Source of the DNA: Planoprotostelium fungivorum
Lineage: Eukaryota; Evosea; Variosea; Cavosteliida; Cavosteliaceae
Reading direction: 5' to 3'
DNA length: 64,000 bases
Assembly: GCA_003024175.1 (NCBI GenBank)
Contig: MDYQ01000042.1
Span: 85,227-149,226, forward strand
Made by a program: the position numbers and the translations under genes. Shown in pieces: positions 1-64,000 of the stretch. A model generated the notes under the pieces. That model was not told where the DNA came from, did not search any database, and saw nothing but the letters and a program-made list of their open reading frames with translations. Positions within the stretch are counted from its first letter, which is position 1. Each line of letters begins with the position of its first letter.

Positions 1-1126
1 TTGAAAGGTGTTCTGACAGAGAACCTCGGTGTTTCCATTGTAGTTGTATGTACAAAGGTGCGTCATCTCATTTCGAACAACATCAGAGTGACATTCAAAC
101 AGACGGATCAGATGGCACAATTAGAGAAAGAATACAACTATAAAGAATCACACTTTGAGTTCATCCAGCAATCCATACGACGAGTCTGCATCCAATGTGA
201 GTCCTCCACACCCATTCATCACCCATCTTCACGAGGACATGTCCTGACGTTCAATATCAGACGGAGCGGCATTGATCTACAGCTCGGCACGTAAAGACAT
301 CAACTGTGACCTGTTGCTGTCTTACCTTAGACACCGAATGTACGGAACGGAGATCACGTCAAAGCCCCAATTGATGGAGAAAGAGGCCATCTTCATTCCC
401 GCCGGTGCAGATTCTCTCACAAAGATCAAGTTGGACTTCAACGAGAACCAGTCACTCACAAAGGACTTTGACGCTCCCTTCTCTTCCGTTATCCCCATTC
501 CAAAGAGATTACAGAACACGGTGAGTCATCATCATGATGATGCCACGATGGCGATGATGGGACGATCGGATGACCGTGTGCAGGACAAGGCTAACTTGGA
601 GATACCTTCCGTTGCCGAAGATGACCAAGAGTTTCTGATGAAGCACCGTGAGACGCTGGATAAGGAGGACGTGAAGGACAGAGAGAAGAACAAATCGGGC
701 TTCTTGGCTTCGCTCCAGAAGATCGGAGGACAGACGACGGTGAGAAAAACTCATCATCATCGTCTAGTTGATGACATTCCATCAGGAGATGCAAGCCACG
801 GCGGCTGCAACTGGAACGAGTCAGTCTGCCCCTGTGACGGCCACCAGCACACCCATCACCTCTAAAGCAACCTCCAGCGACCGTCTGTCTGCCGCCACGG
901 TGAGTCGTCCACCGTCACGCTTCTTCCTGACTTGAAACAGCAACAGCTGGGTGGAGGGGAGACTAAGGGTGAATCCGAGAACGCCGTGCTGAACAACTTC
1001 TTCACCAGTCTCATCAACAGAGACACACGTAAGACACCAGCCACGAAGAGCAGCGGACCTGCCATGTCTACAGAAGACATCGCCAAGCACTTGCAGAAGC
1101 TGCGCCAGTCCATGAACAATAAATAG
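1..1126 (+). CDS. Cytoplasmic dynein light intermediate chain (DLIC), 5' partial
   Basis: Subunit of the cytoplasmic dynein motor; it binds the heavy chain through a Ras-like domain and cargo adaptors through its C-terminal tail. The window starts inside the gene, so the P-loop end is missing. Splicing removes introns at about 58-102, 197-260, 521-583, 740-785 and 900-940. The joined frame reads VVVCTK, then FDFIQ-like FEFIQQSIRR, YGAALIYSSARKD, EKEAIFIPAG, then AEDDQEFL and the tail motif VLNNFFTSLI, which is the DLIC adaptor-binding helix region (family knowledge: NFFxxLL-like helix). The stop is TAG at 1124-1126, only 11 bp from the stop of the convergent C1D gene. Identification is by motif order and is strong; splice sites are inferred from consensus and frame. 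Confidence 0.88.
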
Positions 1127-1137
1127 TTTTCCTCCAT

Positions 1138-1776
1138 CTATTTCTTTCTCTTCTTGTTCTCTCTCTGTTTGTTGGTGGTCGCGACCTTCTTGGGCTCCTC
1201 CCATCCTTGTTCTTTCTCATCCGTCTTCTCTCCCTTCTCTTCTCCTCCCTTCTCTTCATCTTGATCGGTCAAAGCATGGTTGATGAAACGATTGGCGGCG
1301 GCAACATTCAATTTCATGGACGCTGTTGGAGTCAATCATAAGATAAAAGTCGAACGAGACTCACGTTTGTCTGTGGCGGACTTGATCTTGTTCATGTATT
1401 CTCTGACTCTCTCCTGCATGTGTTTAGTATCGGTGGTGATGAGATGTTGCACGTACCAACTCTTGCTTCACTGGGTGTTCCAATGGGTTCTCACCTTTCA
1501 CTCGGAGAAAAACTGAAGTGATCAGCGATTCGATTGATGAGGAGGACATCACGAACCAAAGTACAGAGAATGAAGAGTATATGCCATCAGAGTTAATAAT
1601 TTGGCCTGGTCGGTAGCCTCTAATGAATCTGCAATCTGTGCGGGTGTTTTGGTGGCGAGCGTAGAGAGGCATTGTTCGACTGATGCGATTGAATCGGCAA
1701 GATCGTATATCAGGTCAGAGTTTTCCTCGTCATCCTGAGCCAAAAGAGGTCTCTTCGGTCGGGTTTCTGTCATCAC
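1138..1776 (-). CDS. C1D/LRP1-type exosome cofactor (Sas10/Utp3/C1D family)
   Basis: Small nuclear RNA-binding cofactor of the exosome and Rrp6 in rRNA and snoRNA processing (family role). The first exon begins at ATG 1776. It carries the C1D core (SIASVEQCLSTL, QAKLLTLMAYTLHSLYF) and is interrupted by short GT-AG introns. The next exons give EHPVKQEL, then ERVREYMNKIKSATDK, then AAANRFINHAL, which matches the conserved C1D order. The C-terminus is a Lys/Glu-rich basic tail ending KKRKK, as in homologues. It is convergent with the dynein gene. The neighbouring minus-strand kinase fusion ends at 1962, leaving only about 185 bp between them. Confidence 0.85.
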
Positions 1777-1961
1777 TCCGATGTATGATAATGTTCTCGT
1801 GATGTTCTTCGTTGTAAAGCACGAAAACGACTCCCACTATTTCACGATATTTCTCACGTGTGTAAAGAAGCACCTCTATCACAATCATGAAGAGAAACGA
1901 ATCACACCAGGTGGCAACGATCACAAGCGAAGAAATAGAGCAACGAAAAAGAATATATCTA

Positions 1962-4900
1962 TCACACAGCAGAGGAAGGAAACTTGACCCTCAGTTCTTG
2001 CAACCTTGACAACAACTCGGTCGAGTCCGGTCTCCTCTCCACGTCCTTCTCGATGCATTGTTTGTGGATGTGAAATATGGCAGCGAACAGTTCGTCCTCC
2101 TGACACAAAGTCGCCACGTTCTCTGGGTACTAGTCTGTGATCAGCCACCGACAATGGAGATGATCATCTCACCTTTGGAGGGTTTCCTGCTTCGATGTAA
2201 TCGAAGAGCTCGTTGTTGTTCATCCCACAGTTTCGGTAAGGAATGTCCAATGTCATCAGCTCGTACAGCAGCATTCCAAACGACCACACGTCGGCCTTGG
2301 TGGTCAGTCCCTTTGGTTTTCCAGAGCATTTTCCAAACACTGAAGAGTGATTAGATGATGAGATCAGAAGAGATCAGATGAGATCAGATGGAAAGTTGTC
2401 TTTACCTTCAGGGGCTCTAAACTCTGTGGTTCCCAGATTGCACTTGGAGATCACTTCATTGCGGCTGGAGAGCTCCTCGGCTTCACCAAAGTCGCCGATC
2501 TTGAATGAAAGTGAAATCTTGTTGTTCTTCACCGATTTGACCACAAAGACGTTCTCGCTCTGCCCTCGTCATCCACCATAATAACAGCTTCTATCTCACC
2601 TTGATGTCCAAATGTGCCACAGGCCGGGGTAGTGTGTGCAAGAAGACTAACCCGTGAGATATCTGATCCATTCAGACTCGAACAGAACATCGACCTCACC
2701 TGCATGGCCAGCTCTAAGATCTCCTCGCTAGAGAAGTTGGTCTGCGTCTCCCTCTTCTTATCAATAAATGAGTGAAGACTCTCCATGTAGAAAGACATGA
2801 AGATGCAGATCTCTTTTCCGGGCTGAGACGAATGTCCCAAGTACTTTGCAATGTTGGGATGCTCCGGGATATTGCTCATGATGCGAATCTCCTTCTTGAT
2901 GGAATCCAACATCTCCTCGCAGCAGTCACGAATGTCGAACCTACGTCGTCTCAGCTCTCTCGTCCTCACTTGACGCTCACCATTTGACCGCGATGGTGAA
3001 GCCCTGTAAGACTGCACGGAAGATACCGGATGCCGATCCACCCTTCCCCAGGGGCTCGTTGAAATCGATGTCCGCCTCGTCAAAGTTGATGACGTAGGTC
3101 TTGGGAGAAGCAGTGAGAGAATCTGCACCGGTTACATCTTGTTCACTCTTCTTTCGGAAGAAGGAGCCGTTTCGGAAGAATTTGAGGGGGTTGGACACCT
3201 GTGATCGTCAGACGAAATTGAGTCCTGAGGGCTTCACCTTCGTCTTCTCCTTCTTCGGTGAGCGAGTTGGAGAGGTCACGTTGAAGGGTGAAGTGTTGGT
3301 GGCGGGGGAGGAGGGTGCGCTGGCTTTCGGAGGAGAAGAGATGCTGTTGACCAGGGAGGGAGAATTCTCGTTGGAGCAATCGGAATTGGACAGAGACCTC
3401 GCGGGTGACCTGAAAGAAATGAATAAAAAGATGGGATTTCGAAATTCACTTTTGTCCCTGATCTAAGAGGGAAGTGTAGCTGGTGGACAAGACTTGAGGT
3501 TGCATGGCCAAGGCAAGTCGTGATGACATCCTCTGCAGTTCGTTGTCGAAGCGGAGTGTGACGGGCTTCAATTGGATGTCCGCCGGGGGGAAGTTGTACC
3601 TCACTCGCTGGGAGTCTGTGAACTTGGTGATGAGACGGTGAGTCTTCTCGGTGTTGGGCTGCACGATGAGAGCGTGTAAGTCTTGTTTGGTGAGGACACT
3701 GAAATCGTTCAGATCGTGAGGGAGGAGGACACTCACAGGTAGGGGATGTATGGCGCTTTCGCGGTCGCGATCGCAGTTCGCAGATTCTTGAAATCGCTCT
3801 CTGCGGAGGTGAGCTCCTGCAGTTCGGCGTACATCTTGTTGATCTTCACCGGCTGTCTCTTGAATGCCTGATGAAACGTAAATTGAAAAGATTTCATTCT
3901 CTATCGTCACCTCCTTCAGCCTGGACATGATCTGACCCCTCAGAGACAGCACGGCGACAGCGGTGAGCTGAAAGTTGTGGAGGGATCTCAACTCTTTCGC
4001 GAGCTCGATCATCTTACCGACCATACCGACCACGTGGTGGACGTCGCATTCCAATATAACGGTGAGAATCCAGCGAGAGAAGTGGATCGAATGCTCCTCG
4101 ATGGCTTGTATGACCTGAAGTTGTGAGTCATCATGATGGGGTGATGGGTTATCCTCTCACTTCGGTTCGTCTGCCACTGGCGTATCCCATCAGATCGTCG
4201 CTCTTGATCTTCCTGAAATCTCTCGCCAATTTGAGTGTGATGGCTCTCGCGTAATCTCCCGTGTTCACTTTCAAGAAACTTGGTTCTTCCGTCTCCACCT
4301 GCGGCTGGCGATGAGAGATGATCGACATGGATGGGAGCATCACCTGGAACGAGCGGACGGAAACGGTCTTCTTTACGAGTCTCTTGTTCTTGTAGCGGTT
4401 GACGGTCTGCTTGTGTAGGTTCTGCATAAATTCCGCGGCCGATTTCTCATCGAGGACACCTCTGACGAAGATGTGGATCAAGATGATTGCGCTGCGAGTC
4501 ATCTCAGAGAATCTCTTGTTGTCTGCAAAGAGAGCACGGATGAGACGCAACGTCTTCTTCTGGACCTCTTCTAGCATCTTCCTCTGCTCGATGAAGGCGA
4601 TCCGATCGACACAACCCGTCGACTTCATAGAATATCTTCGTGGGTCAGAGGAGAAGATGAAAGATGGATCACCTCTTCACGAGTTTCATCACGAGCTGCT
4701 CTGGAGGGCAAGATCCACAGAGAGGGCTGTCGATGAAGTTGTTGATGACTTCTTCGTCTGAAACGGTTGAGTTGAGAGTGACATCGTGTGCGACCCTACC
4801 TAAGGTTCCAAAGGGCGAGGTGAGTTTCTGGATGGCACCATTGATGCCTGACAAGAGTGCGTCTGCGCTCTCTCCCGCCTTGATCTCGGATGGAAGATCG

Positions 4901-5500
4901 TATTCAGGCTCTTCATCTTCCTTCTGCTTGCTCTCGGCGCAATCTGTGAGACATCAGACCATTTGGAAACGGACTCAGGGGGACTCACAACTGGTGGAAT
5001 AGAAAGAGTAGAATCCCTCCCAGAGATATCTGATCAGACGTAAGGAGAAGATAATATACATGATCCTCACCTGGTTTTAGAGAGACGATGGAAGAGCTTG
5101 CATACTGCGGAAACAGCGACAAGATCGACCATCTCTAGTTGTGAAAAGATGCGAAGGAGTAATGCCTCGTCTAGAAAGAGGATGGTCATATGAAAGTCCT
5201 TCTTGAAATTGGAGGACTCTAAGATAGATACACGTGATACGCGAGAAGGTGATACAGTGGTTGAGAGAGAGTGAGCATCTTGTGAATTATGTAAAAGTCT
5301 GATTTGGTTCTTGGTCGCCTCTAAATCAAGTTTGAGGCGGTGAATCTCGCTCATCTTTTGAGAGCCGCGGACCTCTTTGATTCTCTGCATATCGATCTCT
5401 GAAAGAGGATTATTCATCGTATAGAAGGAAAGAACTGACCTCTCTTGACGGGAACATCTTTCAGTTCGTCCTTGAAGAGTCTTCTTGAGACAGACGCCAT
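1962..5500 (-). CDS. F-box / RasGEF_N / RasGEF (Cdc25) / protein kinase fusion protein
   Basis: One continuous spliced frame links four modules. ATG is at 5500. An F-box-like helix region (ALLLRIFSQLEMVDLVAVSAVCK) is at about 5090-5170. A RasGEF_N region follows (DEEVINNFI, QRKMLEEVQKKTLRLI) at about 4520-4770. The Cdc25 catalytic domain (DYARAITLKLAR, AKELRSLHNFQ, HDLNDFSVL) lies at about 3480-4270. After a Ser/Pro linker, a kinase (about 3120 to the end) shows the G-loop GKGGSASG, the beta3 lysine AVKW, HLDIKSEN in the catalytic loop, DFG, GTTEFRAPE and RRPDSTELL near the C-terminus. The kinase residues needed for activity are present. The join between RasGEF and kinase runs through introns at about 3412-3450 and 3197-3236 without a frame break. 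Expected role: Ras activation coupled to phosphorylation, with the F-box suggesting an SCF link. This is inferred from domains. Confidence 0.82.
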
Positions 5501-5836
5501 CTCTGGTCGCCCGCCGGAATACAGCCCAGCCGTTTTGAGGTCGAAAAATTGAAATTCGAATTTACGCGCCAAATTTTCGCATCTGCGAAGAGAGAAATAC
5601 TCTCTGTTTCAAGTTCACCTATGAAAGTTCTTGACGAAAATACCTCTCAACATAGCGATATGGACACAACCAACCTGATGAGAGCAGTCGCGACCTCTTT
5701 TTCAAGCAATGCATTGTGTGTTCACTTTCATCTGACGGTGTCAAGTGATTCATCACTGAAGATACAGAGACAGTCTCGTTCTGATCCTGTTGCATGAACA
5801 CACAAAAATCGAGGACAGAAAGTATCGATGGCTTTA
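5501..5836. other. Intergenic, 336 bp
   Basis: Lies between the start of the RasGEF-kinase gene and the stop of the LamG gene, both on the minus strand. It should hold the promoter of the former and the 3' UTR of the latter. No convincing gene or repeat is seen; open frames here show no family resemblance. Confidence 0.5.
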
Positions 5837-6929
5837 TTACATGACCAAGGCCAAGAGAGCAGCGGAAGCTACAAAGAGGGGTGCGATGATGGAGCTGGAG
5901 CCGGTGTTGCCGGTGATGGTTCCGGTGACACCGCTGACGGTGGTGAAAGTGCTCTTGGTTCCGTCGCTGGTTTCGGTGGGGGTCACCACGGTGGTGAAGG
6001 TGCTGCTGGTGGCAGCGGCGTCGGTGTTGGAGGATGAGGTGGAGGTCGACGATGTGACAGTGGAAGAGGTAGATGAGGTAGAAGAGGTGGAAGAAGTGGT
6101 GGCAGCCAGGAGATCAGTTCCGTTGTAGATGGTCTGGATCTGCTGGGCGGACAGCTCGACGTTGTAGACTCTCAGCTCATCGAGAGCTCCGTGCCATGCA
6201 CCTCCACCGTTGACGGCGGCACCGTTGGCGGTACCTCCCACGGTGACGTTCTTTCCAGAGTTACCGTTGAGACCGACGTTGGCGAAGGTCTTGGTGTCGT
6301 ACTGCACACCATCGAGGTAGACGGTCACTTGAGTGTTGGTGACGGTGACGGCGACTGTAGAAGGTGAGATGAGAGATGGAAGGTGCGGTCTCACCGTGGT
6401 GGAAAGCATCGGCGACGTACTGGGTGGTGAGGGCAGGGGTGTTGTAGACGTTGTCACCGGGGAGAACGACGGTCCACTGCTTGTTACCGACGTTGTATTG
6501 GAGTTCAAGACCCTGAGCGTCGTTGTAATTGTTCTTCTGAGAGATGATCTACATCGTTGAGTCGTGATTCACACATTGGACAGGTGTCACCTTCATGTAG
6601 GAATTGTCGGGGGTGGCTGAAGCGATGATCGAGCTGTCGATGGAAAAGAAAGAGGAGATGGTGAGAGGGGCGACGAAGGACCAGTCTCCAGCGGTGAAGT
6701 AGAGATCAGTGGTGGCTCCGTTGGGGTTGAAGCGTGTGGCGTTGTTGAATTTTCCTACGATGGAGGTGGGGGCTCCTGCGACAGTGGGGGCTCCTCTGGT
6801 GAAAGCTCCCTCGTCGGTGCCGGGCACGGAGTCGAAAGAGTAGCGGAGCTGGAGGTTGCTCGCTGAGAGGATCTGAGCGGCACAGATGGCCAAGATGGCA
6901 GAGGCCAAGATGAAGCGAGAGGTGTGCAT
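5837..6929 (-). CDS. Secreted or membrane-anchored LamG/concanavalin A-like domain protein
   Basis: ATG at 6929 starts a signal peptide (RFILASAILAICAAQILS). A LamG-like beta-sandwich follows (LQLRYSFD, WTVVLPGDNVY, VAVTVTNTQVTVYLDG, GALDELRVYNVELSAQQI), of the concanavalin A-like lectin/glucanase superfamily. Next come a Ser/Thr-only stalk of about 60 residues and a hydrophobic C-terminus (APLFVASAALLALVM) typical of a GPI or membrane anchor signal. Two introns (about 6545-6590 and 6357-6396) restore the frame. A likely role is cell-surface or matrix binding; the ligand cannot be inferred. A larger paralogue-like gene with two LamG domains lies at 16296-18933. Confidence 0.78.
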
Positions 6930-7613
6930 GTCGTTGGTGTGGTACTTGCTGGCTGTTCGCTGGGGCGAGAATGAGGTTCGGACCGGGAAACCCCTTCCTA
7001 CTTGCGTGCGGAGTTTTCCATCGGTTTTCACGTTACAGTTCTGATCTCAATCTTTTCCACCGGTTGAGAAGTTACATTCAGCAGAACGTCCTCGCCACCT
7101 TGTCTCTCTCCCTACGAATCAACGGAGCAAACCTCTAAGAATAGACGAACCTCGTATGAGTTCACGAGGGACGAAGACAACCACCAACTGATTTTATCAC
7201 AACACCATGTGGCTCCGAGCCAGTGAAACGGATCGGGTGACTCCAAGAGAGACCCGAGTGCCTCGGCTGGAATCCGTTATCCTAACTCACAGACACACTC
7301 CTCTGAGACGGAGGAAGTGTGGAGCCTTGTTTTGTTTCACGCTGTCAATAGTCCTAAATTCTGAAAGGGTTTACCCCTGACACCCGTCACAGAGAGTTAA
7401 AACTACACAAGCACAAACTTTCCGGTTCGTGCTGAACACCATCCGATCATCACACGAGAGCCGATGTGCAAGAAGAGACAGTGAAGAAAGACAACAGCAT
7501 TTGAGAAGACCGTCTGCATGTGACGCTGGCACTAGAGTCACATTCGATCATCATCATCATCGGGAAAGACAGAAGGAAAGAGGATAGAACAAGAGGAATA
7601 TATTGTATTGAGA
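6930..7613. other. Intergenic, 684 bp
   Basis: Upstream of the LamG gene (promoter side) and downstream of the acidic nuclear protein gene. I looked for tRNA-like cloverleaves around 7200-7320, where short complementary GC-rich segments occur, but found no A and B box pair with a proper anticodon stem. Nothing else supportable is seen. Confidence 0.4.
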
Positions 7614-8245
7614 TTACTTTCTGGATCTTCCAGAGGATCTGCCGACAGATCCAGAGGAAGAAGAGCGAGTAGTCCGGCTCTTTGACTGAGAGGCAGATCG
7701 CTTGGGGACCTTCTTGGGTGGTGCGCGCGCTGGTTGTCTGCGCTTCTTGGGTCGGGGGCTGTCGTCTGTTCTCTCTCAGTGGAATTCTCCTCCCTTCTCC
7801 TCACCTTCATCCTCATCTTCCTCATCGTCATCCTGGGCGTCATCTCCAGAGTCTTGGTACTCGTCTTCTGGCTCATCCTCTTCGTCATCCTGGCTGTCTT
7901 CAGACCCCTCCCTCTCTTTCATCTCACCTCTTCTTCTTCCTCCTCTTCCTCTTCTTCCTCCTCCACGACGGGTGCCTTCTTCTTTGGTGCGGCCTTCTTC
8001 TTTTCGGGGGCGGGGGCATCACCTTCCTTCTTCTCTTCTCCCTCCTTCTTCTCTTCTTCCTTCTTCTCCTCGCCTTCCTTCTTCTCTTCGGCCTTCTCTT
8101 CCTTCTTCTCTTCGGTCTTCTCTTCCTTCGTCTCTTCAGCCTTGTTCTCGGTACTGGTTTCTTCCGTTGGCTTTTCTGTAGTCGTAACCTCCTTGTTCTC
8201 GGTGGCCTCAGGGGCGGTCTCGGTCTTTGCTTCTTCTGCTGACAT
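7614..8245 (-). CDS. Acidic Glu-rich protein with basic Lys/Arg/Ser C-terminus, probably nuclear
   Basis: No family is recognised. ATG at 8245 starts MSAEEAKTE, followed by long Lys/Glu-Glu runs, a PEKKKAAPKKK patch and an uninterrupted run of glutamates. After a 38-bp intron (about 7891-7928) the frame continues acidic (DDEEDEPEDEYQDSGDDAQ), and after a second intron (about 7770-7808) it switches to PRPKKRRQPARAPPKKVPKRS and ends in SGRSRK at the TAA (7614-7616). The alternation of acidic and basic tracts is typical of intrinsically disordered chromatin- or nucleolus-associated proteins. That is an inference from composition only. The long plus-strand open frames here are complements of this biased sequence. 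Confidence 0.6.
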
Positions 8246-8832
8246 TGCTGCTCTCCATATCAGTCTCCTCTCTCGTTTTCGGGGATGCATTATGAGATGT
8301 GAGCATAAGAAGGGACAGTTGGTCTTTCGAGGTTTTTCGAAGAAATGGGGTCGGTGAGAAAGTGGGGAGAGGTTGAAAGCGTTGAAAACGAGAGAATGGG
8401 TAATTTCACTGGGCAGACCGAGAAGAACGCAAGAGAAGCAAATGGGAGACAATGGGGTAGTTCTAGAGAAGATGAAAGACTCACTGTTTAATAGGAGGAC
8501 CTAACGAGTATGGATCTTAAAGAGTGGTCTTCCGGAGCCCTTTGAGAAACGATAGAGAATTGAAGATGGGATGGGAAAGACCATCTCTTCAGAAATCCGG
8601 TTTTGTTCAACGGCATAAATTTCTTAACGTTAATAACCGTCTCTGCACACGTTCGTAAGCGCACAAAAATTTGAATGTCATAACATTAGAGAAATGCCGT
8701 CTGTCCTTTGCTCTCCTCTCGGGTTTTAACTGCCTTCCAACGAACATCTTGGTCCTCAACACAACGTTCACATCATCATCTCCTCTCGACACCTCTCGTC
8801 TGAAACAATAAATAAAAGGAGTAATGCACATT
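8246..8832. other. Intergenic, 587 bp
   Basis: Promoter region of the acidic protein gene and 3' flank of WASP. A modestly AT-rich stretch lies at about 8600-8700. No gene, RNA or repeat is supported. Confidence 0.4.
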
Positions 8833-10214
8833 TTATTCGTTGTCTGACCACTCGTCAGCGCCTTCATCTTCGTCTTGAGTACCGATGGCAGCTCTCCTGG
8901 CGTCCATAGCTCGGGCCAGTGTATCCGCTAATCCGACCGACGGTGGTGGGGGTGGTCTCTCCTCTGTTCTGTCCACAGACTTGAGCGAAGCTCCACCTAC
9001 CAGACATCACACTCTCTCCTCTCTTCGCTCTCACCTTGAATCTGAGACAGTAGATCGGGTGCCTTGTGTACAGGCGCAGGCTGTTTCATGAATCAGAAAG
9101 GATGGAGTGGGTGATGTGATCATGATGTGATGGTGTTGTGATGGATATGAATAGAGAGAAGTTGAATGTTTCGATCGAGAGGAGAGGACAAGAGAGATTA
9201 CCTTTGGACCACCCATAGGGGGTGGAGGGGGAGCAGAAGGAGGAGGAGGAGGGGGAGGAGCAGATGTAGAGCCGCCATTCTCTTCGATGATGTTCATGAC
9301 GAAAGCGGCCGTGTCTTTGTTCTTCAGATCGTTCTTCGTGATACCAGCTGCTTGAAACAATTTCCTCCACTCGGCTGGAATGTTTCTGATTTCAAACTGG
9401 AGGACAGATCAGATCAGGTAATCGTAGGTGATGGTCATCGACACGAGCAAGGAGAGTGACTCACCGAGCCTTCTCCCGGATTCCACCCAATAGAAGACAT
9501 GTGTCTAAAGTCAGAAGGCTCAGAGATGGCCAGATTATCAATGTCATCATCTCCTTTGGAGAAGAAGCCTCCGAAGATCTTCTTGATACCCGCCGTCTTA
9601 CTAAAAATCTTCGCTTTGGCAGCTGGGGGCGTGTTGTTCTTGATGGGGGGACTGGTTGGTGCATGATGAGGGGCTGGAGGAAGAGCGGGAGGTCCTGAAG
9701 GAGATGAGGTGGCGAACGGTGTTGGATTGGCCGGAGGAGAAGTAGGGGTGGGAGATGATTGCGTGGACGACTGTTGCGTGGAGTCTTGAACGGCTTTGGC
9801 AAAATCAGCACATTCTCCTTCATCTGAAAAGTTGAGGCCAACTACAGCGTCATCTGTTTCGAATGCGGAGAGGAATGAGGTCAATCCTTCGATTTCGAAG
9901 TCTCTGTAGATTTCTTGTGTGAAGAGAACAGATTGATCCTTGGCTCTCGTTAAAACTCGATGTCTCCAATAGATCTCTCACCGCGAGGTCGATCACTTTG
10001 ATGTGTGCCACCTGATTAGAAGTGGAGACGACTGCACAACCAGTGCATTCCTTCACCCAATTCTGACCGTAGCTTCTGTACAGTTCAACGACCGCAGTCG
10101 ATTCCACCTGTATCATCGTCAGCGTTCTCTAGATAGAAGACGTACGCTTTCTTCTGATAACGATGCGATGATGGCATCGTGCTCCTCTTGCTCTAAGAGA
10201 TAGGAGAAGCCCAT
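8833..10214 (-). CDS. Wiskott-Aldrich syndrome protein homologue (WASP)
   Basis: Activator of the Arp2/3 complex at the actin cortex. The whole architecture is visible. ATG is at 10214. An N-terminal WH1 domain (ESTAVVELYRSYGQNWVKE, NFSDEGECADFAKAV) covers about 9790-10214. A Pro-rich stretch follows, then a basic region and CRIB motif (ISEPSDFRHMSSIGW) at about 9500, and the GBD continuation ending FVMNIIEENGG. Then come a polyproline tract (APPPPPPPSAPPPPP) and a VCA end: WH2 LLSQIQGGASLK, connector LARAMDARRAAI and an acidic tail DEDEGADEWSDNE with the near-terminal Trp. The stop is at 8833. About six short introns are needed. It should respond to Rho/Rac-type GTPases through CRIB. Confidence 0.92.
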
Positions 10215-10577
10215 GTCTCTGCCGATAGCGGTCTGATGATGTTCTGTCCTTTCACTATCCGATAGTCTACAATCTGAAAATATCCCTCACCGTGACACCT
10301 AACCCCTATCTGCTCTCTATGTCTCTATTCCTGGTGAGCTTCGCAGTGCGATGTATCTCCTCTTGATTAGGCAGGGTAAGCGAATCGAAGAGGTCAGGCA
10401 GACAAAATATATCTTCCCAATCATTTGAGCCACACCGCAATACAACCGGTTTAGTCTCATTTTTGCTTGGATGGGGGTGAGGCTGCGATCAATGGAACGG
10501 AAGCATTCTCATGTGATGATTAGAAGAGGAAGAAGAAAAAAATCAAGCGAACGCAAGATGAGCTGAAGGTATTTGTG
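10215..10577. other. Divergent intergenic region, 363 bp
   Basis: Separates the WASP start (minus) from the F-box-like gene (plus), so it probably holds both promoters. A 5' non-coding exon of the F-box-like gene may lie near 10470-10570. No other feature is seen. Confidence 0.4.
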
Positions 10578-11472
10578 ATGTCTATCATGCCCTATATCCA
10601 GAACCCGTTTACCCTCCGCTTAACGTGCAGAACGTGGTATCAGACTCTCGAAGATCAAACATTTTGGCGGGAGAAATGCTTCAAGCTGTGGCCGAGCCTC
10701 AACCTGATTCAAGAGGAGGCAAATGAGGAGATCCACTGGATGAGCCTGTGTAGAGAAAGGTCAGTTCTAAGCGATGCCTCGACGACGATCGACCGCATCA
10801 GATTGAGACATGGAGAGCTGCGCCACTTGAACTCTCTGATGCTGTTGAAACGATATTCAAAGAGTAAGATGACGGAGGATCTCGAGCGATTGGAGAGGGA
10901 ATGCACCACAATCAACCGAAGGACGGAGACACAATTTCGAAGATCTCGTACTGCGAGCAAGAACGATTACATGGAGTATCTGTGGGACGGTTTGATCTGG
11001 TGGTCGAACTACGATCACAGGGCCAATTGGGACTCTCGGACCAGGAGAGTCATCGGGACACTCTTGGGGTTTCAGGGTAGAGCATTCACATTCATACGGA
11101 CCACCCACGCCTACCATTCTCCCTTACCTCATTACGTCGATCAATGGGAGATTGGAGGAAGGACGTTCTACGCCCCACTCAACGTCATCGACTGCGATAT
11201 ATTGCGCTCCATACTTCACATACCAGATTGGACCATCACCAACGAAGAGCTATCATCTACCTTGCGAGTCATGATGGGTGGAGAGGTGTGAGAGAGGATG
11301 TACCAATCCTCATTTCCATCAGGAATATGATCCCTTCCCAAGCTACGATCCAACGCTTCACAAGGAAGAGGATCAGACGTGGGTGAATGAAAACATCCAG
11401 ACGTGGATGGATGAGGACATCAGACGCAGTGATGATGAATCGTCTCTCGAAGAAGAGGACATCTGTACATAG
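10578..11472 (+). CDS. F-box-like protein of unknown specificity
   Basis: The first in-frame ATG is 10578. The N-terminus reads like the second half of an F-box (IMPYIQNPFTLRLTCRTWYQTLEDQTFWREKC), and the sequence just upstream (DELKVFVMS in the same frame) would complete it if an upstream exon or start exists. The rest is alpha-helical with a charged segment (KMTEDLERLERECTTINRR) and Trp-rich stretches. One intron (about 11286-11322) joins to an acidic C-terminus ending EEEDICT. Expected role: substrate receptor of an SCF ubiquitin ligase, by domain only. The 5' end is uncertain. It is convergent with the LRR kinase; the stops are 34 bp apart. Confidence 0.6.
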
Positions 11473-11506
11473 CCTCACGATAAACGGAGAGATGCGATCT
11501 ATTATA

Positions 11507-13184
11507 TCAGAGGGATGCTATTTGATCCAGTCTACTGACGATCTCATCGAATAGGGGCCGTCTCTGAGGTTCTTCCAACATACATCGATCCAACAGCTCT
11601 CTCAGAGGTTCTGATGCCGAAGAAGGCATGTCCGTCCGTTGTGTCAACTCTTCCATGAGACAAGCCCAGCTCCTCACTTCGAGACGTTGCAAGGCTTCAG
11701 CTCTCTCCTTCTCCTCCACGAGGAAGAAGCAGGCTGCCCCAAAATCACCCAACAGACAGACACCCTCAGGATTGTACAGAGTGTTGTGTCCGTACAGGTC
11801 TCCGTGCATGATCCCTTCATTGGATTGAGACGAGCCAGTGATGAGAGGAAGAAGAGAGGAGAGATGAAGGAGAAGACTGACCTTGTCGGTGTAGGTGAAG
11901 AGCAGCCGAGGCCATGCCTCGGATCATCTTGAGTGTGTGAGGATAGAGGAAGGTGGTACCTTCCTTGTAGACATCTCTGCTGCAGGTGGAGAAGCTGGGA
12001 GGACCGGCGAGGGTGCGAAACGAGGGATCGATGAGCCTCATGACGAGACAGTCTGCGTTCATTGGATGTCCCACGATCTTACCCATGATGGGAATGATGT
12101 TCATGTGCTGTCCCGCACTGGTACATGCCACCATCTCACTGTGGGGTAATCCATCGGATGTCATGGTTCCTGATCGCGTCATCCCCTCTCCCACGCTCCC
12201 TCTCACCTTTGAACACTTTGACGGCAACCTGAATGGAATTAGAATTGAAATAAGGTAGAATCATCACCTGTGTGGTGGATGAACCTCTGGTCCACGAGGC
12301 ATCGTAAATCATGCCCGAGGCCCCTGTGAACAGATGACTGAGATGATCACACTCGGATGCTATACCTTCACCGAGTTTTTTGTTCAGCTTCATCTCTTCC
12401 CAAGGATATTCAGAGATCAAATGCCTCTTAGCAACCTCCTGCATCTGATTCAGATGGAGGAGGTAGAAGAGAATGATGAAGAGATGACACTCACATCCTC
12501 CCAAGATTGACAGAAGGGGTTTCCTGCGTAAGCCAACCAACTCAACCGCGGTAGCTCCAACAACCAATCTGGAAGGTATTCCAATCGGTTGGCCGAAATA
12601 CGCAGTAGCTCTAATCCCCTGCACTCTTTCATGCTCGCAGGTAGTTCACTCAGTTGATTCCCTGCCAACATACACTTCTGTAGTCTCTTACATTTTCCTG
12701 TGAAGATGAGTCGATGTCTTTGGAGAGAATATTACCTATGTCAGATGGAAGAGAAGCAATGGAGTTATCTGTCAATATCAACCATTGTAGATGGGGGGAC
12801 AGGGCGGCTCCTGGTAGCTCGGTGATGCGGTTGCTCTTGAAGGCGAACATAGTTAATTTGGGACATCTACCCAACACCTGCATTGACCTTAGGATGAGAT
12901 GAACGGACGTCTCACCTCAGGTACTCGCGTGAAGAGATTGTTAGAGCAAAAGAAGATGCGAAGCTTCTTTAAACGGTCGAAGTCATCGGGTAATGATTCG
13001 AGTTTGTTGTTCGTCAGGTTGAGAACTTCTAGAGTGTCTTCTAAATCTAAGATCTGAGTAGTTGAGCGCAATGCAGACGGTGGGTCCTCACTTCGAGCGG
13101 GAATTCGGTGAGCCCTTCACTGATCTGCAGCTCTACTAGTCCTTGGCATTTGCCTGCACGTAGATCCGCCAGAGTGTGTGGCAT
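11507..13184 (-). CDS. LRR-protein kinase of the bacterial-type HGDLY family
   Basis: The N-terminal half has at least six leucine-rich repeats (LEVLNLTNNKLESLPDDF, LQWLILTDNSIASLPSDIG, LQKCMLAGNQLSELPASM, LELLRISANRLEYLPDWL). The kinase domain follows: VAVKVFKG (beta3 Lys), HSEMVACTSAGQH (alphaC Glu), catalytic loop MHGDLYGHNTL with HGD replacing HRD but with Asp and Asn kept, and LLGDFGAAC. From memory, the start (TLADLRAGKCQG..GLTEFP) and the HGDLYxHN loop match a family widespread in proteobacteria rather than typical eukaryotic LRR kinases. ATG is at 13184 and the stop at 11507, with about seven GT-AG introns. There is no signal peptide or membrane segment, so it is cytosolic. Substrates are unknown. 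Confidence 0.82.
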
Positions 13185-13273
13185 GTTGGTCGCAGTGTGA
13201 TGACACCGATGTGATGTGATGTACGCGGACTACAACTAGAACATCAGTCCCACCAACGAACATCGCATGCATC

Positions 13274-14072
13274 ATGTTTGGGCTCTTGTACGGTTTTTAT
13301 GAACATTTTACGAAGAAGACAGAACATCATGTCATCACATTGGGGTTGGATTCAGTCGGCAAAACGGTGATTCATCGTACTCCGATGGTTTATAACAACC
13401 ATAGGCTCTAATGGAGCGAATCAAAGCGACATATAGTATGGTGCAACCTCTACCGATGGAGAAGATTATGCCAACTGTTGGGCTCAATAGTTGAGATAGG
13501 AAGAAGACGATGTTGTTGACTGAGAGAGATAGTTGCCAGAGTAGTGATAGGATCAAGTAAATTGATTCTGTGGGATCTGGGAGGACAAGCAGGATTAAGA
13601 CCCATCTGGGAGAAATACTACGACGAAGCACAGGCAATCATCTTTGTCATTGACGCCTCGAATGACAGCAGGTAAACCACAGAAACATCATCCATCATAA
13701 TGATTAAAGAACGCAATAGATTCGAGGAGGCGAAAAGCGCTCTAGGTAGGTGGAGATTATTGAAAAGAAAGATTGAAACAAACAGAGATGGTATTGAGAC
13801 ACCCAGAGATCAAGAGGAACATACCACTGTTGATCTTGGTCAGCAAGGCGGATGCCGTTCCATCCAACGTCGTCGCGGCCGTTGAGTCCAGAATCAACGA
13901 CAGGATCATCCTCATGATGCACGACGAGGGACGACCGACTCAAGTCTATGCCACCTCCGCTGTCAACGGGTGAGCTTTTGTGTCATTCTCAAGTGGTGAA
14001 CGTTCTCTCAGCCAAGGTGTCACCGCTGCCATCGATTGGCTGAAGGAGAAACTATCACAGATGAACACGTGA
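13274..14072 (+). CDS. ARFRP1/Arl3p-like small GTPase
   Basis: Arf-family GTPase of the trans-Golgi; ARFRP1 recruits golgins through Arl1 (family knowledge). The start MFGLLYGFYEHFTKKTEHHVITLGLDSVGKT matches ARFRP1 (GLDNAGKT in most). Then come PTVGLN (switch 1), LILWDLGGQAGLRPIWEKYY (switch 2) and FVIDASNDSRFEEAK. The G4 motif is SKAD instead of NKQD, and the G5-like motif is TSAVNG. There are about five introns, several around 40 bp, and the end is at TGA 14070-14072. The N-terminus lacks a Gly2 for myristoylation, as in ARFRP1, whose membrane binding uses N-terminal acetylation. The start codon is 89 bp from the divergent LRR kinase start. Confidence 0.85.
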
Positions 14073-14136
14073 TGAGACGAGCGGACGAGTGTATAGACGG
14101 TGTCATCAATAAAGGGACGATGCATGATCGATCTAT

Positions 14137-15837
14137 TCAGTATTCGATGAGCTCCTTGATGGCCTCGTAGTTCTTCAGTGCATCGGGGAAATAAAATCTG
14201 CGGATCTTCAGTTGATGAATCGACGACCAGTTCACCTCTCGAAGACGAGGGGGAAGGGTGTGTCGTAGCCGGTCACCCTCTTAATCGGTGCTTCCAAGTG
14301 CAGGAAGGCTCTCTCTTGTACCGCACAAGCGATCTCACCGGCCAGACCTGAACAAATCATTCTCTCTCCTCCATCACATCTCACCTCCTGTCTTCGGTGC
14401 CTCGTGAGAGATCAAAAGCTTTCCCGTCTTCTTAACGGACCTGCCATCATGAGAAGTGATGATGATGAATGACTCACTTGACCACGGTGTCGATGTCTAA
14501 GGGAAGGAGGGTCTTCATGTCGATGAGCTCGCAGGTGATGCCCAATTTCTCCTCGGCCATCTGTATGGCCTGCTCCAACACCAACAGTTGGGCTCCCCAC
14601 CCAACGATGGTCACGTGCTCTCCGTTTCGGATCACCTCTGCCTCTCCCAATGGAATCTCATAGTCCTCTATGGGTACCTATCTCAGTCAACGATGATCAT
14701 CGAATGTCATTGAGCGTCGATGATCGCGGATCAGATGATCGGTGATCCGATGACGCATCATCGAGTGATCGATTCAGATGGTGTCACCTCTTCGATGGAG
14801 GAACGGTAGAGCCATTTCGGCTCTAGAAATATAACGGGATTGGGATCTCTGATGGAGGCCAACAGGAGTCCCTTCGCTTGTACAGGAGATCTGGGTACCA
14901 CCACCTGATGGACATCAGATGTCTAAAGTATCACAGAGAAGATATAAGCATGTCAGGTGAAGGAGAGGCTCACCTTCAGTCCAGGTGTGTGGCAGAAATA
15001 AGCCTCGGGGGACTGAGAGTGATACAGTCCACCATGTCCCACAGCTCCGTAGGGTGCACGGAAGGTCAGGCCACCGACGTCAAATTGATTTCCTGATCTG
15101 TACCTGTACTTGGCTGCCTCGTTCACGATCTTACATGTTGGTCAGATGCTTCGATATCCGATTCCATTCACCTGATCAAAAGCGGGGAAGATGTAATCGG
15201 CAAACTGGATCTCGGCGATCGCTGTGTGACCCTGAGCCGCCACACCGATGGCAAAACCGGCGATACCTACGGTCTTCAGTATCGATGGGATGTTCTCTCT
15301 CACCTTGCTCGCAGAGGGGCGTATTGAAGACTCGGTCTGCTCCGTGTTTCTCACGCAGACCTGTGGAGCAACGGAAGACACCTTCACAACATGAGAGAGG
15401 AGGATCACTCTGACTCACCTCCGAAGGCAACATCTTCTCCAAAGAGGAGGGCTTTGGGGTCTGTGGCTAATGCAATGTCCATGGCCTGATTGATGGCGGT
15501 GTATAAGTTTGTCTTCTTTGTTGGTCGACCAAGCGCATCGACCGACTGGACAGTTTATCAATCGCTGAGAACGTTTCGGGACCCACCAGTTCCTCATCTT
15601 TTTCTGTTGGCGGGCGCAGTTCTTGATTCAGGGGTGAGGTGATAGAAAATGCTCGTCGCTGACCCTGGATCTGAGAATCATCAAAAACCGAGATTATCGA
15701 CGGAAGACGTCTTCGACATCTTGACCGTCAATCTTCCATAGAATCGAGCAGGTATCTTTCTAGTGTAGATGACTTACCTTAATCGGCGGCCGCTTCACCG
15801 TCTGGCGGCTTAATCGATACAAAGTGTTTGACAACAT
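14137..15837 (-). CDS. BCKDHB: Branched-chain 2-oxoacid dehydrogenase E1 beta subunit, mitochondrial
   Basis: Beta subunit of the thiamine-diphosphate E1 component that decarboxylates 2-oxo acids from Val, Leu and Ile in the mitochondrial matrix. ATG 15837 starts a Ser/Arg-rich presequence ([16 protein letters not shown]). After a long first intron come [92 protein letters not shown] and [36 protein letters not shown] closes the protein at TGA 14137-14139. These segments follow BCKDHB rather than pyruvate dehydrogenase beta. Its partners (E1 alpha, E2) are not in this window. Confidence 0.92.
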
Positions 15838-16295
15838 CCGAACCTCCTTCTATACATCAGATGAGACAGAGACGACAGCAGTCTCACCAGAGCAAGTTCT
15901 CAGAAATCAAGGCAACGAGTTTGTAAATTGTAATCCTCAAATAAATCTATTCTCCTTTTATTTAAAGACCTCGTGAATCGTTAAGAGGAATAAATATTCT
16001 TGCAGACACTATCCAAGGCCAAAGCCTAAAATATCATACGACTTGTTTCATGCCTCTAATGTATCACCGCACAGTTGACGCTTGGTTCTCATGACGCTGT
16101 TATCGATTGAGCTCAGAATTCCATCCAGAAGATGTCGCTCACTGATCGTGTACAATCTTTGGATCAAACCAGGTACGGCCTCAATGTTGTCTATTATGAC
16201 GGAAGGCATTCTGAGTGCAAGCAAAACAGAGAAGAACGCCCATGTATATATAGACATATGTATTATACTTCGATTCGCCCAGAGAAGAAGAGCTT
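15838..16295. other. Intergenic, 458 bp
   Basis: Promoter side of BCKDHB and 3' side of the large LamG gene. An 86-codon open frame (16048-16308, minus) overlaps the LamG stop by 13 bp and resembles no family; it is treated as chance. An AT-rich tract at about 15930-16000 is the only compositional feature. Confidence 0.4.
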
Positions 16296-18933
16296 TCAGA
16301 AGATCCACCAGTTCTGCACTCTGTTCAAGTTGACACTGGACAGGATCTTCGCAAGTTCCCAGCTGCTTCCCCAGTCGTAAGAGTCCGTCTGCTTGCTCCA
16401 GTTTGTGGCGGGTACGATAGCTCCAGTGAGATACTTGTCTCTGGCATCACAGATCTCCTCCTTGACGAGAGTGCGATCGAAGACGAGGAACTCGTCCAGA
16501 GTACCACGGAGAGGGTCGGCCGACAGCTTGCCTCCCACAGTGAGACCGACGACGCTCTGGACAAGGGCAGGGATGGACTTAACACCGCAGGAGATGCCGT
16601 TCAAGTAGAGTTCGGCACGATCGGCACTGACGGCGACGGCGACGTGTGCCCACACGCCAATTTGTAGAGAGCTAGCGCCCCAGCTGACGGAACTACCCTG
16701 AGACGATTGGAAGGTGAGGAGCTTGGCGTTACCATCGAAGGTGAGCTCCCATCCGCTGAGAAGAGACTTGGTCGATGCGATGACGTTCTTTCCTCCGATA
16801 GCGTCGAGGCGCAACCAGGTGGCGATGGTGAAGGCCTTATTCAGATCGAACTGAGGCAGAGTGATGTACAGGCGGTTACCAGTCTTCCAGTTCAAGGCCT
16901 GTCTCAGCTTACCAGTGACGAGCGAAATGTCGGTGGAGAACGCGCCGTGACGGCCGTGGCCAGAGTCATCGGTACATCTTCCCAGCTTGATCTTGTCGAA
17001 AGACCAGTAGAGCCAGGGTAAGCCACACTTCTTGCCGGTGGCCGTGGTAGATGAGGGTGCGACATAGGAGGATGAGGTAGGAATGGAAGAGGGTGAGACA
17101 TCGGATGTAGTATCAAAAGGTGCCACATCGGTTGTTGAGATAGGAGAGTCAGAAGTGATCACATCGGAGGATGGGTTGTACGAGTCAGAAGAGGCCACAT
17201 CGGAGGATGGTTTGTAAGTGGAAGGCTGAAAGGTCATCGCGGGTGCAGATGTGGAGGTAGAGCATCTGTTGCTGATGATCGAGAGGATCTGCTGGGCAGA
17301 GAGAGACTGAGTGAACATCAGGAAATCGTCGAGGGCTCCCTTGAAGCTGCTGACGGTCTTGTCGGCGGCGATGTAGAGAGGGCCGGTGACCTTGGACAAG
17401 GCGATGTTCTGAATGGCTCCAGCGACACCATTGATGTACAGAATGACCTTGCCACTCTTCTCTGCAGTGAAGGCCAAGTGGAACCAAGTTTCGGTGGGGA
17501 TGTTGATGTTCCAAGAGGCGCTAGAGAAGCCAGAAGAGAAAGTGCATGTCTTTGTGACGGGGTTGAGAGAGAGTTCCCATCCGGTAAGCTGAGAGAAGAG
17601 ACCCTTCTTTGTGGACACGATCTTCATCACTTTGTTGCTGGCTTGGACCTGTCCACCTTTAGCGATGTCTACGAGACAAAAGCAGGAGTAAGAACTCACC
17701 TTCAACCAAGAGGCGATAGAGAAAGCACTGTCGAGACCGGCAGTCTGATCCATTCTGAGACCCTGGAAGCCAGAAGTAGAGTTGAAGCCAAGTGCCTGCT
17801 TCGTCTTTCCCAAGATGACGCTGGGTAAGCCAAGCACAGTGGCAACTTTACCGTTTCCACTGTCGTCCTTCAACAGACCGCCCAAGATGCCGTTGTCAAA
17901 GGAGTAGTAGCAGAAGGGGACGGGGATAGATGGGCCTCCGAGAACGCAGGGAGCTGTGACAAGAGGGATAGAGCTGGTAGCGGGAATGTAAGTAGTCGCT
18001 GCAGGAGAGCTGGGGATCGAGGGTAAAATGGAAGTGACGACCTTGGTGACATTCAATACCGAACCGATGATGTTGGACAGGGCGGGCACAGTAGGGCCAG
18101 TGAGAGTAGCGTACAAGTAGTTGGCAGAGCAGGCAAGACCGTTGACCTTGTTGATGAACAAGTTCGAGCCACCAGTTGGTGCAGAGCAGGCGTACCACAA
18201 GAGGCTACCGTTGTGGCTGAGGTAGTCGCCGGAGATACCGAAGATGGTGTTGGTAACAGTGTTGACAGCAGCGTTGGCAGTGTTGGCGAGAGGGACGGAA
18301 CTCCACATCAGCTGGCCACTGGTGGAGATGTAGCACTGCTGACCCTTCTGATCGAAGAGAGATCCTGCAGACAGAGTGAAGTTGACGGCAGCGGTGGCGC
18401 TCTTTGCAGCGTTGATGCGAAGCTGACCGCCGAGTAGAGACCGAACGTTGTAGAGACCGAAGGGGCTCTTGCAAGTCGTGTCAGTGACAGTAGAGGTGGG
18501 TTGAGGGCAAGTGCTGATGTCTTGAGGCTGGCCAGAGACACAGCAGAACTTGCTGCTGTCGTAACATGCGTCGCCACAAGCCATCATGTTGTCGGTCACA
18601 CAAGATGGAGGAGAAGAACAACTGCGGTCGGTCCTGGCAGCATACTGACTATCCGTCAGTCGAATTTCATCTCATCATCTGCACGAGATGACTCACCGTG
18701 CCGTCTGTTCCACACTGGTAAGCGCATGATGCGATGCAGACGTCGTTGCAAGAGGCAGTTCCAATGGCACAGAGACGGTTCTGTCCGTGATACTGGTCAG
18801 CGTTGCAGCTGTACTGAGAGGGATCGTAGCATGCGTTGACGCCTGAGCACCAAGAATAGCCCGTCTGGCATGTGTCGGCCCACACAGCGGTGGTCGAGAG
18901 GGTGAGAAATAGCAAAGCAATTGCACGTCTCAT
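16296..18933 (-). CDS. Large secreted Cys-rich protein with two LamG/concanavalin A-like domains
   Basis: ATG 18933 gives a signal peptide (RAIALLFLTLSTTAVWA). Cys-rich modules follow (CQTGYSWCSGVNACYDPSQYSC, then CGDACYDSSKFCC), a Thr/Val-rich region and two LamG-type domains: CYYSFDNG..IASWLK..WELSLN..LYINGV..GALDDFLMFTQSLSAQQI and LYWSFDKI..IATWLRLD..WELTFD..LYLNGI..GTLDEFLVFDRTL. A Ser/Thr/Pro-rich linker with repeated SSDVxxSDS units lies between them. One intron is at about 18652-18703. A second, 51-bp in-frame candidate intron (about 17651-17701) would make the two LamG domains equal in spacing. No C-terminal membrane anchor is seen, so it is probably secreted or wall/matrix associated. 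Confidence 0.78.
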
Positions 18934-19810
18934 CGTGTCGTAGAGTAATTAGTAGTAGTTGCTAGTGTGTTGTTCGTGGTGAGTTTCTTTTCGAATGGTG
19001 TCCTGGCTCGGCTGAGCTTCGGTCACGTGCTTCGTTTCCGTCCCACGATCCAAAACCTTTTCCTGCCATAGTTGACATCTCTAGGTACCACACACGAACG
19101 TAGCTGTCTCTATTTGATGTAAGACCAGATTAAGTTAGCGCCTTAACGGGGATGATAGGTGTGGAGCAGGGTGAGCCCATTCCCTGGGAGGCTGTGAAGG
19201 ATCTGCCGATTGCTTCTAAATATATACTGGCGTTGTCGGGACTACCACTATTGCACCGTGGGAGGTTGCATCAACATAAGAACACACCGCGTTCTACAAT
19301 GATTTGTGCAAAATGAAAATATTTCGGGTTCCACAGATTACGGACCCGATCATCACATTGCAATGCCATCCAAATGAATAACACTCTCAATTCTACGGAG
19401 CCTGTGATAGAGTCACACCAGACTCATAAAATGCATCATTCTATATTGAGCTCATCATCACCGCAATCATCTTACGCGGAATCTTCGGTGTCTTTCACTG
19501 AACAACAAGACAGATGGGTGGCTTTTTGAAGATCTCAGGCAAAGCCAGCACTTCCTTTCAATCGGAGATGTTCTATTTCTTTCTTCCTCCCATCATCACG
19601 AAGCCAATTTCTTCGTGAAACAGGTGACTCCTTCACCAATCCATCTCAATGATGTAGAAAAACTTTTTTTTGTGTTTAAGTTTTTTAACATCCACGTCTA
19701 CTATCTTGACCATCCTTGTGTACTCCATAGGGCACCCTCGCTCTACACTCCACGCTCTACACGTAGAAATCAGGATCTTACACGATGCATACAGAATTGT
19801 TTATTATTAT
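18934..19810. other. Intergenic, 877 bp, longest gap in the gene-rich arm
   Basis: Lies between the LamG start and the universal-stress-like gene stop. A 53-codon plus-strand frame from ATG 19153 (MIGVEQGEPIPWEAVK) has a gene-like start but no family match and no clear continuation. AT-rich tracts occur at about 19660-19690. No RNA gene could be recognised. Confidence 0.4.
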
Positions 19811-21245
19811 TTATGCCATGACTACTTGTGATCGGCCGGCGTGTTGGATCAGATAGCGAGCAAATTTCGCTCCTCCGTACGGGCATCCACCCTCCCGCTT
19901 GTCTGTGTCTCTGGGAAGAACGATCCAGTCTGCCATATACTTCCCTGCCACTGTACTGATGGACTTTGAAGCTTGTCCTTTGATATCAGGCACCAGAATG
20001 GTAAAATCCAACTGCTCTCATTCAGCCATCGAAGAAATTGACCGTATCACCTCTGGTCTCATGCCCTCCAAAAAGGCACCGTAGCCCTTGGCGATATTGC
20101 AGGCTGCCTCCCACAGCTTCTGCTTGAGGAGAAGTCTGATCTTCTTGGCGGAGATAGAAGGAGTAGACCACACGGAGGAGGATACCTGTGCGGCGGTACA
20201 ACTGTTCCACGGGACGATCAACACCAGATTGTCCTGCTTGGCATCGATGACCAAGGTTGTCGCTACCTTAGAGGGTGAGATAAACATGATATCGTTTTGT
20301 ACCTTCAGGGCTCTCTCGCAATCCTTGCTTCCATCGAGCAGGACGACGACCGTTCGATTTAGGCAGATGAAAGATGAGCTGGATATCATAACTCGCTCTC
20401 TGTCCTTGTCCATCTCTCCTGCAGATACTGACGGTTGGAACGGGACGATGTCCAGCTGGCAAAGGTCAGCCACGTAGCGTGTCGTTGGTCCCACCTCCTG
20501 TCCGTCTGCGGATCGGCTGTAGTGGATGTCTTCCGATGCAGACTGGGATACTGTAGTGGCTGATTTTCGTGCTCTCAATAGGGCATTGCGTGTGTTCTCG
20601 GAGGCTTGTTGCTTCAACATTCGACTTCTCGATTGAGATCTCAGGCAGGAGGCAGCGTTCAGATCTCTGAAGTTTTTACCTCTTCTTAGGCAATTCACCT
20701 GCTGGTTTCAATTTTGGATCTCGAGATTCATCACCTTACCTTTATGTTACGTTTGGCGACGGAGCACTGGTCGTTGATATCAACGGTCGAAGTCATGCTG
20801 GCCATGATAATCAAGTTACATTGTTTACGGAGCAGACGTTCTGATTCCGGTATAGTAGATGCATCCACCACGTCGACATCTTTGAATCCTCTATAACTCT
20901 TGCTCGCCATTGGAGACATGAAGCCGCTGCTCTACAAAAAATCAGTTTCTTGAATTATGATGGAATACAAACTTGAGAAGGTTCTGCCTTTGCCTCTGCA
21001 TCGTCGTGAGACTGCGTGGCGCACGATAGATTGAAAGAACCAAGGGTGTTGAATGTCATCACTTTTCGTAGAGTGTCCATCATGTTTTTCTGTTCTATTG
21101 GTACTGATTTTGTTGTTGTGAAGCGAATAATGATGGATGACTCATTAAGGGTCAGAGGTGGACACAACTTCCTCAACGGCGGAAAGCGTCCAAACGCAGA
21201 GAAGGTTGCGTTCGAAATTTCCATGGCGTAAATTTCGTTAGTCAA
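19811..21245 (-). CDS. Protein with C-terminal universal-stress-protein-like domain
   Basis: No exact family is assigned. A 41-bp intron (about 20932-20972) joins an N-terminal exon from ATG 21245 to the exon beginning SSGFMSPMASKSYRGF. A basic helical stretch (SRMLKQQASENTRNALLRARKS) follows. The C-terminal part resembles a USP alpha/beta fold: RTVVVLLDGSKDCERAL, TTLVIDAKQDNLVLIVPW and, after another intron, LDFTILVPD, ADWIVLPRDTDKREGG and KFARYLIQHAGRSQVVMA. The last block corresponds to the position of the USP ATP-binding Gly-Ser loop, but the GxxGxxxxGS motif itself is not clear. Cytosolic; function unknown. The start is 71 bp from the divergent helicase gene. Confidence 0.5.
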
Positions 21246-21316
21246 GTCGTTGTAGATGATGATTCCCGGAATTTAGTTCCCGCTCTTTTTCTCTCATACA
21301 AAGTTGCATCACAGAC
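21246..21316. promoter_or_regulatory. 71-bp bidirectional promoter (USP-like / SNF2 helicase)
   Basis: The only DNA between two divergent start codons. It contains GAATTTAGTTCCCGCTC and a TC-rich stretch before ATG 21317. Both promoters and 5' UTRs must fit here or extend into the neighbour's coding region. No TATA box is evident. Confidence 0.5.
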
Positions 21317-24300
21317 ATGGACGCTGTATATATATCGTCCGATGAAGAAGAGAGAAATGTAAAGCGTCAAAAGATAGCACCACCGAGCCCCATTATTGAG
21401 GAAGATGATAGCTCCCAGCTCATAGACTCGCCGGAGAATAGTCCTAAGAAAGAGTCAGAGAGTAAAAAGACCTTGTTTCAAAATATTGGTCAAAACAAGG
21501 TGATGTCTAATTATCCGCGAGTTCTGATGTGATTAGACACCAACGCCAACCAAGAAGAAATTGATGGCAGTTAAATCTAGTAAATCACCGTCACCGCCTC
21601 AGAAGGTGATCGGTGCGCCACCCCTTCATCTCACACAAACAGAACCTCTTGAGTTTTTTCGTAAAGAAACACGTTCAAGAAAGTCCAAAACCAACACTCT
21701 CGCAACAACCGAAGAAGATGACGAGTGAGGAGATCATCAAGAAGGAATCCAAAGAGCAGTACATCGACGACAGCGACGAGGACTTTGAGAGTACACCGAA
21801 GGCATCCGAATTCAAAAGGAATTTCATCTTACCGTCTGAAAAGGCAGCCGAGGGTCCCCAGGAGCCCTTTGTGCTAGACGAAGATCCACTTGTACAAGTG
21901 AGTCTGATTGTCCTACCGTCCCTCACATTCAATTGACACCTCTTCAGATACCGGGGTCGATCAACAGTAAGTTGAGGGACTATCAGAGAGAGGGAGTCAA
22001 ATTTTTGTACAGCCATTACCGTAACAACTCTGGAGCCATCTTGGGAGATGGTGAAGCTTTTTCTCGTTGTTGATACTGACTCGATCAGATATGGGACTGG
22101 GTAAGACGATACAAACCATAGCCTTCGTGTGCTCTATTCTGGGCGTAGGAGGAAAGACAGAGGCGAAGAGTCGATTTTTTACTTCAGCTGAGTCGAAGGA
22201 AAACTTAGAGCATGTTCTCATCGTGATGCCGGGTGTGTTTCCCTTCTGTTTCAATGTACTCATTTCTTTAGCTTCGGTCTTGACGCAATGGGAACGAGAG
22301 ATCAGGAAGTGGACGTGTCTGAGGGTATCACAATATCACGGTAACAAGCGAGAGGAAGTGCTGACCAGATTGAAGAGGGACAACATCAACGTCATGTGAG
22401 CGAGAGGATGGATTCTCTCCTGACGAATACAGGCTGACCAGCTATGAGACCTTTCGAATCGACCAAGACAACATCAACGTCATCAACTGGAAGTGTATCA
22501 TCTTCGATGAAGTCCACAAGATCAAGAACAAGGGATCTAAGGTGAGGTGTTGAGAGAGTGTCAGGATGACGGAAACAGGTCACCCAATCCGCTCAATCGA
22601 TAAGGACCACCCGTCGTTATGGACTGACGGGAACTGTGATACAAAACTCTTTTGACGAGTTATGGACTCTCGTCGATTTCATCTGCCCCAATTACCTCGG
22701 TTCTTTGCAAGACTTCCGCTTACAGTGAAGATTCGACGGGTCGTCCTCTTCTCATCTGAAACAGTTACATTCAGAACATCAAGAACGGACAGAGACACGA
22801 TGCCACGTACAATCAGATCGCAAAGGGAAGACTGTGCTCTAAACGATTATCTGAAAAGATCAAGAAGATCGTTATTCGCAGGGACAAGACTCTCATCGCG
22901 GATACGGTGATCTATGCAAATCATTCACGAATGATCTGATTTCACCTCAGCTGCCCGGAAAAGAAGATCACGTGATATTCTGCAGTCTCACACCCGTTCA
23001 ACTGGCCATCTATCAACGCATCCTCAAATCCCCCGACTTTGAATTCTTGAGAAGAATGGGTGAGAAGTGTAACTGCGGTTCACAGTTCAAGCGAGTCGAC
23101 TGTTGTCACAAGGGAGAGGCTGGACAAGAGAGGGACACGAAGAAAATCTGTGAGTCGTTCCCTCTGCCCCTCTCACACCTCCAGTGCTTCCCGCCATCAC
23201 TCGTCTCTTGAAAGTTGCCAACCGTAAGTGTCCGTCTCTCTTCTCTCCTGATCTACTGCAGATCCCGCTCTGTTGGTACCCGACGAGAAGAAGGCAGGGG
23301 AGAAGTACGACAATGAGAAGGCCTTCTCTCAGATGGCATTCGGAGAGAACGCAGAAGAGATTGAGGAGATGCTAAAGAACGGTGAGAGATCAACAGGAGG
23401 AGGAGGAAGCTGAATGACAGACAGGCGATTACGAGAGGATGTGCACGAAGCTGAAGGTTCTCAAATCTCTCCTTCCCATATGGAACAAGAAGAAAGAGAA
23501 GGTGAGATGACAACAAGAGATGAAGGGTGACGATGAATAGGTCTTGCTGTTCTCCTACTCCACGAGGGTCATGGACATTCTCGCAAAGTTCTTGAGAAAA
23601 GAGAAGCACACGTTCCACAGGCTGGACGGAAGTACATCACTCGCCAATCGACAGAAACTGGTGGACAACTTCAATTCTTCCCCAAGCGTGAGTGTCTTCC
23701 TCATCAGTACCAAAGCGGGTGGGCTGGGCCTCAATCTCGTCTCTGCCAACATCGTCGTTGTCTTTGATCCCAACTGGTGAGGGAGTGGAGGGTAGAGGTC
23801 TCTCTGACAGATGAAGGAACGTCTCGCATGACCTGCAGGCCCAAGACAGAGCATACCGCATCGGGCAGAAGAAGAGAACGAAGGTGTACCGAATGATTGC
23901 GGCGGGGACCATCGAGGAGATGATCTACAACCGTCAAGTCTACAAGCAGCAGTTGGCCAACATAGGAATGCACGGTGAGGGGAGGAGAGGATCGAACTGA
24001 CGTGGACAGGAGGAAACGAGAGGAGGTACTTCACGGGAGTGCAGGGACAGAAGGGACAAGAAGGAGAGATCTTTGGTGCGGCCAACCTCCTCAAGCTCAT
24101 CACCGATGCAGTCATGACGGACGGTGAGACAGAGTGAAGGAGTGGACTAAGAGGAGCAGAGATCATCAAGAGGACACAGAGGGCGGAGGAAGAGTTTCAC
24201 ATCGAGGAGAGTAAGGACAACGAGAAGGAGAAGGAGGGAACAGACATGGAGCTGCTGCTGAACAGGTGAGGAGGGGAGACGGAGGAGCTGATGGAGACAG

Positions 24301-24951
24301 TGACCACGGAGAGGTCGATGAGAACATGGAAGAGCTACTGCACAGCTCTGGAGTGGTGTACAGCCATCTCAACAATTCCATGGTGGGAGAATCGAAGGCA
24401 GAGAAGAGATTGCTGGAACAGGCCACGAGGGAGTACCAAGAGCAATTGAGCCGAGAAGAACAAGCGAGGAGGAGAAAAGAACTCCTCGACCAAGAACTGG
24501 CTCGATTTCAGCAGATGGCACCCAGAAACATTCCCTACAATGTGAGTCAAGGGAGAAGGTCAACATCTAACGAGAATAGAACCTACACCTTCCCATGGCC
24601 ACTGCCGCTGATTTTCGCAGTGAGAGGTCAACACTGGATTTCAGAGGGGGGCTGCAGAATAAGAGGAACGTCATGCAGGGCACTGCCTATCAGAACACAC
24701 AGTACTCGCACTCACAGCAGTCACAACACCCGCATACACAGTACTCACAGGCACAACACTCACAGGCACAACTTCAGTCACAACACTTGCAGAGGCAGGC
24801 ACAACAGCTGCTGGAACAACAAATGCAACAGACGATGCAGCAAGGACAAGCACCGAGAGTGAATCAGACGGTGCAGATGGCAAGGAAGGTGCTGGGGGCT
24901 CAATTCCCTTCCTTTCCCTTTCCCTCTCAGCTGAATAGGGGTCCTCAATAA
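21317..24951 (+). CDS. SNF2-family DNA-dependent ATPase, ERCC6L2/Rad26-like
   Basis: DNA translocase linked to repair and replication (family role). The helicase motifs are in order: [28 protein letters not shown] (Walker A), [22 protein letters not shown] (Walker B DEVH), [25 protein letters not shown], then [32 protein letters not shown] and [12 protein letters not shown] Cys cluster ([13 protein letters not shown]) between the lobes is characteristic of the ERCC6L2 branch, which favours that over CSB. The N-terminus is acidic/Ser-rich and, across a splice junction near 21600-21665, contains QKNLLSFF, a perfect PIP box. The C-terminus is Gln-rich (24660-24950). About a dozen introns. The stop is 29 bp from the MED14 stop. 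Confidence 0.82.
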
Positions 24952-24980
24952 AGAGGAGATAAAGAAAGAGACAAAATGGT

Positions 24981-27466
24981 TTAGATGCAAGCTCTCTCCA
25001 AAATCTGATAACAAGCGGACACTGGAAGTGGCCTTGGCTCCAGAACATCCTCTACGGCCGTTCTCTCTGTGATGGATGAATAGCGAGGAGAATGGGGTGC
25101 TCACCGATGGTCTGGTACTTTTCAACATCAACAAAAGCGGGGTACGTTGTGTTCGGTCTGTGTCTGGTGAGTGGGAGGTGTGGGATTCACTCACTTTGTC
25201 TTGAGGAGGTACAGATGCCGTGACAGTGATGGGTTGATGTCCACCACCAGAAAGAAATCGTGGAAGGGTGGCGAGAATCTCATGTGGATTGCTTCTTCTG
25301 TTACATCGAGCCCCTCTGCTACTGCTGAACGGATTCTCAGACGGAGAGAAGAGTATGGAATGTGGATAAGGAACGTGATGCTTACCTTTGGTGGGAAGAT
25401 ATCTTGTGGGGATCAGACGAGCAGAGTGAGCCGCCTGTTCGTAGAATTCCATCAATTTGATGTGGAAGATCTTTCGAACGATCTCCGTGATCTGCGTGAT
25501 ATCCTGGTTGAGCTTATCTTCCATATCCTTCAGATAGCCTGCAGATGTCAGGATGAACGATGAGACCGAGACAGGGTACCATCATCGAGAGAAGGGGGAT
25601 TGATGGTGAGAAGGAATCTCCCAGAGTCATGGTCGATGTGTATCGTCAAAAAGGAAGGATAGATCATCTCGATCCTCATATAAATAGTATTCTCCTCTGT
25701 TCTCTGTCAGTTGTGAAAGGGCATCCAATACTGACCTTCGGACACCAATTTCGTCCTGCCGATGAGATTGTATCTGCCATTCTCTTTTTGGAGGGCATCT
25801 TGGAGTTGATGAAACTGTGTCTGGGAGGATGATAATATGATCTCTTCGAGGACGGCTTCGAGGTTGAGAGCATCTGGATGTTGCTGCTCTCATGAGTGAA
25901 AGGAGAGGCGTATGAATCACCATCTTCCACTGTCTCGATTGTTTCGTCGTGAGATCAATGATCTCTGGGTGGTGACGGATCGTCAGTTCATTCGTTTCGG
26001 CGGATATCTCTAATATCCGTTGTTGCCCTGTTTCAACATGAGTTCTCCTTCCGTACATATATGATATAAGTTTGAGTGATGTTCGTTTCGGCTCAGATGT
26101 GATATCCTATCTCATCAATTGTACCTTGGGAGGGAGTGTGAGTCCAATAACTGAGAGAGGTCATGACGGATGGACACGATGAGACTCACCGAATAGTGAG
26201 CTTGTTTGGGGAATATTCTGGGTAAAAGTTGAGATTCGGCTTTGTCTTCTTCAAGTGATAACTCTGGCTATACAGTACATACAGTTGCAGATCGATACAG
26301 AATGTATGGACGACATGATACAATTCCAAGAGAGGTTCCGTGGAGGCTTCCATTCTGCTGGCTGCCAATGTTCGGATGGCATTGTTCTGATGCTTCCAGT
26401 TCTCGTAATTCAGCCCCACTGCCCCCTCCACGGCTGCTCTCTCTCATCTTCTGCAATGGACAAACACCCACCTCGATCAGAGGAGACCTTAATGTCCACT
26501 TTGATCACAGTCCACATGTCCCTCTCCACTTCAATTCCAAGGTGCACCTCAAATTCGTGCGCCGCCTCTAAGACAGCACAACCGTTTTCTGTTTCGATCA
26601 GAGTTCACACTCTCAATGGACTCACCGATGCGTATCGAGGAGAATACGGGTGGTACCTGATGTGATGTGAGAGGAGAAAAATGACAATCCTTCACCTCAG
26701 TCGCACTTAATTTGGCATCGATCAATTGACCTAACTTCTGGACGATGTATTTTTTCGTGTCACCTGTGTGACGTGAGCGATAAGAATGAGAGAATGACTG
26801 ACCATCGGTAGAAGGAGGTTTGATCGCGAGAGGACCTTGCAGAGAGGTGGGTAATCTGAGGTACGATCCATTCAAGAGAACATCGACAGCAGTGTTCAGA
26901 TCGTAGGATGGCTCTTGAACCCAACGAAGATGGAGGTGGACATTGCATAACGTATCTGCTGCCATCTGAAAACATCGATTCTGTACCTCGAGTATGCTCA
27001 TGATCTCCTTTGAAAGAATATTATTACGAGATAACATCACACCGAATCACCTGATTCACTTTGGATAGCAGAGTGGCACCCATTCCAACACCTCTCTTCT
27101 CTCCCTGTTTCGTGTGGTCTGGACGTGCTTTGATCCACTGTAGGATGGTATATAGTTTGCTCATCAGAACTCTGGTTTGTAATAGGAAAGCCCTAAGTCT
27201 TTCTTTTTTACTCAGATCGTCCAAATTGCCTGAACTGTAACCCATCATCAGATCTGATTCCTGATACATACATGCCAGATGATTGAGCAGTATACAGCGG
27301 TCATTATCCGATGGTATTAATTTTACGTTCAATACAGGGTAATAATGCTTCACCTGTTGATCAAAAGACCAAAATGTTGGTAGGTTTGTTGGACAACACC
27401 ATTTATGATGGCGCCAAAAGAGATATACTGAGGCTGGAAGCCATTCGCGTCCATGTTGAGCTCCAT
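24981..27466 (-). CDS. MED14: Mediator complex subunit 14 (MED14)
   Basis: Central scaffold of RNA polymerase II Mediator. The start at ATG 27466 (27454 is also possible) gives YISFGAIINGVVQQTYQHFGLLIN, followed by ERLRAFLLQTRVLMSKLYTILQWIK. Then come SILEVQNRCFQMAADTLCNVH and AVDVLLNGSYLRLPTSLQGP, which reproduce the N-terminal MED14 signature (LL..TR..L.KL..L.+W, then DVL..G.Y.RLP). Later exons include KKYIVQKLGQLIDAKL, HIKLMEFYEQAAHSARL and a C-terminal end at TAA 24981. About ten introns. At roughly 650-700 residues it is shorter than metazoan MED14, as in other protists. Nuclear; conserved N-terminal half, divergent C-terminal half. Confidence 0.8.
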
Positions 27467-27584
27467 CGCCTTGCGATGAAGTGGTGAGCATTCACCGAAA
27501 ATTTCTTTCGACTTGAAAGTATTGAACTCTCATAGAATTATCCACCAGACCGAGAATAACGAAATTGAGAAGAAGATCGTCAAG
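27467..27584. promoter_or_regulatory. 118-bp bidirectional promoter (MED14 / DPH1)
   Basis: Divergent start codons at 27466 and 27585. The sequence is AT-richer than the flanking exons and no known box can be named. Confidence 0.45.
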
Positions 27585-29365
27585 ATGGATGGATCTGATG
27601 GGGTATCAGAGCTGACCAAAGATACGGCAGTGACAGAAGTGAAGAAAACAAAGAGGAGGTTTGTGGGAAGAAAGAAGGCGAACATCAGTAGTGATGGACA
27701 AGATGGCTCCTTGACAACCACCAGTGAGTTATAGTTGCATTTCGACCGACCCTTACCGTACGAAGAGAAGATCACTGGACCTCGCTTTACGCAGATGCCA
27801 GCCGAATTCCTGGAGAACAAAGAGCTCAATGATGCAGTGAGGACACTACTCCCCACCAACTACAATTTCGAAATTCACAAGACACTCTGGAGAATCAAAC
27901 AACTGATGGACAGTAAAACACCCAACCCCGAAGGAGTGAAAGAATTCAGAGTGAGCCATACAAGTAAATTAATTCATCATTGAGTTGTAGGTGGCTTTAC
28001 AATTTCCTGAGGGACTGTTGATGTACTCTTGCATTATATCCGACATCTTAGAGAGGTGATCCATCATCATCGACTGTGGTTGATCAGCCACAGATTCGCC
28101 AAAGTCGAGACGCTGATCATGGGTGATGTCACCTATGGTGCTTGCTGGTGACTCGTCTGTTCTGTTTGTGTTGATTGACAGGGAAAAGCGTCGATGACTT
28201 CTCTGCTGCGGCACTTGGATGTGACCTATTGGTGCATTATGGCCACAGTTGCTTGAGTGAGCATGATTGTCCATTTATTTGAATGTACAAACTGACCATC
28301 ACAGTTCCGATCGATATATGTAACACGAGTGTTCTCTATGTGTTTGTGGATATCAAATTCGATTTAGATCATTTCGTCCAAACTGTCAAGTTCAACTTCA
28401 AAGAGGGAACGAAATTGATTCTCATCAGTACAATTCAATTTGCCGCCTCACTAGGAGTATGCATTTCACACTGCCCATCACTCATCTTTCTAGTTGGCTA
28501 AGAATATGCTCCTGCCCACCTTCCCGGAGATTATCGTACCTCAAGCCAAACCTTTGTCACCAGGAGAGATATTAGGTGAGCTGATCGATACACATGAACA
28601 TAACTGAGCCAAGGATGCACATCACCTAAGGTTCCGGGAGATCGTGAGGCACTGATGTGTGTACCCATACAGTCTCTTGGCTCATTTCTCTCAGATACCT
28701 GGGAGACGGAAGATTTCACCTGGAATCGATCATGATATCAAATCCTGAACTGTCGGCCTACCGATACGACCCTTACTCGAAATCCTTCACGATAGAAAAC
28801 TACGATTTCGATCAGATGTATTCCATTCGAAGGTTTGTCCATCTTTCAAGTCACTTCATCCTAGAAGGGATGACGATCTTCTCCTCTGATCTTATGCCTC
28901 TCCATTCCACTGACGAGAGAAGGTCCGCTATCGAGAGAGCATCCAAGGGAAAGAAGTACGGAATCATTCTCGGGACTCTAGGAAGACAGGGAAATCCTGC
29001 CATCGTGAAGGTACGCACAAAGAGTGTTCTGGTCTAACGGGGACAGAGATTAGAGGAGGCATGTCATGCGGCAGGGAAGGAGAGCATCATCCTCCTCCTC
29101 TCAGAGATCTTCCCCTCGAAGCTGGACTTGATGACACAAGTAGACGCATGGATCCAGGTGAGGGTGTAGTCTACGCGACAGACGATGACACATTTAGGTG
29201 GCATGTCCCCGTCTGTCGATCGATTGGGGCTACGCCTTCGAGCGTCCTCTGTTAAATCCGTATGAGGCTTTCGTGGCCATGGGACAGGCAGAGTGGCAGA
29301 GTGTGTACCCCATGGACTTTTACTCCAAGGAGGGAGGGAAGTGGTCCGTTTATTACCAACAATAA
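27585..29365 (+). CDS. DPH1: 2-(3-amino-3-carboxypropyl)histidine synthase subunit 1 (diphthamide biosynthesis DPH1)
   Basis: Radical-SAM-like 4Fe-4S enzyme that, with DPH2, starts diphthamide synthesis on elongation factor 2. The spliced frame gives PANFEIHKT-like [124 protein letters not shown] and [11 protein letters not shown]. The Cys residues in GACC, ILGC and VACP are the expected cluster ligands. A basic N-terminal extension ([12 protein letters not shown]) precedes the domain, as in homologues. About nine introns. Start to start distance from MED14 is 118 bp. Confidence 0.93.
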
Positions 29366-29387
29366 ACGAGTGATGCACACGGTTTAT

Positions 29388-31985
29388 TTACGAAAGATAA
29401 GGGGAGAGGGCAGAGCCAACGAGGGAGGCACCAGTGCACTCACCACCGGGACTACCCTCAGACAAGATCAAGAGGAAGGTGGTGAAGTCCTCCATAGACA
29501 GGGTCGTCTGCTCGAGTCAGAGATGGTAGAAGACCCAAATGAGACATGAGAAAGAATCAAATGAGACATGAGAAAGAATCAAATGAGACATGAATACGTA
29601 CCCCCAACTGGGAGAGGACGTCACGGAGGATATTACCACTGACAAGTACCTCCTCCTCTTTCTTGAACCGGGGGAGATTCCACAGGGTCTCATTGAGGTC
29701 CTGTGGCTCCACCAGAGTGTGTCCCATCACTTCCTCATGGTAGAGCAGTGAGGGTTGATCACACCCCACCAGCATGATCGAATGGAAGGTCTGCCAGGGT
29801 CATCCTATCGTCCCTCACTTCTTCTCACCTGGTTGAACGTGCTGTAGTATCGATTCTCGTAATCAAAGTACATGCCCTTCGTGTCGTTCATTCGAATGAA
29901 GAAGACTCTCTGCTTGAAGCAAGCATTGTCTGAGGCCAGTTCAACATTGTGGGTCCTGCAGATCCTGTACTGTGTCTTCCTCCACAAGTTTAGGATCTCT
30001 CCTGCAATGTCCTGCGGGAGTCAGCGAGAGGAGAGGGAAGAACGAACCTGTCTCTCTTCCATCCACTGGTGGAGAGCCTCCTCTACACCTCGGGTGGTGG
30101 AGATGACCCCTCCGATGTCATTCATTCGTTGGGTCACGATCGGAAGGTGGCTCGAGGGAAGTTCTCTCAGGAACCTGTGGGGTCAGAGGGATCTGGCTCT
30201 CTGACTCACTTGAACAGCTCCATCAGATGAGATCGTTGGGAGTGAATGGCATTCTCCTCCTTCGATTGGTGGTACATTCCATTGTAGCCATTGAATATGC
30301 GACTGAACTCTGCATCTTCTGCAGGCTTGACGTGCAGGATCTGTGGTGTGATCATCTCTCTCTGGAGGCGTACGCTCTCCCCAGCCACCATCATCAGCTC
30401 TGTGACGACAACATTTCCGATGTGGTAGACCGTGTCCAGTACACCTTGATGGTTTCTGTCTTGCTCAGTCTTCTCATGTCTCGTCAGCTCTCACTCTGGT
30501 CTCATTCTCCATTGGAATCCCTCATCAATGAGCTTCGAAAAGAAGGAGGCCTCGATCATGTGTAGATAATCCTGCAAGGGTTATTTTCTGTCATGCTTCT
30601 CCCCTCACCGTTGTATTCTCACCCAATTTGAGGAGGGACGATGTATCCCACTGACGGATCATATCGACAGTCACTTCTTGTCCTGGTTTCATTCAGTTCC
30701 ATCCAACCCATTGTCTCCATGTCCTACCTTTCACTGCATCATTGAGACTCGACAAGACATGAAGCATGTGGTCCATCAGACATTGCTTTCCTGAAGGTGT
30801 GATCTGTCTCGATCAGCAAGCGCAGGATGACTGTATGGTGTCACCGTCACAGGCATTGCTTTGGAAATAGTTGCATCCAAACTAGACAGGAGGTCCTCAT
30901 CGTTGTAAAAAGGGACGAGAGCTGGATTCAGTGGCTTGGAGATGATCTAGGTAGATGTCACGATCACCTGGTTCGTCTTCCACTCACTGCTCTCTCTTGT
31001 GCTCCGTTTTTCAGCTTGATATTCTCCTCTCTCAGCTTTTCCTTCACAGAATTCATTTTCTCCAGCTGCGTCGACGTTGATTCCAGCTTCTTCTTCATCT
31101 GGTCCATCTGTGCCTCCATGTTGGACTTTTCAGATCCAAGTTTAGCCTTCTCCTCCTCGATCCTCTTCGTCATCGATCCAATCATCTCTTCCTTCTTCAA
31201 TAATGATTCCTCTAGATCCTTGATCTTCCTTCTCAGCGTCTCTCTGATCGATTCAATCTCAAGAGATGACTATCACTCACCCTTCCTCCGTCTTGAGCTC
31301 TACTTCCATCTTCGTCTCTTTGGGTGCGGGAACAATGATCTTCCCTTGTTCCTCCTCCTCTTCCATCTGCATCTGGGTGTCCTCCACTTGTATCTTCTTT
31401 AGCTCCACGGTCTTGCTTGTGTCTTTCTTCGGTGGCTGGATATTGTTGTCCACTTTTCGATTCTCCTCCTCTTCCTCTGAACTCGATTCTTCACTTTCAG
31501 AAGACTCAACGATTCTCTTCGACTTTGGTTTCGCCACTGTGACATCTAATATTGGTGGTGCCTGAGGTATGATCAAAGAAACTCTTCCTTTCTTCTTGAT
31601 GGGCTTTTCTTCTTCAGAGTTGGAATCTGCCTTGTGTTAATCCAAATCTAGATCGACGACTCGAAGTACCTGAGTCACTCTCCGATTCCTTGATGGACTC
31701 TCGCGTTCTCTTGTTGTCGCTCTGTATAGGTGTCACAATCACCTACACGATTGCAATTTCTCACCTTCTTGACACTGTTCGATCCTTCAAAGTCCTGATA
31801 GTAAGATAGAAGCCTCTTTATCATCTCGGCTTTGAGTCCTATACAGAATCACAAACCATCACAAAGGCACGATCACCTTGCGTTTGGAGGTCATATTTGG
31901 TGAGAAGTTTTCTAAGATCGACGACACGAAGCTTCGTGAGTTCTTTCTCACTAAGAATCTCTGGGGCGTCTTGCGATTTACCCAT
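29388..31985 (-). CDS. SAP-domain coiled-coil nuclear protein
   Basis: ATG 31985 starts MGKSQDAPEIL followed by a SAP motif (LRVVDLRKLLTKYDLQTQG LKAEMIKRLL), a DNA/RNA-binding helix-turn-helix of chromatin proteins. Then come acidic Ser/Glu tracts (SSESEESSSEEEEE), a long coiled coil (about 30965-31230; KRIEEEKAKLGSEKSNMEAQMDQ) and a structured C-terminal region (MIEASFFSKLIDEGFQW, LRELPSSHLPIVTQRMNDIGGV, KQRVFFIRMNDTKGMYFDYENRYY, LVEPQDLNETLWNLPRF) that I cannot place. The overall order (SAP, acidic, coiled coil, folded end) recalls CCAR-type regulators but does not prove it. The last intron contains a 22-bp tandem repeat (29536-29593). Confidence 0.62.
29536..29593 (+). repeat. 22-bp tandem repeat (2.6 copies) inside last intron of SAP gene
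   Basis: CAAATGAGACATGAGAAAGAAT at 29536 and 29558, with a partial third copy from 29580. It falls within the intron between the LSQLG exon and the terminal exon of the SAP gene, lengthening an intron that otherwise would be typical in size. Confidence 0.9.
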
Positions 31986-32070
31986 GTTGAATATGGTGCT
32001 GTTTGTTCCAGAAAAAACGGCGGGAAACTTTTTCAGTAATTTTCGAGAGACCGATGCGATCGCGCACTTG
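31986..32070. promoter_or_regulatory. 85-bp bidirectional promoter (SAP protein / membrane glycoprotein)
   Basis: Divergent start codons at 31985 and 32071. Contains GAAAAAACGGCGGGAAACTT, which resembles an E2F-type TTTSGCGC-like core only loosely; no firm element can be named. Confidence 0.4.
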
Positions 32071-34130
32071 ATGATGTCAACGATATCACTCCCATTTTTG
32101 ATATTTTTGTCTCTTTTACATCATTCACACGCAGATATATGGTCTTCTATCAAAGAATCTATCAAGATTCCGACTGATGGTAATCCATTAGAATCGTGTG
32201 AGATCTAACGAATTTTAGCTTTTCGACCGTTGAATTCACAATTCGACGATGGCGTGAGCACACTTAGTCTGTGTTTTTCTGAAGGTCTCTCGCACAAGCG
32301 GTATTATGTAACAATACCCCCCTATCAACGCTATATGGAGGTGCTAGAATGAAATCGTCTCACCATTGACGTATCGTAGGAGAAATTAGGAATTATGCCC
32401 AAGAACACTACGGTGGAGGACAGACTCGACGAGTTTCATCACTTTCACCACGAGTACGTCAGAGAGAGATACGGAGCAGCTGTGAGTCAGACGATGATGG
32501 TGTTCATGACGGAGGGATAGATCGTACCAGGGCAACGAATGCACCTACCACAATACCAGAAGGGAAAATTATTCATGATCGGTGTTGGAAGCTCCTACGA
32601 ACAAAACATCACCCTGCAATTGTTCACTGCAGATGGCTCTCTCCTGACATCATCTCTCAATACTACGTATCCTTTCATCCGCATCTCACGAACAATTGTT
32701 CTTGACACAGAGTGGTCACAATCGGAGCACGAGCGGTACAGATCTGATCAGCAATTATGATGAAATCATGAGAAAGATGACAGAGGATCCAAAGATAGAG
32801 GTGAGAGATAGAAGAGAGACCGATTCATAGAAGATGAGGGAGTGACCGATCCAGGTATCATGGGAAAATGTGACGGTGTTATCGTCTCCACAACCGGGAA
32901 GCCCGTTCCACTACCATAACGACATCGATGTGAAGACACCCTCTCATCCCATGGGAGGCCCCATGTACAGCACTTTTCTCTCCTCCTTCTCGGATCGTTC
33001 CACGGCCACACCGTCCCTGATGGATCTCTTCATGATGAGGTAGGCTACTTGAATTGAATTCAAACTGAGGGACGAAGGGTTGGACTGCAACAGTGGAGGT
33101 CACCCAGGAGGGTCATCGTCTCATCATCATTCGTGATGTATTGGAATCGTCTCTCTGTGAACATCCATCTCGATCCACACAATGAAACGAGATACAACAC
33201 CACGGGGAAGCCCATCTTACGATCCAACTTGTTTGGTATCATGGTAGGAATGATACACTTGATGTCAACTCACAGTGACAGGACAGCGTCATTTATGGCA
33301 CGTACATCCATCTGCATGTGTCCACTGAGGTCCCTCTGTACATGCAATCGCAGGTGTATGAGACACTCGATAAGCTCAGGGACGCACTGAAAAAGGTGAT
33401 TCAAAGTGGAGTGAAGGGAATGACTCGAACAGGATGAGAAGGAGAACACCTGCAGTGAGTTGATCAATTGCACCATCTGGACACCCGTATCAGAGGCGAT
33501 CGAGATGAGAGGAGTGGACATCAATCAAGTGCTGGAGGCCGTCAGAAGACAGAGAGAGGTGATGGAGAGGTTAGAGAAAGATAGAGGCACCACACCTTTC
33601 AGGTCAGTCGATAGGAGAGAGAAGGAGTGACGAAAATAGTATGTTGCAACACATTCTACCCATCGCCTTCACTGTTCGGAAGCACCTGAGATCATCAGAG
33701 CACGTCCCCTTCTATTTCACCCAGTGCATAGGATCTCAAACCTACCCCCTACCCATTCTAGTCATGATCTCGAACGTCCTGTTGGGTGGCACTTTGATCG
33801 CCTTGGTTGTTGCCGTTGGCCTCTTATCCATCGCCATCTATTTCATCAGCAGCTCTTTGTGCTGGCTATTGTACAGGTGACACTGTCTCCCCTTCTCGAT
33901 TGACTCTATTTAGAAGAGGGAGTGATCCCCTGAGTGGATATCCATTTCTCACCTTTGTGCCCATTCAGATCCATCTCTTGTGTCTCAGATGGCCACGGAG
34001 GAGAAACGAGAGGGCGGGGAGAGACGAGAGTGACGTCGGAGAGATAGAACATAGATCAGCAGAGGAGGGAACAGAGGAGGGAGAGATGACAGAAGAAGCA
34101 GAGGTGACAGAGGGAACGGAGAACGAATGA
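32071..34130 (+). CDS. Type I membrane glycoprotein with acidic cytosolic tail, unknown family
   Basis: The start at ATG 32071 gives a signal peptide (STISLPFLIFLSLLHHSHA). The luminal part carries several N-glycosylation sequons (NTT, NIT, NVT, NET, NTT) and conserved-looking blocks (EDRLDEFHHFHHEYVRERYG, SPFHYHNDIDVKTPSHPMGG, YMQSQVYETLDKLRDALKK). A single membrane segment (ILVMISNVLLGGTLIALVVAVGLLSI) lies at about 33758-33860. An intron at about 33879-33915 leads to a basic stop-transfer stretch (RWPRRRNER) and a Glu-rich tail ending GTENE. Topology: lumen/outside N-terminus, cytosolic C-terminus. No enzyme motif is recognised. Divergent from the SAP gene with 85 bp between start codons. 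Confidence 0.6.
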
Positions 34131-34179
34131 AATATTTGTGTACTTGGTTGATTGTAGATCGCTTGAATATCTTTGTCAA

Positions 34180-36315
34180 ATGTCAGTACATTTCAACGCC
34201 TCAGACCCCCCAGACAGGAAGAAGATGGCCGATAAATCTGGATTTTTAACTAAACAAGGCGGAACCATTAAGACATGGAAAGAGAGATGGTGTGTTCTCA
34301 AAAACAACAAAATATACTATTCCAAGTCACAAGATAAGGAGGGTGAAAAGGGCCACATTGATCTCGAAGGTCTCAAGCCAGCTGATGTCCGCATCTCCGA
34401 CAAGAAGAAGTGCTCATTTGAGGTACCTCGTCCATTGTTACGAAACTGAAAATGCGCTAGATCAAGACTCCCGCTCGAGTCTTCTATATGATTGCAAGCA
34501 GTGACAGTGAGCGCGATGAATGGATTCGTTGCATTGCGGTGAGCACCACCCGAACCTCTCCCGATCTGACACTTGCAGGCTTCTGTGGCCACTGCAGGAG
34601 ACGGAAACAGCAAGAAGAAAGTTGGATTGCAGGACTTTGATCTGCTCAACGTGATAGGAAAGGGAGCCTTCGGTAAGGTTCTTCAAGTGAGAAGAAAGAA
34701 GGACGGAAAACTGTTTGCCATGAAGGTGTGTCCACTCCTTTCAATTCGATCGTAAAGTAGTACAGATATTGAACAAGAAAAATATCTTGGAATCCAACGA
34801 ACTGGAGCACACCCGTACCGAAAAGAATGTTCTGCAGAAGGTGTGTGCAGAGTATTCCTCTCCCACTAACAGCTCACAGGTGGTCCATCCCTTCTTAGTC
34901 AACCTCCATTGCAGTTTCCAGTCGGCTGATAAACTCTACTTTGTCATGGTAAGTCAACACACGATAGGGAACCTAACTGTCTCACAGGATTGGGTCAACG
35001 GAGGAGAGTTGTTTCACCATCTCCAGGTGAGATATCCATCACAGAACACGAGATCCCTACACAGAGAATGATTGACCGATGGACAGAAAGAGAGACGATT
35101 CTCACCTGAGAGGGCCAAGTTCTATTGTGCTGAGATTGTGTTGGGTCTGGAATATCTACGTGAGACCATTCGACATCCAAGATCTGACTCTGACAGACAA
35201 CCACGGAATCATCTACAGAGATCTGAAGCCTGAGGTGGGTGTCTCTTCTCTATTCCTTCTCATTCCTTCAGAATCTCCTCCTCACAGCAGAAGGACACAT
35301 CTGCATGACAGACTTTGGAATCAGTGAGAATGAACCAACGGAGAGGAATGACTGTTGTAGGTAAGGAGGGTTTGATCTCCGAAGACGACAAGACTACGAC
35401 CTTCTGCGGCACCCCTGAGTATCTGGGTGGGTTCATCCCCACAGTTGAATCTGATGATCTGCAGCCCCAGAGGTGTTGCAGGGTAAGCCCTACAACAAGA
35501 ATGTCGATTGGTGGTCTTTCGGTACTCTGATGCACGAGATGCTGACTGGTCTGGTTAGTCCTTCTCTGTTTCATCTCCACTCTGACCCCTGTATCTCACT
35601 CTCATTCAGCCTCCCTTCTATGCCAAGGATGTACAGGAGATGTACAAGAAGATCAGTGTGTCACTCATAGATGCAACAAATGACATTCCACAGTTCATCA
35701 GGAGCTCATACTGCCTTCCACAATGGACCCAGACACCAAAGACATCATCCTCAAGGTACTCATCTCTCTATCCATTGTTCTCTTCATCACTCTTCTCTAT
35801 CCACTGCTCTATTCATCATTCATCTGTCTATCCATTGTTCTCTTCATCATTGATCTCATCTGAATGCAGTTGTTGATCCGTGACCCCTCGAAACGATTGA
35901 GTGATCCTAAACAAATCAAGGCCCACAAATATTTCCAGGTAGACAAGAATGTAGATGACCACTGACCCCTTAGGGAATCGATTGGGATCTATTGTTCCGC
36001 AAAGAGATTAAGCCCTCGTTTGTTCCCAGTGTGGTGAGTACTCAAATGCTCTGATCTGTGAGACTGAACACTCACAGAGCGGAGCTGCAGACGTATCACA
36101 GGTGGACAAAGGTGAGCGATCTGGCTTGACATACATCCTCTGGTGTGCACGGAATGACAGAGACAGCCTTTTTGTCTGAGGACCCCAATGCAGAGATGGC
36201 AACCCAGGGAGGAGGAATTCCCCCCGAGAAGCAGGTGAGAGACTGGATTAGCGGGAGTTGATAAGAGCAGATGAACTTTGATGGCTTCACGTTCAGTCCA
36301 GATACATACAGATAG
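34180..36315 (+). CDS. Akt/PKB-like PH-domain AGC kinase
   Basis: Serine/threonine kinase recruited by phosphoinositides. The N-terminal PH domain ([36 protein letters not shown]) is at about 34230-34570. The kinase reads [72 protein letters not shown], then the activation loop TFCGTPEYL and [16 protein letters not shown]. The C-terminal tail ends [12 protein letters not shown], containing an FxxF(T)F hydrophobic motif for PDK2/TORC2-type phosphorylation. Ten or so introns. All catalytic residues are present. Expected role: effector of PI3K and Ras signalling; a Ras activator lies in the same arm. Confidence 0.88.
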
Positions 36316-36591
36316 ATAGTAGCAGCGGTACTGTGTTGCGGTAATAAAGGAAATATCGGTGATCTTTATCAATCAGTTTTCCACCAGTTTTTTTCGTGTC
36401 CGCATTGCTTAGCGTTTCACCAAATTTCTACCAGTTTCACACGGCGGAGCGGGATGTCTCGAATCTCACGTCGACTGAGTAGAAGCTGACGCAGGTCATA
36501 CATCACGAACACCGACAACGATACGTGAGCAACTTGATTGATAGTAGCTGTTCGCTGACAGAAGAAGGTATTTATCACTAACAAACATTCA

Positions 36592-38154
36592 ATGGAGAGC
36601 ATCAAGAGGAGATTTAGCAGAGGAAGCAAAAAGGACCTCCGTGCCGAGGAGACAACCACATCCTCAAAGTCCAATTTAACTGGAAACAGCTATGAGATCC
36701 CCTACGACGAAGTTGTGCCAACAACAACCACTGTAGAGACCAGGACAGAAACAATTGTCGAAGAAGCACCTGTGTTGTCTAATGTAGCGACTGCTGCACC
36801 ATCTCTCCTCAACACAGAGGTCCTCCCTGTCACGACTCAACCCATCCAGTTACAGACAGTGCTGAAAGAGACAGTTCTGAGGTAGGATCCTTCCTGTGAG
36901 TCACTTGACTGATATTGAAAGGGAGCACATTATCCCTCTGCAAAAAGAGGAGATTCAGCCGGTGATCTACCGTGAGAGAGAGCAGATCGAGATCCACCAG
37001 ATCACACAACAACTGAAGGAAACTGTGGTGGCCCCCACTGTTGTGGAGGAAGTGCAAGCTGAACCAGAGTACAGAGAGACCGTCATGGTTCAGTGAGTGA
37101 AGAAGAGAAGGAGAAATCTGAGAGTCGACAGACATGAGGTCGCTCGCGAGGTGATGGAGAACAGCAGAACAGTGCTGCCAGCCACAACGGTCGTGGAAGA
37201 GTTAGCACCCATTGTGGAGGAGAGAGTCAACCGAAACATCCAAGAGGAGATCATCCACGTCATCGACAGAGACATCGTACAGCCAACCATCATCCAGATC
37301 GAGCAACCCATCCACGAGAGGGTGAGATGCCTTCTCCGATGGGTCTAACAGAGCGCAGATCAGAGAGCACCTGAGAACATTAGAGTCAGAGACGGAGATG
37401 ATCACGCTGCCTCCCGTATTCGGAGACAGAAGAGAGGCTGTCATTGGCAACCGCAGTGTGATCTCAACGACCCTCCTGACGAAGCCAATGTGGGAGCAAC
37501 CCTTAGTCACAGCGGGAGAGAGGCTGGTCTCTGTGGAGGCTGAGATCGACCGCAGAATCCTGGGTCGACACCTGGGTGTGGCCTCCTACGGGGTCAACAC
37601 TGTACGCTCCGGTGTCATCGCCTCCAACGGGCCTGTGACCAACCAGCTCAGCCTCACTCAGACCACCACCACTTACAATGGCCCTCCCACCATCGCTTCC
37701 ATTGCCGCTGCCTCCATCCTCCCCAACGATGTGGCTGTACCCGCTGGAAAGGTGAGATGGTACAAGTGCACTGAGATTGATGGAGACAGACGGGAGTATC
37801 GAGAAACTTATACTACCACACACCTGCCAGCACCGGGACGATGTACAACCCGCAACAAGCCAACAACAACGCCATCTACATGCCCGCCCCTCAATTCACT
37901 TACCAGCCTGTCTTTGGCACGTCGAACAAAGAGGCTGGCTTCCAATCTCACGGACATGTAGCAAGTGAGAGAGAAGAGAGCGATACGTACTGAGCATCAC
38001 AGTGAGTCGACCTGCACCAGGAACCCTGTACGCTCCTCAGAACGCCCAGCCCAGCTGCTATCTTCCTGCTCCTCAAATCGACTTCCAGCCAACATTTGCC
38101 AACACTTCTGGTGTGGCTGGACAGAACCTTGGCTATGGCGTCCAGGCTCGTTGA
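36592..38154 (+). CDS. Repeat-rich Glu/Val/Thr protein with two C-terminal YxPQ-PAPQ repeats
   Basis: No function is recognised. ATG 36592. The N-terminus is basic (KRRFSRGSKKDLR), followed by a Thr/Val/Glu-rich region with recurring units such as EEIQPVIYREREQIEIHQIT and VAREVMENSRTV. These beta-prone repeats resemble, from memory, fungal and protist proteins with IQPV.RE..Q motifs. After introns at about 36883-36920, 37095-37132, 37320-37368, 37752-37788 and 37964-38000, the C-terminus carries two related units: YNPQQANNNAIYMPAPQFTYQPVF and LYAPQNAQPSCYLPAPQIDFQPTF, each followed by an (N)TSxxAG segment. No signal peptide or membrane segment. Possibly cytoskeletal or structural, by composition only. 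Confidence 0.55.
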
Positions 38155-38251
38155 ATTTCATAAACCGCGTCTTCCGTTCTGCTTCTTGTAGTTATGACAA
38201 TATTCTTTCTTTTATTTCCGATATCATTTTTGCCCTCATCTCCGATCGAAC

Positions 38252-39093
38252 ATGGGTTGCGGTAACAGTCAGGAGGAGGTACCCAAGGCCTCTGCGCCCA
38301 ATCTCCTTGAGAAGGCAGACTACAGCGAATCATACATCCGCAACAAGAGTGTAATTAACCGGAAGCTCTTAAAAGTGATCCTGCTGGGGGACTCAGGGTG
38401 AGACACCAAGAATCATTACGAGATTATCTCATGGTTTCAGAGTTGGAAAATCCTCTTTGATGAATCAGTATGTTCATCAACAATTTGCAGCCGAGTACAA
38501 GGCAACAATTGGAGCCGATTTTCTCACAAAACACGTTATGATAGATAACGTCCCTGTAACCATGCAGATATGGGATACAGGTAAATGCTTATTTCGATCC
38601 TTCTAACAGTCAAACAGCTGGACAAGAGCGCTTCCAATCTCTTGGAGTTGCCTTCTACCGTGGAGCAGACTGCTGTGCCTTGGTCTTCGACATCAATTCT
38701 GAAAAGTCGTTCGATAGTGTAACTTCGTGGAAAGAAGGTGAGAAGCCACCCACAAAATTCACTGAATGGAATAGAATTTCTTCTCAAAGCGCAAATCCAA
38801 AACCCACACGATTTCTGCTTTGTTCTGTTGGGAAACAAGGTCGACATCGAAAACCAACGTCAGGTACTGAAGATACAACGAGTGAATCCGCTGATGATGT
38901 CAGGTGTCCAGAAAGAGAGCAGTCAACTGGTGCGAAGAGAATGGCTCCATCCCCTACTATGAGGTAGATGTCGATACTCGCCTATATGACTCTAAATCAT
39001 TTGCAGGTTTCAGCCAAAAACGGTACCTGCGTCGTGGATGCTTTCGACTGCTTAGCTGCAACCACTCTCAACCGGGATGATCTGGTTTCTTGA
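38252..39093 (+). CDS. Rab7-like GTPase with N-terminal MGCGNS acylation motif
   Basis: Small GTPase of the late endocytic Rab type. Motifs: [14 protein letters not shown] (G1), TIGADFLTK (switch 1), [14 protein letters not shown] (switch 2), [21 protein letters not shown] (G4), VSAKNG (G5) and a DAFDCLA end. RGADCCxLVxD and TIGADFLTK are Rab7-type. Two features are unusual. The protein starts MGCGNSQEE, a consensus N-myristoylation and palmitoylation signal, followed by a 40-residue extension. It ends NRDDLVS without the C-terminal Cys pair that other Rabs use for prenylation. Six exons. Membrane anchoring is therefore probably N-terminal, as in plant ARA6 and apicomplexan Rab5B (family knowledge). 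The stop is 16 bp from the RNB gene. Confidence 0.88.
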
Positions 39094-39109
39094 GCAATGA
39101 TGTCTGTGT

Positions 39110-42100
39110 TTATCCTCTATGATCATAAATTCTGTAATCGTAACCACACGTTCCATTTATTAGAGGAGAGGTATCTTTGGGATGTTGGGATTGACCTTCT
39201 TTGGGTTCGACTTGTATTTTGATACGGACACGAGCGATGTCACAAACGTTGCAGAGTAAGGAGTGATCCCCATGAGACGAACGATCACCTGCACCGTTGA
39301 GATGAGACAACCGAGTGTGCATTACCTCAGTTCCGAGAGGAGCAGACCAATGCTCTATGACTGATCTCAAACCTAACTCAGGGATGTAAACCTGCAAGCG
39401 GTCGATGACATCCAGTTCTGTGGACACCACAAATGAGAGGAAGTCCTCTCCAACTCGATCTCTGAGGTACTGACGCAGCCAGAATCGAGCGGATCTCTGT
39501 TGCAACTGCTTCGCCAGGTGCTCTGACATGTTGACCAGAGGGATGATGTTGTCCAACTCCTCCTTGCTGGATCATCTCAGTCGATGGTGTGGCAGAGACA
39601 TCACCTGAAAGGGGGAGGTGCATCCGTCAGGTGGGCCTTGAGTTGGTAGTGGACCAGACAATCCATGTACCTCCGAATGGGTGAAGTCGTTCGAACGTAG
39701 CCTTCGAGACCGATGCTGTGGTGTCCGATGTTCTCCGTTGAATTGTAGGCTGAGCTCATGGTCTCAATGCTACGGAGAAGGTTCAGCATTCCCTTGTGGG
39801 GATTCTCCACTGAGATTTCGGATGGGTCGTAGATGTGAGTCGGCTTCTCTTGCACTCTGTACGGCACAGGGATTCCGTGTTTCTGTGAAAAATGGTACAC
39901 AATCTCTCCCGCCAAGATCATCATCTCCGATACCATCGTCGTCGCTTTGTCACACAGCACCTGTCCGTCTCATTCATTGGCTCTCCATCCACACCCACCT
40001 GGTCATCCGTGTGGAAGCCAACCACTCTTCCATCTTCTACCAGAGGTGTCACCTTGGGTACATGATGGAATCGAACGTTCCTCTCTGTCCTCTGTCATTC
40101 CCTTCCATTGTACCCTCTCACCTTGGCGGTACTTCTTTCTCTTCAGTGCGTGTTGGTAGATTCGATTCAACTCTCCCGCTGATTGTTCAGTCAAATGGGA
40201 AGGGAGTGATTGATTGCCTCTTTCTCCCTCTGATAGACTCAATGCTCGCTCCACCTGAGCTGTTCATCGAACTGATTCAAATGAAATCTACCTGTTCGTA
40301 GTTCGCCCTAATCAAGTTGTTGATGGTCGATAACTGGATTTGTGACTGGTTGATGCTTCCGTCAGGGTTTAGCTTGGCGGAGAATGTGATGGACGGATTC
40401 TTTTGATCTGTGTGATATAGGGACATTGGTCCAGCGGCCAACTCGAGAGGTAGCATGGACACCCATTCATCCACGTTATAGAGGGATGTTCCTCTGCTCC
40501 TCGCCCATAAATCCAGTGATGATTTCGGTTGGATCTGCTCTGTTCAACGAATGTCTCTGCTGATGCTCACCATGCGAGTGGGATCGGCAATGTGAATATG
40601 AACCCATCCATCGTCTGTGGAGCTGATGGCATCATCCACCTGTTCTGTTCATTCTTCTCCTCACCGATCCACTCACCTCGATCGTCGAGTCACTGTCCAC
40701 CGTGAAGATGCACCTCCCAAAGAGTCCTTCCGCTCTGTTCTTCTCATGAGGGTCCGTGATTACCATGGGGAAATTCCAGGGTCCGTTCTTCTGAGTGAGT
40801 TGTACCGGTGGCTTCTTTTGATCCACAAATCTGGGTCCCGCTTCCATCTATTTGTTTCAGAGATGGATGTGAACTGGCTCTACCTTGGCAATCTGTCCGT
40901 GTATGGACTCCATCAAGCCTTCAGGTGGTGGCTCCCAGAAGTTGGTCTCCTTCTGCATGGACAATTTGTTGAGATCGGTTGTCGTGTCGATGACACCCAG
41001 ATCCATCATCAGTGAAGACATTCGTCCCAAGCTGGAGACACAAAGCCACTCCTGCACTGAGTCTGCAATCACAGGGTCGTACGCCTGAGACCATCAGATC
41101 TTCATCGCCGAAGGAAATCACCTCTCTTGTGGACATGAGGACAATCGTCATCAGAGCATCCACGATGACACGGTGCTCCTCCACATGAAAGGGTACCACT
41201 CCTGGTCCATCGTACCTAGTATGTTCATTCTTGTGTCGTTTCTTCCGTTTACCTAATCTCGGCATCCGTGTCTTCCTCTACACCCCCCTCCGCTGCTGAT
41301 TCTCTACCAAGTTTTAAAGTCACATCAGAATCAGAAAGTCACCTTGCGGCAATCCGCTCTTCTATGTCTTGCCTCATCATCTTTTGTACGTCGATGGGAA
41401 GTCTAGACGACGGGCCACCCAATCTCCAAAACTTGAATCGACGAGCAGGAAGGGATTTCAAGCGAGCAAAGACTGCCTGCTGAAATGCGGACATACTCGC
41501 CTTCTCATGCATGGCCATTCTCTGCAGTCTTCGACTCTCCACGTACTGACAATCTGATCAGTCGTCTACTCAGGATAGTTCAAAGCTTGACGAACAATCA
41601 GTCACCTTCTCTTGGCTGGCTCGATACGTTGGTTCATTGGCTGCTTGACTTTCCACAGGTCTGAACAGATCTGCATTCTGTGCTAATATTCTGGCTGCAG
41701 CACAGATGTGAATGTGATTGTGGCTCTGTTTTGGGAATATCCTCTCGGAGAATTGAGACACCGTCATTGATTTTCCACCTTCAAGCATCTCCTTCCAGAC
41801 GTTACGGAGACTGAACACATGGTCATCTTCTGCTCTCCTTTCACTACTCACAGAGTCTTGGGTACCACGATCGATTTCGTCTTTGCTTCATGGAAGATTG
41901 GAAGGATGGGTCCAAACAAGTCTTGATCGAATATGGGGAATGTGTTCGTATCCACCGGAAGGACCATATCCTCCTGTCCTCTTCAGTCTCCTCCTCATCT
42001 CACAATCACCTTGTATTCGAAATCGGGGTTCAGTCTCTTCAGTTTACGAATACGATTTTCCATGGAAGAGCGTGATAATTCTGCGACAATTTGTGCATGT

Positions 42101-42713
42101 GACTCTCTGACTTTTTCATTCATGACGTATTTTCCCTATTGGCATCAGTACTTCACTCGTGAGACTGTACCTACACTGAATATGTGAAGAATTTGACCTC
42201 TGTGTACATGATGGACCGTACCACCCGGAACTTGTATGTGAGCATACGTTTTACTAACTCGTCGAACGAGTGCAAGGGTTAAACCCCCATGGCGTATCAA
42301 TAGCACCCAAGTGTCCACCTCGAAGAGTAAGGCGAGTCATCTTCCACTCTTACCTCCAGCTGGGGTTTCTGTCCGAGAGATGTGACTTGGCTGTCGGTGA
42401 CTGCCTTCTCCTTCACCGGTTCCTAAGATCATTATTATCTCAACCGCAGGTACGGTGTGGATCACCTGTGACAACAGATTGTATAAATCGAGGTCCAAAG
42501 AGGGCACCTTCTTTTTACCTTTTGTTGGTGCTCTCACCTCTGCATATCTTCGAATTGGTCGAACATCATTTCTGTTTCTACAATTTAGGGGTATCAGAAT
42601 GATGCACTTACATATGTCGAAGAGTACTGGGTCTCTCAACAGAAGTTAAATTAGGTCTGATCAAAGTTCAATCAGTTGGGTCTTTAAACATAAACCTGAG
42701 ACACCTTTGCCAT
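39110..42713 (-). CDS. RNB-domain (RNase II/R family) exoribonuclease, organellar type likely
   Basis: 3'-5' hydrolytic exoribonuclease. Near 40660-40740 the active-site segment reads FTVDSDSTIEVDDAISS..WVHIHIADPTRMV, keeping the Asp cluster that binds Mg. Further motifs: ALSLSEGERG region, CDKATTMVSEMMILAGEIV, EGYVRTTSPIRRYMDCLVHYQL (the conserved TSPIRRYxD) and a C-terminal S1/OB-like end. The N-terminal region is helical (LTLALVRRVSKTYAHIQVPGG, AAARILAQNADLF, RRFKFWRLGGPSSR). The layout resembles mitochondrial/plastid RNB proteins such as DSS1/RNR1 rather than Rrp44 (no PIN domain). More than fifteen introns. The 5' end is uncertain; ATG 42713 is used because MAKVSQ can be spliced in frame to RPSTLRH. 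Confidence 0.75.
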
Positions 42714-43029
42714 TGCGGTTTGCTTTTCAATGCAAGAAATGACCTCATATATCAGCCTGTGCACCAACGGTTTGATAATGATGAATGCGATCTTTGTCAC
42801 GTGATTCTTTTTTTTTTCGCGGATCAATTTCCTTTTGATGTTTTCATGTTTGGACTGCCTGGTGAAGATAGTCCAACCCTCCACCAGCCCATTGCCTTCT
42901 TCGATATCGATATGATGTAATCTTATTGGGACCGTTGTATAGCCGTAATGTTCCGGTGGCGAGAGAAATTGCATTGAGCCGGAAAAACGGATCAACTGCA
43001 CCTTGTTTTGGATAGCAGGCAAATCGAAG
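42714..43029. other. Divergent promoter region, 316 bp
   Basis: Between the RNB nuclease (minus) and the peroxisomal hydratase (plus). A minus-strand open frame crosses it (42684-43040) but overlaps the hydratase start and lacks family resemblance. A T-rich tract lies at 42805-42820. Confidence 0.4.
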
Positions 43030-44300
43030 ATGAGCAACAAGTCTGCTAAGAATGCAGAGATTCTGCAAAAGGTGAAAGAATGCCAATTTCAAGAGGTTGT
43101 TAGTCGTTATGATGAGAAGGATGCCATCTTATACGCTTTGTCTGTTGGAGAGGGTGAGTTCGGCGGCACTACTATTCTTGGTGACGTTCGAAAGGAACTG
43201 AAGGTCCTACTGAGCGAGCTCTTCAATTCACGTACGAGAACTGTTCTTCCTTTTCTGTAGTTCCCACAATGGGTGAGATCATCTGTGCAGGCAAGTTGAT
43301 AATCGATGCAGGTGTCCTCTTTCCGTTCTCTGTATTGGACCAAATGATTGGTTCAATGGGTGATTACAATCCTATGATGATCCTACAGTGAGTCGAGAAA
43401 GGTCTGACACGCATTGACGCATGCAGTGGAGAGCAGTATTTGGAGTTGAATGGACCTCTCCCGTTATCGGCAACTGTGAAGACCTCCGCAGAAATCTCTG
43501 CAATTCAAGACAAAGGAAAGGGTGCCTTAATTGTAGTCAAAGCCACCACTCGCGATGCATCCAACAACAAGATATTGTGCACTAACTATATATCTTCCTT
43601 TGCTAGGGGTGAGATCATCAATTAGGGAGGAAACTCACAGCACTTGTAGGACTTGGTGGAGCCGGCAATGTGAAAGTCGACACCAAGTGAATTCTGCAGT
43701 TAGTTATTCGATGATTAATCCATTCCAGTGGGGCTCCAAGGGAAAATGTGAATATCCCAGAGAGAAAGTGTGATGCTCAACATGTGGAGAAGGTTGGTGA
43801 GGTATGAATGACTTGAGTTGATGATCTACAGACCTCACCAGGAGCTGCCATCTTCTATCGTATGATGGGAGACAGAAATCCGTTACACTGTGATCCCAAT
43901 CTAGCTGCTGTGGCTGGTGAGTATGCTTTGTGACACACAAATATGAACCTGATCAGGTTTCGATCAGCCCATACTTCATGGTCTTTGCACTTTTGGCCAC
44001 GCTGGAAGGGCCGTCTTGCATCACTTTTGTGACAACGATGTCTCCCGCTTCAGATCCATTCAAGGTAGTCCATCACATGCTTTCAAGTCTAACACATCTC
44101 TAGGTAGGTTTCTGAAGGTGGTCTACCCAGGAGAGACCATTATCACCCAGATGTGGAGAGAGGGCAACAAGGTGATATGACTGCACTCAACATCTCATTG
44201 AATGTCTCAGATCCTCTTTCAATCGAAAGTGGAAGAGCGCCCCGATGGAAACGTATTAGTGGGCGCTGTTGAGATCGTCCCAAGAGAGTCGAAGCTCTGA
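43030..44300 (+). CDS. Peroxisomal MaoC-type 2-enoyl-CoA hydratase (hydratase 2), PTS1 SKL
   Basis: Hydrates trans-2-enoyl-CoA to (3R)-hydroxyacyl-CoA in peroxisomal beta-oxidation. ATG 43030. The N-terminal half has [15 protein letters not shown] and, after introns, [31 protein letters not shown], as in the hydratase part of multifunctional enzyme 2. The C-terminal half carries the hydratase-2 motif, [18 protein letters not shown], with the catalytic Asp and His, then [32 protein letters not shown] and TQMWREGN. It ends ESKL, a peroxisomal targeting signal type 1, at TGA 44298-44300. It is a free-standing enzyme without the dehydrogenase or SCP2 domains of animal MFE-2. About eight introns. 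Confidence 0.9.
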
Positions 44301-44727
44301 TGTCTCTGAACCAAGTGTCTGCTATAAGAATACAATTGTGCACTATTCTTATGTTTTACGAGTCATTCGTGTTATTGGTATAGACATAGGGCTGTTCAGA
44401 GCTCACACAACTGGTTACGGGAATCTCATCCAGCAATTGAACGGTTCTATAGTTTATTAATATGAGCTATAGTGTGTGGGCGTCACCGAGCCGTCTTTCG
44501 CGTCAGGACTTTTGGATGCAGCATCTTATGATCGTGAAACATGGTCACTGGTGCGACGATAGCTTGCTGATATCCTCTCTTTGAAAAAATACCCCAACAG
44601 GTTGGGTAGGGATCTGGAAAGCTTCCGCTCATGAGAGGACACCAGCAACAGTTTTTTGATCCAAATTCCCGCTCTTCCTCCTTGTAGACGAGGCCAAAAT
44701 GATGATCGCGGTAATCATATCCACGAG
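44301..44727. other. Intergenic, 427 bp
   Basis: Between the hydratase stop and the pICln start, both on the plus strand. Open frames on either strand do not resemble proteins. Presumed 3' UTR and promoter. Confidence 0.4.
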
Positions 44728-45632
44728 ATGCCTTTGGGAAAGATCTTACCAACAGAGATCACTGTTACCTCAGAAGAGAAGTCATTAACGACGCTCTCCA
44801 ACGGAGAGGAAATCTACTTCAGACAACCAGGAAGAGTGAGGCTCATTTTTGGGACTGGGAAGGACGAGGGTACTGGTCAATTCTACTTGACTAATCAAAG
44901 AGCCGTTTGGATTGCAGACGCAACGGAAGGAGAGAAAGCAGGCTGGCATGTAAATCTTCTCTTCGCACGCTATATCACTGACGATTATTCTCAAGATCGA
45001 CTTCTATCACATCACTTGTCACGCTGTAGCAAAAGCAAACAGCTTCGACGGTCAAACACAGGTAAGATCACCTATTGAATGGAGTTGTCTTACGGCTCGG
45101 TTTTAATTATGATGAAGGACTGCATATACTGCCAACTTGATAATGAAGAAGAGGATTATTACGAGGTGATTCGTTACTGTAGAAATTGCGATTAAAATGA
45201 GACAGATGCGAGTGATACCAACGGAGGGAACAGCTACAACGCTGAGCACTCTGTATAAAGCCTTCTGCGATGTCGCTGAGATGAATCCGGATCCAGAAGA
45301 GGAAGGGGAGGGTGATTTTATCTTCAATGAGGAAGAGGTCAATGGCAACATACAAAGGATGCTGGTGTGTTCATGACTATATTTACTGAATACTCAATAC
45401 CAATAGACGATCAATGGAGATGGAGAGCCAACAGAGGCAGATTTACACAGAATGCTTAACGGGGGAGCTGAGGCACCAGTTGAGGAAGGACAATTTGACG
45501 ATGAAGGTGCAGACAATGGGAGGGATCATATGGTGATGAATGACAGATGATGAAGAGACTGGAGGGTACGAAGATGAAGACGAAGAAACAGACCCTCAAG
45601 GAAGAAACAAATTGCAGAGAATCGACGATTAG
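44728..45632 (+). CDS. Methylosome subunit pICln (CLNS1A/Voldacs family)
   Basis: Chaperone that presents Sm proteins to PRMT5 during snRNP assembly. ATG 44728. The N-terminal PH-like fold reads GTGQFYLTNQRAVWIAD and DFYHITCHAVAKA, followed after an intron by IYCQLDNEEEDYYE. The acidic half contains RVIPTEGTATTLSTLYKAFCDVAEMNPDPEEEGEG, which aligns with the pICln motif around the LxxAMCxCxxLHPDPEDE stretch. It then continues Asp/Glu-rich (FNEEEVNGN, EDEDEETDPQG) to the stop at 45630-45632. At about 210-230 residues it is the usual length. Cytosolic and nuclear. Confidence 0.82.
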
Positions 45633-45694
45633 AGGAGGACAAGTAGCAGAATAAATCTTCCCTCCATTATTGCGCAAGACTTTCATTCATGAGA

Positions 45695-46815
45695 TTATCT
45701 TCCTTCGACTGAGATAGCGTCATAAGACACGAACTGACCACTCAGATGTTTGTATTCTGATGACTTCACAGCCAACGTGGCAAGTACTCGACCTGCACTG
45801 TTGAGCGAGACGGATAGACTAATGACCAACCTGGTACAGTAGGGCTGAGTAACTCTCCGCCCTCAAAGAGGGCATGAAACCTCTTTTGATCCACGTGAGA
45901 CATCTGCTGACCCGCCTCTCGAATCTCTCGTTGCATCTCACTGTCCACTACTCCTGGACGCACCTGGAATCGTGAGGCAAGAATCATTTCGAGTTCTCAC
46001 AGAGATACTGGTGATCGATTGTTCCTCTACCCCAAGTGTCCCGCAAAGGTGATTCAGCGCAGCCTATCTCTCGTTTGGATATGTCATGTACATGCAGAAA
46101 CACCTTACTGGCTCCATACGCACCCCATGCTGCGTATGATTTCGTAGCAGCTCCACTGGAAACAAAGATGATGGATCCCCTCTTCTCTCCTACGTGATTT
46201 TAATCCTTGCTGGTGGTTGCACAGCTCACGTATGCTTGGAATTGTCAACTGTACCAAGGATACAAGAGAGAAGAGGTTGGTCTTCATTCCATCAAACTCT
46301 ACCCATGGTTATAGAATCACCTCGAATATGGACCTCCAACTCTCTACGCTGCATGACTCAATTCTGCAATCATTTTAATCAGCTATGGATGTCTTATCTA
46401 CCTCTCTATTGGCGAGATGACACCTGTTATAAGTTAGGTTACGGTTGATCAGATGTGCCCGCGAGTACACCTGCATTCAAGACCAAAGAATCTAAACCTC
46501 CCAAGTTTTGTGCAGCATCAAGCGCTCTTTGTTGAACTTCGTTCTTCGCAACGTCACCTTGAATGTACAAGAACCGATCAGGATACTCCTTTCTGAGCGC
46601 AGATATAGCTACATAGGTATAAGCTACGAATTACCGAAATAGAAAATCGCTTGGACCTGCTGTATCTTCTGGCGATCTTGCAATTCCAACCACTTTCGCT
46701 TGGTGCTCATTCTAAAAAGTTTAGGACTGTACATAAATGAAGTTACCAGTAAGATTGTTGCAGTTGCTAGTCCGATGCCCTTGGAAACACCAGTGATCAG
46801 CACTGTTCGGGACAT
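45695..46815 (-). CDS. Short-chain dehydrogenase/reductase (IRC24/sepiapterin-reductase-like)
   Basis: NADP-dependent oxidoreductase with a Rossmann fold. ATG 46815 gives SRTVLITGVSKGIGLATATIL (TGxxxGIG cofactor loop). Later exons give AISALRKEYPDRFLYIQGDVAKNE, GGLDSLVLNAGVL (NAG), GSIIFVSSGAATKSYAAWGAYGASK (catalytic Ser and YxxxK) and RPGVVDSEMQREIRE, the PG motif of this subfamily. The C-terminus reads GRVLATLAVKSSEYKHLSGQFVSYD and stops at 45695. Exon borders near 45800-45830 and 46700-46760 are ambiguous. The substrate is probably a small ketone, pterin or diketone, by family only. Confidence 0.78.
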
Positions 46816-46918
46816 GTTTGCTTTGTAGTGTCGAGTTCAACTTCTCATTCTAATGAGAAGACACAATATTGTTTTGAATTTTCTTTCTTTTTCCACATCA
46901 TCCAACGTTGGAAGCACA

Positions 46919-47790
46919 ATGACGGAGGATAGCCCCCAACAAGACAAGGGAGATGAAGGATATGAGATTGTCTTCAAGGGGGGTTTACTCTCCATCATCG
47001 ATCAGAATCTGACGGACTTCTCACCTAGCTTTGGTGAAAAGTATGGAACGCACACGAAGCAGTTAGATCTCAGCTACAACAACATTATGTAAGCTTTTGC
47101 ATTTGGATTGTATTGATGTAGCGCTCCAGGCAGATCACACACCTTCAGCGGTTCGAAAAAATCAACCAACTCGTTTTGGATAACAATCAATTACAAAGCA
47201 AGCAAGAATTTCCAAAGAACAATAATCTGCAGACACTGTGGGTCAATAATAACGAGGTGCGCTTACCAATACCCTTTGCCAGCTGACAGTGAGAAGATTG
47301 CCGATTTGAGAGAGTTCATCGAGTGTGTTCGAAAGGCTTATCCCAACCTGACCTATTTATCTATGATGAAAAATCCCGCTTGCCCTAACTACTTTGTTGG
47401 AAAGGATGCTGAGGACTACCAGCGATACCGTTATTTCGTTCTTCACAAATTGAGGAAACTCAAGTTTTTGGATGCCACGCCGGTGAATGAGAAGGAGAGG
47501 AAAGAGGCGATCAGAGTTGGGGAGTACATGGTCCCAGCCAAGCCAGTGGTGAAGGTGAGTCACTCGTGCGGGACAGAACTGAGAGTCATAGGCCACATCT
47601 CCACCGATAGAGAGGGAGACGGCAGGAGGCGCTCATGAGGTTTGTTTGGTTGGAGAGATGACGCTGATGGTTCTAGGAGGAGACACATCAAGGCGAGATC
47701 AAAGGAAAAGCGAGAATAGGAGTGGCCTCTTATGTATATTACGGAAAGCACTCTGAGGGAAACCGATTTATCATGAACAATGATTTATAA
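46919..47790 (+). CDS. LRMDA/C10orf11-like leucine-rich repeat protein
   Basis: Short cytosolic LRR protein. The preferred start is ATG 46919 (46853 is in frame but preceded by a pyrimidine-rich leader). After an N-terminal acidic segment come KGGLLSIIDQNL, KQLDLSYNNI, INQLVLDNNQLQ and LQTLWVNNNE, and then the LRR-capping block NLTYLSMMKNPACPNYFVG, EDYQRYRYFVLHKLRKLKFLDATPVNEKERKEA. This closely follows LRMDA-type proteins (family knowledge). The C-terminus reads ARIGVASYVYYGKHSEGNRFIMN before TAA 47788-47790. In animals LRMDA acts as an effector linking Rab32/38 to the retriever complex in melanosome biology; in this organism the role is unknown. Confidence 0.75.
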
Positions 47791-47819
47791 ACCCGTGTCC
47801 ATCGTGTACTTTAACAACC

Positions 47820-48497
47820 TCAGACGAGAGACAGTCCAAAGAGGAGCATTAAGAGAGTTCCTACCACCCTTAAGGCAGGACTGGGTTGGGCAAAGGCTTG
47901 CTTGTTGTTACAGAAGTTGTTTCCATTGTCGTCGAGGAGAGTGAAGCCGCATGCCTGTGGAGATGAGCGGCAGCGAAGAAATGGACTCACGCTATCCGCT
48001 TCTTGGCAAAGGCTCTTGGGAGGGAGGAGCCGAGATCGATTGTTATCACAGACCGGAAGATTCAGTGCACAACACATCTTGATAAATTTGGCCTTGCAAT
48101 CGCCTTGAAAGGTGTTCGTGTTGACTCTTTGTGCATAAGTGCTATCTTCAATGGCGTAAAGGAATCATTCTTTAACATAGAAATGGAAGGATACAACAAG
48201 AGGATTCAGACTGAGTCGAATTCCAATATGCTTGTGCCTGTCCTTGTGTTGGGTTGTAAATCACCTGAGTTCTAAGTCAAAGAGATTTTCGTATTTAAGC
48301 ACCTGTGAATTGTTCGAGAAATTGGACACATATCCAGTGGTGTAGCAGATAGAAGTGTTATAGTTTGGAAGTGCAGTTGCATTCGCAAAGGGCACACAGA
48401 GATAATTCTGAGCACAACAAACTCCAACTAGCAACTATCAATCAAGTAATTAAAGTGGTCCTCACCCAAGCCAATAAGCAGGATGATTGGCTTCATC
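47820..48497 (-). CDS. Small secreted Frizzled-CRD-like cysteine-rich protein, GPI or membrane anchored
   Basis: ATG 48497 begins MKPIILLIGLG, and a short intron completes the signal peptide with VASWSLCCAQN. The mature part has N-glycosylation sites (NAT, NTS, NNS, NST). Its Cys pattern is like a Frizzled domain: CVPFANATALPNYNTS, then CKAKFIKMCCALNLPVC, PPKSLCQEAD and ACGFTLLDDNGNNFC. It ends with a hydrophobic stretch (RVVGTLLMLLFGLSLV), consistent with a GPI signal. About five introns. Possible role: surface receptor or adhesion. The Fz resemblance is by cysteine spacing only. Confidence 0.62.
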
Positions 48498-48585
48498 TTC
48501 CAATGTCGTAATTAACATTACATTTTTTTAAGAAACGCGTGGGGTTGTATACAACTACACAAATTCTTTTGAGGCGGTGCCAGGT

Positions 48586-49013
48586 ATGCTGATCGCTCAC
48601 CACATCCACACCTACTTAAATCGATCTTTGTACAAGTCTTGCAGCCGGCTGAATATCCGCCCTTCTTTGAATACTGGTTGCTCTCCTAGAAAGTTTTCTG
48701 TTTCGCTCTCCCTATTAGAAGCTAAGAGCCCTAAGGAAGAAGTGCAAAAGGATGCAAATCCATCTCTTGGAATCGAGACGTTAGAAGGACGTGTGCTCAA
48801 ATTGACCACTCAACTGAACAAAGTTCAAGAGGAGAACTACAGATTGCACATAAGAAGAGGTGATCTGTCTCATATAAGAACTCTCTGACACCCGTAGAAA
48901 GGGCCGAAGTGAGAACTATGCGTCTTTTGATGTACATGTTCGCGATCCTGCTTGTTATTGACATTCTACTGGTACAGATGATTGCTAGAAGAAAGACCGA
49001 GGAGGAGGAATAG
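48586..49013 (+). CDS. Small tail-anchored coiled-coil protein, possibly mitochondrial
   Basis: No family is recognised. The start at ATG 48586 (LIAHHIHTYLNRSLYKSCSRLNIRPS) gives an Arg/Ser-rich, acid-free N-terminus compatible with a mitochondrial presequence. A heptad region follows (IETLEGRVLKLTTQLNKVQEENYRLHI). After a 41-bp intron (48859-48899) come a membrane helix (LLMYMFAILLVIDILLVQMI) and a short charged tail (ARRKTEEEE). The stop is at 49011-49013. Likely a single-pass inner-membrane or tail-anchored protein of about 130 residues. Divergent from the Fz-like gene with 88 bp between starts. Confidence 0.58.
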
Positions 49014-49051
49014 ACAAAGAAGATACAACACCCAGTCCTCCACGGCGATAT

Positions 49052-50848
49052 TTATTTTTTCCTTCCCTCGTACTCATTGAGCATGCTCAAGAATGATGTC
49101 CTCTCGTATCTACTTTTCAGTGTGTATGCAAATTGCTCTTTCATATCTTGACTGGTGCTGTTATGTGTGATCCCCATCTGGCTTGCGTTTCTCCACCACC
49201 TTTCCACCATTCAGTTTGGTTCCATGAGATTTACTCACCACACAAAAGTATTCTTCCTTCCCAATTGCAACAGACACCGAAGAATTCGGTTGTAGACTGC
49301 ACTCGTTCTGCTCTGGGATTGAAACCAGAGGTTGCAGAACCCCTTCCAGCAAAGTTCGTCATCCTTGTGAACCACAGCCAATAGCAATAATCCAATGTCA
49401 ACAACTCTCAACTTTGTCCCCCCTTCCAATAGTCTTTTGCAAAATTTGACCGTCTGTTGAACATCCCCCTTGCTGTGGGAATGAGTGTACCGTTACATAT
49501 AGATGTGTATCTCTTACGCGGATGTGGCGGAATGAACAACCATTGTGATACTATCTGGGTCCATCACGTTGTTTTTGCTCATGTGGTTTAACCAGGCATG
49601 GATGATCCTAGGTTCACTTCCTTTGCACAATCTCCTCAATACACGGTTGGCTTGTCCATCCCTGAGATTGACTTTCAGACTAAAGGTTATGATCATGTCC
49701 ACAATTCTTGACAGTGTGTCGGTGTCAGAAGTCTGCCTGACGAGAATCTCAAAGAACTTAGGGGAGACCTGTTCGACGTCACATGGATGAACATCTAACA
49801 GGTCCTGACCTTGATTTGATTCATCATGGCGGAGTGGATGATGGTCTGTACTCCATCCAAGTGTTTCTCTCCTTGCCCAATGAATGTAAGTAATTCCTCC
49901 AGTAGGGTTGGTTCCGCTCTTAGTCTGAAAAGCATTGGCACGGAGACGAACATCCTTCCCTCACCTGCTTTTCACATGGCTGCTGAGATCTTGTTCACTG
50001 TCTATGATCCTGTTCAACCAATAGAGGACACCATCCTTATTCTCTGCGAGTCATTTAGCACCTTTCATATGTGAAGGAATCACTTTTGCGGATGTTGTAT
50101 AACAAGAAGGTGATGTGATTGGGTGCGCTGAAGTGATGAAAATCCCGCTCGTACGCGCTCTGCCAGAAGTTCATCAAGTAAGGTTGATCGGTTTGCATGA
50201 AATGATAGATGATCTGTGAGTAAACCACTCGCTGCCTCCATTCAGTGTAACAACGATAATTCTCTTACAAGATCTTTAGACTTCTCTGTGAACTTCTCCT
50301 TCAGTTCTGATGGAATATCATGGAGAGGATAGATCCTGCACATCTTTCTTCTTGCCTCATCGGGTTCTTCCTCCGCACGCTTTCCTTTCTTTTTTGGGTC
50401 GATCTCCTCTGGTATTGGATCGTTTTCTGAATCTGTGATTGTTATCGACGTTGATGACTTGATTGACGGATAAAAGCATACCAAGGAATCGACTGAAGAT
50501 TACTGTATTGTTGACCGGTTCTAACTTCACATACTCCATATGTACAGTCGACCTCGCAGGAAGGAGAGAAGATATGGGCATCTCTTCTGTTTCGTGTATC
50601 TCTATTGCATCGTGCGCGTCGGAGGTAATGAAGAGCGGTGCTGATGCTACACCCTTTTGGCGGGCTACACCGCTTCTATCGAATCTGAGGTGAAGAAGTT
50701 GTGACTCTAAGTTTCCTCTCGTCACTGTTGAATTCAGCACGAGAGGAGGTAACAGGGAATCAGAGGATATGCATCGCTTTTGTTGTGCTTTAGCAAAAGA
50801 AGGGTGTAATCGAATGCATGACGGGATCCTTTTGGTAACATGCTGCAT
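49052..50848 (-). CDS. Uncharacterised multi-exon gene; N-terminus faintly UFD1-like, helical C-terminus
   Basis: ATG 50848. The first exon (CIRLHPSFAKAQQKRCISSDSLLPPLVL, VHMEYVKLEPVNNTVIFSRFL) has a spacing that recalls the N-terminal double-psi barrel of UFD1 (LLPPxxL ... V.ME.V.L). The match is weak. After a charged linker (EEIDPKKKGKRAEEEPDEARRK) the rest is helical and repeat-like: GLLTDHLSFHANRSTLLDEL, EPTLLEELLTFIGQGEKHLDG, DTLSRIVDMIITFSLKV, RVVDIGLLLLAVVHKDDE. It ends LNEYEGRKK at TAA 49052-49054. About nine introns. The two halves could belong to two genes. Function unknown. Confidence 0.45.
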
Positions 50849-51075
50849 GGCTATGTGTGTGATCGTTCTTGAAATTTTCGTCCAGTTCCATTACAGACGA
50901 TTAATCGTAAATTTATTGGAGACATTTATTCATTAACAGTAGAATAACGGTATGTTGTATGATTCTTGCAACGTAAATTGGTATACCAACTTACGCCCCT
51001 AATAGGCTTGGGGCAAACCGCGCTATTGAGTTGAGAAAACATAAACAAAATCACGCCGAGGAGTTGACTCACGAA

Positions 51076-52043
51076 TCACATCTTGAAGGCACCTCGATTG
51101 CGAGCGGGAGTGACCTTGAAGGCGTAGAAGCCGTCCTTCTTAGGTAAGGATAGGACTGTTCCGAACAGCTCCACCGGAAAGCCGATGTGCTTTGTGGTCT
51201 CCCAGCGAAGGAAGAAGGGCTCCAAATGCTTGATGCTGATATCGACCATGTTGGAGACCTGTCTGACGTAACCGTTGCTCCAATTGTAGGCGAAGGTAAC
51301 ACACAGGTCTGTTCCGTTGATATCCACGGTGTCATGCCGTGAATATGGCCATACACACGGCGAGATTGCCAGTCAGATCAATTGGCTTGAGAATGACGAT
51401 ATAGGTCCCATCACTGTTGCGAATGACTGTGGCCGGCAGGAGGAGCTGACCAGACAGCTGACAGACTTCCATTGACACCCGAGGGCTGAGCTGGACGTGG
51501 GGCAGGGGAGGATGGCACAGGAGGATTGAATGCCAGCTCCACCGGCATATGGTGAGGTGTGGATCGATCTGATATGATCATCTTGTCCAACCTCATTCTG
51601 GAAGAGGAAGGCTTGGTCAAGGTTGTTGAAGCCAAGACCAGTCAGAGGTGGAGGAACGTCAGATTTAACTCCAAGGTGAGCATAATTGAGAGTGGTGCCG
51701 TAGTTGTCATCATCTTCATTGTCCAAGTCATCCCTGGCTGCCAAGTGTATCAGATCAGGTGAGCCCCATCATGATGTTCACCTCTTGATGAAGGTGGAAG
51801 GATTCCATCACATCTCAATTGCTGTCGCACGTTGTTGACAAAGGTGGAAATCTGGGTTGGGGTCTTCTTGGGAAAGTGCTTCCAGTTGTTTTTCAATTTG
51901 AAGCAAGAGGTCTCCCACCCGCCCACCCAAATATATTTCTGTACATTGGGGAATTTTATTGAACTGATCACGGACTCAGGTTTACAATAGCCACGCCTTG
52001 GTGGCAAGATGACTCCCGCTCCGCCGATTTTTGGACGGGACAA
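51076..52043 (-). CDS. Uncharacterised protein, last unique gene before the subtelomere
   Basis: ATG 52043 (SRPKIGGAGVILPPRRG), then QISTFVNNVRQQLRCDGILPP. An intron at about 51732-51775 leads to DDLDNEDDDNYGTTLNYAHLG, PPPLTGLGFNNLDQAFLFQN. The C-terminal part is beta-rich (SDGTYIVILKPIDLTGNLAVY, LCVTFAYNWSNGYVRQVSNMVD, KHLEPFFLRWETTKHIGFPVELFGTVLSLPKKDGFYAFKV) and ends AFKM at TGA 51076-51078. The splice sites between 51440 and 51540 are unclear; several combinations keep the frame. I do not recognise a family. A beta-sandwich C-terminal domain is a guess from the strand pattern. Confidence 0.45.
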
Positions 52044-53114
52044 ACTGTTGGCAGGATGTAGATAACGACTTCATACCACATCATCAATAGTCGTTTTTTC
52101 AATATATATATTGTAGCTGGTTACAGCAGACCAACAAGCCTTTGTGTTCATCAAGCAAGGAGTGGTAGTGGGTGTCTGGGCGCTTTCGGTGTTCCATTGG
52201 TGGTCTGTTATGGAATGACCTATTGTCACTAGATGATGTTGTCCTGCTGTGATGACACAGTTGATGACGCAAGCTCTGCAAAGGGTATACAAGCTTTTAT
52301 GCACTAAGAGCACATTTTTTAGCTTCTAGCAAATCTATTGATGTTCCAACTTTTCTTTGTATGCTCTGATTATCATCATCTGCTTTGTGATAAATTTGTC
52401 TCTTTGATCTGATATCTTATGCATCTCCTCTAGCTGAAGCTCTAAGACATTGTCTTGCTTGTACATTCTACTTGTACCCTTTTGATTTCTACTACAGACT
52501 CTTTCTCTTTGTTTCTAGCAATTCTTGTAACCATTCCTCATATCCCTCATTGTTCATTTTCATACATTGTTTCTTGTTGTTGTATGTTGTTAGTTCTCTC
52601 TCAAATAGTCCTTTGAGATTCTCTGAATCTTCATTCAGCTCACACTTCTTGCCTCTTTGTCCAGCATTTTATTTCTTAGCCAAGTAGTTGTGAACTGCTT
52701 CCACAAAGCATTTTGCACTGTTTCTTTTCAATATGGGGTCAACTCCCCACCTCTCATAATGAATATTAGAGGTGAGATTCAGAGACCCACACCGTATGGG
52801 CTAAAATATTGCCTTGCATACCTCAGTACAGAGTCCGAAGTCATCAGTTGGCCAGCAATGGCTTAGTAGCCCCTAACAGGGTCAAACTGATATCTGAATA
52901 AAACCTGAACCTGAACCTGAACCATTCCACGAGGTGGTCTCAGCATTGCTGCTCTGTTTATGTGTCCTGCATTTAACTCTTTCTCATGTGCTGAGTTTCT
53001 CAATCCACTATATGGTATAATCTGTACTGCTCATATTGAGCATCAGGATCATCATACTGCTCAACACACTTTTGGAATACCTCAGGAGATGTATGTTTTG
53101 CTACACATCCCAAG
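52044..53114. other. AT-richer intergenic subtelomere, no gene
   Basis: Composition shifts to AT-rich from about 52080. Only short open frames without family resemblance are seen. A short hexamer array (52902-52923) after an AATAAA-like signal looks like a LINE 3' tail and is listed separately. Confidence 0.5.
52902..52923 (+). repeat. AACCTG hexamer array (3.7 copies), LINE 3'-tail-like
   Basis: Immediately follows TCTGAATAAA. A run of a short tandem unit after an AATAAA box is the usual 3' end of several non-LTR retrotransposon clades. The upstream element body is not recognisable, so only the tail is supported. Confidence 0.45.
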
Positions 53115-53310
53115 TGTTGTGCCCAACATTTGACATCACTGACAAATTGGAAAACTCGGAGAAAACTCGGAGAAATCTCAGCAACCAAGAAACACATTCA
53201 ATGCACATTCATTGAAAGGGAACTCCTTGGTTTTCTTTGGTTTGAAATCATTCTTTATAAACAGAGACTCATTGAACTGTTTGGTTCTTATGTGGTGACC
53301 ATACACCACA
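53115..53310 (+). repeat. 196-bp direct repeat, copy A
   Basis: Identical or nearly identical to 53590-53785, running from TGTTGTGCCCAACATTTG to GACCATACACCACA. The reading frame TSLTNWKTRRKLGEIS is preserved in both copies but resembles no family. The two copies flank a minisatellite (53364-53557), so the unit may be a local duplication or the ends of a mobile element. Confidence 0.85.
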
Positions 53311-53363
53311 TTTTTTTTCAATGAAGTCTACCAATGAGCCTCAGTCAAGTACTATCTAGAATC

Positions 53364-53557
53364 CCCTTGCCAGGGTCATCACTGCCACTACTTCCCTTGC
53401 CAGGGTCATCACAACCACTACTTCTCTTGCCAGGGTCATCACAACCACTATTTCCCTTGCCAGGGTCATCACTACCATTTCTACTTCCCTTGCCAGGGTC
53501 ATCACTAAACATTGGTGTGCCACCAACAACTATCCCTTGCCAGGGTTATCACTACTA
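53364..53557 (+). repeat. CTTGCCAGGGTCATCAC minisatellite, six copies
   Basis: Conserved 17-bp cores begin at 53366, 53396, 53426, 53456, 53489 and 53536. The spacing is 30, 30, 30, 33 and 47 bp and the intervening 13-bp stretches vary (CACTACTTCC-like). Translated on the plus strand it gives repeated LPGSS units. Regular 30-bp periods with degenerate later units indicate a tandem array, not a CRISPR array (eukaryotic, variable spacers too short). Confidence 0.85.
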
Positions 53558-53589
53558 TACAACACACTTCAAAATAGGAGCAGGAGTGA

Positions 53590-53785
53590 TGTTGTGCCCA
53601 ACATTTGACATCACTGACAAATTGGAAAACTCGGAGAAAACTCGGAGAAATCTCAGCAACCAAGAAACACATTCAATGCACATTCATTGAAAGGGAACTC
53701 CTTGGTTTTCTTTGGTTTGAAATCATTCTTTATAAACAGAGACTCATTGAACTGTTTGGTTCTTATGTGGTGACCATACACCACA
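53590..53785 (+). repeat. 196-bp direct repeat, copy B
   Basis: Second copy of the 53115-53310 repeat. The flanks differ on both sides: the sequence before copy B is AGGAGTGA and after it CCAAGAACTG, whereas copy A is followed by a T run. Confidence 0.85.
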
Positions 53786-54239
53786 CCAAGAACTGCTTTT
53801 TAGGTTTATTCATTAGCCTACTTACCTGTTTACTCTGTTGCTGCCTAGTAAGACATTAGATTTTGTATTTACTAAAAATAGGGAAGCCAATGAGCTCAAT
53901 TATGTTATCTTTTGTTAAATAGTTGAGAAGCTTATTGACTGGTAGCTCATCAAATGCTTCTGGTTCAGTCCTCTTGACTGGAAATGTCTTGACAAGATCA
54001 TAGTCCATTTTGTTGCAGTTGATGATATAATCTAAAACATACAATCACCAACTAAAATAATTATTTAATTTCATTTTAGAAAATGAGATTCCTCTTATAT
54101 AAGGTGAAATGAATACAGTGAAGGATACACCTGCCAAATTATACTATAAGCAAAAATATGATCAATACAAACAACTGTTAGATACCAAGTTGAGACAAGA
54201 TGTCTCTCAAGGTTCATATGACAATGTGATCCAAGAGAC

Positions 54240-54536
54240 TTTTTTTTTCCCGATCCGATCAACAGGCAGCAGCATGAGCAATGAAGTCTCTTATACAAAT
54301 GAGTTACAACCAAGTGAGTCACCTTATCCTTCTCATTCTCTCAACTTACACCCTGATCCTGTCTACGGGGGAAATGAAGATTCTTTCGAGAATCTGATCC
54401 AAACTTCGCAAGAAGAAGACAGCTCGTCACTTCGAGGATGGTTTGCCGTCCGAGATTTGATTAGAATTAATTGCACAAAAAAACGAACACATATCTCTAA
54501 TGATATGCAACCATTTGAACAGGAACATCAGATAGA
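54240..54536 (+). repeat. 297-bp LINE ORF1 duplicate, copy 1 (fragment)
   Basis: Matches 54795-55091 with only a few substitutions, starting from a run of nine T and covering MSNEVSYTNELQPSESP to EQEHQI. It stops at the single N (54537), after which the sequence is unrelated. The upstream open frame from 54109 (MNTVKDTPAKLYYKQKYDQ) runs into it. Confidence 0.85.
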
Positions 54537-54611
54537 NTAGTGTCATATATGTCAATTCAATTCAACTGGGTCACAAATATTGCTCAAAATAAACGATAAA
54601 TGAGATTTATA

Positions 54612-54747
54612 TTGTCCAGCGGGTTCGTTTTCATAACCTTTAAATTTTTCACGTTAACAAACCGAGTTGCTAATAGCAACAGGCACGATATCAACCGTGT
54701 TTTTGTGTACTAATTTTAAATGGTTTGAAAACGAACCCGCTGGACAA
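54612..54747. mobile_element. MITE, 136 bp, TA target duplication
   Basis: Perfect 22-bp terminal inverted repeats (TTGTCCAGCGGGTTCGTTTTCA at 54612-54633; reverse complement at 54726-54747), flanked by TA on both sides (54610-54611 and 54748-54749). The inner arms are partly complementary too (AACCTTTAAATTT against AATTTTAAATGGTT). There is no coding capacity. TA duplication and TIR length fit a Tc1/mariner-type non-autonomous element. It lies between the two copies of the LINE ORF1 segment. Confidence 0.8.
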
Positions 54748-54828
54748 TAGGAACAACTCGAATTTTTGTTGGTTTGTAAAAAGAATACAGTGTGTTTTTT
54801 TTTCCCGATCCGATCAACAGGCAGCAGC

Positions 54829-56243
54829 ATGAGCAATGAAGTCTCTTATACAAATGAGTTACAGCCAAGTGAGTCACCTTATCCTTCTCATTCTCTCAAC
54901 TTACACCCTGATCCTATCTACGGGGGAAATGAAGATTCTTTCGAGAATCTGATCCAAACTTCGCAAGAAGAAGACAGCTCGTCACTTCGAGGATGGTTTG
55001 CCGTCCGAGATTTGATTAGATTTAATTGCACAAAAAAACGAACACATATCTCTAATGATATGCAACCATTTGAACAGGAACATCAGATAGAAGGCACAAA
55101 ACCAAGTGTAGAAGACGAGAGGAGCCGAAGATCTCCAAATCACCGCAATCAAGAATCATATCAAGAGGTTGCATACTTCCAAGAGACTCAGAAGCCCACC
55201 AACGACAGAGATGACTCTCATACTATCTCCCCACAACCTAATCACTTTGTAGAAGTTAGCATCAACAACAGACAAATCCTACACAAACAGTTGCAAGAAG
55301 AAGATGCAGCTAAAGACACCAACGGGATTAGCCATAGTAAAAAGCGTCCATGTGTTAATATTGATCTAAGAGATGATGCCAACATAGACCTTATTTTGTC
55401 AAATAGAGAACACACATCGCACATAGATCATCATACAGTCCATACACAACATTGGAATGATAATATAGTCGAAAACACAACAGATGATGCGTACATCTCA
55501 TACATGCATATAGCATCACATCAACAAGAACTTACAAAGACGTGTATAATAAGCGAAAAGAACCTCAACCCACGCGAGTTGAGCGATGTGAACATCAACG
55601 CATATAGAAAATGTAATCACACAGAAGAGGAGCACTCACAGGAGTTGTCTATACATAATTCCGTCCAGAGACAGAGGGAAGGAGAGAGTCAAACAAACTA
55701 CGATCGAATAAACGGATCAAACGCAGAAAATAATATACAAAACATTCATACATCTAACATAATCACGAGTACTAACTGGAGAGAAGAGGAGGAACCCAAA
55801 ATGAAAACAGCCATCTCTACAACAGAACTCTACATGCATCGGGACAGAAAGACATCTCGGGGCAAGAGGAAAAAGAGAAGAGGCAGCGAAAAGGAAAAGA
55901 GGTCCAACAAGATGAAAGGGAAGAGTATAAATGGAAAAAGATACGATCATTGAAGGACCCCATATCATCACCCTCTCAAGATTCAGGCGAAGTTAGCACT
56001 GAAGTGTTGATAGAAAACACAGTAAGAAAAGAAAGCGAAAGGGAAATAGTGGAGGAACCCAGAGATACTACAAGAAGTTATCGATACAACAAATATCTTC
56101 AGGACGAGGAGATGAGTGGTAGAGACGAGGAGACGAGTGGTAGAGACGAAGAGCTCAGTGAAAACGACGAAGAGATGAGTGGTAGAGACGAAGAGCTCAA
56201 TGAAAATGACAAAGAACTCAGCGAAAATGACAAAGAAGTATAG
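54829..56243 (+). pseudogene. LINE ORF1, frameshifted
   Basis: From ATG 54829 a 375-residue hydrophilic protein rich in Asn, His, Gln and Glu runs to TGA at 55951-55953, ending in a basic stretch (KTSRGKRKKRRGSEKEKRSNKMKGK). In a second frame the sequence continues (LKDPISSPSQDSGEVSTE) into repeats of DEEMSGRDEETSGRDEEL and NENDKELSENDKE to 56243. The continuation suggests one former ORF broken by a frameshift near 55950. There is no zinc knuckle or RRM. Function in the element is presumed RNA binding because of the basic tract. Confidence 0.6.
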
Positions 56244-56323
56244 ACAAGTAGAGGTTTCTAGGAGTTACAGAGACTCACGGAACACCAGAGGAAGAGACAA
56301 CAGAGAGGGGGAATCTGCTGACG

Positions 56324-57274
56324 GTGATGACGATCAATGTGAGATCAAATCTTATCCAATGCATAAATGAAGTAACACTAGCAATGAAACACAATAGGAT
56401 AGACGTGGTAGTTGTGACTGAGACGGGACTTTCAAAAGTAAATCTCAAACCAAGAGAAATAGTGAGCAGATGTGACGAATTTAATCTCGACTTTCACCCA
56501 GCAGATAATGTGGATGGGAAGGCAGGACATGTAGCGATAGTGATACGAAGGGACTTAAGGACAACGAACATCCTCTCATACAAGAGCGGGAGAGTCATGT
56601 CAATTGACATCCCAACAAGAGGACAAGACATCAGGATTGTTGGGGTGTATAAAGGATTTGAGAAGCTAAACAATAACGAACTGATGAACATAATAAAAGA
56701 CATAGCCAGGGAGAAGAAGAATAAGAACATGATTGTAACCGGAGACTTTAACGAGATAACATCAGCGAGTGACTATAGAGCCACATACATACAGAAGAAG
56801 AAGAAGGGCCCACTACACAAATTACTGCAACAGAGAGGGTTGATTGACAGTGCTGGCCTACTAAATGCCAGAGAGAAACACACATATGTACAAACAAACA
56901 AAAAAGGAAAAGCATACTCAAGACTCGACTACGCATATGTCTCAAATGACTTGAGCAAACAAACGCTTTTTTACAACATTGATTACAGCGCCATGACATC
57001 GTCAGACCACTTTCCAATCTGGATCACTATGAACAAGGACCCAATTCAAGATGAAGATATCACCCCAACAAAGAAAAGACCAAACTTCAGAGCAGTCTCA
57101 AAAGAACAATGGAGCAGGTGGTCATTACAGATGGACGCGTGTCAATTTGCAGAGAGATCGCCAGATGAATGCACAAACAATTGGACAAAGAGTATCACAA
57201 CTACACCACCAAAAGAAGATAAACAAGGAACATTGTCAATATACAAAGTCAACATCGACAGGATAAGGTGCTGA
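56324..57274 (+). pseudogene. LINE ORF2 N-terminus: APE-type endonuclease (EEP fold)
   Basis: Reads MTINVRSNL, DVVVVTETGLS (metal-binding Glu), AGHVAIVIRRDL, IVGVYKG, MIVTGDFNEI (TGDFNE), RLDYAYVS (RLDY) and SSDHFPIWI (SDH). These are the hallmark residues of AP-endonuclease-like nickases of LINEs that make target-primed reverse transcription possible. The frame closes at 57274, where a small frameshift leads into the next segment. Confidence 0.82.
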
Positions 57275-57654
57275 ACGAGTTGAAGAGACAAGAGAGGGAG
57301 ATTTGCACACAATATAACAAAGATATCACCATCGATTTTGAAAAGCTAAAAAGCAAAAGGAAAGAGATCAAACGAAGACAAAAAGAGATTGTAAGAGATA
57401 CGCACAACACAGCATGGAAGATACACGAAAATAAATTGAAGAAAGACCCTGGATACGTCTTCAAACTGCTGAAGACAGTTGGGAAGAAGAGCACAAGAAA
57501 CAACGATAAACCACACATCATAGAAGAAGCCAACGGTACAAAATCCAGTGACCCTGAAAAGGTGAAAAGAGAATTTCGAAGACGATGGGAAGAGGTTTAT
57601 AAATCGAAAGGAGGAGAGAAGACATTGCCAATCTGGTTGAAAGGTATCAACTAA
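57268..57654 (+). pseudogene. LINE ORF2 middle segment, pre-RT
   Basis: Overlaps the endonuclease frame by 7 bp in another frame. The coding text is helical and basic (LKRQEREICTQYN, KLKSKRKEIKRRQKEIV, NTAWKIHENKLKKDPGYVFKLLKTVGK), as expected between endonuclease and RT in LINEs (the AWK..N..KDP..F.K.LK pattern). It ends at TAA 57652-57654 before any RT motif, so the element is 3'-truncated. Confidence 0.7.
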
Positions 57655-57657
57655 CTT

Positions 57658-58470
57658 AAGGATGTATTTAAAAAAATATACTCTTAACCATCAAATGCCA
57701 GACTGAATAAATTAGAGTTAAAGATGACATAACTGCATATCTTTTTTTACACAAGTCTGATGCATTACTTATGTTTCCATCATAACTTGCTGATACAGGT
57801 ATGTGCTTATGATATGCCTTCAAATTATTCTGACTGTTGCCAAGATTATAGAATTAATATTGAGCCCTTTGTTTTCCTTACTTATCTTTTATCGGAGATT
57901 GCGAGGGATGAGGCCTTTATTTCCCATCTCTTCAGGTGAGTTCCACACATATTGATCATAATCTGACATCAAAAACCAGGGGAGGATGTTTTCTGTTTGT
58001 ATTTTACTCTTGTCCCATAACTGCTTCAGATTTGCCCACAGCTGATTGTTCAATTCTCTAGTGAAAATACATTCTCCTAAAATGTGTTGGTGGTAGTCCA
58101 GAATACTCCCATCATATCAGAATAGAATCTACACCTATCATCTTCTGTGAGGTTGTATTGTTTCTTTCTCTTGTTTGTCTAAATTGTTCCTGTCATGATT
58201 TTTGTAATCAGATTGCTGTATGGTTCTTTCTTCCTTGCTACCTTCATTGTTCCATACAATCTCCTGTGCATTTTATCAGATCAGCCACAGTCAATCTCTG
58301 CAACTGACCTCTTTCAATATGCAAATGTGCTCCTTCATGTCTTGGACGTTGTTCAGCCTCAAGTCTTTGGCACTCAACGTAGTGTACAGAGGATTGCATC
58401 GATTCAATGAGCGTTGGTCTGCATGGTGAGTGAAGATACTTTCTACTTTCTGTCTATTTCTCCATCTTCT
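57658..58470. other. AT-rich spacer between LINE and gypsy element
   Basis: No gene. It may include the 3' LTR of the minus-strand gypsy element, but no paired LTR exists in the window to confirm this. Small open frames (58195-58429) have no resemblance. Confidence 0.4.
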
Positions 58471-58550
58471 GTTGATAAATTATTCATCATGTTGATAAAT
58501 TATTCATCATGTTGATAAATTATTCATCATGTTGATAAATTATTCATCAT
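58471..58550 (+). repeat. 20-bp tandem repeat, four perfect copies
   Basis: GTTGATAAATTATTCATCAT repeated four times without change at 58471, 58491, 58511 and 58531. It lies about 30 bp beyond the chromodomain ORF stop, at the 3' side of the gypsy element. Confidence 0.95.
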
Positions 58551-58582
58551 CCTTCTAATATGTTCTCTTGTATTTTTGGTGA

Positions 58583-59110
58583 TTAACCTGCTTCCTGTTT
58601 AGAGTGTATAGTCTTCTCCTGTGTAGATTTAGAATGGCGCAAGTAATCTTTGAGAGCGTCTTTACAATGGCCTGTATCTGTGATCCAGTCTTCATTGTTC
58701 TTTGGGTCGAGGTTGTAACCCTGCCATTTAACAAGATATTCTGTGTACTTGTGTTTGCGGCCTCGCTGTTGAGAGTCCACAATACGTTCCACAATGTATT
58801 CTTTGTTGTTCTCAATCATCACTGGCTGTGGAGGAGGATCCTTCCGCCCGTTGAAAGAGTTGGCATAGTACGGGGTGAGAAGACTAGTATGGAATACAGG
58901 GTGAATCTTCATGCCGTCAGGGAGTTTCAACTTGTAGGAATCAGAGTTTGGGTACACTTCTTTGATAATTGTGTAAGGGCCCAATCTCTTATCAGACCAT
59001 TTGACCTTTGGCCGTGTGGTCTTGATATTCTCTGAGGACAACAACACTTGATCACCTGGTTTGTACTTTGTGGCAGCACTACGGTGACGATCAGCGTACT
59101 TCTTGATCTC
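58583..59110 (-). pseudogene. Chromovirus integrase C-terminus and chromodomain
   Basis: Downstream of TGA 59111-59113 the frame continues EEIKKYADRHRSAATKYKPGDQVLL, VKWSDKRLGPYTIIKEV, YKLKLPDGMKIHPVFHTSLL (the GPY/F module of integrase). A chromodomain follows (EYIVERIVDSQQRGRKHKYTEYLVKWQGY). Chromodomains of these elements guide integration to heterochromatin marks (family knowledge). It ends at 58583. Confidence 0.85.
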
Positions 59111-59113
59111 TTC

Positions 59114-61033
59114 TCAAGCAAACTGCAGCTGACTCCTTGCAAACGACTCTGCATCCTGCAATCGCTCAGCCAGTTCGTTGGGATTGTCTGAGATAGACTT
59201 TGAAGCAGCTTCTGTGAAACGGGGATTTAATCCAGTGTTGGCAAAGAAAGGAGTGCACTGGATCGACGAGTGCTTGGTGTTGTTGTATGCAAATTCTCCT
59301 GTGGCTAACAAAATGTACCAATCATCCTGATGATAATCGCAGAATGCCCGTATATACTGATTGAGAACGGAATTAGTCCTTTCAGACTGACCATCAGTCT
59401 CAGGGTGGTACAAAGTAGATAAGACGGGGGTTAACTTTAACGCCTTCCAGAAGTGAGACCAGAATTGGGAACTAAATTGAACTCCACGATCAGAAATGAT
59501 CTGTTCAGGGATCCCATGGTAACGGACAACTCGATCAATGAAGAGTAAGGCCGTCTGTTCAGATGTGATGCCTGTGGAACATGCCGTAAAATGGGCCATC
59601 TTTGTGAAACAATCCACCACAACCATGATTGCGTCATAACCTTGACATTCAGGAAGCTCCACAATGAAATCCATTGTGACAGATGTCCATTGTGAGCTTG
59701 GAACGGGGAGTGGGTTGAGTTTGCCTGCAGGTTTCTGCCGTGCTACCTTTGTCCTTTGACAGATGGAACATGTCTTTACAAATTCTTCGACATCACGTAG
59801 TAGCTTAGGCCACCAATAGTCTCTTTTGATCAATTCGTGTGTCTTATTGACGCCAAAGTGACCTGCTAGAGGAGTGTCGTGACGTGTTTGTAAGACAGTG
59901 ACACGGAGAGGCACAGGGATGTACAGAAGTTCGTTGTAGAATAACAACTTTTTCTCCGTACGGAATCCTTTATCTTTATCTTCCAAGTGTTTAGCATCGA
60001 GCAGGCAACCACATCCTGCAGGTAGGGATGGACGAGTGTTGTCAGCTTTCAGCCATTCCACGGCAGAGACAAAGAATGGGTCCTTGGATGACAACTCAGC
60101 AACTGATTCTTCGAATTTGAGATTTAAAGAAGGTTCTTCCTCAATGATAGCCGCTGCAAAGAGTTCAGGATGCAGGAGACATTGATTTTGTGATGATTTG
60201 TCCCCCATGTCAAGTGCATCTTGGGCTCTGCGCGATAGTAGATCCGCTTTGACATTTGATTTGCCAGGACGATGGATCAATTTGTAATTGAAGTCCGCAA
60301 GGAATTGCGACCAACATATCTGACGTCGATTCAGGTGTTGTTTAGAAGAGAACCATCTCAAATTCTCATGATCAGTATAGATGGTGAGCGGTGTGGAGAC
60401 ACCTAATATCCAGTGGCGCCACGCTTTGAGGCATTCCACAATTGCAAGAAGTTCTTTATCGTGCGTATCGTAATTCAGTTCTGCTTCTTTCATTTTACGT
60501 GAGTAGAAGGAGATTGGGCGTAATCCGTCTGGGTGTGTCTGTGAGAGAATGCCAGAGATGGCAAAATCTGATGCATCTGTCTCGAGGACCAGATCCAGAG
60601 TATTGTCAAAATGACGGACCACGTCTGCAGATGCGAAAGCCGCTTTCAGATCGTCAAAGGCTTTCTGCTGCACTGTCCCCCATTCCCATGCGACCGTTTT
60701 GCGGGTGAGATTGAATAATGGTGATGAAAGGGTCGAATAATACGGAATGAAATTACGATAGAAGTTACAGAATCCAAGGAATGACTGTGTTTCCTTGACA
60801 TTTGTGGGCGGTTTCCAGTCCTGTATCGATTTGATACGATCTGGGCACATGTGTAATCCCAGGGGTGAAATATCGTACCCTAAGAATTCCACTCGAGTTG
60901 TGTGGAATTGACACTTCTTTAGGTTACAGAATAGCTTCTTCTCTATCATTCGTTTTAATACAAGTGAGACGTGTTGGACATGTTCCTCTTCAGATTCGCT
61001 GAAAATCAAGAAGTCATCGAGGTAGATGATCAC
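59114..61033 (-). pseudogene. Chromovirus pol: RT palm (YLDD), RNase H and integrase
   Basis: Starts in frame after TGA 61035-61037. IIYLDDFLIFSESEEEH gives the RT catalytic YLDD. FLGYDISPLG and SFLGFCNFYRNFIP follow. RNase H shows LVLETDASDFAISG and NYDTHDKELLAIVECLKAWRHW. The integrase zinc finger reads HFGVNKTHELIKRDYWWPKLLRDVEEFVKTCSICQ. The DDE core has MDFIVELPE, SDRGVQFSS and TLYHPETDGQSERTN. All catalytic acidic residues are present. The frame is open for 639 codons. Confidence 0.92.
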
Positions 61034-61036
61034 AAA

Positions 61037-61252
61037 TCAGTCCAACATATCAGAGAAGCAGCTGTGTACGTACGCTTGGAAATTCCCCGGGACATTCGAC
61101 AATCCGAATGGCATTACTAAGTACTCGAACAGACCGTAACGCGTACGAAATGCTGTTTTCCATTCGTCGCCTTCTCTTATACGAATCAGCCAATAAGCGT
61201 CCTTAAGGTCTAATTTCGTGAAGATTTTCGCGCTCCCCAAACGATAAGGCAA
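61037..61252 (-). pseudogene. Chromovirus RT fingers/palm segment between insertion and nonsense codon
   Basis: Reads [22 protein letters not shown], then [27 protein letters not shown] (motif B region MPFGL.N.P) and SDMLD before TGA. LDLKDAY carries the first catalytic Asp. The first part repeats the end of the 61709-63157 frame because of the 52-bp duplication. Confidence 0.85.
61194..61245 (+). repeat. 52-bp duplication, left copy
   Basis: Identical to 61710-61761 (starting TAAGCGTCCTTAAGGTC). Together they flank the 61246-61709 insertion within the RT gene, in the way a long target-site duplication would. Confidence 0.88.
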
Positions 61253-61676
61253 GGAGGATCTGAGAGGGTCAGATGAGAATCTCTGTTCTACACACCTCTC
61301 GATTCAATATGTTGTGGATCCACAGAATGATTCCCTCTTTTCCATTCCCTAGCGAAGGCATCTCTTCTCTGTTCATCAATGACAAACAACGCTCTCTCAA
61401 CTGACAAGAATATACACATAACACTGTTGGACATAGCAAAAGCGTATGGGCTGCACAACAATGACATAGATATGATGATGGAAATAAAACGCAACTGCAG
61501 ACAGGTATGGATTAACAGATGAGATCAGTATAGAGGCAGGTCTGAGACAAGGCAATATCATCTCACCCCCACTTAATCTCTTGTTCATTAACCCTATGAT
61601 CGAGTGGCTGGAAAAGAACAAAAGCCCCTATAGATTGGCGTCGTTGTTGGTCAATCTGATAGCGTATACAGATGAN
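61246..61676 (+). mobile_element. LINE reverse transcriptase fragment inserted in gypsy RT
   Basis: Plus-strand fragments of a LINE RT: TLLDIAKAYG (motif A, with Asp), then after a frame change GLRQGNIISP (motif B; LRQG), LFINPMIEWLEKN and LIAYTD (motif C, AYTDD), cut exactly at the N at 61676. Frames are broken at least twice. It probably belongs to the same LINE type as 54795-57657, whose RT is missing. Confidence 0.75.
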
Positions 61677-61709
61677 ACCCTAAACCCTAAACCCTAAACC
61701 CTAAACCCC
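61677..61709 (+). repeat. Interstitial telomere repeat, CCCTAAA x about 4.5
   Basis: Runs of CCCTAAA directly after the N at 61676 and ending in CCCC just before the right 52-bp copy. The orientation is opposite to the terminal TTTAGGG array, as if it once capped a left-facing end. Confidence 0.95.
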
Positions 61710-63157
61710 TAAGCGTCCTTAAGGTCTAATTTCGTGAAGATTTTCGCGCTCCCCAAACGATCCAACAGCTGGGGGATCAAGGGTAATGGATACACATTCT
61801 TTACCGTTATATCATTCAACTTTCTGTAATCCACACAGAGTCGTAATGAGCCATCCTTCTTTCTTGCGAACAGAATCGGGGCTCCGCAAGGAGATGTAGA
61901 TGGGCGGATCAAACCACGTGAGACCATGGTTTCGATGTAATCATGTACCAATTTTAGTTCTTCTGCTGACAGGGAGTACAACGGGCCAAAAGGAGGTGCT
62001 TTACCCTCTTGGATATCTATGCGTAGATCTTGTGGACTGTGCAAAGGAAGCTCACAAACAGAGTCTACAAATGCTGCCGCGTAGGCTCTGTATTCCTTCG
62101 GAAGACTATCGAGAGATGCGGTAACATCAGGTTGGTACGTGGTGGCGCAGAAGTAAGTGTCAGATTCTGAACCCTTGAATAAATCGAGTGGAACAATAGT
62201 GAGTTTCTTAACCCCCGCTTGTACTACGGTGACACGATGATGTACACCACCAAGCTTACGAAATCGAGACTTCATAGAGAACAACGGTTTATCTGTTTCT
62301 TTCACATTCGACGTGGGCATAGATGAGAGGACAGGTGCAACAGGGACCTGATGCTTGTGAGACAGAGTATGATCACGAAGATCGAATGACAGACCATTTG
62401 GTCGTGCCACTTCCGTTGTTGATCTCGCACGTTCAGACGTTGCTCTGTTATACCGTTCAGAACAATGAATGAGGTCATGTAAGGGTGAGCTCACGTTTCC
62501 AACCCAATTGAAGACGGGAGCGTCAGGTTTGGAAGGTGGGAGTACTACTGCGGCTAACTCTTTGGTGTGGTGAAGGCAGCACTCGTTGGAGAAGGTGGGA
62601 ATGCCGTCCTTACCAAAATCGATCGAAGGACGATGGAGGGAGACCCAATCCATGCCAAGGAGGATGTTCAAGCCAGGGATGGGCATGACATCAAACTCGA
62701 AATACTCCCAGTGGTTGCCAATAGAGAACTTGACGGTGGCCACTTGAGTGATCTCGTAGAGAGGACGACCAGAGGCGTCTCGAGGAGAATACAAGACATG
62801 GCGTGGTCTGGTGGGAATGGAGTACTTCTGAAGGATGGACGGGTCAATGAGAGACACAGTTGCTCCGGTGTCCAGGGTGAACTCTTTGAGGCCCAGACTT
62901 GTACGTGGCGTAAATAGTGGCTTGGACTCAAAGGACGGACCCGGTTGCTGCCACCATGCTGTTAACGGCACCTTTGGTGGAAGTCCTTTGTACAAAGTTG
63001 GGATCAGGGAGCTTGCGACCGTTTGGGCATCCCTTGGACCTGTGGCCTGGATGACCACAGCGGCGACAAAGGTTGTGCTTGTCACGAAATGCTCGGTCCT
63101 CGTTGGAAATCTTACCATCGACCAGGTGAAGGATTCCTTTGGGATCTGCCGTACCAC
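61709..63157 (-). pseudogene. Chromovirus pol N-terminus: protease and RT start
   Basis: The pol frame overlaps gag by about 230 bp in another frame, so expression would need ribosomal frameshifting or a shared stop bypass. Protease: FTLDTGATVSLID (DTG), then ILLGMDWVSLH. RT: PLYSLSAEELKLVHDYIE, IRPSTSPCGAPILFARKKDGSLRLCVDYRKLND, NVYPLPLIPQLLDRL and LDLKDA. The frame ends where the 52-bp duplication meets the telomeric insert. Confidence 0.9.
61710..61761 (+). repeat. 52-bp duplication, right copy
   Basis: Second copy of 61194-61245; it continues uninterrupted into the upstream part of the gypsy pol frame. Confidence 0.88.
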
Positions 63158-63860
63158 GTGGTCTGACGTATTCAGAAGTGGAAGACGTGTCAGGCTTGGA
63201 GGACGTGGCAGGTGACTTCACCGTGGCAACCGAGTTGTTGGGCTTGACAGCGTGACGTTGATGGTTTTTGATCTGGGTCCACGCCTCTTTGGCCAGTTTA
63301 GCGTTCTCAAACGTGGCACTGAGAGACATGTTGGCTGGTACAAGACCCAAATGCTCTTGGATGTTCGGGAGGAGCCTGGAAACAAACTTTCGACCGAGGT
63401 AGGCCATGTCCGTGATGTGACCCTGCGACGCCATCTCCAGGAGGTAGGTGTGAAACTGCTGCACAGTTTGGTTGGGCGACATGGAGATGTGATTGAGGCG
63501 ACGTAAGGCGTCAAAGATGGCCGACTCGTTGTAGAAGTTCCTCCAAATGGTGTTGAGGATGTCGTCCCATTGAACGGTGGCCAATTTCGACTGGGAATCA
63601 ATGCAGCAATGGTATCCTTGAGCAAAGAACGAGGTCAACTGAGGCAGGTAGATGGACACAGCTTGTGCGTTGTCGAAGTAGTAGAAGTGGTTGTCCAAAC
63701 GAGTGAGGTGAGCCTGGAGCTGTTCGTTTGAACACTTGTTGGGCAGGGGCTCAGGCTTACTCGTTGAAGCGGTGACTTTTCTCTCGTGTTTAGAGAGAGA
63801 CTCCTTCAGAGGGCGTCTGGCACGTGACTCAGTGAGGAATCTTGGAAGGACATGGGTTTA
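62928..63860 (-). pseudogene. Chromovirus gag, 5' end replaced by telomere
   Basis: Open from the subtelomeric junction (about 63860) with no start codon of its own until ATG 63698; residues upstream are gag-like (LKESLSKHERKVTAS, NEQLQAHLTRLDNHFYYF). The capsid region has WDDILNTIWRNFYNESAIFDALRRLNHISM and TVQQFHTYLLEMASQGHI. The zinc knuckle is CRRCGHPGHRSKGC (CX2CX4HX4C). It ends at 62928. Confidence 0.85.
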
Positions 63861-63937
63861 AGGTTTAGGGTCGTCAAGTGCTCTGATCAGCTCTATGAGG
63901 GTTTAGGGTTTAGGGTCGTCAAGTGCTCTGATCAGCT
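63858..63937 (+). repeat. Degenerate telomere-subtelomere junction with 22-bp unit repeated twice
   Basis: TTTAGGG-type units alternate with two copies of TCGTCAAGTGCTCTGATCAG plus CT (63871-63892 and 63916-63937). Each copy is preceded by GGTTTAGGG. This looks like slippage or recombination at a healed end. Confidence 0.9.
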
Positions 63938-64000
63938 GGGTTTAGGGGTTTAGGGTTTAGGGTTTAGGGTTTAGGGTTTAGGGTTTAGGGTTTAGGGTTT
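63938..64000 (+). repeat. Terminal telomere repeat (TTTAGGG)n
   Basis: Continuous TTTAGGG units (first one GGGTTTAGGGG variant) to the end of the window. The G-rich strand runs 5'->3' towards the end, as it should at a right chromosome end. Plant-type repeat. Confidence 0.98.

Follow-up and report, generated by a model that had tools for sequence, protein, structure and literature searches.

The window analysed here, a stretch of 64,000 nucleotides from Planoprotostelium fungivorum, carries on its (-) strand a gene running from an ATG at 5500 to a stop codon that ends at 1962, exactly the extent given in the initial annotation. According to the splice model, the gene consists of 15 exons and 14 introns of 37-66 bp, with GT-AG borders throughout, and encodes a protein of 980 aa, hereafter the window protein (Table 1). 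The introns suspected from the letters alone correspond to 3449-3410, 3237-3199 and 5070-5030 of this model.

Table 1 Features of the gene in the window (positions are those of the window; residues are those of the predicted protein)
Feature	Position	Strand	Residues (aa)	Basis or remark
Whole gene	1962..5500	(-)	980 in total	15 exons; splice model and orthologue alignment
Exons 1-5	5500-5440, 5398-5071, 5029-4989, 4943-4673, 4635-4161	(-)		splice model
Exons 6-10	4114-3911, 3867-3737, 3698-3450, 3409-3238, 3198-2981	(-)		splice model
Exons 11-15	2940-2700, 2662-2600, 2559-2406, 2339-2173, 2129-1962	(-)		splice model
N-terminal stretch before the F-box	5175..5398	(-)	21-95	by eye rich in helix; shorter in the orthologue
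F-box	5014..5174	(-)	96-135	split by intron 5070-5030; Pfam and solved-structure matches
Putative REM-like (RasGEF_N) region, divergent	4272..4758	(-)	206-355	sub-threshold match in the orthologue; SOS1 alignment
RasGEF / CDC25-type domain	3644..4253	(-)	362-522	PF00617
Position of the catalytic helical hairpin	3590..3750	(-)	500-540	lacks the aromatic and acidic residues of the signature
Ser/Pro-rich linker between GEF and kinase	3150..3449	(-)		in-frame Met absent from aa 570 to 726
Intron 8	3410..3449	(-)		40 bp, GTGAAT..TTTCAG; read-through meets an immediate stop if unspliced
Protein kinase domain, predicted TKL type, non-RD (HLD)	2007..3060	(-)	691-966	PF00069, PF07714

Four modules had been proposed for this gene; the F-box, the RasGEF domain and the protein kinase scored above their Pfam cut-offs, while RasGEF_N did not reach threshold. 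The F-box was recognised by F-box-like (PF12937; E 9e-9, 35.4 bits against a cut-off of 24.3, aa 100-135; 36.5 bits in the orthologue described below) and by F-box (PF00646; E 2.6e-6, 27.5 bits against 20.5; 30.7 bits in the orthologue), and solved structures matched it as well, namely an F-box chain (1fs1_A, E 0.0041) and Skp2 (1fs2_A, E 0.039). The RasGEF domain gave E 8.8e-25 and 88.1 bits with PF00617 (cut-off 23.1; 93.7 bits in the orthologue), and the kinase gave E 2.3e-35 with PF00069 and 5e-32 with PF07714. RasGEF_N (PF00618) had no match in the window protein at E ≤ 10 and reached 17.7 bits (E 0.0043) in the orthologue, below the cut-off of 28.3. When compared with other REM domains, a two-sequence profile of this region scored 15.97 and did not stand out, one of 20 shuffles scoring higher. 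Because SOS1, among the solved structures, aligns over residues 220-563, covering REM plus CDC25 (phmmer, E 3.3e-6), a divergent REM region likely precedes the RasGEF domain, and the presence of RasGEF_N as such is weakly supported.

A search through 5.8 billion proteins, in which 7990 candidates were scored, yielded a single full-length relative, P0001 (EukProt transcript TRINITY_DN8681_c0_g2_i3.p1), with an ORF of 917 aa labelled complete and 49% identity to the window protein over 97% of the query. Its order of F-box, REM-like region, RasGEF, linker and kinase is that of the window protein. A search for the same order in related genomes had been suggested at the outset, and this transcript from another source indeed combines F-box, RasGEF and kinase; the domain order is conserved across at least two sources. 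P0001, known as a transcript only, differs in its shorter N-terminus and linker. Of the 14 splice junctions it bridges 12 gap-free in a 12-column window, with identities of just 3, 4 and 3 of 12 at junctions 5, 7 and 9, respectively; junction 1 lies outside its coverage, and the alignment has a gap at junction 8, the one near 3450. Between M569 and M727 the window protein has no in-frame Met, and M727 already lies C-terminal to the kinase lysine K716. The (-) strand between 3480 and 2913 has just two ATGs, both out of frame, which if unspliced run into a stop after 1 and 5 codons.

Given the orthologous transcript and the lack of a usable Met before the kinase lysine, we take the fusion to be one gene; judged from sequence, it is almost certainly a single fusion gene, and for practical purposes this can be regarded as established. 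The initial claim that one polypeptide holds F-box, GEF-like and kinase parts is accordingly well supported by Pfam, the orthologue and the missing Met, with RasGEF_N as its weak member. A model of two adjacent genes, in which the kinase would be a gene of its own behind an F-box-RasGEF gene that ends near 3450, would draw on the stop that exon 8 meets immediately if intron 8 is not spliced, on junction 8 having no confirmation from P0001, and on a sister locus (C45) where an F-box-RasGEF frame comes to a stop and a different kinase frame follows on that strand. However, P0001 holds every part within one ORF, its alignment crosses the other covered junctions gap-free, and no ATG would be usable before K716 unless translation started at M561/M569 in GEF exon 8, with intron 8 still spliced; nor was a close stand-alone homologue of the kinase found (three matches at E ≤ 1e-5 among 543 candidates, the best at 30% identity). 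We therefore judge the two-gene model very unlikely. When the N-terminal part of P0001 was used as the query, the matches were P0001 itself and one RasGEF protein, P0011 (7987 candidates scored). No AATAAA, ATTAAA or AGTAAA occurs on the gene's strand between 1500 and 5600; such a signal is also missing behind the real stop (1500-1962), so its absence carries little weight.

To place the gene within its own genome, the assembly (36.9 Mb, 471 contigs) was searched, and 128 exon-level RasGEF matches at E ≤ 0.001 were merged to 72 clusters, some of them duplicates. Scored candidates numbered 134 of 1388 for the kinase, 150 of 245 for F-box-like and 150 of 205 for F-box, and the resulting counts are lower bounds. 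Among the kinase and F-box matches listed, the window gene is the only one of the 72 clusters that unites F-box, RasGEF and kinase. Among the matches listed (150 of 245), only the window gene and C45 have an F-box-like match on their own strand at a distance of up to 8 kb, and C136 has one within that distance on the opposite strand; the second F-box model gave, by eye, an equivalent picture among the matches listed (150 of 205). A full-length search (47 of 89 candidates scored) found no second copy of the full protein.

Several loci were considered as further fusions and set aside. C45 comprises F-box, RasGEF_N and RasGEF, and its GEF frame runs into a stop codon, which AATAAA follows at about 30 bases; the kinase frame, which by eye resembles PDK1, begins later, and the two appear to be separate genes. 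C461 (kinase, RasGEF_N, RasGEF and a cNMP-binding domain, PF00027 1.6e-12; GbpC-like) and C149 (kinase, RasGEF_N, RasGEF) were rejected as second fusions of this type since the kinase precedes the GEF in both. At C444 kinase and F-box lie about 2.3 kb apart, with linking exons not seen in the frame list. C206, a candidate, has a kinase motif about 3.7 kb upstream of its RasGEF. The head-to-tail arrangement at C45 (L059, GEF gene at 1175-3071 and kinase frame from 3462 onward) offers a possible picture of how such a fusion could originate. For comparison with the 72 RasGEF clusters, some of them duplicated, the available text of PMC1273635 gives Dictyostelium discoideum at least 25 RasGEFs. The number of RasGEFs, together with the GbpC-like gene, would fit an amoebozoan. 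Equal-scoring RasGEF matches were seen in inverted orientation on C290 (8136-8775 (+) and 12201-12840 (-)), which may reflect a duplication or an assembly palindrome, and between C4 (104893-105383) and C329 (58255-58745), perhaps haplotypes or duplicated contigs.

The lysine, HxD, DFG and APE motifs first noticed in the kinase are all present in the translation (K716, HLD814-816, DFG841-843, APE867-869), together with E734, K818 and N821, and the kinase is predicted to be active. Among solved structures B-Raf is nearest (5.6e-22), and the best matches are B-Raf, the TKL kinase CTR1 and MLK, with NEK1 and WNK1 also within the best 60 of 1888; by these relatives it would be of TKL type. RAF kinases are defined by a Ras-binding domain and a C1 domain N-terminal to the kinase. 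No Pfam match to RAF-type Ras-binding/C1 domains, or to Roc/COR of the Roco or GbpC type, was found in the window protein at E ≤ 10. "RAF-like" is to be understood here as TKL, since Dictyostelium, according to the accessible part of PMC1420674, has 66 TKL kinases and no RAF orthologues. The nearest kinase relatives in the same genome are C1 and C107. The C107 kinase resembles that of the window protein (LGTGGSGASVYRCSLQGFTCAVK vs LGKGGSASGIFRAVLQGFTIAVK; 31-39% identity), but C107 (L050 3159-6211 (-)) is without F-box or RasGEF and has RCC1 repeats in a nearby exon (PF00415 3e-12), an association of these repeats with the window kinase's local family for which one-gene status is only a candidate.

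Comparison with P0001 revealed unequal constraint along the protein. Identity was 209/298 (70%) in the kinase, 34/56 (61%) in the F-box, 103/211 (49%) in the GEF, 61/136 in the REM region and 26/87 in the linker. F-box and kinase are more constrained than the GEF, and among the folded parts conservation is lowest in GEF and REM. A predicted structure of P0001, built on a two-row alignment, was discarded (mean pLDDT 32.5).

SOS1 opens Ras with a helical hairpin, where interference with Mg and the alpha-phosphate comes from L938 and E942 (PMC10470544, available text). At this site the window protein reads QDLHALIV, with neither an aromatic residue nor an acid, and P0001 reads KDLSGITD, with no aromatic and one acid. 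The canonical signature of an aromatic plus acids is absent from the window protein and eroded in both orthologues, taking a different form in each. An ungapped alignment puts a D of P0001 at the SOS E942 position, and HMMER's SOS1 alignment moves the window residues by one, so that hairpin placement is uncertain by one residue. The RasGEF core segments LHNF, SRLKEAF, DFKNLR and PY are intact or nearly so in both orthologues.

The comparison of hairpins covered 20 RasGEF clusters out of the other 71; eight of the 20 are the genome's best RasGEF matches, and the remainder were taken partly from candidate or similar loci. Fourteen, recognised by a regular expression and by eye, were tabulated and used to train a hairpin HMM; six were held out. 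An acid at the position of SOS 941 or 942 is found in all 14 tabulated clusters, and in 13 it is accompanied by the aromatic; at 942 itself 11 have an acid and the other three a T, and a plain INF/INY/VNF return occurs in half (7/14). Among the held-out clusters the HMM was clear for L045, L008, L040 and L046 and partial, and unclear, for L042; L047, not above noise, reads DIIHNEE..INY by eye. Altogether, the signature or a near variant is clearly retained in 18/20, while the HMM did not report the window protein and gave P0001 -1.9 bits. An argument from T935, a computed hot spot of SOS in the available text of PMC8623491, was dropped because T stands there in only 2/14 other clusters and gives no separation.

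Taken from sequence, this erosion would lower the chance of exchange activity without removing it. The positions of SOS L938 and E942 are occupied by T and H in Candida Cdc25, which is hyperactive, and the E942 position by A in budding-yeast Cdc25 (both from the available text of PMC10470544); because of the Candida enzyme, a dead GEF is unproven. The initial statement that the protein activates Ras has become doubtful: the signature is eroded in both orthologues, although the SOS L938/E942 equivalents are dispensable in Candida Cdc25.

The reading we prefer, with a probability of just under one half, is a Ras-docked, SCF-linked kinase; an active exchange factor ranks behind it. The CDC25-like domain would bind a Ras-family GTPase, whether or not it exchanges nucleotide, and bring the kinase there, the GEF-like module serving as a docking or specificity part. 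The F-box would contact Skp1-Cul1, through which the protein itself, or a partner that its kinase has phosphorylated, might be passed to ubiquitination. This reading fits a hairpin signature eroded in both orthologues, unlike 13/14 tabulated clusters, and the presence of F-box, RasGEF and kinase above their Pfam cut-offs with kinase motifs intact. The Cdc25 substitutions in both yeasts weigh against it, as do the three of 14 GEFs from the same genome with T at the SOS E942 position and the D kept there by P0001, where a shift of one residue is possible. Recruitment of SCF is predicted from the F-box match, but F-box proteins are able to act without SCF. The "self-contained switch" initially pictured is an inference.

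It is quite possible, though doubtful, that the protein is an active Ras exchange factor also bearing a kinase and an F-box, which activates Ras, phosphorylates a partner and is turned over by SCF. A RasGEF match of 88 bits, the preserved core segments, the tolerance of Candida Cdc25 and the precedent of GbpC (below), with GEF and kinase in one chain, argue for it; the GEF is, however, less conserved than kinase and F-box, and its hairpin is eroded where 18/20 other clusters clearly retain theirs. Conversely, the GEF-like part might be a passive remnant with no Ras partner, leaving simply an F-box kinase, as the low conservation of GEF and REM among the folded parts and the differing erosion of the two hairpins could suggest. 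We consider this quite improbable: the reading frame and 49% GEF identity have been kept between the sources, which points to some constraint on the GEF-like domain, and its Pfam score is well above cut-off in both orthologues. A specific form of SCF-linked action, also unlikely, is a "self-priming" SCF receptor, whose CDC25-like domain would grip a Ras-family GTPase without exchange; the kinase, by phosphorylating it or a neighbour, would write its own degron, and delivery to ubiquitination would fall to the F-box. Such a protein would turn Ras signalling down, not on.

That the add-ons occur separately in amoebae, as originally stated, agrees with the literature, in which each pair of parts has a precedent. 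GbpC (RasGEFT) of Dictyostelium holds RasGEF_N, RasGEF and kinase in one chain, for which intramolecular activation is reported, but its kinase lies before the GEF, it has LRR-Roc-COR, DEP, GRAM and cNMP domains, and no F-box is named in the available text (PMC6320773, PMC3188802); Physarum has GbpC homologues (PMC4758236, available text). A Dictyostelium RasGEF with two F-boxes (PMC1273635) shares F-box and RasGEF with the window protein, as does C45; both are without the kinase, the former as described in the accessible part of that source, and the C45 hairpin, unlike that of the window protein, is canonical (RDVIYHEE). MEKKalpha of Dictyostelium combines F-box and kinase and its stability is ubiquitin-regulated, but it carries WD40 repeats where the window protein has RasGEF (PMC5666861, in part). 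In the available text of a survey of dictyostelid regulators, F-box and kinase domains are often attached to GTPases, GEFs or GAPs (PMC8923023), and in that of a survey of cyclic-nucleotide domains both domain terms occur under separate families (PMC2246266). No description of F-box, RasGEF and kinase in one protein was found in the literature searched, seen in part and with most subscription journals outside it. The window gene is a new combination of familiar modules.

The surprise is moderate, as each part is familiar by itself and amoeba RasGEFs are well known to carry varied additional domains. It usually takes separate proteins to connect Ras control, phosphorylation and ubiquitination, and a natural three-way fusion offers a direct one-gene test of how amoebae wire them. 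If kept for binding, a RasGEF-like domain whose hairpin is eroded would be a pseudo-exchange factor, to our knowledge a rarely described class. Next to the fusion gene, the frames at 5837-6940 on the (-) strand read by eye as a secreted protein whose stalk is rich in Ser/Thr and whose C-terminus is hydrophobic.
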